This document shows, one piece after another, positions 1 through 44,085 of a stretch of 44,085 nucleotides of DNA. How positions within the stretch are numbered: position 1 is the first letter of the stretch; each line of letters opens with the position of its first letter. The notes beneath the pieces were generated by a model that made no database searches, was not told where the DNA came from, and saw only the letters and a list, made by a program, of their open reading frames with translations. The position numbers were made by a program, and so were the translations under genes. This DNA comes from Armatimonadota bacterium (GTDB lineage: Bacteria > Armatimonadota > Fimbriimonadia > Fimbriimonadales > ATM1): contig JAJPJR010000036.1 of assembly GCA_021324165.1 (NCBI GenBank), forward strand, positions 1 through 44,085, in the 5' to 3' direction.

Positions 1-2
1 GA

Positions 3-281
3 GGGAATCCTCCGCCTGCCGGAGCGGGAGAGGGTTGCGCAACCGACAACTGTGTGAGCGGGACAGACGCTTGCTACACCACGTGCAGTCCGTTGCCAAA
101 CCCGCTCGGTAAGTATTACCGTTACCTGCCTCGTTACGTTGAAAAATGCATTAACGAGAACACTCCGCCGTGCTATTGGGTAACGTGCAAATATAGGCAA
201 TATGACGATTCTGGCTGCACGGTGATTTGGCAAACCGACGACGTCGACAAAAAAGGTTGCCGAATTCCCCAGCCTGATTAG
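3..281 (+). CDS. Cys-rich protein, 3' end only
   Basis: The reading frame is open to the left edge of the window, so this is the C-terminal part of a longer protein. A GTG at 54 could be an internal start but no ribosome site supports it. About 93 codons are visible, with nine cysteines and many Tyr and Pro, ending at a TAG 13 bases before the pseudopilin at 295. The Cys spacing suggests a disulfide-bonded exported protein, but no family is recognised. The last 35 codons recur almost unchanged at 2575-2680, again just ahead of a pseudopilin start, so the two genes belong together as a unit. A role as a substrate or partner of a type II secretion/type IV pilus-like machine is inference only. 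Confidence 0.6.
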   Translation, partial: GNPPPAGAGEGCATDNCVSGTDACYTTCSPLPNPLGKYYRYLPRYVEKCINENTPPCYWVTCKYRQYDDSGCTVIWQTDDVDKKGCRIPQPD

Positions 282-294
282 GGCAGGCAATCAA

Positions 295-954
295 GTGACA
301 AGCCGACGAAATGCCGGGCTGACGCTGATCGAAACGTTGATCGTTTTTCTCGTGATAGCGATCATTGTTATGATCGCGTATGGTGTCATAGGGCGCTTAC
401 GCCAACGATCAAAAGTGCTTACATGTGTGAGCCAACTCAAACAGTTGGCAACTGCTCTTTCCTCATATTCGGCCGACAATGACGACCTTGTGCCGCCGTG
501 GCCGACGCAATCCACCTATGTTCCCGAAAGCAAGATTAGGCCGCGGCCGAAAATCCTGGTCGGCGAACCCGAAAAGTGGCGAAAGAGTCTGATGGAACGC
601 GGCGCTAACGAAGAGGCGTTTTGGTGTCCTCTCGATCCTCATCGCAACACAGATTTTGTGGCCGAGTACGATGGGAAAGATGATCACCGAGAACGGTTCA
701 CAAGTTATCAAACAAACTACGCTTTGCACCATGAAAAACTAGTAGATGGAAAGGGTCATATTTTTGCTCGTCCCTCTTTGGTGAAAAACGGTTCCGAACT
801 CCCGTATCTGATCGAGCACTGTTGGGATCCCGACGGCGATCCGGAACATCCGAAACTGATCACTCCCCACGGCGATCTTGGCTACGCCCTGTACTTCGAT
901 TTTCACGTAGATCTGTCGCCTGGAAGCAAGATCGTTCTTGGAAAAGCGCGTTAG
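295..954 (+). CDS. Type II secretion/type IV pseudopilin-like protein
   Basis: The 219-residue product begins at a GTG with a class III (prepilin) signal: a short basic leader, Gly8 before the cleavage point, then LTLIE with the conserved Glu at mature position 5, followed by a hydrophobic helix to about residue 33. The helix is followed by a Ser-Tyr-Ser-Ala-Asp-Asn-Asp-Asp stretch and a C-terminal part ending near a Phe-Asp-Phe-His motif, as in the large secreted pseudopilins of Planctomycetes and Armatimonadota (DUF1559-like). Processing by a prepilin peptidase at the inner membrane is family knowledge. It follows the Cys-rich gene by 13 bases. No good Shine-Dalgarno sequence precedes the GTG, so coupling to the upstream gene is likely. 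Confidence 0.8.
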   Translation: MTSRRNAGLTLIETLIVFLVIAIIVMIAYGVIGRLRQRSKVLTCVSQLKQLATALSSYSADNDDLVPPWPTQSTYVPESKIRPRPKILVGEPEKWRKSLMERGANEEAFWCPLDPHRNTDFVAEYDGKDDHRERFTSYQTNYALHHEKLVDGKGHIFARPSLVKNGSELPYLIEHCWDPDGDPEHPKLITPHGDLGYALYFDFHVDLSPGSKIVLGKAR

Positions 955-963
955 CGTTTTTTC
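940..963 (+). terminator. Hairpin with A-run and T-run over the pseudopilin stop codon
   Basis: Bases 940-949 can pair with 954-963 around a GTTA loop: a GC core (947-949 with 954-956) flanked by A-T pairs, with two G-T pairs. The right arm contains six T residues. This is the shape of an intrinsic terminator. Its loop and right arm overlap the TAG stop of the pseudopilin gene, so termination would occur right at the gene end. Confidence 0.45.
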
Positions 964-1225
964 TGCACGGGTTTTGACGGTAACTCCGGGCCAGGAAGGC
1001 AAATATGGCCGGTCAGGCGGCAGGGGGCTGATCTGCGTGGCCAATTCCATTTTCGAAAGAATGGCACCCTGTGTGACTATTCACACTTGGTTACTGCCAG
1101 CCGGCCGCATCCGCCGCGATCATCTTCCCATCTCCTGATCAAACTAGTACCGCGAGAGCAAACCCCAAACTCCTCAATCTCACGGGTAACAAGTAACCCT
1201 TGGCACGACGCGTGGATCGCAATTT

Positions 1226-1259
1226 CCATCCTTCCCGCTGCATTTAGGGGGAAGGATGG
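1226..1259. repeat. Fragment of the palindromic repeat family; otherwise empty 955-1309
   Basis: An 11-base perfect inverted repeat, CCATCCTTCCC at 1226-1236 and its complement at 1249-1259, encloses a 12-base loop containing GCATTTAGG. The same core hairpin occurs in the longer repeat blocks at 2263, 11428, 30424 and 30598, and the following GGATTGCAA also matches those blocks. It sits between the convergent pseudopilin and methyltransferase genes, where it could act as a two-way terminator, although no T-run follows. Apart from this I see no gene or signal in 964-1309. Confidence 0.6.
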
Positions 1260-1309
1260 ATTGCAAGAATCTTCGAGGCTTCGCCTTGGGCGTATGACCC
1301 GTCTTGTCA

Positions 1310-2203
1310 TCACTTGTTTGAACTGTTCGCGCGGCGTTTCACGAAGCCGTTCTGTTTAGCGCTCGACTGCCGCTTCAAACAGCGGCAGGTTGGAGAAGCG
1401 AATGCAAGCCGTTGAACCATGATCTGCACGGCCTGCGAATTCGAATCAATGAGCACGCAATTTCGGTTAAAGCGTTCGGCGGCTTCGCCAAGTGTGCCGC
1501 TGCCGGCAAAAAAATCCAAAAGTCTGTCACCAGGTTTTGAATGCACCCTGACAATGCGATTGATAATCGTGAGCGGCTTTTGCGTTGGATAGCCGGTGCT
1601 TTCGCGGCCTCCTGGACTCACGATCGTATTCCACCAAACATCCGTGGGCGTCTTGCCGCGTGCGGCTTTTTCTGGCCCGGCCAGTTCGGGCGCCATATAC
1701 GGAATGCGATCAATTTCATCGTAATTGAATGTGTAGTTGTTCGGGTTCTTCGCGTACCACAAAATATTATCGTGCTTCGGAGGCCACTTTTTGCTAGTCC
1801 GTGCGCCGTAATCATACGCCCAAATGATTTCGTTGATAAAACTTTCGCGCCCGAAGATTTCATCAAGAAGAATCTTGCAGTAATGCGCTTCGCGATAATC
1901 AATGTGAAAAAACAGACTGCCGTCTGCCTTTAGAATGCGATGTGCTTGAATGAGCCGCGGTCGCAGGAATTCAAGATACGCATCGAACGAATCCGCATAC
2001 GCGTTTGATCCGACTTTGATGGTTTTGTACCTTTTGCCCGCAAACCCTGTTCGGTCCCCGTTGTCGTCCCGCACGGTTTTGATTCGAGTTCTTGCCTGCT
2101 TCTTGCCGGTGTTGAACGGCGGATCAATGTAGATGAGGTCGAAGGAAGCGTCCTCGAACGATTCAAGAATCGGCAGGTTATCGCCAAGATAGATTTCGAT
2201 CAT
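1310..2203 (-). CDS. Site-specific DNA methyltransferase (N4/N6 amino type)
   Basis: The product (297 residues) transfers a methyl group from S-adenosylmethionine to the exocyclic amino group of adenine or cytosine in a specific DNA site. The catalytic motif IV DPPF is at residues 27-30, a motif X-like YPTQKPL lies before the SAM-binding FAGSGT (232-237), so the motif order is that of the beta class, with the target-recognition region between. Length is normal for the family. No restriction endonuclease gene is adjacent, so it is probably an orphan regulatory or protective enzyme. ATG at 2203 is chosen because a TACACT -10-like box ends 11 bases upstream and no ribosome site is seen. The Lys/Ser-rich tail after residue 270 is not part of the usual fold. 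Confidence 0.88.
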   Translation of the reverse strand: MIEIYLGDNLPILESFEDASFDLIYIDPPFNTGKKQARTRIKTVRDDNGDRTGFAGKRYKTIKVGSNAYADSFDAYLEFLRPRLIQAHRILKADGSLFFHIDYREAHYCKILLDEIFGRESFINEIIWAYDYGARTSKKWPPKHDNILWYAKNPNNYTFNYDEIDRIPYMAPELAGPEKAARGKTPTDVWWNTIVSPGGRESTGYPTQKPLTIINRIVRVHSKPGDRLLDFFAGSGTLGEAAERFNRNCVLIDSNSQAVQIMVQRLAFASPTCRCLKRQSSAKQNGFVKRRANSSNK

Positions 2204-2214
2204 CGGATGGCGAG

Positions 2215-2220
2215 AGTGTA
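2215..2220 (-). promoter_or_regulatory. -10 box (TACACT) of methyltransferase gene
   Basis: Read on the minus strand, TG-TACACT ends 11 bases before the ATG at 2203. With initiation about 7 bases downstream the leader would be only some 4 bases, so the mRNA would be close to leaderless. No convincing -35 is visible. Seven other genes in the window show the same arrangement. Confidence 0.45.
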
Positions 2221-2237
2221 CAGGTTTTGACTTAGGA

Positions 2238-2410
2238 GCAGCGTGGATTGCAAAGACCCCGTCCTTCCCCCTGCATTAGGGGGAAGGTGGCGCGAAGCGC
2301 CGGATGGGGGTCAGGGTCTTGTGCACACCCCCTTCACCGTTCGCTTCGCTCACGGGGCTTCCCCCTGATTCCAGGGGGCAGCGTGGATTGCAAAGACCCC
2401 ATCCTTCCCA
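2238..2410. repeat. Palindromic intergenic repeat block, copy 1
   Basis: The block is bounded by a 20-base direct repeat beginning GCGTGGATTGC (2241-2260 and 2381-2400, a 140-base period). Inside are a 9-base perfect hairpin (2263-2271 with 2279-2287), a GGCGC/GCGCC hairpin (2289-2301), the segment CACCGTTCGCTTCGCTCACGG, and a CCCCCT/AGGGGG hairpin (2361-2378). The same modules occur at 11346-11654 and 30424-30630. The block is open in some frames but reads as low-complexity Gly/Arg/Pro peptide, so it is not treated as coding. It lies between the start of the methyltransferase (leftward) and the decayed gene pair (rightward). Confidence 0.8.
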
Positions 2411-2574
2411 CTCTTTTCAGCCGGAAGAAGGTGCTGTCTTCGTTCCAGGCCAAACCTTGCCAGAAGTTTCGTAAGAAACCCGTTAGGCAAAGAACACGGG
2501 CAAAAGGCTGCCCGTGGCAAGAGAACTCGCGGGCGAGAAGAAAACAGTAAGGCTTTGACCTTACGACTTCTCTT
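2411..2574. other. Non-coding stretch with two hairpins
   Basis: No gene is visible. An 8-base perfect inverted repeat CACGGGCA/TGCCCGTG lies at 2495-2516. A second, larger structure pairs GAGAAG (2535-2540) with CTTCTC (2567-2572) outside GTAAGG/CCTTAC (2547-2564) and is followed by TTTT at 2573-2576, which resembles an intrinsic terminator on the plus strand. Homology to the Cys-rich gene begins exactly at its right end, so this is also the breakpoint of the duplication. Confidence 0.5.
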
Positions 2575-2680
2575 TTGGGTAACGTGCAAGTTCAGACAAT
2601 ATGACGACGCCGGCTGCACGGTGATCTGGCAAACCGATGACGTTGACAAGAAGGGCTGCCGGATTTCGCAGCCCGACTAA
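2575..2680 (+). pseudogene. Remnant of a second Cys-rich gene (3' end)
   Basis: This stretch matches 176-281 closely at the DNA level and encodes the same last 35 residues with four changes (for example Phe for Tyr, Ala for Ser and Ser for Pro), ending in TAA. Upstream of about 2575 the similarity stops and no open frame continues it, so only the 3' end survives. Most differences fall at third codon positions, which suggests that it diverged under protein selection before it was cut. Confidence 0.75.
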
Positions 2681-2697
2681 ACGAAAGAAGCGGCGAG

Positions 2698-2820
2698 ATG
2701 AAACGCAAAAACAGTGGACTGACCATTTTTGAAATGATGATCGCGATTGTCGTCATCGCGATCGTTTCAACTGCTCGGCAGCGATCAAAGGTCAACGGAG
2801 AATCAGCGGCGGCGTTTTGA
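2698..2820 (+). pseudogene. Truncated second pseudopilin (40 codons)
   Basis: An ATG 17 bases after the remnant Cys-rich stop opens a 40-codon frame with a complete class III signal: basic leader MKRKNS, Gly, then LTIFE with Glu5 and a hydrophobic run. It aligns to the start of the pseudopilin at 295 up to the shared RQRSKV, but about ten helix codons before that are missing and after it the frame runs into unrelated sequence and stops. The last 18 bases overlap, on the other strand, the 3' end of the DUF2330 gene. A product this short could insert as a helix but could not be a working pseudopilin. Confidence 0.7.
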
Positions 2821-3807
2821 AACAAAAATTATCCCCACTCCGACCAGCAGAGGCAGAAGCAAGGCTGATGACTGTTTCAACGGAGACTCGGGAGAGCGCC
2901 GTTTATAGAAGTAGATATCATCTGCTGCAGGGCGCGGAAAGTTGTTGTCTACGAACGTTTCCACCTGCGCATAAGCAGGGATTGCGCCGGCAGGAAGGTT
3001 CACCTGTTTTGCGAGCAGTGCAGACGTCTCTTCAGAAATCGGCGCGATCCATTGGGGCATCTGCCAAATCTGTCCATTTCCGATTCTTGCTTCGTAATTG
3101 CCGACCGAAACGAAGTAAACGCGCAGCGTGCCGCCGCCGTTGATCGGAATGTTTGTCTTTGGCACATAGAACGGATTGAACGGTTTGGTCGTGTGGAAAC
3201 TCATTCGAATCGTTCCGGTGGAGGCTGCCGACTTGGATTTGTCAATCACTTTGAACGCGGTGAGATACCATCCCCGTTTGCAATACCTTTCGGCCCACTG
3301 TTCGACTTCGGGTGTCGAAACGTAGCCGTGCGCGTTCATCCAATCGTTGATGGCATGCGCATCGAGACTCCACAGCGTTGCGGCGTGATAGCCCGCTACG
3401 TCGGCTTCTTGAATCACGCGCACTTTTTCGACAGGATACGCGCCTCCAAAACCTCCGCCGAATCGGCTGGCGGTTTGGGGTCCGAGTGCTGCAAGCGTGT
3501 AAAACGCTTGGGTCGAGGCTTCTTGAAGCTCGGGCTTTCCTGGCGTCGGTGCGATGAATCCAAAGTCGTCGGCACCCGATTTGAAACTCGCATTGCGAAT
3601 GAAGTGCTCCATCAGGTTGGCCTCGTCCCAAATGACGATGTTGGTCTGGTCGCCGAACACGACCGGCTTGCCCGGAGGTCCCACACCGGAGCAGGCAAGC
3701 ATCGGGCTGGTGATTGCGGAACAGGCTACGGCGACTGCGCACGCTCTGCGTAAAAGGTTATCGGTTGGGCGAAAGGATTTGCGAGAATTCAGTTCGATCA
3801 GGTTCAT
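2803..3807 (-). CDS. DUF2330-like secreted/membrane-anchored protein
   Basis: The 334-residue product has an Arg-rich N-terminal region and a hydrophobic signal segment to about residue 36, followed by Ala-Cys-Ser-Gly, then a large extracytoplasmic region. The opening part of the mature protein (QTNIVIWDEA, then GFIAPTPGKPEL) resembles the start of DUF2330 proteins, which are exported and of unknown function. The C-terminus is a hydrophobic segment followed by Lys-Arg-Arg-Arg, a stop-transfer or sorting-type tail. ATG 3807 is used; no clear ribosome site precedes it. Its 3' end overlaps the pseudopilin remnant on the other strand. Upstream, 3808-4007 contains no gene, only an 18-base near-palindrome at 3933-3950. 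The family assignment rests on two short motifs. Confidence 0.72.
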   Translation of the reverse strand: MNLIELNSRKSFRPTDNLLRRACAVAVACSAITSPMLACSGVGPPGKPVVFGDQTNIVIWDEANLMEHFIRNASFKSGADDFGFIAPTPGKPELQEASTQAFYTLAALGPQTASRFGGGFGGAYPVEKVRVIQEADVAGYHAATLWSLDAHAINDWMNAHGYVSTPEVEQWAERYCKRGWYLTAFKVIDKSKSAASTGTIRMSFHTTKPFNPFYVPKTNIPINGGGTLRVYFVSVGNYEARIGNGQIWQMPQWIAPISEETSALLAKQVNLPAGAIPAYAQVETFVDNNFPRPAADDIYFYKRRSPESPLKQSSALLLPLLVGVGIIFVSKRRR

Positions 3808-4007
3808 GAACGCACTGACGCGCGGGATTTGTCCCGGTATCGCCGAGCTGCAGGTTCTGAGGTTCCGTGAGGTTGTTCACCGCTTAGGCGATTGAAAATG
3901 AACGAAGTCCCTTAGGGCAGGATGCGCGCACTTTCCCCTTCGAAGAGGAAGCACATTTGCGATCCTTCGGCCCTGTAAAACTCGTTGGCTTCTCGGACAG
4001 CTGCGCA

Positions 4008-4250
4008 CTACTTCTCTGGCGTGCGGAGAGACCTGCGCAGGAGCGTTCTGACACTAAAAGTTCCTAGCAGCGCTTCACATTTGTACTTGAGCAGGCCTTT
4101 AACATGCCGATCCACCGCCACTAGATCTGCCCGCGCTCGTTCATCAGATTTCCTCATCTCGGCCACCTCAAGAATCTTGTAATGAAGAAACCCGTTCTTA
4201 ACATCGGCAATTGGTCCGAAGCTCCTCTGAATCGATAACTCGATGGGCAC
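4008..4250 (-). CDS. Small ORF, probably the 3' part of a frameshifted gene
   Basis: This 80-codon frame begins at a GTG with GGAGGA eight bases upstream, so it could be an independent gene. Its frame, however, is also open for 12 codons upstream of the GTG. If translation moves back one base within the C4A5 run at 4272-4280, the frame at 4154-4507 joins this one to give one continuous protein of about 166 residues that reads more naturally than either piece. The visible part is charged and helical (KILEVAEMRKSDERARADL). No family is recognised. It is the last member of the cluster headed by the DarT-DarG fusion. Confidence 0.5.
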   Translation of the reverse strand: MPIELSIQRSFGPIADVKNGFLHYKILEVAEMRKSDERARADLVAVDRHVKGLLKYKCEALLGTFSVRTLLRRSLRTPEK

Positions 4251-4507
4251 GTTTGCATTCCTCCGCTCGTCTTTTTGGGGTCAATTGTGCGCAGGAGAAC
4301 CATCGTCTCAATTACAGACTGAAGGCTCTCGTCTGCATCGGTCGTCCCGATAGCGTTAATAACATCCAGCGAGCCACCTAACGTCCTCAGATCTGCTGGA
4401 ATTACCATTTCCACCATTCGCATTCTCGACGTCTTCGGTATCCTGCACCCCGCCAAGCTACTGCGGACTGGCGGGACCCCGGTGAACATACGAAATTTGC
4501 CGGTCAT
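4154..4507 (-). CDS. Small ORF, probably the 5' part of a frameshifted gene
   Basis: The ATG at 4507 lies 10 bases after the stop of the membrane protein gene, with a weak GGTGAG upstream. Residues to about 79 (ending IDPKK) look like real protein. After that this frame becomes a Ser/Arg/Phe-rich tail that looks like out-of-frame reading, while the -1 frame continues as a plausible protein. I therefore take the tail as an artefact of a real or sequencing frameshift at 4272-4280. Function is unknown. A longer frame starting at 4570 exists but overlaps the preceding gene. Confidence 0.5.
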   Translation of the reverse strand: MTGKFRMFTGVPPVRSSLAGCRIPKTSRMRMVEMVIPADLRTLGGSLDVINAIGTTDADESLQSVIETMVLLRTIDPKKTSGGMQTCPSSYRFRGASDQLPMLRTGFFITRFLRWPR

Positions 4508-4517
4508 CTCACCGCAC

Positions 4518-5252
4518 CTAATTTGGTATGCTTGACTTGCCGAGTACAATCCTTTCTGCGTCACCGTCACAATCAGCCATCACGACTGGGTCGGACGTCT
4601 CGTCGGTCGCGAACCAGATCGAACCCGTCACACTTGCATGAGGGCTGAGTTTGTCTAAAATCACAACGTAGCCACCAGCTCCCGCAGACTGCGACTTTAT
4701 CATGTTCTCTGCCTTGATGTCTGGCGCAACAAGCACACCGGGAAATGTAATTTGGATGTGCACGTTTCTAGCATCGATCCGACCCATGTTAATAACGCGA
4801 AAATACAAAACGTGATTAGGATTAAGAAAATCCCGACGAATTGCATCTGCGCTTTCAGTCAGAAAGTCCTGCGTGACCGCCGACAGAGCCAATGCAATGA
4901 CAGTTTTCTCGTTCGTTGTGAACTGACCGCTCTCCAGGAAGCTTCCGTCTGCCGATCGGCTTCCCGTACGAGACTTCGCAAGAAAAGCATCAATCTTTTC
5001 GGGTGCAAGTCCGTATCTTTTCAGTCGAGAGCGGAGCCTCGCCTCAATGGTCCGCGACTGGTCTTCCGTCATCAGCCTTTGAACAAACTGGTACAAGGAG
5101 CTTTGGTATTTAGCGTTCTGAGTTAGGGAAAAGTGGCCACCTACTGCGTACAGCTTCGGGCTCAACCACCAGTTCGACAGGCATTGTCCGAGCCCCAGCA
5201 TTGCGAGGGCTGCTACGATTGTCGTAATAAACCATTTTAGGTCCCACTTCAC
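4518..5252 (-). CDS. Single-span membrane protein of unknown function
   Basis: The 244-residue product has one hydrophobic segment at about residues 8-30 after a short Lys-containing N-terminus, then a soluble domain. Residues about 40-110 are helical and charged. The C-terminal 90 residues contain a beta-sandwich-like stretch (RVINMGRIDARNVHIQI, then LSPHASVTGSIWF), similar in style to Ig-like domains of surface or membrane-proximal proteins. It starts 48 bases after the DarT-DarG fusion stop on the same strand, so it is probably co-transcribed with it. Whether it has a job in that toxin system is inference. No family is recognised. Confidence 0.7.
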   Translation of the reverse strand: MKWDLKWFITTIVAALAMLGLGQCLSNWWLSPKLYAVGGHFSLTQNAKYQSSLYQFVQRLMTEDQSRTIEARLRSRLKRYGLAPEKIDAFLAKSRTGSRSADGSFLESGQFTTNEKTVIALALSAVTQDFLTESADAIRRDFLNPNHVLYFRVINMGRIDARNVHIQITFPGVLVAPDIKAENMIKSQSAGAGGYVVILDKLSPHASVTGSIWFATDETSDPVVMADCDGDAERIVLGKSSIPN

Positions 5253-5300
5253 GAAGCATTTACCTACTGTGTTGTCCGGCGATCATGGCTGGCATCGAAG

Positions 5301-6530
5301 CTATAACCCAAGTCCGCCCCTTGATTCTATCACGTGGGATTCAAGCAAGAATCCTGGCTCTAGTTGGTCCTCAGGAATCTGCTTTTCCGCCGGAAGGTAT
5401 ATCCAAACCTTAATTCCGAGCCGAACCATTGACTGGCATAGAACTGGGCCAACTTTCTGCCAACTTAGCCGACCGAGACCACACCCGAGCGCAGCCATGG
5501 CCAGCGATTTAATGCCCTCCTTTGCATGGTTTGCTTCTAACCAGCGCAACCCATCGATGATGCCATCAAAATCTGCCGGATGTCTCCAGTCGTCTTTAGT
5601 CGCGAACAGCAGAAACCACGTTTCCCTGTCCTTGTCTCCATTGACAGCTTCCGGAATATCTGCCATCTCTTCCTGAAGTGAAGTTTCGCGCTTGTACAAA
5701 AAAGGTCGTCCCATTTTCAGTTTCCTTGAGCGGCAAGCATCCTGATACTCGACGTAAACATCGGGAAATTGATATTTTGCTCGCGACGCAAGGCCTTTCC
5801 CCATAATCCCCTTTGTGTTAACGCTAACAGTGAGCGTCTGCAGACGCGAGAAAAACAGGTCTCCTTCAACAAGGTGAACGTTATGGTTCAAGCGTTTACG
5901 ATGTTGCGGTAGCCAAAACAGAAATGGCTCGGGTATCACTGATACTCCCGACACTTTTTGGAGCAGACTCCCTCGCACTATCGGGTTCGCGACGTAGATC
6001 GCGCTAATCATCTCCGATGGGATCATGTCCGGAACCAGAATCTCGGCCATTGTGCGTCTCTTTGAACCATCTTCCTCTTTCCAGTACTGTCGTTGCAGAT
6101 CCTCCCGTAGACCTCTAACGACTTCCTGATACTTTGATGTTGGGAAAAAACTGGTCAGTGAGTGGGCGGCGTTACCATCTGTCACAAGCGCATCTCGCTT
6201 TCGCCTAATTTCCTGTTTGACCGCAACTATTGCCAGCTTGTCAACGCCAACTTCGCTGATTACTCGCCACAACATCGGGTTCTTCGCGCGCAAAAAGAGG
6301 TTTGCATAATCGCCGAGCACGGCACCGTTCAAAGACCTCTCTCGCCGCCTGGACACGATGCCTAAATCGTAGATTGGCGTATGCGCAATGCCCATCTGTT
6401 CGCGCTTGTTGTGTGACAAAATGCCGTGTTGCACGATTGACGGAACATTGTCTATGTGCGTGATGTAGTAGTACTGGTTCTGTCGTTCCGTGGGCATGTT
6501 TTTCAGTTGGCGAGCGCTGTACGCGGACAC
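5301..6530 (-). CDS. DarT-DarG fusion: DNA ADP-ribosyltransferase plus macro domain
   Basis: One 409-residue chain carries both halves of a DarTG toxin-antitoxin pair. Residues 18-205 match DarT (DUF4433): YYITHIDNVPSIVQHGIL with His25, an Arg cluster at 61-64, YANLFLRAKNPMLW at 75-88, and the catalytic Glu163 in AEILVP. DarT moves ADP-ribose from NAD+ onto bases in single-stranded DNA. Residues 217-380 match the DarG macro domain, which removes that mark: VEGDLF, SVNTKGIMGKGLA, LFATKDDWRHP, GCGLGRLSW. Only about 30 residues follow, so the separate C-terminal DarT-binding domain of classical DarG appears absent. The start is the GTG at 6530, since an in-frame stop lies four codons upstream; ATG 6497 is an alternative. 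It heads a minus-strand cluster with the next two or three genes. Confidence 0.88.
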   Translation of the reverse strand: MSAYSARQLKNMPTERQNQYYYITHIDNVPSIVQHGILSHNKREQMGIAHTPIYDLGIVSRRRERSLNGAVLGDYANLFLRAKNPMLWRVISEVGVDKLAIVAVKQEIRRKRDALVTDGNAAHSLTSFFPTSKYQEVVRGLREDLQRQYWKEEDGSKRRTMAEILVPDMIPSEMISAIYVANPIVRGSLLQKVSGVSVIPEPFLFWLPQHRKRLNHNVHLVEGDLFFSRLQTLTVSVNTKGIMGKGLASRAKYQFPDVYVEYQDACRSRKLKMGRPFLYKRETSLQEEMADIPEAVNGDKDRETWFLLFATKDDWRHPADFDGIIDGLRWLEANHAKEGIKSLAMAALGCGLGRLSWQKVGPVLCQSMVRLGIKVWIYLPAEKQIPEDQLEPGFLLESHVIESRGGLGL

Positions 6531-6761
6531 GGATTGCTGTCAGGCAATTCGTGTGCATGTGAGCCTCGCCAAGGGCCCTCTGTCCGGCTCATCTTAGTTC
6601 TCGCCTCCATAATCGGTCAACGCATTTCGCTGGCTCGTTAGCCAATGGAAATCGCTCTGAAGATTATGGAGCTTTCTCCCATCAATGCGCCACATTCTAG
6701 ACCGGCCGTTTCATCCTTCGAACTGCGAAAAGAATCCATACTTTTTTGTCCGGATTCGTGC

Positions 6762-6767
6762 CATAAT
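6762..6767 (+). promoter_or_regulatory. -10 box (CATAAT) of sufB
   Basis: CATAAT, preceded by a TG two bases upstream (extended -10), ends 13 bases before the sufB ATG at 6781. No ribosome site lies between, so the transcript would have a leader of about six bases. The -35 region is poor. The rest of 6531-6761 holds only a short TGGCT/AGCCA hairpin at 6631-6644. Confidence 0.45.
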
Positions 6768-6780
6768 TACCCTTAGAACC

Positions 6781-8232
6781 ATGCCCGAGATTGACGAAAG
6801 CACCCAGGTCCTGGAGACCTTCGCCGACCGCGACTACAAATGGGGTTTCGAAACCGCCATCGAAACCGACGTCGTGCCGCCCGGACTTAATGAAGATGTC
6901 ATTCGGCTGATCAGCGCCAAAAAGAACGAGCCCGAATGGATGCTCGAATTCCGGCTGAAAGCGTTCAAGCATTGGCAAACGATGCACGACCCCACATGGC
7001 AGAACGTGAAATATGAAACGCCCGATTATCAGGCGATCAGCTATTACGCCGCGCCAAAAAAAATGCCCAAACTCAACAGTTTGGATGAGGCCGATCCCGA
7101 ACTCATCCGCACGTTCGAAAAACTCGGCATCCCGTTGGAAGAACAGAAGATTCTCGCAGGCGTCGCAGTGGATGCGGTATTCGATTCGGTTTCGGTCGCA
7201 ACCACTTTCAAAGAGAAGCTGCGCGAGCAGGGCGTGATCTTCTGCCCCATCAGCGAAGCGATCATCGAGCATCCCGACTTGGTGCGCGAGTATCTTGGTT
7301 CAGTGGTTCCTTACAGCGATAACTTTTTCGCGACTTTGAACAGCGCGGTTTTCACCGATGGTTCGTTCGTTTATGTGCCCAAAGGCGTTCGCTGCCCAAT
7401 GGAGCTTTCCACTTATTTCAGAATCAACGAAAAGAACACCGGACAGTTCGAGCGCACGCTGATCATCGCCGACGAGGGCGCCTACGTTTCTTATTTAGAA
7501 GGATGCACCGCGCCGATGCGCGATGAAAATCAGCTGCACGCTGCGGTGGTCGAGCTGATCGCGCTCAAGGGTGCGACGATCAAATACAGCACCGTGCAAA
7601 ACTGGTATCCGGGCGATAAAGAGGGCAAAGGCGGAATTTACAACTTCGTGACCAAGCGCGGAATCGCGCAAGAAAACGCGAAGATCACCTGGACGCAGGT
7701 GGAAACCGGTTCGGCGATCACGTGGAAATATCCGGGCGTGATTCTGAAAGGCGACAACTCCATCGGCGAGTTTTATTCGGTTGCGCTGACGGCGAACAAA
7801 CAGCAAGCCGACACCGGCACCAAAATGATTCACATCGGAAAGAACACCCGCTCGACGATCGTTTCAAAAGGGATTTCGGCAGGCAATGGTCAAAACACGT
7901 ATCGCGGTTTGGTGAAGGTTAACGCAGGCGCCGAAAACGCGCGCAACTATTCGCAATGCGATTCGATGCTGATGGGCGACAGGTGCGGCGCGCACACGTT
8001 TCCTTATATCGAGGTGAAAAACCCCACAGCGATTGTGGAGCACGAGGCTTCGACTTCTAAAATCGGCGAGGATCAGATTTTTTACTGCCGCCAGCGCGGC
8101 ATTCCCACCGAGGATGCGGTGAACATGATCGTCAGTGGTTTTTGCAAAGATGTGTTTCGGGAACTGCCGATGGAGTTCGCCGTGGAAGCACAAAAGCTTC
8201 TTGGTGTGAGTTTGGAAGGAAGTGTTGGGTGA
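6781..8232 (+). CDS. sufB: Fe-S cluster assembly scaffold SufB
   Basis: The 483-residue product is a full-length SufB, the cytosolic core of the SufBCD complex that builds Fe-S clusters from sulfur delivered by SufS and iron, driven by the SufC ATPase. Typical family segments are visible throughout: [12 protein letters not shown] near the N-terminus, [20 protein letters not shown], the beta-helix region with [40 protein letters not shown], and the C-terminal [16 protein letters not shown], then [19 protein letters not shown]. The ATG at 6781 gives the normal N-terminus; a frame running from 6685 adds a non-family extension. sufC, sufD and sufS are not in the window, although suf genes are usually clustered. 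Confidence 0.95.
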
Positions 8233-8256
8233 GTTCGGCCCACTCCCAAGTGCATT

Positions 8257-8262
8257 CATAAT
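8257..8262 (+). promoter_or_regulatory. -10 box (CATAAT) of gene 8271-9338
   Basis: CATAAT ends eight bases before the ATG at 8271, with TTCGGC 17 bases upstream as a weak -35. The gene would be transcribed almost without a leader and separately from sufB, which ends 38 bases before the ATG. Confidence 0.4.
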
Positions 8263-8270
8263 GCTTGACG

Positions 8271-9338
8271 ATGGTCGAACTGTTGCTTTCGGTCTGCTTG
8301 AATGGCGGCAGGTGGCATTTTCAAACGGTCGGTTCGTTTCAGGTTTACGGTTCTTATGCTGCTTCGGGGCCGTTTTTGTCGCGCGGCGGTTCGGTCGGGC
8401 TGTCGGTGCCCGAAAAAAGAACGTACCGATTCGATGCAAAAACCAAAAGCGTAACGCTGCTCAGCGTGCAAGCCGTGCATGTGGGAAATGGGGTGAATTC
8501 ATCTTCTCAGGCAGATTGCGATGCCGGGATCATCAGCGCGTATTTGCAAAAAACCGACGACACCGGAACGCTTCTGAGTTGGGATATTGAAACCGGACGT
8601 CAACTGGTTTCGAAACCTGTTTCGTGGAACCGATTTCGCAGAGTCGGCCCTTTGCTCGACGGGTCGTTCAATCTCGCTGCCGGCAAAACGGTCGAAATCC
8701 CGTTCAGCGGCTGGCCGGTGTGGGCAAACGAAGACTTCGTTGTGCTGCTGGAGCCAAGCAAACTTGCGCGGCAATATGGGCCCTATTCCGTTGCGAGTTT
8801 GGTTGACATAAAAAGTGCAAAACCGCTGCACTCCCAGTTGGTGAGTCCCTACGAACAAGGTTTTTATCGCATCATCGGCGATCCGCTGCATCCGCCGTGT
8901 GCTTTTGAATTCGGGTTCTCGGGGGTTGGGGTCGAAGTCTACTCTTATTCGATTTTGAAAGCGGGGTGGGCGCCCTTCGCGCGGAATTATCCGAAGGTGT
9001 GGGATGCTTCGCCGATTGGGGTTCTGGTCAGCGTGGTGGATCGCGGTTATCCTTCGAAAGGGCCGCGATATCCGAGCGTTTCATTCGTTGATCCGGTTTC
9101 GGAAAAAGTTTTGTGGACGAAGCCGGCAGGAGACGATGCGTTTTTGTTCGACGGCAAAGTTGTGTTGTGTGATAAAGAACGTTGGGTGGTGGCAGAGCCA
9201 CGGTCGGGCAAAGTTGGTTTCACATTGCGCGTGGCCGGACGTTTGGTTGCGCGGCGCGGCGCGTTGTTTTTGTTTCAGCTGAAGGCGACCAAACCCCGCC
9301 ACGTGCGATACGAACTGCGCCGCGTCGTGTCGGGTTGA
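8271..9338 (+). CDS. Unknown protein with beta-propeller-like repeats
   Basis: The 355-residue product is not recognised. It lacks a signal peptide and membrane segment. It contains repeated short beta-strand units in the style of PQQ or WD-like propellers: LLSWDIETGRQLV, SVASLVDIKSAKPLHSQ, YPSVSFVDPVSEKVLW and RWVVAEPRSGKVGF, where a strand is followed by Asp/Glu-x-x-Ser/Thr-Gly/Glu-Lys. ATG 8271 is preferred over the TTG two codons earlier because of the -10 box just upstream. It ends seven bases before the convergent helicase gene. No function is proposed. Confidence 0.65.
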   Translation: MVELLLSVCLNGGRWHFQTVGSFQVYGSYAASGPFLSRGGSVGLSVPEKRTYRFDAKTKSVTLLSVQAVHVGNGVNSSSQADCDAGIISAYLQKTDDTGTLLSWDIETGRQLVSKPVSWNRFRRVGPLLDGSFNLAAGKTVEIPFSGWPVWANEDFVVLLEPSKLARQYGPYSVASLVDIKSAKPLHSQLVSPYEQGFYRIIGDPLHPPCAFEFGFSGVGVEVYSYSILKAGWAPFARNYPKVWDASPIGVLVSVVDRGYPSKGPRYPSVSFVDPVSEKVLWTKPAGDDAFLFDGKVVLCDKERWVVAEPRSGKVGFTLRVAGRLVARRGALFLFQLKATKPRHVRYELRRVVSG

Positions 9339-9345
9339 GAGTTTT

Positions 9346-11292
9346 TCACAGCTCCGGCAGCCCGACGCGTTTCAGATAGGCGTAGGTTTGGTCGTAGAAC
9401 TCCGGGCTTCGCGTCCAGTCGGTTTTATCGCCGTTCGGCACCACGATCACCATGCCCTGCCTCGCGCGAGTGAGAAGAACGCGGTAAGCGTTTTTTTGAT
9501 ACTTTTGCGATTCGATATTCCTGATTCGCTCCCATTTGTTCCCTCGAAAACGGAAGTTTTGAAACGTTTTGTCACGGAACCGAAGATCGGCATCCCAAAC
9601 GACGCACGACCAATCAACCTCCAGCCCTTGAATGTGAAACTCCGTTGCAACGTCTTCAAGATAGAATGACGAACGGACATCGTCCGGGTCACCGAGAAAC
9701 CAGTTCACCGGTCTTACGGGAGCCTTTACGTGAATTCCTTGTGCGCGAAGGCGCTCGGCCTGCGATGAGGCAATCATTCCGAATCGTTCACTTCCTCGCG
9801 CATTGCCGCGGACCCACTCCTTGCCTTTTTCCAGAGATCGGGTCAAAAACAGTGGGTATTTCTGAGAGATTTGGTGCAACATTTCTTTGGCACCAGGATC
9901 TTGATTCAGCACCTGATGCACAAATTGCGAAAGTTGTTCTGCACGGAATGATCGCATGGAAACCGACAGGTGAAGCCGTTGATCTTCGACAACTTCGTTT
10001 GGAATCCCGTGCAAGATTTCTGCAACTGCGTATTCGTCGCGATTCAAGTGTGGAGAAATGTGAACGCGCCAATCGCGGAACCGTCTTCCTATCGAGCACA
10101 ACCATTCACCGATCCCAGCTTCGCCTGTGTGAATCTCCTGACCGCCGCCCACCAAACAGATGATTACTGCCCAATCGTCATGACGGTCCAAACATGAAAT
10201 AAGAAACTCAGGCTCTGAGTAATGAAAGTTAGGGATTCTCTTTCGCCTACGCATGAAGTCTCTGGTTTTTTCTAATGTCCATGCTCTTTGAGCTTCATCG
10301 AAAATGGCCACGTGTTCCACGGGCGGCTTTTCATCCCTCCAGCAATCATCTCGGAATCTGTGCACGTTTTGTATGAAAGCCTGAACTGAACGACGCGCTT
10401 CCAAAATTCTTCGCCTTGCTCCCTGACTTGCATCGCGAGCCAGCGCTTCCTGAAGTACTTCCACCAGCGGCCCATTTCCCGACATGAACACGCTGTGCAT
10501 GTTGGACGAGCTATCGAGGTACTGCGTGGCTAAGTTAAGACCTGCGAGAGTCTTTCCCGAACCGGGTACACCCGTGACAAAACAGATGGATTTCCTTCGA
10601 TGCGCACGTGACCGTTCAACGATTTCGGATAGCGCCTGATTTGTGGAAGTGAGATTTGCCGCACCGGCGTCGCTGCGTGCAAGGTCGGCAACACTGTGAT
10701 TCCTATACAAAGCCGTTGCCGCTTCAACGATGGTTGGGGTCGGCCAGTATTGTCCGTTGATCCAGTTGTGCGCAGATATCGGCTGCCCCAAAGGTTGTGC
10801 GAGCATATGTCGAAGGAAAGGTGCGAGATCGTTTGGGCTTAAACAAACGGGATCAAAGACGCGGTCGTCTCTTGCCTTTGGAAATGTTGAAAGCGGAGGA
10901 GCCGTTGCGGCGGTTGCGATTAGGATCGGGACGATCGCCGCATGTTCGCTGGGTCGGTGGAAATACTTCAGGTCTAACGCGTAATCCCAAACTTGTTGGA
11001 TTGCCTGACTTTCGAACGAATCTGCCCCAACCTTAAACTCGATCACAAACACCACCGCGCCGATGATGAGCACAACGTCAATCCGTTTGCCGAGTCGTGG
11101 AACGGTGAACTCCATCACCACGTCGCCTTGGAAACCTGCGACGCTGCGCTTGATGATTTCGACTTCGGTGCTCCAAGCCTCGAGTTCTGTGCCTTTGACG
11201 TCATAACCGCTCGCCAGCGACAGCTCTCCGACGACGGCCTCGGTTGAACTCGAGCAAAAGTCCGAGATGGTTTTGTGGAGGAATTGCGCCAT
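9346..11292 (-). CDS. DUF2075 superfamily 1 helicase with N-terminal nuclease-like domain
   Basis: The 648-residue product joins two parts. Residues about 45-110 carry a PD-(D/E)xK-like core: Asp72 in GKRIDVVLI and Glu85-x-Lys87 in VIEFKVG. From about 232 follows a DUF2075 ATPase: Walker A GVPGSGKT (241-248), Walker B IFDEAQR (330-336), and the C-terminal motif VI-like YRVLLTRARQG (603-613). DUF2075 proteins are putative DNA/RNA helicases, often found with defence genes; a nuclease-helicase acting on foreign or damaged nucleic acid is likely but not shown. It stands alone here. No ribosome site precedes ATG 11292. A repeat block lies directly upstream. Confidence 0.85.
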   Translation of the reverse strand: MAQFLHKTISDFCSSSTEAVVGELSLASGYDVKGTELEAWSTEVEIIKRSVAGFQGDVVMEFTVPRLGKRIDVVLIIGAVVFVIEFKVGADSFESQAIQQVWDYALDLKYFHRPSEHAAIVPILIATAATAPPLSTFPKARDDRVFDPVCLSPNDLAPFLRHMLAQPLGQPISAHNWINGQYWPTPTIVEAATALYRNHSVADLARSDAGAANLTSTNQALSEIVERSRAHRRKSICFVTGVPGSGKTLAGLNLATQYLDSSSNMHSVFMSGNGPLVEVLQEALARDASQGARRRILEARRSVQAFIQNVHRFRDDCWRDEKPPVEHVAIFDEAQRAWTLEKTRDFMRRRKRIPNFHYSEPEFLISCLDRHDDWAVIICLVGGGQEIHTGEAGIGEWLCSIGRRFRDWRVHISPHLNRDEYAVAEILHGIPNEVVEDQRLHLSVSMRSFRAEQLSQFVHQVLNQDPGAKEMLHQISQKYPLFLTRSLEKGKEWVRGNARGSERFGMIASSQAERLRAQGIHVKAPVRPVNWFLGDPDDVRSSFYLEDVATEFHIQGLEVDWSCVVWDADLRFRDKTFQNFRFRGNKWERIRNIESQKYQKNAYRVLLTRARQGMVIVVPNGDKTDWTRSPEFYDQTYAYLKRVGLPEL

Positions 11293-11345
11293 TGCTGGTA
11301 AGAGATTTCTTGGGGCCCCGTGAGTTTATCACGTTGGTTTTCTGA

Positions 11346-11654
11346 TACCCCCTACCCGTTCGCTGCGCTCACGGACTTCCCCCTGATTCCAGGGGGCAGC
11401 GTGGATTGCATAGAATCCATCCTTCCCATTGCATTAGGGGGAAGGTGGCGCGGAGCGCCGGAAGGGGGTTTGGGTTTTATGCACACCCCCTTCACCGTTC
11501 GCTTCGCTCACGGACTTCCCCTGATTCCAGGGGGCAGCGTGGTCAGTGTTGGGTACCCCCTTCACCGTTCGCTCCGCTCACGGGGCTTCCCCCTGATTCC
11601 AGGGGGAAGCGTGGTTTGCATAGAATCAATCCTTCCAACAGATTCCAGGGGGCA
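11346..11654. repeat. Palindromic intergenic repeat block, copy 2 (longest)
   Basis: Three successive copies of the CGTTCGCT-x-CGCTCACGG plus CCCCCTGATTCCAGGGGG module begin near 11357, 11496 and 11565. The first is followed by the GGATTGCA link, a CCTTCCC/GGGGGAAGG hairpin and the GGCGC/GCGCC hairpin, exactly as at 2241-2301. The order of modules differs from the other blocks, so they expanded separately by partial duplication. The stretch between the helicase start (11292) and the histone-like gene (11886) holds no other gene; a 7-base inverted repeat GGAGTGT/ACACTCC lies at 11658-11688. Confidence 0.8.
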
Positions 11655-11885
11655 GAAGGAGTGTGCGACGATTTGATTACGACACTCCAACCGCAAACCT
11701 TTTGCCCTTCGCCGAGCAGTAGGAAAGATGAGTGTTGCAATGCACAATCCGCGTGCCTGGACACACCATCTAAAGCGCGAAGCAATCATCTCGCACTCCA
11801 AAAAGCGCGCAATATTTGACGCCGAACAACTCACAAATTGTTCCCGCCGCGAAACAATCAGCAACGCTGTTTCGTCAAAAATATT

Positions 11886-12302
11886 ATGCCAGAACAAAAA
11901 ACTGTTCGCAAAGCGAAAGAAGACAAAAAGAAAGGAAAATCACCATCAACTCAAGCCGGCGAGTTCGTAAAAGAAGAGATCGAACACGTTCGAAAAGGCA
12001 AACATGGCGCACGCAGCGCAAAGCAAGTCATTGCAATCGGATTATCCAAAGCGCGCCGCGCCGGCGTGAACGTTCCTGCTCAAAAAGGCGCCGCGAAAAC
12101 CGGCCCCACAAAAACCAAAACAAGCGTCTCCAAAACACGCTCAGCTGCAACGAAAAACGCCCTGAAAAAAGAAGGCAAAGCGGCGGCAAGCACAACGGCG
12201 CTTTCGCGTCAAGCCAAGGCGGCAGCAAAAAAACGCACCGCCACCCAGCGCTCGACCAGCGCGAAAAAAGCCGCGAAAACCCGCAAGCGCACCAAAGGCT
12301 AA
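11886..12302 (+). CDS. Histone H1-like/DUF6496-type basic DNA-binding protein
   Basis: The 138-residue product starts MPEQKTVRKAKEDKKKGKSP. The N-terminal 60 residues, including STQAGEFVKEEIEHVRKGKH and ARSAKQVIAIGLSKARRAGV, match a small conserved domain (DUF6496-like) that I know mainly from Proteobacteria. The rest is a Lys/Ala/Thr-rich unstructured tail in the style of bacterial histone H1-like proteins (AAKK, KTRKRT). Non-specific DNA binding and nucleoid compaction are expected from composition. ATG 11886 is chosen because the conserved domain starts there. The last four bases overlap the end of the convergent next gene. Confidence 0.75.
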   Translation: MPEQKTVRKAKEDKKKGKSPSTQAGEFVKEEIEHVRKGKHGARSAKQVIAIGLSKARRAGVNVPAQKGAAKTGPTKTKTSVSKTRSAATKNALKKEGKAAASTTALSRQAKAAAKKRTATQRSTSAKKAAKTRKRTKG

Positions 12303-12766
12303 AGCACAGACCTGGCTGAACGGGAAAGCTCGGCGGGCTCCACCGCACGAAGAACGCACTTGGCCCGCGCCGAACGGATGGACGACGCCTCGCGTTCCGG
12401 CGCGTCGAACCAGAACATCGCGTGCTTGCCCGATGCGTCTATGTCGGTTCCCCGCCTCAGGTCATAGATCGTCTCCCACGGTGTGGCGGCGGTGCGGAAG
12501 TTTTTGTGCTGCGCGTGAATGAAAAAGTGGCCGCCCTTCAACAAAAACAGCCGCTCATCTTCGTGGTTTCTCACCTCGATCTGGCCGTCTTCGCTGCGAA
12601 CTACAATCATGAACTCATGAGCCTCGCCGTCGTGACAAACTTCGGGGTTGTGAAACTCGAACTCAAATTCATACGTGCCGGGTTCGGTGAACACCTCGTA
12701 GCCGTAAACGGTCGTGTCATCGCCACGATCCCAGCTGCTTTGCATCACTGCTTTAATTGGCGCCAT
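12299..12766 (-). CDS. Small soluble protein of unknown function, cupin-like
   Basis: The 155-residue product has no signal or membrane segment. Alternating strands with scattered His and Glu (GTYEFEFEFHNPEVCHD, EAHEFMIVVRSEDGQ, LKGGHFFIHAQHKNF) suggest a small beta-barrel such as a cupin, but the classic cupin His motifs are not clear. The start is well supported: AGGAGG lies eight bases upstream of ATG 12766. It is followed by no further minus-strand gene and overlaps the convergent histone-like gene by four bases. Confidence 0.65.
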   Translation of the reverse strand: MAPIKAVMQSSWDRGDDTTVYGYEVFTEPGTYEFEFEFHNPEVCHDGEAHEFMIVVRSEDGQIEVRNHEDERLFLLKGGHFFIHAQHKNFRTAATPWETIYDLRRGTDIDASGKHAMFWFDAPEREASSIRSARAKCVLRAVEPAELSRSARSVL

Positions 12767-12805
12767 CGGTTTCCTCCTGGATTGAGCGGTGTGCGAACGC
12801 GACGC

Positions 12806-13417
12806 TTATCGCCGATACATGCGGATCAGCGGGAAGCCGATGAGCGATCCACCATAGTTGCCCAAAATGATCGGCCCGCCATAAAGCTGCACAAGCGATC
12901 CGTTGTTCCAGCCCAAAATCCCTGGGCCCAACTGGTCGGCATAACCCTGATTGAAATACATCCAATCTCCCAGCGCGTTGAAATCGCCATACCACCCGCC
13001 TTGCGGCTGAGCGTAGCCTTGTTCAGAAGGCTGTTCGGGCGTCGCATAACTCGGCGGAGTCAGGTCGGCTTCGGTCCAAAGCGCGTGTCCGTCGTCGGTT
13101 CGCACGGCGGTGGTTTTTCCGTTCATCACGATGCGGTGCGCCACCACATAGGCCTGCTTGCCCGAATAGCGCCAAATGCCGATGGCCGTGACTTTGTCTC
13201 CGAGTTGAAACTTCAGATTTCGATCCGCCAAAAATTTCGCAGGCGCAATTGCAACTTCGATCGCCCGCCCTGTGGGCTGCGAAACCAAAATCGCCACCGG
13301 ATCGCCGGTCAACACTCCCACGATCTTTCCGCGAACCGAAATCTCTTGGCTGAACGCCGGCGCGAATGCGCAAACTCCCAATGCCCATGCGCCCACGATT
13401 TTGAAAATCAGTTTCAT
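12806..13417 (-). CDS. Exported protein of unknown function with a possible OB-like domain
   Basis: The 203-residue product has a signal peptide (MKLIFKIVGAWALGVCAFAP, cleavage likely after AFS at about residue 23). Residues about 25-105 form short strands (ISVRGKIVGVLTGDPVAILV, DKVTAIGIWRYSGKQAYVVA) like the OB-fold domains of bacterial periplasmic proteins. The rest is rich in Gly, Tyr and Pro and probably flexible. GGAGG seven bases before ATG 13417 fixes the start; a frame from 13435 has none. It lies 60 bases after the LemA gene and could be part of that transcript. Confidence 0.7.
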   Translation of the reverse strand: MKLIFKIVGAWALGVCAFAPAFSQEISVRGKIVGVLTGDPVAILVSQPTGRAIEVAIAPAKFLADRNLKFQLGDKVTAIGIWRYSGKQAYVVAHRIVMNGKTTAVRTDDGHALWTEADLTPPSYATPEQPSEQGYAQPQGGWYGDFNALGDWMYFNQGYADQLGPGILGWNNGSLVQLYGGPIILGNYGGSLIGFPLIRMYRR

Positions 13418-13477
13418 GTCCGCCTCCTGTTGCAAGAATTGGTATCCAGTCAGACGCTGTTTGCTCGGGCGGAGTTC

Positions 13478-14077
13478 CTATGATGGGGCGGCCGCCCCAG
13501 CAATGTTTGGGGGTTTCCGAATTTCGAGCGAAGACACCTCGAAATAAGGTGCCGGACTCAGGCCTCGGGCTCTGCCGACAAAAGCCGCCGGAAAGCAAGC
13601 AAGAAGCGTATTGAATTCCCGCACGTTGGCGTTATAAAACCGTCGCGCCGCGGCGATGCGGTCTTCGGTGTTCACAAGCTCCTTTTGCAGCTCCAAATAC
13701 TGCTGGCTGGCCTTCAAATCAGGATACGCCTCGATTCTGGCGATCAACTGGTTGACCGATTCCACAAGCCTCTGCTCGACTTTGGCTTGAACGTCCACCG
13801 CCCCGACCTCGTGCATCGCTGCGGCGCGCAGGTCGGCGACTTTCTGCAGCAGCTCGCTTTCATATCGGGCGTACGCTTTGACGGTCTCTACCAGATTCGG
13901 GATCAGGTCGTATCGCCGCCGCAAAACCACATCCACATTCGACCAACTTTCAAGAATCAGGTTTTTCAGATGCACGAACCGGTTGATCGTAAGGAACCAC
14001 CAGATGACAACGATTGCGCCGACAGCAGCTGCGCCGCCGCAAACATAAATAACGATCTTTAGGGCGTCGTCTGTCAT
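13478..14077 (-). CDS. LemA family membrane protein
   Basis: The 199-residue product has one membrane helix (about residues 8-30) and the characteristic LemA helical bundle: LKNLILESWSNVDVVLRRRY, then DLIPNLVETVKAYARYESEL, and near the C-terminus NTEDRIAAARRFYNANVREF with FNTLLACFPA. Length is typical. LemA proteins are inner-membrane proteins of poorly known function. The ATG overlaps the stop of the upstream gene (ATGA), so the two are translationally coupled, a pairing that recalls LemA next to DUF3137-type membrane proteins. Confidence 0.93.
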   Translation of the reverse strand: MTDDALKIVIYVCGGAAAVGAIVVIWWFLTINRFVHLKNLILESWSNVDVVLRRRYDLIPNLVETVKAYARYESELLQKVADLRAAAMHEVGAVDVQAKVEQRLVESVNQLIARIEAYPDLKASQQYLELQKELVNTEDRIAAARRFYNANVREFNTLLACFPAAFVGRARGLSPAPYFEVSSLEIRKPPNIAGAAAPS

Positions 14078-14814
14078 GGATCGTATGGAGAGGGCCAGTA
14101 TGCTTGAAAGCCGATGTCTTGAACCAAGTATTCCGGAATCGTTTCAAGAAACGCTTCCATGTCCAAAACCGCTTCATAAACCTCGTTGGGAGCAAAGTTG
14201 GGGGCAAAGGTCATAAAATAGCATCCGAAAAACTCAAGATGTTTGAGTTTCCACTTCAGCAGCAGTTCCATCGCTTCGGGGTGCAAAAGGTCATAAGCGA
14301 ATTTTAGATCGTCGCTTTGAACCAGATACCGATCATTAAATTCGGCCGATTCGAATTTGATGGCGTGAACACCAAGGCTGTCAATCCACGTGTGCGGTTG
14401 AATCATCAGATGTTTGAACAGCAGCGCACAACGAACTGCGACCACAGAATAGGAAACCTGCTTCTTGTTGCGTCCGCTTTTTTCAGTCCAGGTGCAGCGA
14501 AAACAGTACCAGTCTCGCACGCCGCGGCGCCCTATCATCAATTCGGAAACCGTGACGGTGCCTGCGCGTTTGAACACGCTGAACCCATCGAAACGTGCAA
14601 GAAAAACGGCATCGGCTTCATTGGCGGTTGGAAACCAAGACGGGGCAAAGTCGCTCTGCTCGCTTCCACCCAACCCGTTCGGAAACCAGCCCAGCCCGAG
14701 AGAGCCCGCCACGCTGCACAAAAGCTTTTTCCGCTTCTGTTCGGCTGCGAGGGAAACGGCGGAAAAGACAATCGCCAAAATGACCAGCGCCCCGAACAGA
14801 ATCCATCCCATCAT
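14074..14814 (-). CDS. Membrane protein coupled to LemA
   Basis: The 246-residue product begins MMGWILFGALVILAIVFSAV, one N-terminal membrane helix, followed by a basic segment and a soluble domain. The domain contains DAVFLARFDGFSVFKRAG and CFRCTWTEKSG, which recalls the DUF3137-type partners of LemA, although the similarity is too weak to name it. The start at 14814 has GGGAG immediately upstream; the second ATG (14811) is equally possible, and a frame from 14898 adds an unlikely extension. It overlaps the LemA gene by four bases. Confidence 0.72.
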   Translation of the reverse strand: MMGWILFGALVILAIVFSAVSLAAEQKRKKLLCSVAGSLGLGWFPNGLGGSEQSDFAPSWFPTANEADAVFLARFDGFSVFKRAGTVTVSELMIGRRGVRDWYCFRCTWTEKSGRNKKQVSYSVVAVRCALLFKHLMIQPHTWIDSLGVHAIKFESAEFNDRYLVQSDDLKFAYDLLHPEAMELLLKWKLKHLEFFGCYFMTFAPNFAPNEVYEAVLDMEAFLETIPEYLVQDIGFQAYWPSPYDP

Positions 14815-14883
14815 CTCCCTTTTGGAATTGTGGCACGGCATTGCCGAATGGGGGTAAGCCGCCCAAAAAGCGCAAACCCGCTG

Positions 14884-14889
14884 TATCCT
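14884..14889 (+). promoter_or_regulatory. -10 box (TATCCT) of the PSCyt1/DUF1553 gene
   Basis: TATCCT ends seven bases before ATG 14897, without a ribosome site between, consistent with a leaderless transcript. No clear -35 is seen. Confidence 0.4.
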
Positions 14890-14896
14890 ATTGATC

Positions 14897-17800
14897 ATGA
14901 ACGCGATTCGCAGGTGGATCGCCTGGGGCGCTGCCGCCGCAGGCCCGGCTTGGATGGCGCTGTCCAGCCCGGCGGCCCAAACGCCGACCGAAGTCCGCTT
15001 CGAAACTCAGATATGGCCGAACCTCAAGGCCCGGTGCGCATCGTGCCATTCCGGCGCGAGCCCGGCGGCAGGGCTCGATCTCACCACCAAGGCAGGAATC
15101 GAAAAGGGCGGAGTTTCGGGCAGGCTTGTGAAACCTGGCGACCCAGCGGGTTCGGTTTTGTATCAACGTCTGACTGGCGCGAACGGTTTGGCACAAATGC
15201 CGATGGGTTTCGCTCCTCTCACACAAGACGAATTGAAAACGGTTCGCGATTGGATTTTGCAAGGCGGCAAACTTGCAAAGGGCGAATGGAAACATTGGGC
15301 GTTCGTTGCGCCGGTGCGTCCGAAAATTCCGAATGTGAAACTTGCGAACTGGGTTCGCAACCCGATTGACGCTTTTGTGTTGGCAAGAATGGAGGCCGCA
15401 GGATTGAAGCCCGCGCCGACCGCAAGCAAAGAGCAGCTGATCCGCCGCGTAACGCTCGATCTGATCGGCGTGCCGCCCACCGTTGAAGAAATTGACGCGT
15501 TTTTGAATGACCACTCGCCGAACGCCTATGAAAAACTGGTGGACAGGCTGTTGGATTCTCCGCATTACGGTGAAAGGCAGGCGCGGGAATGGCTCGATTT
15601 GGCGCGCTATGCCGACACGAACGGTTATGAAAAAGACGGCAGTCGCGTGGCATGGCCCTATCGTGATTGGGTGATCCGTGCCTACAACGCCAACATGCCC
15701 TACGATCAGTTCACGATCCAACAACTCGCCGGTGATCTGCTTCCCAATCCCACGCTTTCGCAGCTTGTTGCCACCGGATTCAACCGCAACACCATGAAAA
15801 ACGAAGAAGGCGGCGTGGATCAAGAAGAAGCGCTGTTTGAAGTGGAGATTGACAGGGTGACAACCACTGCGACCACCTGGCTTGGCGTAACTATGGGATG
15901 TGCGCGCTGCCACGATCACAAATATGATCCGTTCACGATGAAAGATTTCTACAGCATGATGGCGTTCTTTGCCCATCCCGATTATGCGAAGCTGGGCGAT
16001 GCGAGCGTGAGCGAGCAGAAGTTCACAGAGCCCTCGATTCAAGTGCCATCGGCTGAGCAGTCGAAGCTGCAACAACAACTGGAATCCAAAATGCAGTCGG
16101 TGCAAAAGGAGATCGCTTCAAGAGCTGAGCAGCTGCAAAAAGCGCAAATTGAGTGGGAAGCCGCCGCAAAAAACGGAATCAGATGGTACGCGGTTGTTCC
16201 AACCGGAATGCATTCGAAGGCGGGCGCCGCGTTTCAACTGAAAAGTGACAGTTCGATCTTCGTTTCAGGCACGAACCCCGACCGCGATGATTACACGATT
16301 CAATTCAGGATGCCTGCGAAACGTCTTAGCGCAGTTTGCATCGAAACCGTTCCGGATAAAGCGTTTGTGAACGGCGGGCCGGGGCGAAGCGATTCCGGCA
16401 ACATCGTACTGTCGAAGGCGCGGCTGAAAGTCGGCGGCGTCGAGCAACCGATTCGCGCTTCGGCAGCCGATTTCATTCAACAAGGATATGCGCTGGCGGG
16501 AGTTACTGACGACGATCCGGAAACCGGTTGGGCGTTTTATCCAGAAGTCGCAAAACCCCACCGGCTGATTTTGGAGTTGAAAACGCCTGCGCAGGCAGCC
16601 CGCAGCCAAACCGCCGAACTGGTTCTGGAATTCGAATCCGTGTGGAAGCAGCACAATCTGGGACACTTTAAGATTCTTGTAACAGCCGACGAACTTGCGC
16701 GTGCCGACATTGTGCCAAACGACATCCGCGCCGTTCTCAACTCCCCAACACGTTCCGAGGCGGAATCGCAGCGGCTGAAAGAGTATTACAAAAACGTTGC
16801 GCCCGCGCTCGATGAGTTGCGAGACGAACTTGCCGATCTGCAAGCAAAACTGAATCGGCTGAAAGCCTCGATTCCCACAACTTTGGTGATGCGCGATGAC
16901 CCCAAAGTGCAAAGGTTCACTGCAAACGTGCACACGCGCGGCGAGTTTTTGAGCAAAGCAGAAATTGTGGAAGCCAACGTGCCGCAAGCGCTCAGCCCGA
17001 TGCCTTCAAACGCGCCGAAAAACCGTTTGGGCCTCGCCAAATGGCTTGTAAGCAAGCAGAATCCACTCACGGCGCGCGTGGAGGTCAACCGCATGTGGGA
17101 GATGTTTTTTGGACGCGGCATTGTGGAAACCACCGAAAACCTGGGCGTGCAATGCAGCCCGCCTTCGCATCCTGAACTTCTCGATTGGCTCGCAACTGAG
17201 TTTATGCAAAACGGATGGAACCGCAAAGCGATTCAAAAACTGATCGTGATGTCGGCGGTATATCGGCAAGACAGCAAGCCGAGCGCACAGGCGTTGAAAA
17301 CCGACCCCGAAAACATTTTGCTTTCGCACGGGCCGCGTGTGAGAATGGAAGCCGAAATGGTGCGGGATGCCGTTCTAAAAGCGTCGGGCCTTCTCAGCGA
17401 AAAAATGTTCGGCCCAAGCGTGTTTCCTTATCAGCCCGAAGGTGTGTGGGACAGCCCGTTCAGCGGAGAAAAATGGATGACCAGCAAAGGCGAGGATTTG
17501 TATCGAAGAAGCCTTTACACGTTTATCAAACGCACCGCGCCTTTCCCGATGTTTACGACTTTTGATGCGGGCAGCCGCGAATCGTGCATCGTCCGCCGCG
17601 TGCGAACCAACACGCCGCTGCAATCGCTCGCGCTGCTAAACGATCAAGGCTTGTTCACCTCGGCGCGCGCTTTGGGCGAAAGAATGCGAAAGGCAGCAGC
17701 AAAATCCGACCAAGAAGGAATCATTTACGGTTTCCGCGCGTGCACATCGCGCAAACCGAACGCCGCAGAGCTGAAACGAATCGAGGATTATCTTGCGCTG

Positions 17801-17926
17801 ATGAAAAAACAGTATCAGGCGCATCCGTGGGATGCACAAAAAATCGCAGGCGATGCAAACGGCGCCGTGTGGACGATGGTCGGAAACCTGCTGCTGAACC
17901 TGGATGAAACGATTACCAAAGGATAA
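14897..17926 (+). CDS. Planctomycete-type cytochrome c/DUF1549/DUF1553 protein
   Basis: The 1009-residue product has a signal peptide ending near residue 27 (SSPAAQ), then a PSCyt1 domain with a haem motif CASCH (Cys47, Cys50, His51), then DUF1549 (from about 150, including REWLDLARYADTNGYEKDG and a second C-x2-C-H, Cys335-Cys338-His339 in GCARCHDHKYDP), a beta-rich middle, and DUF1553 from about 700 (NRLGLAKWLVSKQNPLTARV, EVNRMWEMFFGRGIVETTEN). These proteins act outside the cytoplasmic membrane and nearly always pair with a DUF1501 gene, as here. Their substrate is unknown; links to breakdown of complex glycans are suggested. ATG 14897 is preferred over the upstream TTG. Confidence 0.93.
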   Translation: MNAIRRWIAWGAAAAGPAWMALSSPAAQTPTEVRFETQIWPNLKARCASCHSGASPAAGLDLTTKAGIEKGGVSGRLVKPGDPAGSVLYQRLTGANGLAQMPMGFAPLTQDELKTVRDWILQGGKLAKGEWKHWAFVAPVRPKIPNVKLANWVRNPIDAFVLARMEAAGLKPAPTASKEQLIRRVTLDLIGVPPTVEEIDAFLNDHSPNAYEKLVDRLLDSPHYGERQAREWLDLARYADTNGYEKDGSRVAWPYRDWVIRAYNANMPYDQFTIQQLAGDLLPNPTLSQLVATGFNRNTMKNEEGGVDQEEALFEVEIDRVTTTATTWLGVTMGCARCHDHKYDPFTMKDFYSMMAFFAHPDYAKLGDASVSEQKFTEPSIQVPSAEQSKLQQQLESKMQSVQKEIASRAEQLQKAQIEWEAAAKNGIRWYAVVPTGMHSKAGAAFQLKSDSSIFVSGTNPDRDDYTIQFRMPAKRLSAVCIETVPDKAFVNGGPGRSDSGNIVLSKARLKVGGVEQPIRASAADFIQQGYALAGVTDDDPETGWAFYPEVAKPHRLILELKTPAQAARSQTAELVLEFESVWKQHNLGHFKILVTADELARADIVPNDIRAVLNSPTRSEAESQRLKEYYKNVAPALDELRDELADLQAKLNRLKASIPTTLVMRDDPKVQRFTANVHTRGEFLSKAEIVEANVPQALSPMPSNAPKNRLGLAKWLVSKQNPLTARVEVNRMWEMFFGRGIVETTENLGVQCSPPSHPELLDWLATEFMQNGWNRKAIQKLIVMSAVYRQDSKPSAQALKTDPENILLSHGPRVRMEAEMVRDAVLKASGLLSEKMFGPSVFPYQPEGVWDSPFSGEKWMTSKGEDLYRRSLYTFIKRTAPFPMFTTFDAGSRESCIVRRVRTNTPLQSLALLNDQGLFTSARALGERMRKAAAKSDQEGIIYGFRACTSRKPNAAELKRIEDYLALMKKQYQAHPWDAQKIAGDANGAVWTMVGNLLLNLDETITKG

Positions 17927-17932
17927 ATCAAG

Positions 17933-19345
17933 ATGAACGAACTGAGAGAACTGACGCGAAGAACGCTGCTCAAACAGATCGGTTTCGGTGTGGGTGCCGC
18001 GGCGCTCACGGCGCTGTTGAACGAAGACCTGTTTGCGCAGCAGGCCGCGTTTCCCAATTTTGCGCCGAAAGCAAAGCGCATCATTTATCTGTTTATGGCG
18101 GGCGCGCCCTCGCAGCTTGATTTGTGGGATCCGAAGCCGGTTTTGTCGCAGCACGACGGTCAAGATTGTCCCGAAGAGTATTTGAAAGGTGAACGGTTTG
18201 CATTCATCAAAGGCGTGCCGAAACTTCTGGCCTCGCCGCACAAATTTGTGCAAGCGGGCGAAAGCGGTCAGTGGATTTCAACACTTCTGCCGCACACCGC
18301 CGAAATTGTTGATGACATTGCGGTGATTCGTTCCATGCACACCGATCAGTTCAATCATGCGCCCGCGCAGATTTTCATGAACACCGGCAATCAACTTCCG
18401 GGCAGGCCGAGCATGGGTTCATGGCTCACCTACGGTTTGGGTTCCGAAAGCCGCGATCTGCCCGGATTTGTGGTGCTGATTTCGGGCGATTCAAATCCCG
18501 ATGGCGGAAAATGTTTGTGGAGCAGTGGGTTTTTGCCTTCGGTGTATCAAGGTGTGGAGTTTCGTTCGAAAGGCGACGCGGTCTTGTTCGTTTCAAACCC
18601 CGATGGTGTGACGGATCGAGTTCGCCGCGAGATGCTCGATGCGCTGAAAGAGTTGAACGCGATGAAACTCAAAGAGACCCTCGATCCGGAAATTGACACG
18701 CGCATATCGCAATACGAACTTGCCTATCGCATGCAATCCAGCGTGCCCGAACTGATGGATATTTCTAAAGAGCCCGCTTCGATTCACGAGATGTATGGAA
18801 CGTCGCCCGGCGAGAAAAGTTTTGCCAACAACTGTCTTTTAGCGAGGCGTTTGATTGAGCGCGGCGTGCGGTTTGTGCAGCTTTATCATCGCGGATGGGA
18901 TCATCACGGCACCGGCGAGTTCGAGGACTTGACGCACGCGCTGCCGCGCAGATGCAAAGAGGTTGATCAGGCTTCGGCGGCACTCGTCAAAGATTTGAAG
19001 CAGCGCGGAATGCTCGATGACACGATCGTGATTTGGGGCGGAGAGTTTGGAAGAACTCCGATGAAAGAAGGCCGCGGCGGATCGCAGCTTCCAGGGCGCG
19101 ATCACCACCCGCGCGCTTTCTCTTTGTGGATGGCGGGCGGCGGAATCAAAGGAGGCGTTTCGTTGGGAAGCACCGACGATTTGGGATACAACGTTGTGGA
19201 AGATCCCGTTTCCGTTCACGATCTTCACGCGACCATTTTGCACCTGATGGGCATTGACCACACGCGGCTTACTTACAAATACCTCGGCCGCCAATTCCGC
19301 CTCACAGATGTATACGGGAATGTGGTTGGGAAGTTGTTGAAGTGA
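17933..19345 (+). CDS. DUF1501 protein (alkaline-phosphatase/sulfatase-like), Tat-type signal
   Basis: The 470-residue product starts six bases after the previous stop, so the pair is an operon. The N-terminus [20 protein letters not shown] is a twin-arginine signal (Arg9-Arg10) followed by a hydrophobic stretch, predicting export in folded form. DUF1501 marks are present: [48 protein letters not shown], and [20 protein letters not shown]. The fold is related to alkaline phosphatases and sulfatases and usually binds metal through the Asp/His residues in these motifs. The reaction is unknown. It probably works with the DUF1549/DUF1553 protein in the periplasm or at the cell surface. Confidence 0.93.
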
Positions 19346-19366
19346 TGGGAGGTTCACCGGTTAGCA

Positions 19367-20620
19367 ATGTCGTTCTATACTAAGCCCGTTACGGCTCTCG
19401 AGTTTTGTGACCTCCAATCGCTGTTGGACGAACACGCAGTCGAAAACGTACGACTTGAGTTCAAGCAGGAGGTCATGTCGGACATCCCGGCGCTGAAGGA
19501 ATTGAGCGCATTTGCCAACACTTATGGCGGATACTTGATAGTTGGCGCGACCGAGGAAGCCGGAGTATTGAACGGCCTTCCTGGTGTGCCGCAGCGAAGC
19601 AACTACAACCAGACAATCGTGCAATTGTGTACGGACCGCGTGAGTCCTCCAATTTTGGTAGAAGTGTCACAGCCAATTGGCGTGCCGGGCACATCAAAGG
19701 TTCTCTACGTGTTACACGTCCCGGAGAGCCCCATTACACCGCATTTCATAAACGGTCGCAACGGCTGCTTTATTCGCGTTGATGAACACAGCCGACCTAT
19801 TACCCCAAAACTGGCTGAAGAGAGAGAGATTGTGCACCTACTTGGACGAAGAAGAGCTGTGGATGAGAGGAAGCAACGGCTGCAAGAACGCACCAGCAAA
19901 CGCTACTCTCAATTTCGTTCAACGCAGATTTCGGTGGAGAATTCCAACACAGGGTCGGTCTTCGGCGGCGCGAGCTTTACTATTGGTTTTTGGCCGCGGT
20001 ACCCGGCCCAACCTGTACTTTCGCAATCCGACCTCAAGGGTAGTGTTAAAATGTGTCAGCTCCGTGTCCACGGTGATTTCTATCCTGGAGAGGTAGGTGC
20101 TTTGATCACCCAATATGAAAGCGTCATAACATTCGAACCTCAATACATTCCCAGCTATTTCGAAGCCAATATCTATGGAGGACTTTTCTACGGAACGGAT
20201 GTCGAGCTTTCGCAAAGGGGCCACAACCATCCGAGTGGGATACATGTCAACCATTTTCTCGCTAAGTTGCTGCTGTACATCAAGCACGCTGCCACGTGGT
20301 ACGAAAAGACTGGACTTCGGGTCCCACTCGACATCGTGTTTTCAGTTGAAGGCATCCGAGGTGCAGAATGGTTACACTTCCCAAATGGATTCCCCGATAC
20401 GTTCCCTGCCTCGCCGTTGGACGATGAATTCACTATTCCACTGTCCACAAACACAAGCCAGCTGATCGCTGACCCGGACAGAATCATGAAAGACCTGCTC
20501 TTGCAAGTCTTCTTCGCAGCAAACAGGGCGGAGTGGGCAACCGAAGAAGAGACCGGAAAAGCAGTTCATCTTGCGTATCAGTACAACAAGTGGAATCCTG
20601 GCACCTCGGTCAAGAAGTAG
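19367..20620 (+). CDS. AlbA_2 (Schlafen-like) putative DNA-binding protein
   Basis: The 417-residue product has an N-terminal AlbA_2 domain (about residues 15-140): VRLEFKQEV, KELSAFANTYGGYLIVGATE and GCFIRVDEHSRPITP. AlbA_2 domains bind nucleic acid and are related to the Schlafen core; some members are nucleases and defence proteins, others are regulators. The remaining 270 residues match nothing I know and lack membrane segments. ATG 19367 is preceded by GGGAGG but at a long 14-base spacing. Codon choice looks more even than in the flanking DUF1501 and flagellar genes, which hints at transfer but was not measured. Confidence 0.8.
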   Translation: MSFYTKPVTALEFCDLQSLLDEHAVENVRLEFKQEVMSDIPALKELSAFANTYGGYLIVGATEEAGVLNGLPGVPQRSNYNQTIVQLCTDRVSPPILVEVSQPIGVPGTSKVLYVLHVPESPITPHFINGRNGCFIRVDEHSRPITPKLAEEREIVHLLGRRRAVDERKQRLQERTSKRYSQFRSTQISVENSNTGSVFGGASFTIGFWPRYPAQPVLSQSDLKGSVKMCQLRVHGDFYPGEVGALITQYESVITFEPQYIPSYFEANIYGGLFYGTDVELSQRGHNHPSGIHVNHFLAKLLLYIKHAATWYEKTGLRVPLDIVFSVEGIRGAEWLHFPNGFPDTFPASPLDDEFTIPLSTNTSQLIADPDRIMKDLLLQVFFAANRAEWATEEETGKAVHLAYQYNKWNPGTSVKK

Positions 20621-20694
20621 GCATCGTCGTGGATTGTCCTAGGCGCGACCGCCGCCAGCAGCGGTGCCGGTGACACCATTCCACGCCTGAAGTC

Positions 20695-21090
20695 CTACTG
20701 CGACCAGGTGCCGTCGCGAACGTACACCCAACTCCCCCAAGTCGTGTCCTCGTTCACAATGTGAAGCTCGTTGCCGACGCCTTCCAACTCCATGATCATC
20801 TCTTTGTTGCGCGGATCTACCGACTGCTCGCTTCGCGGCCCCGTGTACTCTTTCGGCGTCAGCGTAATCTTGCCGTCGGCCATCGCCCACGTCCCGCTCA
20901 CGATCGGTGTATGTTGAATGAACGTGTAAGTGTGGTCGGCTCGCAGCTCCAGCTTGCGGTCAACGACCATCAGCGTGTCCCCCGCGGTGTTCGTCAGGCG
21001 CCCTGTGTAGTTTCCAACAGGATCGCCCCCGCCGCGCTTGCACCCCGACAAGGCGACGGCTCCCAGAATGATCAAGACCAGGAATCTCAT
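20695..21090 (-). CDS. Small lipoprotein of unknown function
   Basis: The 131-residue product has a lipoprotein signal (MRFLVLIILGAVALSGC, lipobox LSGC with Cys17) and so should be lipid-anchored outside the inner membrane. The mature part is one small beta domain: GNYTGRLTN, DRKLELRADHTYTF, SGTWAMADGKITLTP, in the style of copper-resistance NlpE N-terminal or lipocalin-like domains that sense or bind small ligands; this is a resemblance only. ATG 21090 is chosen since it begins the signal and lies seven bases after a -10 box; a longer frame from 21150 has no support. A short ACCGC/GCGGT hairpin (20648-20665) lies between its end and the convergent AlbA_2 gene. Confidence 0.78.
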   Translation of the reverse strand: MRFLVLIILGAVALSGCKRGGGDPVGNYTGRLTNTAGDTLMVVDRKLELRADHTYTFIQHTPIVSGTWAMADGKITLTPKEYTGPRSEQSVDPRNKEMIMELEGVGNELHIVNEDTTWGSWVYVRDGTWSQ

Positions 21091-21097
21091 ACCCGGA

Positions 21098-21103
21098 ATC
21101 TTA
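21098..21103 (-). promoter_or_regulatory. -10 box (TAAGAT) of the lipoprotein gene
   Basis: On the minus strand TAAGAT ends seven bases before ATG 21090 with no ribosome site between, another apparent leaderless start. No -35 stands out. Confidence 0.4.
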
Positions 21104-21171
21104 CTGCAACTTTCAGCCGGTTTTGGGAACAAACAGCCGCAGGTATCCATTTATTGAACCAGGCAAACCCT

Positions 21172-21591
21172 ATGAGTCGGCACACTGCTGTCCAACTGTC
21201 TCTTGCCCTGCTCCGCCTGGTCAGCGGGTTTTTATTCATTCAGCATGGCGGCATGAAACTGTTCGGCTGGTTTGGGCAGATGCCCCACGCGCCCGAGCCG
21301 TTCACACTGATTTGGGTTGCGGCCGTGCTTGAGTTTTTCGGCGGGATTCTGATCCTGGCCGGCCTGTTCACCCGCATCACGGCGTTCATTTTGTCGGGCG
21401 AGATGGCTTACGCCTATTTTCACGCCCACGCCCCCAACGGGTTCTCGCCGATTCAGAACAAAGGCGAACCCGCCGTGCTGTTCTGCTTCATCTACCTGTT
21501 CCTGGCGGCATATGGCGGCGGGGAATACAGTCTGGATCACTGGTTCAAGGTGCCCAGCTTCCACCCGAAGCGGCGGAAGAGCGACTATTAG
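21172..21591 (+). CDS. DoxX family membrane protein
   Basis: The 139-residue product has four predicted membrane helices and the DoxX signature order: [20 protein letters not shown], then [40 protein letters not shown], and [20 protein letters not shown]. Length matches small DoxX/SURF4-like proteins, which sit in the inner membrane and are linked to thiol or quinone redox chemistry in some species. ATG 21172 starts the family region; the longer frame from 20761 overlaps the lipoprotein gene and is rejected. Its TAG overlaps the TAA of the convergent csrA by two bases. Confidence 0.9.
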
Positions 21592-21794
21592 TCAGGAACG
21601 TCTTCGGGCCGGGTTTCGGCGGCCTCGATGTTCTCGTGCTTGATCTGGCTGTAAATCTCCTGCCGGTGCACGGCCACGTTTTTGGGCGCACGAATCCCCA
21701 GGCGCACCTGCTCGCCGCGAACGTCCAAAACGACGACCTCGATTTCGTCGCCGATCATGATGCTTTGTTGAACTTTTCGGGTGAGTACGAGCAC
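21588..21794 (-). CDS. csrA: Carbon storage regulator CsrA
   Basis: The 68-residue product is a complete Csr[40 protein letters not shown]. CsrA dimers bind GGA motifs in mRNA leaders and block translation; in flagellated bacteria with FliW the main target is flagellin mRNA. The GTG at 21794 is fixed by the family N-terminus and by GGAGGG eight bases upstream (21803-21808), so a longer frame is wrong. It is the last gene of the flagellar operon, directly after fliW, the usual arrangement for this partner switch. Confidence 0.96.
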
Positions 21795-21859
21795 GGGATT
21801 TGCCCTCCATGGCAAAGCGGCGCTGGCCGCTTCCCTGCATTTTAGCCGGTTTGCGGCGC

Positions 21860-22318
21860 CTATGCCGCGGCCTTGCGGTCCTCCTGATCTTGAATCGAGA
21901 CCACGGCGTGCTTGGTGCCCCACCGTTCGTCGTCAATCACCACCTGTCTGCCAATCTGCTTTTGGGCGTTGATGACGATCGGCCCAGCCAGGTTCACGGT
22001 CATGGCTTGGGGGTTGCCCCGGGGTATGGACACCACAGCGTAAAGTTGGCGCGGGGTGTGCTCATCGAGACCGAGCGCGCGCGCATCCAAATCGTTGATC
22101 TCCGGCTGATAATCGCCGCTGACCTCTTGCGGGTCGAGCACCAAAAACGCAAGCGATGCTTCTTCCACGCTCTGAATCCATCGAAACGGGCTGCCTGGTT
22201 TGTGATTGATCACCACAAACCTTGTGTATTGAGGAAAGCCCAAAAACCCTTCGGGCATAACGAACAGGTCGTCTTCCGAACATTCAAGCGTGCCGAACCG
22301 GGTTGTGTAAAACGTCAT
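21860..22318 (-). CDS. fliW: Flagellar assembly factor FliW
   Basis: The 152-residue product shows the FliW pattern: an N-terminal strand followed by [37 protein letters not shown], and near the end [20 protein letters not shown]. FliW binds both flagellin and CsrA; when flagellin is secreted FliW is free to hold CsrA and flagellin is translated. The ATG overlaps the flgL stop (ATGA), so translation is coupled. csrA begins 65 bases downstream. Confidence 0.95.
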
Positions 22319-23211
22319 GGTTTAAGATAATCGAGCAAAGTGAGGCCGTTCGCCACAGTGAGCGCAGCCAAAGACGCCTGATAAGCCGTCTGCGCGCGCT
22401 GAAGATTGGTGACGGTGTCAATCAGATCGGCATCCTGCTTGTCAGAAATCTGTTTCGTAAACTCGTCGGATCGTCGCGTTGCGGCGGCTGCCGCATCGTC
22501 GAACTGCTGAATCATCACGCCTGCCTCGCCGCGAGTGTTCAACAGATTCGCTGCCGCATCGTCAATCTTCTGCAACGTAACGCCGCTCAGGCCGCTTGCA
22601 TCTCCAGCTTGCAATCTTTGCTTGGCGTCTTCCAACGCGTTGTACGCATCGGTGACTTGTTGGTCAATCAGCATGTTGCTTTGCAGAAGTGTTCCGGGGC
22701 CGGCTTCCACAATCTGCTTGCCTTGATCGCCATCGTAACGAATGTAGTTGTTGACCACCGAAGAGTCGGGCACAAACGGTTTGGTCGTAACTTTGTATCC
22801 CGCAAACAGATAGTGGCCGCTGCCGTCCTGACCGTTTGCTGATTGAACCAAACGCTGCTGCAGCGCATCAATCTGTGCCGCGAGCGCGATTCTGCCTTGT
22901 TGATCGGTTGCGCCGTTTGCGCCCTGAATGACGATCGTTTTGGCCTGCTGCATCACGTCGGTCATTTCGCCGAGGCGGGCTTCGGCCATCTTCAGGTTGT
23001 TGGAGGCCGCCGTGGCGGTGGACTGGTGCTGATCGGATTTCGATTTGGCCGAACTCAACGTGAGGATGCCGAGCGCCGCGAACGGGTCGTCGCTGGGCTT
23101 GCTCACGCGGATGCCCGTGGACATGCGCGTCTGATACAGGTCCACCCGCTCTTGGGCGTCCATGATCTGCTGCTTCAGCGAAGCGAACTGTTGGCTGGTG
23201 CTGATTCTCAC
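22315..23211 (-). CDS. flgL: Flagellar hook-filament junction protein FlgL
   Basis: The 298-residue product has the flagellin-like N- and C-terminal helices that pack in the filament core: MRISTSQQFASLKQQIMDAQ, followed by ISKPSDDP-type sequence (RVSKPSDDPFAALGI), and at the C-terminus DTVTNLQRAQTAYQASLAAL ending in LDYL. Middle domain length is as expected for FlgL (HAP3). The start is a GTG with a weak AAAGG immediately upstream. It follows flgK by 22 bases and overlaps fliW. Confidence 0.94.
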   Translation of the reverse strand: MRISTSQQFASLKQQIMDAQERVDLYQTRMSTGIRVSKPSDDPFAALGILTLSSAKSKSDQHQSTATAASNNLKMAEARLGEMTDVMQQAKTIVIQGANGATDQQGRIALAAQIDALQQRLVQSANGQDGSGHYLFAGYKVTTKPFVPDSSVVNNYIRYDGDQGKQIVEAGPGTLLQSNMLIDQQVTDAYNALEDAKQRLQAGDASGLSGVTLQKIDDAAANLLNTRGEAGVMIQQFDDAAAAATRRSDEFTKQISDKQDADLIDTVTNLQRAQTAYQASLAALTVANGLTLLDYLKP

Positions 23212-23233
23212 CTTTAGGGTTCCTGCCTGCCGG

Positions 23234-24604
23234 CTACCTTCCGAACTGGCTGATTAAATCTTCGGTCGTTTGATCGAGCACCGTGAGGAATCGGGCCGCC
23301 GCCTGGTACGACCTTTGGTACTTCAGCATATTTGCCAGCTCCTCGTCCATGTTCACCCCCATCACCGACTGCCTCTGCTGGTCAATCTGGCTGAGCATGG
23401 CCTGCTGGGTTTGCAGTCCGTTCTGGTAGTACGCGCTCTCCTGGCCCAGCTGGCTGATGGTGTTGGCGTAGTAGTCCATCACGCTTCGGTTGCCCAGATT
23501 CGGGTCGGGCAGATCGCGAACTCCGGCGATCGAGGACGCCAACGTGCCATCGCCCGGTTCGCCCGAAGTGCCCGCAGCGATGTTGCGGATGTCATCTTTC
23601 ATCTCCTGCGAAAGGTCGAGATCGCCGGCTCCCACCGATCCGGCAAAAAAGTCAATTCCGGTTGTGCCGTTCAGGTTGATGCCGGTTTCGTGCAACAGAT
23701 TGACCTGAGTGCGAACCGAATTGACAAGCGAATCGAGCTGCGTTTGATAGTTGCCCAGCGCCACAATTCCGCCGAACTCGCCCGCCAATCGGCCGCCTTT
23801 GATCTGAATCACTTTGGTGCCGTCGGTTACCGTTGAACTGTTCGCATCGTATTGCGAAGGCAGGTCATACGATCCGAACTGATCAACAAGCGTGTGGCTT
23901 CCAACATACACCGTTTTTGTGCCGTCCAGATGGTCAACCGTCCGCACATCTACCAAATCCGTAAGTTTTTGAATCGCCAAATCGCGCTGGTCCATCAGAT
24001 CGTTTGGAGAAGCGCCCGACACCGAAAGCGATCGAATCTGAATATTGAGATCGGAAATCTGTTTTGCGATCGCGTTGATTTGTGTGATCGTCGCGTTCAC
24101 TTCCCCATCCAACTGTTTGCCATATTGAGCGAACTGCGCGTTGATATCGTGCACACGCTGCACAAACAGCTGTGATTGAAGCCGCACTTGCAGCCGCGCC
24201 GCATCGTCCGCCGGGTTAGCGCTGAGCTGCGACCACGCATCGAACATCGCGCTCAGCGAACTCTGAAGTCCATTGGGGCCGGGCTCTTGATAAATCCCCT
24301 CGATGGTGCCGAGCGACGTGCTGAGCTGCGAAAGCCTCGATCCTTCATAGTTGGTTTGCAGGTATCTGCCGTCAAGAAACTGGTCTCTCACCCGCATCAC
24401 GGTGTTCACGAACTGTCCGGTTCCCAACGTCAATGGCCGCATTCCGAAGAACGTGATCGGAGGCGTTTGTTGAATGTCAATCCGTTGGCGCGAGTAACCT
24501 TCGGTGTCAACGTTGGCAAGGTTGTGGCCCGTAACGTTCAGCGCCATTTGAAACGCACGCAGTGCGCGCGCGGCGATGTCAATTCCCATGAAAGTGTCGG
24601 GCAT
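23234..24604 (-). CDS. flgK: Flagellar hook-associated protein FlgK
   Basis: The 456-residue product is a short FlgK (HAP1). The N-terminus carries IDIAARALRAFQMALNVTGH and NLANVDTEGYSRQRIDIQ, the motif shared by axial proteins; residues about 95-200 form the helical domain with ISDLNIQIRSLSVSGASPNDLMDQRD; the C-terminus is NMDEELANMLKYQRSYQAAA followed by RFLTVLDQTTEDLI. It caps the hook and joins it to the filament, and is exported by the flagellar type III apparatus with help from FlgN, encoded two bases upstream. Confidence 0.95.
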   Translation of the reverse strand: MPDTFMGIDIAARALRAFQMALNVTGHNLANVDTEGYSRQRIDIQQTPPITFFGMRPLTLGTGQFVNTVMRVRDQFLDGRYLQTNYEGSRLSQLSTSLGTIEGIYQEPGPNGLQSSLSAMFDAWSQLSANPADDAARLQVRLQSQLFVQRVHDINAQFAQYGKQLDGEVNATITQINAIAKQISDLNIQIRSLSVSGASPNDLMDQRDLAIQKLTDLVDVRTVDHLDGTKTVYVGSHTLVDQFGSYDLPSQYDANSSTVTDGTKVIQIKGGRLAGEFGGIVALGNYQTQLDSLVNSVRTQVNLLHETGINLNGTTGIDFFAGSVGAGDLDLSQEMKDDIRNIAAGTSGEPGDGTLASSIAGVRDLPDPNLGNRSVMDYYANTISQLGQESAYYQNGLQTQQAMLSQIDQQRQSVMGVNMDEELANMLKYQRSYQAAARFLTVLDQTTEDLISQFGR

Positions 24605-24606
24605 GT

Positions 24607-25077
24607 TCAGGCCACCTGATCAACGAGCACCGCGGCGTACGATTTCGCGGCGAAACTGCCTTCGTCTTCTTCGACGGCTTTTGCGATGAGGGCGAGCGAC
24701 CCTGCATTGAACGCCATTTCGTTTTCGATGAGCGTTTGGTTTTTGCGAATGATTCCTTGAACCCGCTGGGCGGCTTGAATGACTTTGTTGGCCATCGCCT
24801 GAAGCTGGCGCCCCTCTTTTGCGTCGAGGGTTTTCACCAAACACCGAAAACTTGGCTCGCTTCCGATCTGCTCGGCGATTTGGCGCGCGCAGCCTATGGC
24901 GCGTTCGTCAATCGTGCGGACCTCGGCGATCTGCCTCTCCAGTTCGGGCTGAAGCCTTTCCAGCCGAGCCGGATCGCGCAGGATGACTGCGGCCGTTTGT
25001 TCATGCAGCGCCTGAAGGAGTTTGTTGGTTTGAGCCAGATACTCCGTCCAGATTTCCTGCAAAGGTTGACTAATCAT
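24607..25077 (-). CDS. flgN: FlgN-like flagellar export chaperone
   Basis: The 156-residue product is all-helical with heptad-like Leu/Ala spacing (YLAQTNKLLQALHEQTAAVI, RLERLQPELERQIAEVRTID) and no signal, as in FlgN, the cytosolic chaperone for FlgK and FlgL. Sequence identity in this family is low, so position matters: it is followed immediately by flgK and flgL. An AAGGA eight bases before ATG 25077 supports the start. Confidence 0.85.
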   Translation of the reverse strand: MISQPLQEIWTEYLAQTNKLLQALHEQTAAVILRDPARLERLQPELERQIAEVRTIDERAIGCARQIAEQIGSEPSFRCLVKTLDAKEGRQLQAMANKVIQAAQRVQGIIRKNQTLIENEMAFNAGSLALIAKAVEEDEGSFAAKSYAAVLVDQVA

Positions 25078-25098
25078 TCGCGTTCCTTTTTGTGTTGC

Positions 25099-25125
25099 GC
25101 GAGGCGGCTGTGCGGCGCGCCTCGC
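25099..25125 (-). promoter_or_regulatory. Strong intercistronic hairpin between flgJ and flgN
   Basis: An 8-base perfect inverted repeat GCGAGGCG/CGCCTCGC (25099-25106 with 25118-25125) sits in the 74-base gap between the two genes. No T-run follows, so it is more likely an RNA-stability or partial-termination element than a full terminator. It separates the rod/ring genes from the junction and regulator genes. Confidence 0.5.
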
Positions 25126-25151
25126 GGATCTGTTTGAGCAGGATGATGGAT

Positions 25152-25766
25152 TTACCCGCCCACATTGGTGGTTGTCGTCTTAGCGTATTCGGCTGCGGCG
25201 GCTCGTCGCATCACAACGTTTTGCATGCTGTTGTAAAGCGCTTTTGCGATTCCGATTCCGCCTGCGCTCGCCATCTTGTTGGCGATCGCTTCGTTCATCA
25301 TGTCGTCATGGATTTTGGACTCCATGTTGTCGCCGAACAGCCCTTTGCCCGAAGTTGCGCGCATCTTTGCAACCAGGTCTTTCAGCATCACGCTTTCCAC
25401 ACCCTCGGCTGCGGAGTGCAGTTTTTTCAGCTCCGCTTTCACCGAAGGCGCCGAAGCGGGATCAATCGCGCTGTTCGGTCCATCCCACGGAAGAACGCTC
25501 ACCTCGCCGTCTTTCGGCGTGAGCGAAGCAGGATTGAACAGTCCGGCTGCAAGAAGCGGATTCTTGTAAACGGGCTGCGGTTCGACGATCGTGTCGGCGG
25601 TCGTTGCCGACGCCGGCGAAGCGCCGATCTGAATGGGTTGAGGAACCTCGAACACGTTGTTTGACAGCGCGGCGGGGTTCGGAGCGACAGGTGCAGCGAC
25701 CGTTGCGGGGCTTGCGATCAAGGTTGTCGAGCCGATCGCTGCTGGGGTGTAGGTTCTAATTTCCAT
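25152..25766 (-). CDS. flgJ: Rod-binding protein FlgJ (N-terminal domain type)
   Basis: The 204-residue product has a low-complexity Ala/Pro/Val-rich first half and a C-terminal FlgJ rod-binding domain: EGVESVMLKDLVAKMRATSG, GLFGDNMESKIHDDMMNEAI, MASAGGIGIAKALYNSM. The muramidase domain found in enterobacterial FlgJ is absent, as in many other phyla, so another enzyme must open the peptidoglycan. GGAGG lies eight bases before the ATG at 25766; the ATG at 25781 includes that site and is less likely. Confidence 0.9.
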   Translation of the reverse strand: MEIRTYTPAAIGSTTLIASPATVAAPVAPNPAALSNNVFEVPQPIQIGASPASATTADTIVEPQPVYKNPLLAAGLFNPASLTPKDGEVSVLPWDGPNSAIDPASAPSVKAELKKLHSAAEGVESVMLKDLVAKMRATSGKGLFGDNMESKIHDDMMNEAIANKMASAGGIGIAKALYNSMQNVVMRRAAAAEYAKTTTTNVGG

Positions 25767-25808
25767 CCCTTGGACCTCCATTTTTGGTTTTCGGATTTAA
25801 AAACACGG

Positions 25809-26951
25809 TTATTGAGTTTTGATGACGGCTTTAATCGCGCCCTGTGCCTTGAGCGCCTCGATAATCGCGATCATGTCGCGCGGGCTCACCTTCAGGGCTC
25901 GAAACAGTTTCGCCAAATCATCGAGCGTTGCGTTAGGTTTCATCACACCGATGTTCACGGTGGTTTCATCCACTTTCACATCGCTGTTCTTTTGGGTTTC
26001 TGTCGTGCCTTTGCTGAAGGGCAAAGGCTGAATGACTTCGTTGTATTGGTTGATCTTCACGGTGAGGCCGCCTTGGGCGATCATCGCTGGGCCGATCTTC
26101 ACGTTGCCGCCGACGACGATGGTGCCGGTGCGTTCGTTGATCACGATCGTGGCCTCAACGTCGGGAACAACGCTCAGCAGTTCGATTTTGCTCAGCGCCG
26201 TTACGGGATCGAAATTCGCGCCTGCCAGCGGAGTGATTTCAACGCCGCCTCCATCTTGAGCGGCAGCCCGCACTTCAGGCATCGCTGCATTGATCGCATC
26301 AGCAACGCGCATCGCGGTCGTAAAATCAGGATCGCGCAGTTCCAAATACAACGACCCGTTGAATTCGATCTGCGTAGGCACCGCTTGTTCCACGATGGCG
26401 CCATCGGTAATCAACCCGACGTTGGTGTGATTCTTCTGTCGGCTTGTGCCTCCGGAAGAAAAGTTGAAACCTCCGATGCTCACCGGTCCCATCGCAACCG
26501 CAAACGCCACACCTTTGTTGCCTGGCGCATACAACGGGGTTTGCAGCAGATAACCGCCCTGCAAACTTTTCGCGTCGCCGATCGAGCTCACCGTAACGTC
26601 AATCCGATTTCCTGGGCGCGCATAAGGCGGAAGCTCCGCGGTTACCATCACCAGTGCCACGTTTTTCAGATTGATCTGTCCGGCATCGGGCTTCACGCCG
26701 TAATCTTTCATCAAGTTCACGATCATCTGCTGCGCCCAGGGCGAGTTCTTTGTGTCCCCGGTTCCTTCCAATCCCACCACAACTCCGATGCAGCTCAACT
26801 GGTTGGATCGCACGCCGCGAACGCGCGCAAGATCTTTAATGCGCACCGAAGGGCCGTCGTTCGATGATCGGTCGTTGACAATCGGCTTTGCCTTCTGCGA
26901 AACGCCGCTTGCGCACAAACTCAGCACTGCAATGCTAAACAACATCTTCAT
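25809..26951 (-). CDS. flgI: Flagellar P-ring protein FlgI
   Basis: The 380-residue product has a signal peptide (MKMLFSIAVLSLCASGVS) and typical FlgI segments: VRIKDLARVRGVRSNQLSCI, GVVVGLEGTGDT, KNVALVMVTAELPPYARPGN, VTVSSIGDAKSLQGGYLLQT, and the C-terminal KVSPRDMIAIIEALKAQGAI. FlgI polymerises in the periplasm around the rod at the peptidoglycan layer. A P-ring gene implies a diderm cell. It starts nine bases after flgH. Confidence 0.97.
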   Translation of the reverse strand: MKMLFSIAVLSLCASGVSQKAKPIVNDRSSNDGPSVRIKDLARVRGVRSNQLSCIGVVVGLEGTGDTKNSPWAQQMIVNLMKDYGVKPDAGQINLKNVALVMVTAELPPYARPGNRIDVTVSSIGDAKSLQGGYLLQTPLYAPGNKGVAFAVAMGPVSIGGFNFSSGGTSRQKNHTNVGLITDGAIVEQAVPTQIEFNGSLYLELRDPDFTTAMRVADAINAAMPEVRAAAQDGGGVEITPLAGANFDPVTALSKIELLSVVPDVEATIVINERTGTIVVGGNVKIGPAMIAQGGLTVKINQYNEVIQPLPFSKGTTETQKNSDVKVDETTVNIGVMKPNATLDDLAKLFRALKVSPRDMIAIIEALKAQGAIKAVIKTQ

Positions 26952-26960
26952 CCGTATCTC

Positions 26961-27542
26961 CTAAAAGAGCCAATCCAAAAGCGTCGAGATGATCCCTTTG
27001 CGCTGGCGGTCGCCGACGGTTCCCTTGCCGTCATAAGTGATGCTCGCCTGAGCGACCGATTCACTGAGAACCGTGTTGTCAGAACGGATATCGTCGGAGC
27101 GCACGATGCCTTGAATCACCCACTTTTGGGTCTCTTTGTTCACTTGAATAAACCGCGTGCCCTCGATCAAAAGATCACCGTTGGGAAGCACTTTTTTCAC
27201 CAGCACAGTGAGCCGGCCTGCAACCGAACCCTGCCTTGTGGTGGATCCCGAACCCGACATTTCAAACGTGTCTTCGATGCCCAATTTGGGAATGAGTGCG
27301 CGCAAAACCGGACCGACGCCCGGAGTAACCGAACCTTTATCCGACTTCGAGCCTTTGGTTGCGGCCGTAGCGGATGCCGACGAGGTTTCGCTCACCAAAA
27401 TCGTGAGCACATCACCCGGCCTGCATGCGGTTCGATCCGCAAACGGGCTTCGAGCTCCGTCGTTCCAAAGCGATCCCGGATTCTGCTGTGCGCCCGCCGA
27501 ATTGGCGATTGCGAATGTCAAAAGAACGATGTGCAGTTTCAT
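26961..27542 (-). CDS. flgH: Flagellar L-ring protein FlgH, lipobox absent
   Basis: The 193-residue product matches FlgH: SLWNDGARSPFADRTACRPG, DVLTILVSETSSASATA, GRLTVLVKKVLPNGDLLIEG, and the C-terminal YDGKGTVGDRQRKGIISTLL. FlgH forms the outer-membrane ring. It is normally a lipoprotein, but here the signal (MKLHIVLLTFAIANSAGAQQ) has no Cys at the cleavage site, so a signal peptidase I site is predicted and the lipid anchor would be missing. The ATG overlaps the flgA stop (ATGA). Confidence 0.95.
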   Translation of the reverse strand: MKLHIVLLTFAIANSAGAQQNPGSLWNDGARSPFADRTACRPGDVLTILVSETSSASATAATKGSKSDKGSVTPGVGPVLRALIPKLGIEDTFEMSGSGSTTRQGSVAGRLTVLVKKVLPNGDLLIEGTRFIQVNKETQKWVIQGIVRSDDIRSDNTVLSESVAQASITYDGKGTVGDRQRKGIISTLLDWLF

Positions 27543-28657
27543 AAATTCACCTCCACGCTTCCGTCAGATTTCAAACTGCCGATCAGTTCCGCCCGCGTCG
27601 GCTCGACCACAACTTTCACATGGCCGTCAGTTCCAACCCAGGTGATTCGTCCGGTGGCTTCCACGCTGATGGCGCCTGAAATCAGCACCACGCGCACCAT
27701 GTCTCCCACTCGAGCCGTGATCGGCACGTTTGTAACGTTCGCTGTGCCTGTTTTGTTGATGACAAGCTGTTGGCTGAACAGCCGTTCCGAGCCGATCTTT
27801 GCTTCAACCGCCAAAATCACCGATTTTGTGGTTTCAGAAACCGATCTGAATGTGTACTCGATGTCGCCGAGCGGCACCGATCGTTCCGCGATCGGAGTAA
27901 TGAGAACACCGGATGAAAGCGTGGGAAGCTCATCGGCGATCCATTTGCGAGTTGCGCTCCAAATCTCTTCGCCTTTCAAAACGCGGCTTTTGCGGATGAC
28001 AACCGCTTTTTCCGGCACTTGAATTTCAATGCCATCCAGCGCGATTCTTGCGGATCGCAAAGCCGACTGAATCGTCGCGGCTGTGATCACGCGCGGCACG
28101 TCCAGCGGCGGAGCCAGGCCGATCACCGCCTCGCTGATGCGTGTCGCCATCGGTTCGGGCCCTTCAACTTTGGCGATATCGCCGATGGTGATCGAGGCAG
28201 ATTGGATTTCAGAACGCTCGTTCACCACAATCGAAGGCAAGTTCGATGCGTTATGCGGCGCAACGTTTTTTCCCGTTCGCACAGCGCCGAATCCTGCATC
28301 GCCGGGTTTGCCGAGGGTCGGTTTTTCAATGAACAGCAGCACGCCTTTCAGTTCGGCGGGCTTGGAATCGGCGGGAAATTTTGCGAGCGTAATCTGCGCA
28401 ATCGTTACGGTTCCGCGCGGCAGTTCGGCTGAAATCAAGCCGTGCGAATCCACATTCAACGCCGAGGCTTCTGCCGGGACGTACACCGGCGGCGTAAGGG
28501 GGAAACCGCCGGCGTGCGTCAGTTTTCCGTTCACAACCGTGAACGTTCCGGACTTCACGTAAGCCAAACCGCTTTCTGCTTCCAGCCGCAAATACCCTTC
28601 GCCAACCACTTGAAGTTGAATCGGCGCAAGCGCAATGAGCATCGTTGTAAGAATCAT
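27539..28657 (-). CDS. flgA: FlgA P-ring chaperone with N-terminal FlgG-like domain
   Basis: The 372-residue product is longer than ordinary FlgA. After a short hydrophobic start, residues 17-128 follow the FlgG hook-like domain pattern (AYVKSGTFTVVNGKLTHAGG, FPLTPPVYVPAEASALNVDS, then IAQITLAKF and a late PGDAGFG). The axial helices of FlgG at both ends are absent. Residues about 142-372 are FlgA: EIQSASITIGDIAKV, RVITAATIQSALRSARIAL, then a SAF-like region (VIRKSRVLKGEEIW) and the C-terminal half ending VEVNL. FlgA is the periplasmic chaperone for P-ring assembly; the FlgG-like part may dock it on the rod, which is inference. It lies nine bases after flgG. Confidence 0.9.
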   Translation of the reverse strand: MILTTMLIALAPIQLQVVGEGYLRLEAESGLAYVKSGTFTVVNGKLTHAGGFPLTPPVYVPAEASALNVDSHGLISAELPRGTVTIAQITLAKFPADSKPAELKGVLLFIEKPTLGKPGDAGFGAVRTGKNVAPHNASNLPSIVVNERSEIQSASITIGDIAKVEGPEPMATRISEAVIGLAPPLDVPRVITAATIQSALRSARIALDGIEIQVPEKAVVIRKSRVLKGEEIWSATRKWIADELPTLSSGVLITPIAERSVPLGDIEYTFRSVSETTKSVILAVEAKIGSERLFSQQLVINKTGTANVTNVPITARVGDMVRVVLISGAISVEATGRITWVGTDGHVKVVVEPTRAELIGSLKSDGSVEVNL

Positions 28658-28666
28658 CTGTTATTC

Positions 28667-29455
28667 CTATCGCTTGATCTGGTTGGTGGTGTTGAGCATT
28701 TCGTCGGCTGCCATGATCGCTTTCGAATTAACTTCGTAAGCGCGCTGCGCCATGATCATGTTGATCATCTCATCCACCATCGAAACGTTTGAACCTTCCA
28801 AAAACCCCTGCTCCAAAGAGCCCGAGCCGTTTTGTCCGGGAACCGCTTCAACGGCGTCGCCGCTCACCGTGCTTGCGTGGTAAAGGTTTTTGCCGATGCG
28901 TTCCAAACCCCCGGGGTTGCCAAACAGAAACAGTTGAATGTTTCCAAAAGCCTGCGGCTCGCTGCTTGTGCCCGTTTGGCCATACACCGAACCATCGGGC
29001 CCGATCGTGATGGTCGTCGCATCGGTGGGAATCGTAATGTTGCCCGCAACGGGATAACCGTCGTTGGTAACAAGCGTGCCGCTTGCGGTGCGGGTGAACG
29101 ATCCATCTCGCGTGTATGCAAGCGTGCCGTCGGGAAGCTGCACTTGGAAAAACCCGTTGCCTTTGATGGCCACATCGAGATCGCGTCCGGTTGTGAGCAG
29201 CGGGCCGTTGGCGAAACTCGAAGTGTTCATCGTGAACTTCGCGCCAAGCCCGATCTGCTGCGAAGCGGGCAGCGCCCCGCCGCCGCCGTTGTCGGCAGCG
29301 CCTGCGCGCACGGTTTGATACATCAAGTCTTGAAACTGCGCGCGGCTGGCTTTGAACGACGTGGTGTTGACGTTCGCCAAGTTGTTGGCGATCGTGTCAA
29401 GGTTCCTCTGTTGCGCGGCCATTCCTGTGGCCGCCGTTGTCAGCGATCGAAGCAT
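28667..29455 (-). CDS. flgG: Flagellar distal rod protein FlgG
   Basis: The 262-residue product is a standard FlgG: N-terminal MLRSLTTAATGMAAQQRNLD with TIANNLANVNTTSFKASRAQ, the D1 region GNGFFQVQLPDGTLAYTRDG, and C-terminal LEGSNVSMVDEMINMIMAQR followed by AYEVNSKAI. FlgG subunits form the distal rod through the P and L rings. AAGGAG eight bases upstream of ATG 29455 fixes the start. Confidence 0.97.
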   Translation of the reverse strand: MLRSLTTAATGMAAQQRNLDTIANNLANVNTTSFKASRAQFQDLMYQTVRAGAADNGGGGALPASQQIGLGAKFTMNTSSFANGPLLTTGRDLDVAIKGNGFFQVQLPDGTLAYTRDGSFTRTASGTLVTNDGYPVAGNITIPTDATTITIGPDGSVYGQTGTSSEPQAFGNIQLFLFGNPGGLERIGKNLYHASTVSGDAVEAVPGQNGSGSLEQGFLEGSNVSMVDEMINMIMAQRAYEVNSKAIMAADEMLNTTNQIKR

Positions 29456-29506
29456 AGGTTTTTATCTCCTTGCCGTTTCCGGCATCTCGATCGCCTTGCG
29501 CTGACT

Positions 29507-29554
29507 CGGTCTCTTCATTCGATCAGAGACCGCTGCCTCCTGGGCTTATGCCCA
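29507..29554 (-). promoter_or_regulatory. Two hairpins in the flgF-flgG gap
   Basis: In the 109-base gap, CGGTCTC (29507-29513) pairs with GAGACCG (29526-29532), and TGGGC (29541-29545) with GCCCA (29550-29554). On the minus strand the small hairpin comes first, after the flgF stop. Neither is followed by a T-run. They may adjust mRNA stability or read-through from the sigma-28 promoter into flgG. Confidence 0.4.
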
Positions 29555-29564
29555 AAGGTCCGGC

Positions 29565-30287
29565 TTATCGGTTCGCAAGGCTTCGAATCAGTTCATCGGT
29601 CAATTCATCTTGGGTTCTAATGGCACGCTGCGATGCGTCGAAATTCCTCTGCAATTCGATCATTTCGACCATCGTTTGAATCGCATTGACGTTCGAGCCT
29701 TCCAGCGATCCGGAAACCAGTTTCGGATCAGTTGCAGGCTGCGGGTTTCCCGTGTAAAGGTTTTGCCCAGCTTTGGTCAAACTGCCTTCCACCACGTCAA
29801 GCACCGCTTGCTCCACTCCATCAACTTGAACCGCGCCGTTGGGAGCGATTTTTATGTTGGCGGAGTTGCCGTTTGTAATCTGAATCGGCCTTTCGGTTGC
29901 GTCCAAATACGCATATCCGCTTGCGTTGACCAAGCTGCCGTCGCTGTCAATGTGCATCGCTCCGTCGCGTGTGTAGCGGATGCCATCGGGTGTTTGCACG
30001 GCGAAAAACTGATTCGGTTTTTCAAGGCGAACGTCCAGCGGATTGTCGGTGGGAATCGCCGGGCCGTTTTCGTCAATGCTCATCTCCTGCGCAAGAACGG
30101 GGCCCGATCCGATCTTTCCGACCGGTCGGTTTTCAACGCTCATGTTGCGCTCGAGAAAATCGCTGAATGCGACTTCGTCGCGCTTGAAGCCTGTGGTGCT
30201 GATGTTTGCCAAATTGTTGGCAAGAACATCGAGCCTTGCTTGGCTTGCGCGCATTCCTGCGGCAGATGCGATGATTCCGCGTGTCAT
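29565..30287 (-). CDS. flgF: Flagellar proximal rod protein, FlgF type
   Basis: The 240-residue product belongs to the FlgF/FlgG family: N-terminal IIASAAGMRASQARLDVLAN with NLANISTTGFKRDEVAFSDF, central FFAVQTPDGIRYTRDGAMHI, and C-terminal LEGSNVNAIQTMVEMIELQR. It is shorter than FlgG and first in the operon before flgG, the position of flgF (or its equivalent flhO), so FlgF is the best call. A CGGAG lies two bases before ATG 30287, too close to be a good ribosome site, and the sigma-28 promoter starts transcription only a few bases upstream. Confidence 0.88.
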   Translation of the reverse strand: MTRGIIASAAGMRASQARLDVLANNLANISTTGFKRDEVAFSDFLERNMSVENRPVGKIGSGPVLAQEMSIDENGPAIPTDNPLDVRLEKPNQFFAVQTPDGIRYTRDGAMHIDSDGSLVNASGYAYLDATERPIQITNGNSANIKIAPNGAVQVDGVEQAVLDVVEGSLTKAGQNLYTGNPQPATDPKLVSGSLEGSNVNAIQTMVEMIELQRNFDASQRAIRTQDELTDELIRSLANR

Positions 30288-30301
30288 ATCTCCGTATTGG
30301 T

Positions 30302-30328
30302 TTATCGGAGTTGTCTTGGAATCGTTTA
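30302..30328 (-). promoter_or_regulatory. Sigma-28 (FliA) promoter of the flagellar operon
   Basis: On the minus strand TAAA (30325-30328), 15 bases, then TCCGATAA (30302-30309). The sigma-28 consensus is TAAA-N15-GCCGATAA, so 11 of 12 defined bases match with exact spacing. The -10 ends 14 bases before the flgF ATG, placing the start site about seven bases before the codon. It implies that this rod/ring operon depends on a FliA-type sigma factor. Confidence 0.75.
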
Positions 30329-30423
30329 GGCATCAGAGCTTGCAATCTTCTGGAGGGTTGAAGAGCCCCTAAGCAGCCGCCGACGATCGCGGGAATGGGG
30401 GTCGGTGCCCAGTCTTGTTCTAT

Positions 30424-30630
30424 CCTTCCCCCTGGATTTAGGGGGAAGGTGGCGCGGAGCGCCGGAAGGGGGTTCGTCGTCATGGCACACCCCCTTCACC
30501 GTTCGCTTCGCTCACGGGGCTTCCCCCTGCTTCCCGGGGGCAGCGTGGAAAAGGGGGCAGCGGGGAGGGATGAGAGCGTGGATTGCACACATTCCATCCT
30601 TCCCCCTGCATTTAGGGGGAAGGTGGCGCG
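30424..30630. repeat. Palindromic intergenic repeat block, copy 3
   Basis: Two CCTTCCCCC/GGGGGAAGG hairpins (30424-30449 and 30598-30623) flank the CACCGTTCGCTTCGCTCACGG segment and a CCCCCT...GGGGGC module with a changed loop. The GGCGC/GCGCC hairpin and the GCGTGGATTGCA link are present too. Between the modules is a G-rich, imperfectly duplicated stretch (30547-30575). The block fills most of the divergent gap between flgF and the sigma factor gene (30288-30684), where no gene is seen. Confidence 0.8.
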
Positions 30631-30684
30631 ACGAAGACCCATTAAACGGCCTGCACAGCCGAAAACAGTCAAAATGTTCAACCA

Positions 30685-31383
30685 ATGGGGGAGCCGGGGA
30701 AGATCGGGAACCTGGCCGATCAACTGGAGCAGTTGCGGCCCCGCCTTTCGGCGTTCGTTTCCAAAAAGACCCGCAACCGGGCCGACGCCGAGGAGATCAC
30801 CCAGCAGACCATGCTGATCGCCTTCCAAAACCTTGAACGGTTCCGGGGTGATTGTCCCCTGAGTCACTGGGCTTTCCGGATAGCCGCCCACGCCTGCACC
30901 CGCTACTACCGCAGGCTGGGCTCAAAAGAAACATCAATAGACGACCTTCCCGAAAACCTTGTTCCCGCCGCGCAACAACAACGTTCAGAAGAGTCTCCTG
31001 ATGCCGTGGACCGAAACCTGTGGCTGCAAAGAGTGATCGAGGTTGCGCAGGAAGCATGCACGCCAACAGAGTTTCGTGTGATGATGATGATGTATCAAAC
31101 TGGATCGCTTGACGAAGCAGGAACCTTGCTGAAAATGAACGGTGCAACTGTGCGAAGCCATTTCCTGCGCGGCCGCGCGAACCTTATGGCGAAACTGATT
31201 TTGGAAGCGCCCGATCTGATCGGCGGCAAGTTGGAACTGGATGCGGCGATCGGAAAGGCGCAAAACGATCAGGAAGGCTTTTCGAAAGCGGAGCAGGAGG
31301 CGTTGGCATCGCCTGACAAACGGTCGAAGGCGTATCGCTCGGCCTGTTTGAAAATTGCCAGGCATCTGCCGAATCCGTTTTGA
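30685..31383 (+). CDS. ECF-type RNA polymerase sigma factor
   Basis: The 232-residue product has sigma region 2 at about residues 20-80 (DAEEITQQTMLIAFQNLERF, then LSHWAFRIAAHACTRYYRRL, the -10 recognition helix) and a region 4 helix-turn-helix at about 113-170 (GSLDEAGTLLKMNGATVRSH), with no region 1 or 3, so it is an ECF sigma. About 60 extra residues follow region 4, a C-terminal extension of the kind that can regulate ECF activity. It is the first gene of a three-gene set with an anti-sigma-like protein and a TPR-CHAT protease. ATG 30685 lacks a ribosome site. The target promoter cannot be read from this window. Confidence 0.9.
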   Translation: MGEPGKIGNLADQLEQLRPRLSAFVSKKTRNRADAEEITQQTMLIAFQNLERFRGDCPLSHWAFRIAAHACTRYYRRLGSKETSIDDLPENLVPAAQQQRSEESPDAVDRNLWLQRVIEVAQEACTPTEFRVMMMMYQTGSLDEAGTLLKMNGATVRSHFLRGRANLMAKLILEAPDLIGGKLELDAAIGKAQNDQEGFSKAEQEALASPDKRSKAYRSACLKIARHLPNPF

Positions 31384-31405
31384 TGAATCCATGGGGAAAA
31401 ACAGC

Positions 31406-32305
31406 ATGAGCGTGCGAAAAGAAGAACCGCGAAACAGATTCGACGAAGCGTTGAAAACCGCGCTTCAAACCGCGCCGGCAGAAGGGTGTCCCGAACCTGA
31501 AGAAGTGGAGCAGGCGGTTGTGTTGGGCAAAAGGTTCGTGCGCTGGCATCAGGTGATGGATCATGTCGCAGCCTGTAAATCTTGCCTGGAAACCGCCCAG
31601 ACCTTCGAAAAACTTGAGCGCGCCAAAAAGATTTCGAAGATGGCATGGTTGAAAAAGTTCGCTGAAACGCACATAAGGGTAGATGACGGATTGCGAGACG
31701 GCGCGACGAAACTTCCTAAGTGGTGCTTGGCGTTTCTCAGGCAGTTCTCTTTCGAGGCGCCGGCTGCGGCGTATCGGGCTGCGACGACCAACCGGCAGCC
31801 AGCCGTTCGAGTCGCATCTCCTCCATTAGAAAACTCGTCGGTTGTGTCGTTCCCAGCCGCGATCGCATGGCGCGAAACGCCGGGGGCAATCGGATATGAG
31901 GTTTCGCTCGAGCAGTCTCGCCCCGGCATCGGAAACGGTTTTGAAACGGTTGCGAAAGCGGTAACCGAGCGCCCCGAGTGGGTGCACGGTGCGCGCATAA
32001 AACCTGGGCGCCGTGTTCGAATTCGCATTCGGCCTCGATGCGGTGATTTGGAACTGAGCGCGACGACCGTCGAGACCGCGGTCGAATTCCGCACGCTCTC
32101 GAACAAGCAGCGCGAGCAGGCGGAATGGGCGATTGATGCCGCTCCGGCGGCGCCGCTTACTGCGGCAATCGTGCTTTCGGCACTGGGTTTGCATATCGAG
32201 GCGCTGAAAGCGGCGGAACGAATCGCCGAAAACGATCAGCGCAAAAAACTTGAAGCGCACATCGCATCGAAGATCGAAGCGCGGCGGGCGGAAATGGGCG
32301 ATTAG
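31406..32305 (+). CDS. Soluble anti-sigma-like protein with zinc motif and FN3-like domain
   Basis: The 299-residue product begins 22 bases after the sigma gene. CPEPEE at Cys28 and H-x3-C-x2-C at His53, Cys57 and Cys60 form the zf-HC2/ZAS pattern of ECF anti-sigma factors. No membrane segment follows, so it would be cytosolic. Residues about 160-245 are strand-rich with AIAWRETPGAIGYEVSLEQ, as in FN3-like domains, and the last 60 residues are helical. The gene order suggests that it binds the ECF sigma and is the natural substrate of the CHAT protease encoded seven bases downstream; this is inference. ATG 31406 has GGGGA nine bases upstream; ATG 31391 would add five residues. Confidence 0.75.
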   Translation: MSVRKEEPRNRFDEALKTALQTAPAEGCPEPEEVEQAVVLGKRFVRWHQVMDHVAACKSCLETAQTFEKLERAKKISKMAWLKKFAETHIRVDDGLRDGATKLPKWCLAFLRQFSFEAPAAAYRAATTNRQPAVRVASPPLENSSVVSFPAAIAWRETPGAIGYEVSLEQSRPGIGNGFETVAKAVTERPEWVHGARIKPGRRVRIRIRPRCGDLELSATTVETAVEFRTLSNKQREQAEWAIDAAPAAPLTAAIVLSALGLHIEALKAAERIAENDQRKKLEAHIASKIEARRAEMGD

Positions 32306-32312
32306 ACGGCCT

Positions 32313-34826
32313 ATGTCGGCGCTTGAATGGTTTGTGCGCAACTGTTCTGAGATTTGCGATCCTGATCGCCTTCGAGAAGGAGTAGCGCTTTTCGAACAGG
32401 CGGTTTCGATTTTGGAAAACGCAGCGGAGGATCGCCGCAATGCCGAGTCGAATGCGGCGTGTGCCGCGGCGGTTGTGCAGTTTGCAAGGGAGCACAGAAC
32501 CGATGCGCTGCCACGCTCGTTGATCGCAGCGGCGAAAATCGCAAGGTGCGCGGCGGATTGGAACCGTGCGGTTTGTTTTGCCGAGGAGGCGGGCGAGCGG
32601 TCGAAGGCTGAAGGAGATGAGAGATCGTTCGGAAAATCGCAATCGGTTTTGGGAGCGATCTGCGTGGATCTCGGCGTGCCGAACGACGCGCTTGCGCATT
32701 ATCAGGCCGCAAAAGCCGCGTTTTTGACAGCAGGCGATGAAAACGGAGTTGCGGCTGCTGAGTTCAACACAGGATTGGTGCGGTTTCAAACGGGCCGGTA
32801 TCGCGACGCGCTTGCACAGTTTGCGGCGGCCAAGTCGCGCTATGATCAGAGCGGGGACTTGCGGCTCAGCGCGGTTTGCGATCTCAACAGCGCAAACGTT
32901 TATCGAGAGACCGGCAGACGGCTCGAAGCATTGGCGCTCTATCGAAAAGCGCGAAAGGTTTTTGCTGAACTTGGCGATGAACGCAGAGTTGGAAGCTGCT
33001 TGGTTAACTTGGGCAACATCTATTTTGATTTGGAACGGTGGTATGAATCCGCCGAATCGTATCGCCAAGCACAGGCGGTGTTCGAAAAGTTGAATGAAAA
33101 GGCGCGCTCGGCAGGCTGCCGCCTGAATTTGGGAACGCTGAGTATTGCCGAGGGCCGACTCGATGACGGGTTAGACGATCTGCAGCAAGCCAAAGCGGTG
33201 TTTGAATCGGTAGGAGATTCAAGGCGGATTGCGGAATGCGAACTGCGCATCGCCGAAGCCGAATCGCTTCTGGGTTTGCAGCCGGATGCGCTGCGGCACG
33301 CAACAAACGCCGAACGCCTTGCGGCAGAAGCAGGCGACGGGGTTTTGGAAGCGTGCGCGTTGGTGTTGTTGGGGGATTTGACAAACGAACCGCGCGAATC
33401 TGCTCTTCGATATGAAAAAGCGGCAGAAAAGATTTCTGAAATTCGTGTTGAACTTCGGAGCGCCGAACTGGCAGTCGGCTTCGGTGCGAACTTCCGTCTG
33501 CTTCCTGCAAAAATCGCGCTGAGTTGTTTGCATGCGGGAATGATCGAAGCGGGATTTGAAGGTGTGCAAAAGGCGAAGGGCGCGGCGCTGAGGATCGCGC
33601 TTGGGGCTGGGACTCGGCGCGTGCAAAAGATGACACCGGAAGAGGCGGCGTCGTTGAACCGTCTGCGCGCCGAGATCGAAAAGTTGGATGCAGAAATCGC
33701 GAGCGCTGAACGACACTCTTTGAACTTCGTTCAGTTGAAATCGGCCCGCGATTTGGCGGCTGCCGAGCGCAATGCGCTGAGAGGCTCAATTTCGTTGCGG
33801 GAGGCCGATGAGGAAGTCTGTTCGGGAACGCACTTTTCGATATCGCAGATTCTGGCAGCCATCAATAGCGATACTGCGCTGTTGGAATTCGTGTGCGGCG
33901 AGCAGCAGACGGCCGTTTTTGTGCTTTCGGAGGCTGTGCACGCGCGGGTGATCGAGCTGCCGCGTGTGAAGTTGGAAAGAATGGTTGAAGATGCGGCAGC
34001 GGCATTGCAATCACGATCATCCAAAGCGGGAAAACTGCTCGAAGCGTTGGGCGAACTGTTGCTGCGTCCGATCGAAGCGTTGATCACAGGAAAGAACCGG
34101 CTGGTGATCTGCCCAGATGGGCCGCTGCACGGGCTGCCGTTTTGCGCATTGCGAATGAAAGGCGGAGCGGCGCTCATCGAGACGCATGGCGTTGTGATCA
34201 ACGCATCGGCGTCGGATTATGCATCAAGCTTGCAGATCGCGAATTCGGATGCAAAGCGAACGATCGCGGTTGGGGTCTCTGAGTTTGCCGAAGAGGATGC
34301 GCTTCCGAATGCCGAATCTGAGGCGCTGAGAGTTGCAGAGATGATGGAAGGCGATGCGCTGCTCGGAAAAGAGGCGACGCTGGGCGGAGTGTTGGAAAAA
34401 CTTTGTGCGTTCGATGTGGCGCATTTTGCCACGCATGCGAAGATGGACGATTTCGATCCGCTTTCGAGTGCGCTGATTCTGACGGAAGGAGAGCGTTTGG
34501 AAGGGCGCGATTTGATCGAACGGCATGTGAGCACCCAGCTGGTTACGCTCTCGGCGTGCAGTTCGGCAGGAGGGCAAGGTTCGGTAGACGGACTGTTGGG
34601 TTTAGCTTGGGCGTTTATGGCCGCGGGATGTCCGAACGTGCTGGGTGCGTTGTGGCGGCTGGAAGATGTTTGCGCAAAACAGTTTGCGATAAAGTTCTAT
34701 GAGCGGTTCGCGGCGGGCGATTCGAAAGTTGAGAGTTATCGTGAGGCGTGTTTGCATTTGATGAAATCGGAGCGATTCGCAGATCCACACTTTTGGGCTG
34801 GATGGAGATTGATCGGCGCAGGTTAG
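32313..34826 (+). CDS. TPR-CHAT caspase-like protease
   Basis: The 837-residue product has a helical start, then about six TPR-type repeats at residues 105-375 with roughly 40-residue spacing (NTGLVRFQTGRYRDALAQFA, NLGNIYFDLERWYESAESYR, NLGTLSIAEGRLDDGLDDLQ), a coiled segment near 450-510, and a C-terminal CHAT domain. In CHAT the likely dyad is His708 in HFATHA and Cys749 in LSACSSAGG, 41 residues apart, close to the spacing in the type III-E TPR-CHAT protein Csx29; both residues are present, so the enzyme should be active. TPRs usually sense a partner and gate the protease. It starts seven bases after the anti-sigma-like gene, so the three genes are one transcript. Confidence 0.9.
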   Translation: MSALEWFVRNCSEICDPDRLREGVALFEQAVSILENAAEDRRNAESNAACAAAVVQFAREHRTDALPRSLIAAAKIARCAADWNRAVCFAEEAGERSKAEGDERSFGKSQSVLGAICVDLGVPNDALAHYQAAKAAFLTAGDENGVAAAEFNTGLVRFQTGRYRDALAQFAAAKSRYDQSGDLRLSAVCDLNSANVYRETGRRLEALALYRKARKVFAELGDERRVGSCLVNLGNIYFDLERWYESAESYRQAQAVFEKLNEKARSAGCRLNLGTLSIAEGRLDDGLDDLQQAKAVFESVGDSRRIAECELRIAEAESLLGLQPDALRHATNAERLAAEAGDGVLEACALVLLGDLTNEPRESALRYEKAAEKISEIRVELRSAELAVGFGANFRLLPAKIALSCLHAGMIEAGFEGVQKAKGAALRIALGAGTRRVQKMTPEEAASLNRLRAEIEKLDAEIASAERHSLNFVQLKSARDLAAAERNALRGSISLREADEEVCSGTHFSISQILAAINSDTALLEFVCGEQQTAVFVLSEAVHARVIELPRVKLERMVEDAAAALQSRSSKAGKLLEALGELLLRPIEALITGKNRLVICPDGPLHGLPFCALRMKGGAALIETHGVVINASASDYASSLQIANSDAKRTIAVGVSEFAEEDALPNAESEALRVAEMMEGDALLGKEATLGGVLEKLCAFDVAHFATHAKMDDFDPLSSALILTEGERLEGRDLIERHVSTQLVTLSACSSAGGQGSVDGLLGLAWAFMAAGCPNVLGALWRLEDVCAKQFAIKFYERFAAGDSKVESYREACLHLMKSERFADPHFWAGWRLIGAG

Positions 34827-34838
34827 AACCGGCGTATG

Positions 34839-34844
34839 TATAAT
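34839..34844 (+). promoter_or_regulatory. -10 box (TATAAT) upstream of the PEP-CTERM gene
   Basis: A perfect TATAAT lies 52 bases before ATG 34897, just after the stop of the CHAT gene. The -35 region is poor. If used, the PEP-CTERM gene has its own housekeeping promoter in addition to any read-through from the sigma/CHAT operon. Confidence 0.4.
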
Positions 34845-34896
34845 GGAGTTGAGTTGATCGTGATGTTCCCGGCATTTGTACCGGAAGGGTGAAAGG

Positions 34897-35697
34897 ATGA
34901 GAGTTTTTGGTTGGAGATCGGCTGCGATCGGGGTGTGGGCTGCGGCTGCGGGTTCGCTGTTTTCGAGTCCGATCATCGGAATCGGCGAAGGGAAGACGAC
35001 GTCGTGGACGACGGCTGTCGGCACTGGGTTGATCGTTCCGCTGGGTGCGGGCGATCCAATTGATGCGGCGGCGACTGCTTTTTATACAGGGCTGGCAGCA
35101 TCGCTCGGTTTGACTGGGATTACGCGCGTAGATGCGCTGCTCACGCCCGATGTATTGGTTTCTGATTCGAGCGGCGAAACGCACCTGTCGTTGGTGAAAT
35201 CATCGGATCCGCCTTCTGATCCGGGTCTGCTCGGCGTTTCGGAATGGAAGTTTGCCTATGTGGACGATCCTGATTTGAACGGCACTTCGATTCGTTTGGA
35301 GATCGAGGATCCGGTTGGAGTTTTGGGAATGGGCATTCAACTTGTTGATCGGAATGGACGGGCGCGCGGCTGGTTCCGCGAGCATCCGGATGAAGGTTGG
35401 GATCCGAGTTATAGTTTCAATCCTCAAAACGGATTGCAGGGCCCGTTCACGTTCTTTTTCAACGAACCAGGATTTGATTTGTCGCAGGTTTTGCAGATTC
35501 GCGTGGGTGCTGGAATCAACAAGAACTTTGCGTTTCCGGTGCCCGATCCAACGGGAAAAGGCCAGGCGTGGGATGCAACGGCGTTCATCGAAGTTGTTCC
35601 TGAGCCGGGGACGTTGATCGCGTTGTCGCCTGCGTTGTTTTTGATGAGAAAGCGGCTGCGGCGCGCAACGAGCGGGCGGACTTTGGGCTCTCTTTGA
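34897..35697 (+). CDS. PEP-CTERM sorting domain protein
   Basis: The 266-residue product has a signal peptide (RSAAIGVWAAAAGSLFSS) and a C-terminal PEP-CTERM tail: VVPEPGTLIALSPALFLMRK followed by a basic end. Such tails are thought to be recognised and cut by an exosortase, giving a surface-anchored or secreted protein. The mature part is beta-rich, with acidic repeats DPDLNG, DPVGVLG and HPDEGWDPS. ATG 34897 has AAAGG immediately upstream. It follows the CHAT gene by 70 bases and might be an output of that system, but there is no direct evidence. No exosortase gene is in the window. Confidence 0.85.
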   Translation: MRVFGWRSAAIGVWAAAAGSLFSSPIIGIGEGKTTSWTTAVGTGLIVPLGAGDPIDAAATAFYTGLAASLGLTGITRVDALLTPDVLVSDSSGETHLSLVKSSDPPSDPGLLGVSEWKFAYVDDPDLNGTSIRLEIEDPVGVLGMGIQLVDRNGRARGWFREHPDEGWDPSYSFNPQNGLQGPFTFFFNEPGFDLSQVLQIRVGAGINKNFAFPVPDPTGKGQAWDATAFIEVVPEPGTLIALSPALFLMRKRLRRATSGRTLGSL

Positions 35698-35701
35698 GAT
35701 A

Positions 35702-35731
35702 GAGCATTTCGCCGAACTGTTCGGCGTGCTC
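35702..35731 (+). terminator. Hairpin after the PEP-CTERM gene
   Basis: CGCCGAA (35710-35716) pairs with TTCGGCG (35720-35726) around a 3-base loop, and GAGCA (35702-35706) with TGCTC (35727-35731) beyond a 3-base bulge, 12 pairs in all. No T-run follows, so it may end transcription only weakly or act as a 3'-end barrier. Confidence 0.45.
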
Positions 35732-35776
35732 GTCTGCCGGGGTGTGGAAAGGAGAGCAAAGCGCCCCGGCATGATG

Positions 35777-35782
35777 CATAAT
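35777..35782 (+). promoter_or_regulatory. -10 box (CATAAT) of the DMT transporter gene
   Basis: CATAAT ends eight bases before the GTG at 35791. An ATG overlapping the box opens a different frame that stops after 67 codons and is not used. The arrangement again predicts a nearly leaderless mRNA, here with a GTG start. Confidence 0.4.
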
Positions 35783-35790
35783 GCGCGTTC

Positions 35791-36690
35791 GTGCGTTTGC
35801 ACTCTGCTTTCGTTCCTTTGTCTCTTACGGCGATCGTTTGGGGATTGAATTTCGTGGTTGTGAAATGGGCGTATGCGGAGTTGTCGGCGCCTGCATTGGC
35901 ATTGTCGCGGCTGCTTCCAGCGATGGCGGTGATGGCGATCTGCACAGTTTTGACGGGCGAGCGGCTCTCGTATCCAAAAAGTGATTCGGCAAAGATACTG
36001 ACTCTTGGATTCTTTGCGCTGGGAATTTATATGATCACGTTTTTGGAGGGGATGCGCACATCATCGCCGGCGGATGCTTCGATTCTGCTTTCGACGTCTC
36101 CGATCATCGCCTATGGGGCGGCGGTCGCGTTTGGGCGCGAAAGTTTCCGGTGGGGAGCGTTGTTGGGTTCGTTGATCGCTTTCGTGGGAGTCGGCCTGGT
36201 GGTGTTCGGGGCAACCTCGCACAGTCACGGAAAACTTTTGGGCAATCTATTGATTCTGTTTTCGGCGTTTCAGTGGGCGTTGTGCGTTGTGTTTAGCAGG
36301 CCTTTGTTTGAGAAATATTCGCCATTGCGCGTGTTTACTCTTTCGATGCCGGGCGCGCTGCCGGCGCTGATTCCTTATGGAATTTGGCCGGTGGTGCACA
36401 CAAACTGGCTGCACCTTGCGCCGCTGACGTGGTTTTCGTTTTGGTACATCGCGATTTTGGCGGGGGCGCTTGGGTTTGCGGGTTTTTATTTGGGTGTAAG
36501 CCGTGCAAGCGCGAGCGGGGCGATGCTCGCGCAGTTTTGTGTTCCGCCGATTGCCGCGATTTCGGGATGGGTTTTGTTGAAAGAGCGTTTGAACGTTGTG
36601 CAGATGGCGGGTTTTGTGATTGTGGCCTGCGGACTGTGGAGTTCGTATCGCGCGCGAAAAGTCAGTACGTATCAGCGGAATAAGCGATGA
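35791..36690 (+). CDS. DMT superfamily (EamA) transporter
   Basis: The 299-residue product has about ten membrane helices in two EamA repeats, each starting with a small-residue-rich helix: FVPLSLTAIVWGLNFVVVKW near the N-terminus and LLGNLLILFSAFQWALCVVF in the middle, with SPADASILLSTSPIIAYGAA and the equivalent ASGAMLAQFCVPPIAAISGW. EamA carriers usually export metabolites such as amino acids; the substrate cannot be told. Its 3' end overlaps the convergent next gene by 29 bases. Confidence 0.92.
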   Translation: MRLHSAFVPLSLTAIVWGLNFVVVKWAYAELSAPALALSRLLPAMAVMAICTVLTGERLSYPKSDSAKILTLGFFALGIYMITFLEGMRTSSPADASILLSTSPIIAYGAAVAFGRESFRWGALLGSLIAFVGVGLVVFGATSHSHGKLLGNLLILFSAFQWALCVVFSRPLFEKYSPLRVFTLSMPGALPALIPYGIWPVVHTNWLHLAPLTWFSFWYIAILAGALGFAGFYLGVSRASASGAMLAQFCVPPIAAISGWVLLKERLNVVQMAGFVIVACGLWSSYRARKVSTYQRNKR

Positions 36691-37156
36691 CGATGATGAG
36701 CGTTGTTTGAAGCGCGAGATCAATCAGCGCATACCCGTTGCCGCCCAGCAGAGAGATCAGATCTCCGATGATTCCGAATCCGCAAAAGATGTATACGGCG
36801 GTTGGAATCCACGACCACCTGAACAGGATTCCGGTGCCGAGAAGGATGTGGATGCAGCCGAAGATTCCGACGAAAAACCCTGCCCCTGCAAACGCCGCAG
36901 AAAGAATGGAATTGCCCGCAGTATCGGCGGTTTGCGACATCAAAATTCCGGTCAGCAGTTCAAGGCCTCCGCGGAGAATCCAGATGGCGCCAAGAATCAG
37001 TGCGATGACTCGGAGGACTGTGACGGGGCTGCCCGCGATCCGTTCCTTTTGGGCTTGGGTCATCGGCCTGGGCACGTGGCGGACGTCGGCATGACAGAAC
37101 TGACATGCAACGGCAGTTGGCGGAAGCATCTGTCCGCACCGAGGGCATGGAAACAT
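36662..37156 (-). CDS. Zinc-ribbon multi-span membrane protein
   Basis: The 164-residue product starts with a zinc ribbon, C-x2-C-x10-C-x2-C (MFPCPRCGQMLPPTAVACQF and CHADV), a short linker, then four predicted membrane helices from about residue 45 to the end. Zinc-ribbon plus membrane proteins of this size are common and mostly uncharacterised. It begins 37 bases after the CBM9-like gene on the same strand, so they may be co-transcribed. Its end overlaps the DMT transporter gene. Confidence 0.75.
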   Translation of the reverse strand: MFPCPRCGQMLPPTAVACQFCHADVRHVPRPMTQAQKERIAGSPVTVLRVIALILGAIWILRGGLELLTGILMSQTADTAGNSILSAAFAGAGFFVGIFGCIHILLGTGILFRWSWIPTAVYIFCGFGIIGDLISLLGGNGYALIDLALQTTLIIVIAYSADTY

Positions 37157-37193
37157 GAAACGACCCTTCCCGCCGCAAGTTGTACCCCAAAGG

Positions 37194-38183
37194 TTATTGG
37201 GAAAAGAGCCTGGAATCTTGGCTTATGGCGAGGCCGGAGCGGGCTGATGCGGCCGTCCAACCTTGTTCGGTTTTGCGAAGGGTGATTTCTGCAAGATCGA
37301 GGCCGAGTTCGGCGAGCGAATCGGCCCACCGATCGCGCTGTTGAAAGAACGCTTTTTGCGCGTAATACACGTTCATCAGAGCGACGCGGTCGTTGTGCGT
37401 TTTGTCTTTTTGAAACGCATCAGTTCCGGGCGGTTTTTCGCTGAACTGAAGATAGCCCCATCGTTCGGGGCGGTGCATGTCAATTGCGCCTTGGGGCGAC
37501 CAAACCCAGTTGTCTTCGGGCCTGCCTTGCACTTTGCGGTACTTGCCGTCAATGATATCCACGATCCATTCGACGCGTGAAAAGTTGATGCGCCACTGAT
37601 CGCCGTGTTTGGGCGGCGCCGGACGGTTTGCGAATTCGGCGAGCGGCTTCCAAGGCATTGCGATTTCGACCGTCCACCCTTTGTCGGTGTCTTTCGGGTT
37701 GTTGATGGTTCCGTTCACGTGAACGGCCTTTTTGATGCCGGTGATTTCCCATTCGTTGAGTGCCGGTCCGCCGTCACGATAAGGCTTGACAAGCCGCAGA
37801 TCCCAATCGGTTGCGAATGCGTTGATTTCGTATTCGTAATATTGATGGTTGTCGCCGTCGGGATCAATGAAAACTTCGAAATCGTTGTCGTGAAAGATCA
37901 CGGAGTCGTGTTTTTTGAGTGTGGCCCACACGTGGGGTTCTTGCAGCTCGGCAGCGATGTATAGGTGCTTTGAATCCCATAGGATTTTGACGCGGGTTCG
38001 AAAACGCGGTTTGGGGCGCCTGTCACCCTCGATATCAACGAAATCGTTCGACCAGGGTGCGTGTTTCCAGGCTGGGTCGTTCAGTTGTCCATCAATGACG
38101 ATCGGCGATTCGGCGCGATAACACACATAGCCGTTGGGATGGGGATATGGATCAAAAACGTAAAGCCCGATCGTTTCGATCAC
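37194..38183 (-). CDS. Carbohydrate-binding family 9-like protein
   Basis: The 329-residue product matches the CBM9-like domain found in bacterial surface and cytosolic proteins: IVIDGQLNDPAWKHAPWSND, VKILWDSKHLYIAAELQEPH, FHDNDFEVFIDPDGDNHQYY and WTVEIAMPWKPLAEF, over residues about 25-230. The last 90 residues are helical. No signal peptide is visible, so the site of action is unclear. The start is a GTG just six bases after a -10 box on the minus strand. CBM9 domains bind sugar chain ends; the ligand here is unknown. Confidence 0.85.
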   Translation of the reverse strand: MIETIGLYVFDPYPHPNGYVCYRAESPIVIDGQLNDPAWKHAPWSNDFVDIEGDRRPKPRFRTRVKILWDSKHLYIAAELQEPHVWATLKKHDSVIFHDNDFEVFIDPDGDNHQYYEYEINAFATDWDLRLVKPYRDGGPALNEWEITGIKKAVHVNGTINNPKDTDKGWTVEIAMPWKPLAEFANRPAPPKHGDQWRINFSRVEWIVDIIDGKYRKVQGRPEDNWVWSPQGAIDMHRPERWGYLQFSEKPPGTDAFQKDKTHNDRVALMNVYYAQKAFFQQRDRWADSLAELGLDLAEITLRKTEQGWTAASARSGLAISQDSRLFSQ

Positions 38184-38189
38184 GCTGCA

Positions 38190-38195
38190 ATCGTA
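38190..38195 (-). promoter_or_regulatory. -10 box (TACGAT) of the CBM9-like gene
   Basis: On the minus strand TACGAT ends six bases before the GTG at 38183. It shares a 34-base intergenic region with the plus-strand -10 at 38207-38212. Confidence 0.45.
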
Positions 38196-38206
38196 CCCTT
38201 TTGGTC

Positions 38207-38212
38207 TACAAT
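38207..38212 (+). promoter_or_regulatory. -10 box (TACAAT) of the GNAT-PhzF-protease operon
   Basis: TACAAT ends five bases before the GTG at 38218. With the box at 38190-38195 it makes a back-to-back pair in only 34 bases, leaving no space for leader sequences. Confidence 0.45.
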
Positions 38213-38217
38213 GCGTT

Positions 38218-38802
38218 GTGCGGTGCGAGCCGGTTCATTTAGAAGGCGCGAAGGTTTCGCTCATTCCTTTACAGATGGATCATGTGGATGCGTTATGGGA
38301 GGCGGCGAAGCATCCCGAACTGTGGGAGGCAGCGCTTTCGCGTTTGGATTCACCTGAAGATGTGGAGGCGTATGTCCGCGAGGCGCTTGATTTGCAAAAT
38401 GGCGGCAGCGCGGTTCCGTTTTCGATTGTGGTGAAGGAGTCCGGGCGGATTGTTGGGAGCACGCGGTTTGGAAACATCGAGCCCGCGCACAAGCGGGTGG
38501 AGATCGGATGGACGTGGATCGTTCCTGCGTATCAGCGCAGTTTTGTGAACACCCAAGCGAAGTTCTTGATGCTTTCGCACGCGTTCGAAGTGTGGGGATG
38601 CAACCGCGTGGAGTTCAAGACCGATTTCAAGAATATGCAATCTCGGAATGCGCTGCAGAGGATCGGCGCGAAGGAGGAAGGCGTGATGCGCAGACACATG
38701 GTTCGCGCGAACGGAGTGATCCGCGACAGCGTTTATTATTCGATCATCGCCGAGGAGTGGCCGGATGCTAAAGAGAGATTGCAAAGGATGATGGAGCGAT
38801 GA
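38218..38802 (+). CDS. GNAT N-acetyltransferase, RimJ/RimL type
   Basis: The 194-residue product shows the RimJ/RimL order: an N-terminal GAKVSLIPLQMDHVDALWEA, the strand pair IVGSTRFGNIEPAHKRVEIG with WTWIVPAYQRSFVNTQAKFL, then EVWGCNRVEFKTDFKNMQSR with NALQRIGAKEEG. It transfers an acetyl group from acetyl-CoA to an amine; protein N-termini, amino acids or drugs are all possible. The acetyl-CoA binding loop (Gln-x2-Gly-x-Gly/Ala) is altered to YQRSFVNTQ. The stop overlaps the PhzF start by four bases (ATGA). Confidence 0.88.
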   Translation: MRCEPVHLEGAKVSLIPLQMDHVDALWEAAKHPELWEAALSRLDSPEDVEAYVREALDLQNGGSAVPFSIVVKESGRIVGSTRFGNIEPAHKRVEIGWTWIVPAYQRSFVNTQAKFLMLSHAFEVWGCNRVEFKTDFKNMQSRNALQRIGAKEEGVMRRHMVRANGVIRDSVYYSIIAEEWPDAKERLQRMMER

Positions 38803-39590
38803 AACTGTTTACGGTGGATGCGTTTGCTGACCGCCCGTTTTCGGGGAATCCTGCCGCGGTCTGCCTGCTTGCACGGCCGATGCCGAATGATTGGATGCAA
38901 AAACTGGCTTCTGAGATTAACTATTCCGAGACGGCGTATCTGCTTGCCGAAGAGAGCAGTTATGGCTTGCGATGGTTCACGCCGAATTATGAGGTCGCTT
39001 TGTGCGGACATGCGACCTTGGCAAGCGCGCACGTGCTGTGGGAAATCGGAATGTTGAAAAAGAGCGAGGCGGCGCGGTTTCGCACGTTGAGCGGCGAACT
39101 GATCGCGAATCTGCAAGGCGATGAGATTCGAATGGATTTTCCAAAAAGTGAGGTTTCAATCATCGAACCGCCGAAGGGGCTGATCGAAGCGGTCGGAGGC
39201 TGGCCGGTTTTTGCAGGAAAAACCGAGTTCGATTATTTTTTGGAATACGAATCGGAGCAGGAGATCATCGGATTGAATCCGGACTTCAAAGCGCTGGCGC
39301 AGTTCGAGACGCGAGGCGTGATTGCAACGGCGCGGTCGTCGAGTTACGATTTTGTGTCGCGGTTTTTTGCGCCGGGGGCGGGAGTGAATGAAGATCCGGC
39401 GACCGGTTCGGCGCACTGCGCTTTGGCTCCGTATTGGGGAGCCAAACTGAACAAAACCCGGCTGACCGCTTTTCAAGCCTCGCGGCGCGGCGCGCGTATC
39501 GGGATGGAGCTGATGGATGGCCGCGTGCATTTGACCGGCAGGGCGGTGACGGTGCTTCGGTGCGAAATCTCGGATGAAGCCGCGGTGTGA
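38799..39590 (+). CDS. PhzF family isomerase
   Basis: The 263-residue product has the PhzF signature: TVDAFADRPFSGNPAAVCLL, the catalytic Glu44 in NYSETAYLL, LCGHATLASAHVLWEIG, and the C-terminal NEDPATGSAHCALAPYWG. PhzF-like enzymes catalyse proton-shift isomerisations; most members outside phenazine producers have unknown substrates. Length is normal. It overlaps the GNAT gene by four bases, and its TGA overlaps a possible GTG for the next gene. Confidence 0.94.
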   Translation: MKLFTVDAFADRPFSGNPAAVCLLARPMPNDWMQKLASEINYSETAYLLAEESSYGLRWFTPNYEVALCGHATLASAHVLWEIGMLKKSEAARFRTLSGELIANLQGDEIRMDFPKSEVSIIEPPKGLIEAVGGWPVFAGKTEFDYFLEYESEQEIIGLNPDFKALAQFETRGVIATARSSSYDFVSRFFAPGAGVNEDPATGSAHCALAPYWGAKLNKTRLTAFQASRRGARIGMELMDGRVHLTGRAVTVLRCEISDEAAV

Positions 39591-39607
39591 AGGAGTTTGA
39601 GGGGCAG

Positions 39608-41995
39608 ATGTCGAACCCGGTGCCTGTTATGACATGCGCACTGACTGTTCTTTCTCTTGTGCTGACGCAGCCTGCCGTTCAGGGGGGTGGGTTCCAGCGC
39701 TCTCAAACTTCCGGGCCGAAGCCGTATGCGGATGTGGTTACGGCTGATTACAAAACGACTCAAGGCGTGTTTAAAGTGCATCGCAAAGACGACAAACTGC
39801 TTTTTGAGATCCCAGAAAAGATGTTTGGCCGCGACTTTTTGTGGGTAACCGAAATTCAAAAGACGCCGTTAGGAGGTTATGGCGGGACGGCGGCAGGCGA
39901 CAAAGTCGTGCGGTTCGAACGCCGGGGCGATAAGGTGCTGCTTCGGGTTGTGAACTATTCGATTCGTTCGGATCACGATGAGAACGTGCGCGTTGCGGTG
40001 GAAGCATCGAACGTTTCTCCGATCGCCGAGGCGTTCGATGTTCAGGCAAACGGGCCCGATCATTCTGCCGTGATTGACGTTTCAAGGTTTTTCGTTTCCG
40101 ATCCTTCGGAATTCAGCGTTCGCGGGGTTTTGGGTGGCGGAAACGTGGACCAGTCCAAAAGTTTTTTGGAGACGGCGAGCAGTTTTCCTGACAACGTCAA
40201 TGTAACATCAACGCTCACGTTTTCGGGCGGGGGCGGAGGGCCGGTCGGTTTGGGTCGGAATCCGTTCGGCGCCGCGCGCGGGGGTTCCACGAGCACGGCT
40301 GTGGTTCATTACAGCATTGCGCTTTTGCCGGAAAAGCCGATGATGGGCAGGCTGGCGGATTCGCGCGTCGGGTTTTTCAGCGTTTCGTTTCAGGATTATG
40401 GAACCGATGAGCACAAAGTGGCGGATGAGGCTTTCATCACTCGATTTCGGCTGGAAAAGAAAGAGAAGTTCGCAGACGTTTCGGAACCGGTGAAGCCGAT
40501 TGTGTTTTACATTGCGCGTGAGGTTCCAGCCAAGTGGCGGAAGTATTTGAAAATGGCGGTTGAAGATTGGCAGCCGGTTTTTGAGCGCGCGGGTTTCAAA
40601 AACGCGATCATCGCCAAAGATGCTCCGAGCGTCGAGGAAGATCCGACATGGAGCGCAGAAGATGCAAGGTATTCGGTGATTCGTTGGGCGCCGACCCCAA
40701 CCGAAAACGCGATGGGTCCGCACGTTCACGATCCGCGCAGCGGCGAGATCATATCGGCGCATATCATCATTTGGCACAACGCGCTGAATTTGGCGCGTTC
40801 GTGGTATTTCGTTCAGGCTTCGCCCAACGACAAAGAGGCGCAGCGGCTTCCGTTTTCGGATGAAAAGATGGGTCAGCTGCTTCGATATATCGTCGCTCAC
40901 GAAGTAGGACACACGCTGGGATTGCAGCACAACTTCAAAGCGAGTTCGTCGTATTCGATCTCTCAGCTGCGCAGCCGGGAGTTCACCGAAAAATATGGCG
41001 ATGAGGCGAGCATCATGGATTACGGACGATTCAACTATGTGGCTCAGCCCGGCGATGGCGCGCGGCTGATCCCGATGATCGGCCCTTATGATTATTTCGC
41101 GATCGAATGGGGATATAAGCCGATTCTGGGCGCGAACAACCCTGCGCAAGAGCAGCGCGAACTGGATTTGATGGCGGCACGGCAGGTGCAGAATCCGATG
41201 TACCGGTTTGGCGGGGCGGGGTTCGGCGATCCGTCGCAGCAGTCGGAAGATTTGGGCGATGACGCCGTGGAAGCAACCAGGTTGGGAATTCTGAATCTGA
41301 AACGGGTGATGAAATTCCTGATTCCTGCCACGACAAAATTCGGCAAAGATTATTCTGATTTGAACGAAATGTATGATCAAGTTTGGACGCAGTTCAGCAC
41401 CGAACTTGGACACGTTGCGAATCAGGTTGGCGGATCGGTGATGACCGACTATCATGCCGGGCGCGGCGGTGCGGTATTCACTCCGGTGCCTGCGGAAAAA
41501 CAGCGCCGTGCGGTTCGGCTACTGGTTCAACAATGTTTGATGACGCCGACATTCTTGATGCCGGAATCGGTGCTGACTCGATTGGGTCCCAACTCGGGGG
41601 CTTCGCGGCTTGCCGGAGCGCAGGGGCGCGTTTTGGGTTCGCTGCTCTCGGAACAGCGGATTCAGCGGATGTTGGAATTGGAGCAGCGTTATCCAGCCGC
41701 GGCATATACGTTCGACGAAATGTTGGTTACGCTGCGAAACGGCGTGTGGTCGGAACTGCAGATGCGCGATCCGAAAATTGATTATTACCGGCGCAATTTG
41801 CAGCGCGTTTACACGAACACTTTGATTACGCGTTTGGATTCGATCGCATCTCCAACCCGCGCTTATGTGCTGCGCGAGCTGCACACACAGCTTGGGATGC
41901 TGCGGTCGGCCGTTTCCAAAACGAAGGACAAAACGACGCGCGCGCATCTGGAGGATATGAGCGTGATGATCAAGAGGGCGCTGGATCGCAAATAA
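39608..41995 (+). CDS. Secreted zinc metalloprotease (DUF5117/DUF4953 type)
   Basis: The 795-residue product has a signal peptide (MTCALTVLSLVLTQPAVQGG) and a zinc site HEVGHTLGLQH (His431, Glu432, His435, His441), the HExxHxxGxxH of metzincins. Before it lies a beta-rich region with the family phrases LLFEIPEKMFGRDFLWVTEI and VFYIAREVPAKWRKYLKMAV; after it come AIEWGYKP and a helical C-terminus. These are large secreted or periplasmic proteases of the DUF5117-DUF4953 group. ATG 39608 is chosen since GAGGGG lies four bases upstream; a GTG at 39587 would overlap the PhzF stop. Substrates are unknown. Confidence 0.92.
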   Translation: MSNPVPVMTCALTVLSLVLTQPAVQGGGFQRSQTSGPKPYADVVTADYKTTQGVFKVHRKDDKLLFEIPEKMFGRDFLWVTEIQKTPLGGYGGTAAGDKVVRFERRGDKVLLRVVNYSIRSDHDENVRVAVEASNVSPIAEAFDVQANGPDHSAVIDVSRFFVSDPSEFSVRGVLGGGNVDQSKSFLETASSFPDNVNVTSTLTFSGGGGGPVGLGRNPFGAARGGSTSTAVVHYSIALLPEKPMMGRLADSRVGFFSVSFQDYGTDEHKVADEAFITRFRLEKKEKFADVSEPVKPIVFYIAREVPAKWRKYLKMAVEDWQPVFERAGFKNAIIAKDAPSVEEDPTWSAEDARYSVIRWAPTPTENAMGPHVHDPRSGEIISAHIIIWHNALNLARSWYFVQASPNDKEAQRLPFSDEKMGQLLRYIVAHEVGHTLGLQHNFKASSSYSISQLRSREFTEKYGDEASIMDYGRFNYVAQPGDGARLIPMIGPYDYFAIEWGYKPILGANNPAQEQRELDLMAARQVQNPMYRFGGAGFGDPSQQSEDLGDDAVEATRLGILNLKRVMKFLIPATTKFGKDYSDLNEMYDQVWTQFSTELGHVANQVGGSVMTDYHAGRGGAVFTPVPAEKQRRAVRLLVQQCLMTPTFLMPESVLTRLGPNSGASRLAGAQGRVLGSLLSEQRIQRMLELEQRYPAAAYTFDEMLVTLRNGVWSELQMRDPKIDYYRRNLQRVYTNTLITRLDSIASPTRAYVLRELHTQLGMLRSAVSKTKDKTTRAHLEDMSVMIKRALDRK

Positions 41996-41997
41996 CG

Positions 41998-43476
41998 ATG
42001 AGTGCGATTCTGGAGACGCGGGGAATTACGAAGCGGTTTCCCGGCGTTGTGGCTCTGAACAAAGTGAGCATCGCGATCCGCAAGGGCTCTTGCCATGCGC
42101 TGGTTGGCGAAAACGGCGCGGGCAAGAGCACGCTTGGCAAGATTTTGGCGGGGCTTTATCATGCCGAAGAAGGGCAGATTCTTTTGGACGGCGACCCGGT
42201 TTATTTTGCGACGCCGCTTCAAGCGATGCGCGCAGGCGTCGGGCTGGTGCATCAGGAGCTGGCGTTTTGCGAAAATCTGACGGTTGCAGAGAACCTTTGC
42301 TTGGATCACCTGCCAAGCCGGATGGGGTTTTTGGATTCGGCAAAGATGCGGTCGTTGGCGTCGGAGTGGCTCGCGAAAGTGGGAGCCGAGATTCATCCTA
42401 ACGAAGTTGTGGGAAGCCTGCCGATCGGCAAACAGCAGTTGGTTCAGATCGCAGGCGCATTGGGCAAAGGCTCGCGGGTTTTGATCTTCGATGAACCGAC
42501 AAGCAGTCTTACGCAGCGCGAAGCGAGCCGGCTGTTTGACCAGATTCGGGGCTTGCTCCAAGAAGGCGTTACTTGCATTTATGTGTCCCACCGGCTGGAA
42601 GAGGTTTTTGAGATTTGCGATACCGTGACTGTGCTTCGAGACGGCGAACATGTGGGGACGTTTCCGATCGGAGAGTTGACCAAGGATACGCTGATTCAGA
42701 AGATGATCGGAAGGGAGTTGGAGGCGTTCAAACGGGTTGAGACGACGCCCGGCGAAGAGGCGCTTCGGGTGCAAAACCTGAGCAGCGAGGGAAAGTTCGC
42801 GGACGTTTCACTTGTGGTGCATCAGGGCGAGGTGGTGGGGCTTGCGGGTTTGGTGGGATCGGGGCGGACGGAAATTCTCGAGGCTCTGTTCGGAATCGAG
42901 AGCGCGGCGGGAGAGGTTTATGTCCGGGGCGAGCGGTTCGAGAACCGATCGCCCCACAGGGCGATGAAATTGGGAATCGGCCTGGTGCCGGAAGATCGGA
43001 AGCGGCAGGGGCTGGTGCTGTCGCTGAGCGCGCGCGAGAACATCTCGCTGGCGGCATTGGATTCGGTGGCGGCTGGGCCGTGGATTTCTTCCAGGCGCGA
43101 AACCAGCCTGGTGAAAGCGATGTTCGAAAAGGTGCGGGTGAAAGCCCCGTCGTTGGATGCGCCGACCGTGGACCTGTCGGGCGGAAACCAACAGAAACTG
43201 GTTTTGGCGAAATGGATGGCCGCGAACAGCCAGATTCTTCTTCTGGATGAGCCGACCCGCGGCGTGGATGTGGGGGCGAAGGCGGAGATTTACGGGATTA
43301 TCCGCGACATGGTTCAGGGCGGGGGAGCGGTGCTGTTGGCATCGAGCGAACTGCCGGAACTGCTGGCGCTGAGCACGCGGATCATCGTGGTTAGGGATGG
43401 GAGGATTGCGGGGGAATTGCCGGCAGAGGGGGCGACCGAAGAGGGCGTGATGCGGCTGATGACCGGGGTTGCATAG
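41998..43476 (+). CDS. Sugar ABC transporter ATP-binding protein (RbsA/MglA type)
   Basis: The 492-residue product has two tandem ATPase domains. The first has Walker A GENGAGKST (37-45), the variant signature LPIGKQQLVQIAGAL and Walker B RVLIFDEPTSSLT. The second has a degenerate P-loop (LVGSGRTE) but an intact signature LSGGNQQKLVLAKWMA and ILLLDEPTRGVDVGAK. This is the pattern of RbsA, MglA and XylG, which power import of monosaccharides or nucleosides. It starts two bases after the protease stop. No permease or binding protein gene follows in the window, which is unusual; the permease may lie elsewhere. Confidence 0.94.
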   Translation: MSAILETRGITKRFPGVVALNKVSIAIRKGSCHALVGENGAGKSTLGKILAGLYHAEEGQILLDGDPVYFATPLQAMRAGVGLVHQELAFCENLTVAENLCLDHLPSRMGFLDSAKMRSLASEWLAKVGAEIHPNEVVGSLPIGKQQLVQIAGALGKGSRVLIFDEPTSSLTQREASRLFDQIRGLLQEGVTCIYVSHRLEEVFEICDTVTVLRDGEHVGTFPIGELTKDTLIQKMIGRELEAFKRVETTPGEEALRVQNLSSEGKFADVSLVVHQGEVVGLAGLVGSGRTEILEALFGIESAAGEVYVRGERFENRSPHRAMKLGIGLVPEDRKRQGLVLSLSARENISLAALDSVAAGPWISSRRETSLVKAMFEKVRVKAPSLDAPTVDLSGGNQQKLVLAKWMAANSQILLLDEPTRGVDVGAKAEIYGIIRDMVQGGGAVLLASSELPELLALSTRIIVVRDGRIAGELPAEGATEEGVMRLMTGVA

Positions 43477-43516
43477 AGAAAATTGCAATATTTAGCCTTC
43501 GGTGATTAAAAAAGTT

Positions 43517-43545
43517 TTGCAAACCGGAACTTTTGGCTTTACCAT
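43517..43545 (+). promoter_or_regulatory. Sigma-70 type promoter of the terminal pseudopilin
   Basis: TTGCAA (43517-43522), 17 bases, TACCAT (43540-43545). Both boxes are close to consensus and the spacing is ideal. Transcription would start near 43552, giving a leader of about 50 bases before ATG 43602, in contrast to the leaderless genes elsewhere in the window. Confidence 0.6.
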
Positions 43546-43580
43546 GTAGATGACCCGCGATTTTGCGGGATGCTATCTAC
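43546..43580 (+). other. Leader hairpin of the terminal pseudopilin mRNA
   Basis: CCCGC (43554-43558) pairs with GCGGG (43565-43569) around a six-base loop, and GTAGAT (43546-43551) with ATCTAC (43575-43580) outside it. The inner stem falls in the first bases of the predicted transcript. Such 5' stems often stabilise abundant mRNAs. Confidence 0.4.
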
Positions 43581-43601
43581 TTCGATAGGAGGACAAGAGC
43601 A

Positions 43602-44085
<484 letters not shown>

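What the first reader, a model, noticed from the sequence alone, without database searches (positions are those of the whole stretch)
30685..34826. ECF sigma, zinc anti-sigma-like protein and TPR-CHAT protease in one operon: a CRISPR-free relative of Craspase output
Seen: an ECF sigma gene, 22 bases, a soluble protein with C28/H53/C57/C60 in the zf-HC2 pattern, 7 bases, a TPR-CHAT protease with His708 and Cys749 intact. Known: in type III-E CRISPR, the TPR-CHAT protease Csx29 cuts Csx30, which controls an ECF-type sigma factor. Inference: here the CHAT protease cuts the middle protein to release the sigma factor, with the TPRs taking the trigger from something other than Cas7-11. Such sets could be the stock from which Craspase was built.
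Basis: partly seen in the sequence, partly recalled or inferred. Interest (0 to 1): 0.85.

Follow-up and report, generated by a model that had tools for sequence, protein, structure and literature searches.

The report
Sigma factor, anti-sigma and caspase-like protease
Three neighbouring genes in a Fimbriimonadales bacterium encode a transcription-switching sigma factor, its probable inhibitor and a caspase-like protease that probably relieves the inhibition; the set recurs across the phylum, outside CRISPR, in a cytosolic and a membrane-anchored version.

Summary
The set recurs: 26 of 45 other phylum genomes with a middle-protein relative have it within 6 kb of a CHAT gene (0.5 expected). The middle family has an anti-sigma-type zinc site, an FN3 domain and a helical tail. 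The protease His-Cys pair is kept in 31 of 31 linked CHATs. In co-directional sets a soluble middle protein goes with a cytosolic CHAT and a membrane-anchored one with an exported CHAT. One genome fuses middle protein and CHAT; a close relative uses a caspase instead. Most likely the CHAT cleaves or unlatches the anti-sigma and frees the sigma; cleavage is inferred, not shown. Descent into Craspase is not supported: by sequence the CHAT domains are closer to Myxococcus DdvA, a known CHAT-bearing anti-sigma, than to Csx29, and the middle protein does not match Csx30. The locus has no CRISPR, but the genome does, elsewhere. Verdict: a new variant of a known kind (protease-linked anti-sigma switches), here split and with soluble and envelope forms.

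The parts
30685..31383 (+). ECF sigma factor, 232 aa; sigma2 at aa 15-79, sigma4-like at about aa 120-170, then a conserved ~60 aa C-terminal extension (GG...K.A..L)
   Evidence: extension conserved in the 14-row alignment
31406..32305 (+). middle protein, 299 aa, soluble, putative anti-sigma factor; helical N-terminal domain (about aa 11-86) with zinc ligands C28, H53, C57, C60
31748..31810 (+). low-confidence linker of the middle protein, aa 115-135: candidate (unproven) cleavage region
   Evidence: pLDDT block means 71 and 53 at aa 111-130; inference
31793..32095 (+). FN3-like beta-sandwich of the middle protein, aa 130-230
32102..32299 (+). C-terminal helices of the middle protein, aa 233-298, with invariant W241, A242, P250
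32313..34826 (+). TPR-CHAT protease, 837 aa, no signal peptide; TPR-like helices roughly aa 1-430
34032..34817 (+). CHAT protease domain
   Evidence: PF12770 E 1.6e-50, 1.0e-51
34434..34436 (+). codon of His708, predicted catalytic
   Evidence: kept in 31 of 31 linked CHATs
34557..34559 (+). codon of Cys749, predicted catalytic
   Evidence: kept in 31 of 31 linked CHATs

Best explanation
A CRISPR-independent, protease-gated sigma switch. The middle protein holds the ECF sigma inactive through its N-terminal zinc-site helical domain. Its FN3-like domain and helical tail dock on, or are watched by, the TPR-CHAT protease. When the TPR part senses an unknown cue, the CHAT cysteine protease cuts or unlatches the middle protein (best guess: the flexible linker around aa 115-135), the sigma is released and its regulon is transcribed. 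In the window all three parts are cytosolic. In many relatives the anti-sigma spans the membrane and the protease is exported, so the cue would be in the envelope. Shown: gene order and recurrence, domain make-up, conserved active site, matching topology in co-directional sets, a fused form, a caspase in place of the CHAT. Inferred: sigma binding, cleavage, the cut site, the cue and the regulon.
For: Recurrence: same-strand sigma-middle-CHAT sets in L028, L030, L033, L041, L077 and L085, with a different sigma type in L081 and L096-L100 and in L116 from the window's own family. Adjacency 26 of 45 genomes against 0.54 expected. Anti-sigma role: zinc ligands conserved as a unit; relatives score as ChrR-type anti-sigma (E 2.1e-8) or anti-sigma (fused form, E 6.4e-6), and L083 hits zf-HC2. 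Active protease: His-Cys in 31 of 31. Same compartment: in co-directional sets 5 with soluble middle and no-signal CHAT and 15 with membrane middle and signal-bearing CHAT, none mixed. Positive charges favour the FN3 side lying outside (101 against 58 K/R). Fusion in L074. A caspase (C14, EACC1-type, signal peptide, SGHG and DACR) replaces the CHAT beside sigma-middle in G006, same family. Precedents: Csx29/Csx30/CASP-sigma (PMC10028731); DdvA structures.
Against: No cleavage or binding was tested. The topology match has few independent switches (minimum 3 and 4 changes; 1-2 concordant pairs, 0 discordant; not significant), was read from simple hydropathy, and fails in seven opposite-strand cases (six from one clade plus L055), where the middle protein has a membrane helix but the CHAT has no signal. 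Several sigma-middle pairs have no protease beside them (L031, L035, L038). Most unselected CHAT genes have no such neighbours. No autoregulatory ECF promoter was seen.
Confidence: 0.55

Rival explanations
1. The CHAT/TPR protein is a sensor partner that controls the anti-sigma by binding, not by cutting it; the protease activity serves its own maturation or another substrate. This would be the split equivalent of DdvA, where anti-sigma and CHAT sit in one chain.
For: DdvA is annotated as a transmembrane anti-sigma factor and carries a CHAT domain (8rot/8rw5). The L074 fusion has a similar layout. DdvS becomes active when DdvA is inactivated by an unknown signal (PMC4374960).
Against: The His-Cys dyad is kept in all 31 linked CHATs and, by alignment, in DdvA too, which a pure scaffold would not need. 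A different caspase-type protease, also with its dyad, takes the slot in G006.
Confidence: 0.22
2. The CHAT is an output of the switch, not its trigger: the sigma/anti-sigma pair simply controls expression of a protease effector encoded next to it.
For: Sigma-middle pairs also occur without any protease beside them, and in one clade the CHAT is transcribed away from the sigma gene (L034, L037, L050). CHAT proteins can act as effectors (general knowledge).
Against: Does not explain the middle-CHAT fusion or the match between anti-sigma anchoring and protease export. No shared ECF-like promoter was found.
Confidence: 0.17
3. The set is the direct ancestor of, or a close relative of, the Craspase output module.
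For: Same three roles. The window CHAT model matches Csx29 best of all solved structures (8eey_B, Z 33.0, 556 aligned, rmsd 10.9).
Against: CHAT-domain sequence is closer to DdvA than to Csx29 (46.5 against 23 bits). 17 of 300 bits for the Csx29 model. The middle family does not match Csx30 by sequence. The Csx29 match reflects the TPR plus CHAT fold, also shared with separase (Z about 28).
Confidence: 0.05
4. Chance neighbours without functional link.
For: Most CHAT genes in the phylum stand alone.
Against: 26 of 45 genomes against 0.54 expected; recurrence over several families of the phylum and in a Verrucomicrobia genome (L055).
Confidence: 0.01

Closest known systems
Myxococcus xanthus DdvS/DdvA (ECF sigma and transmembrane anti-sigma with a CHAT domain; PDB 8rot, 8rw5)
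   Same: ECF sigma held by an anti-sigma that is physically tied to a TPR-CHAT-like module; best PDB match of the CHAT-domain profile; the L074 fusion has a similar layout.
   Different: In the window the anti-sigma and CHAT are separate soluble proteins, with an FN3 domain and helical tail on the anti-sigma that the A1 profile did not find in DdvA. DdvS activity depends on DdvA inactivation (PMC4374960). That an ECF sigma/anti-sigma pair drives a type III-B CRISPR-Cas in M. xanthus is cited in PMC8156234 and PMC11237760; I identify that pair with DdvS/DdvA from memory.
Type III-E Craspase output: Csx29 / Csx30 / CASP-sigma (PMC10028731)
   Same: TPR-CHAT cysteine protease, dedicated inhibitor of an ECF-type sigma, the same three roles.
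   Different: No Cas7-11 found; not a Csx29 family member; middle protein does not match Csx30; CHAT domain closer to DdvA.
ECF54 sigma factors with CHAT, subtilase or carboxypeptidase neighbours (reviewed in PMC8999054)
   Same: ECF sigma next to CHAT proteins, with proteolytic control already proposed.
   Different: There control is proposed without an anti-sigma; here a dedicated anti-sigma-like protein lies between. ECF group membership of this sigma could not be tested.
Metacaspase operons with sigma-70 genes in Myxococcus and others (PMC3501461); EACC2-caspase systems with ECF sigma (PMC8195603)
   Same: Caspase-fold protease genes linked with sigma genes; the G006 relative carries an EACC1-type caspase in the protease slot.
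   Different: Those reports describe caspases, not CHAT with this FN3-bearing anti-sigma.
Zinc-type class I anti-sigma domains (Hx3Cx2C; PMC7406223)
   Same: Hx3Cx2C plus an upstream C/H ligand, gene directly after an ECF sigma, soluble and membrane forms.
   Different: Extra FN3-like domain and helical tail, and a protease gene attached.

Membership tests
ECF sigma factor | sigma2/sigma4 ECF architecture | tested here: met
   TIGR02937 sigma70-ECF 52.4 bits, cut-off 42.9; Sigma70_r2 47.7 bits; solved ECF sigmas match profile A2 to E 2e-20 over sigma2-sigma4
Class I (zinc) anti-sigma factor | Hx3Cx2C with a fourth C/H ligand in a helical N-terminal domain | tested here: met
   H53, C57, C60 and C/H28 in 17 of 18; helices 11-86 in the model
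Class I (zinc) anti-sigma factor | curated family model reached by the window protein itself | tested here: not met
   no Pfam or NCBIfam hit for the window protein; only relatives score
Class I (zinc) anti-sigma factor | binds and inhibits its sigma | not testable with these tools
CHAT protease (PF12770) | CHAT domain with catalytic His and Cys | tested here: met
   E 1.6e-50; His708 and Cys749, 31 of 31 linked CHATs
Craspase output (Csx29-Csx30-CASP-sigma) | protease belongs to the Csx29 family | tested here: not met
   NF041237 17 bits, cut-off 300
Craspase output (Csx29-Csx30-CASP-sigma) | middle protein belongs to the Csx30 family | tested here: not met
   profile A1 against PDB sequences, no Csx30 chain at E up to 1; sequence only, folds not compared
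Craspase output (Csx29-Csx30-CASP-sigma) | Cas7-11 effector in the same locus or genome | tested here: not met
   RAMP family (PF03787) hits only in ORFs of 279 and 215 aa on another contig, no large multi-RAMP protein
DdvA-type anti-sigma | anti-sigma and CHAT on one membrane-spanning chain | tested here: not met
   split and soluble in the window; met in relative L074
DdvA-type anti-sigma | CHAT domain related to DdvA by sequence | tested here: met
   profile A6 E 2.4e-11

The most novel reading that the evidence does not exclude
A phylum-wide class of CRISPR-independent sigma switches in which a dedicated caspase-fold protease (CHAT, replaceable by a true caspase) cuts a partner anti-sigma, existing in matched cytosolic and envelope versions, with Craspase and DdvA as specialised or fused cases of the same design.
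Probability: 0.4. Interest if true: 0.75.

Novelty: new variant of a known kind. Interest (0 to 1): 0.55.

Why it matters
If the mechanism holds, Craspase's protein-cleavage output is one case of a broader bacterial logic in which caspase-fold proteases gate sigma factors through a sacrificial inhibitor, with sensors other than guide RNA. The split, soluble window version would be a compact test system, and comparing the soluble and membrane forms would show what the TPR part senses. It also offers a likely explanation for CHAT genes found near ECF sigma genes that so far have only a proposed link.

Tried and rejected
Alignments of eight diverse CHATs had no stretch conserved enough for a genome-collection scan; a three-sequence alignment worked. 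A search for relatives of the Verrucomicrobia middle protein in 145 genomes of that phylum found only its own genome, so the spread outside Armatimonadota is poorly measured. An ECF-type promoter scan upstream of the sigma genes gave nothing. The topology test on a tree is underpowered. Mirror-tree correlations (0.87-0.92) are driven by one clade; without its closest members they fall to 0.48 (sigma-middle), 0.43 (middle-CHAT) and 0.04 (sigma-CHAT). The fold search of the middle protein is filled by its FN3 domain, so the N-terminal domain was not tested by fold. Direct descent of Craspase from this set was considered and not supported. Four ORFs first taken for possible third genes turned out to be unrelated neighbours: a gyrase/topoisomerase A subunit, a beta-eliminating lyase, a NuoG-like protein and a ceramidase-like protein. 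DdvA's founding paper is not held.

Full report
What is there. The window is contig C65 of a 2.33 Mb genome whose relatives are Fimbriimonadales, Armatimonadota (titles). The sigma is an ECF sigma with a conserved C-terminal extension of about 60 residues. The third gene is a TPR-CHAT protein with an intact His-Cys pair. The middle protein matches no family on its own.

The middle protein. Relatives found in other genomes of the order align over the whole length. The N-terminal zinc ligands (C or H at 28, H53, C57, C60) are kept in 17 of 18 and are lost together in the last. The L085 protein, not in that set, also lacks the H-C-C part. Some relatives score as anti-sigma: L081 as ChrR type at E 2.1e-8 and the fused L074 protein at E 6.4e-6; L083 hits zf-HC2. 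The AlphaFold model (pLDDT 86) shows an N-terminal helical part, an FN3-like domain at 130-230 (fibronectin matches by profile, E 9e-10 for the best; Z about 9) and C-terminal helices. A linker at about 115-135 is among the least certain parts. Together with its place directly after an ECF sigma, this makes an anti-sigma role the natural reading, but binding was not tested.

Recurrence. Searching 291 genomes of the phylum, the middle family hits 46 and CHAT hits 150. Of the 45 hit genomes other than the window's, 26 have a middle gene within 6 kb of a CHAT gene; 0.54 would be expected from CHAT counts and genome sizes (the CHAT list was truncated, so this is a lower bound, and three CHAT positions read from loci were added by hand). 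Same-strand trios are L028, L030, L033, L041, L077 and L085. Other lineages use a longer divergent sigma: the f35 family repeats CHAT, sigma, middle without exception in the six loci read (L081, L096-L100), and L116 in the window's own family has sigma, middle, CHAT, CHAT. That these longer proteins are sigma factors rests on a weak Sigma70_r4_2 match of one of them (L079) and on their place. A Chthoniobacterales genome has the same three parts (L055). Conversely, most CHAT genes picked without regard to the middle gene have neither partner beside them, so this is a sub-system, not a general property of CHAT.

Is the protease part of the switch? Four observations bear on it. First, the His-Cys pair is present in 31 of 31 linked CHATs. 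Second, topology: with a simple hydropathy scan, middle proteins without a membrane helix go with CHATs without a signal peptide (window, L028, L030, L033, L085), and in the 15 other co-directional sets the middle protein has a membrane helix and the CHAT an N-terminal signal or hydrophobic segment (L041, L045, L077, L081, L083, L084, L086, L096-L100, L102, L116, L126). Charges around the membrane helix favour the FN3 side lying outside (101 K/R before, 58 after; 16 of 23 richer before). On a CHAT tree there are only a few independent switches, all concordant but too few for significance. Six divergently or convergently placed CHATs of one clade, and L055, break the match; four other opposite-strand sets keep it. 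Third, in G037 the middle protein's FN3 part, a membrane helix and an anti-sigma-like N-terminus are fused to TPR-CHAT in one chain after a sigma-like protein (L074; the CHAT end is frameshifted in the assembly). Fourth, in G006 (same family as the window) the sigma-middle pair lies beside an exported C14 caspase of the EACC1 type with its own dyad, and no CHAT was found in that genome at the threshold used.

Closest known. The window CHAT model (pLDDT 87) matches Csx29 (8eey_B, Z 33.0), separase (Z about 28) and the Myxococcus transmembrane anti-sigma DdvA (8rot, Z 25.0) among solved structures (also Foldseek). By sequence of the CHAT domain the order is reversed: DdvA 46.5 bits, Csx29 23 bits. 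DdvA is therefore the most informative precedent: an ECF anti-sigma carrying a CHAT domain, whose triggering signal is unknown (PMC4374960). The L074 fusion repeats that layout; the window is a split, soluble version. Craspase (PMC10028731) works with the same three roles, but the window proteins are not Csx29 or Csx30 family members, and no Cas7-11 was found. A link between ECF sigma and CHAT was proposed before for ECF54 (PMC8999054), between sigma-70 and metacaspases in 2012 (PMC3501461), and between ECF sigma and EACC2-caspases (PMC8195603). In the held library only one paper contains both 'CHAT domain' and 'anti-sigma', the Craspase paper, though the library is partial and misses DdvA's founding paper.

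Most likely mechanism. The anti-sigma holds the sigma; the CHAT protease, steered by its TPRs, cuts or unlatches the anti-sigma when it senses its cue; the sigma acts. Confidence 0.55. Shown here: gene order, recurrence, domains, dyad conservation, topology match, fusion, protease replacement. Inferred: binding, cleavage, site, cue, regulon. The main rivals are non-proteolytic control by the CHAT partner and CHAT as an output gene.

CRISPR context. The genome is not CRISPR-free: a Cas9-like protein with HNH, RuvC and Cas9 domains and Cas1 lie on C68, and RAMP genes with a CRISPR array of 66-base spacing lie on C49. None is near the trio, and no link was found.

Noticed in passing
window 30437-30456, 30611-30630, also 2275 and 11433: A REP-like element (TTTAGGGGGAAGGTGGCGCG) lies twice upstream of the trio; its 17-base core has 18 exact copies in the genome, often paired 70-350 bases apart, and none for the reversed control.
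   Followed up: partly
L031, L032, L077, L086, L102 sigma C-termini: In membrane-type sets the sigma often ends in a hydrophobic segment (for example RFLPIPFAVWLLIMEIF), which the window sigma lacks; possibly a membrane contact of the sigma itself.
   Followed up: no
L043, L044, L086 (G034, G032): Multi-gene loci with two middle-type proteins, an additional ~520 aa protein with a weak sigma region 4 match and a large exported CHAT.
   Followed up: no
window 34897-35697: The gene 70 bases after the CHAT ends in a PEP-CTERM-like tail (VPEPGTL...); no Pfam hit. Could be cotranscribed or a regulon member.
   Followed up: no
L138 (G000:C49) 9935-13700 and 8866-9236: RAMP genes beside a CRISPR array with a 66-base period, a type III-like module in the window's genome.
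   Followed up: partly
L032:6198-9887: Downstream of the G006 sigma-middle pair lies a 1229 aa WD40 beta-propeller protein, a possible sensor in place of TPRs.
   Followed up: no
L080, L084, L087: CHASE2-bearing genes (a hybrid histidine kinase in L080, a nucleotide cyclase in L087) lie directly before FN3-type middle relatives; L084 has an ORF of like size in the same place.
   Followed up: no
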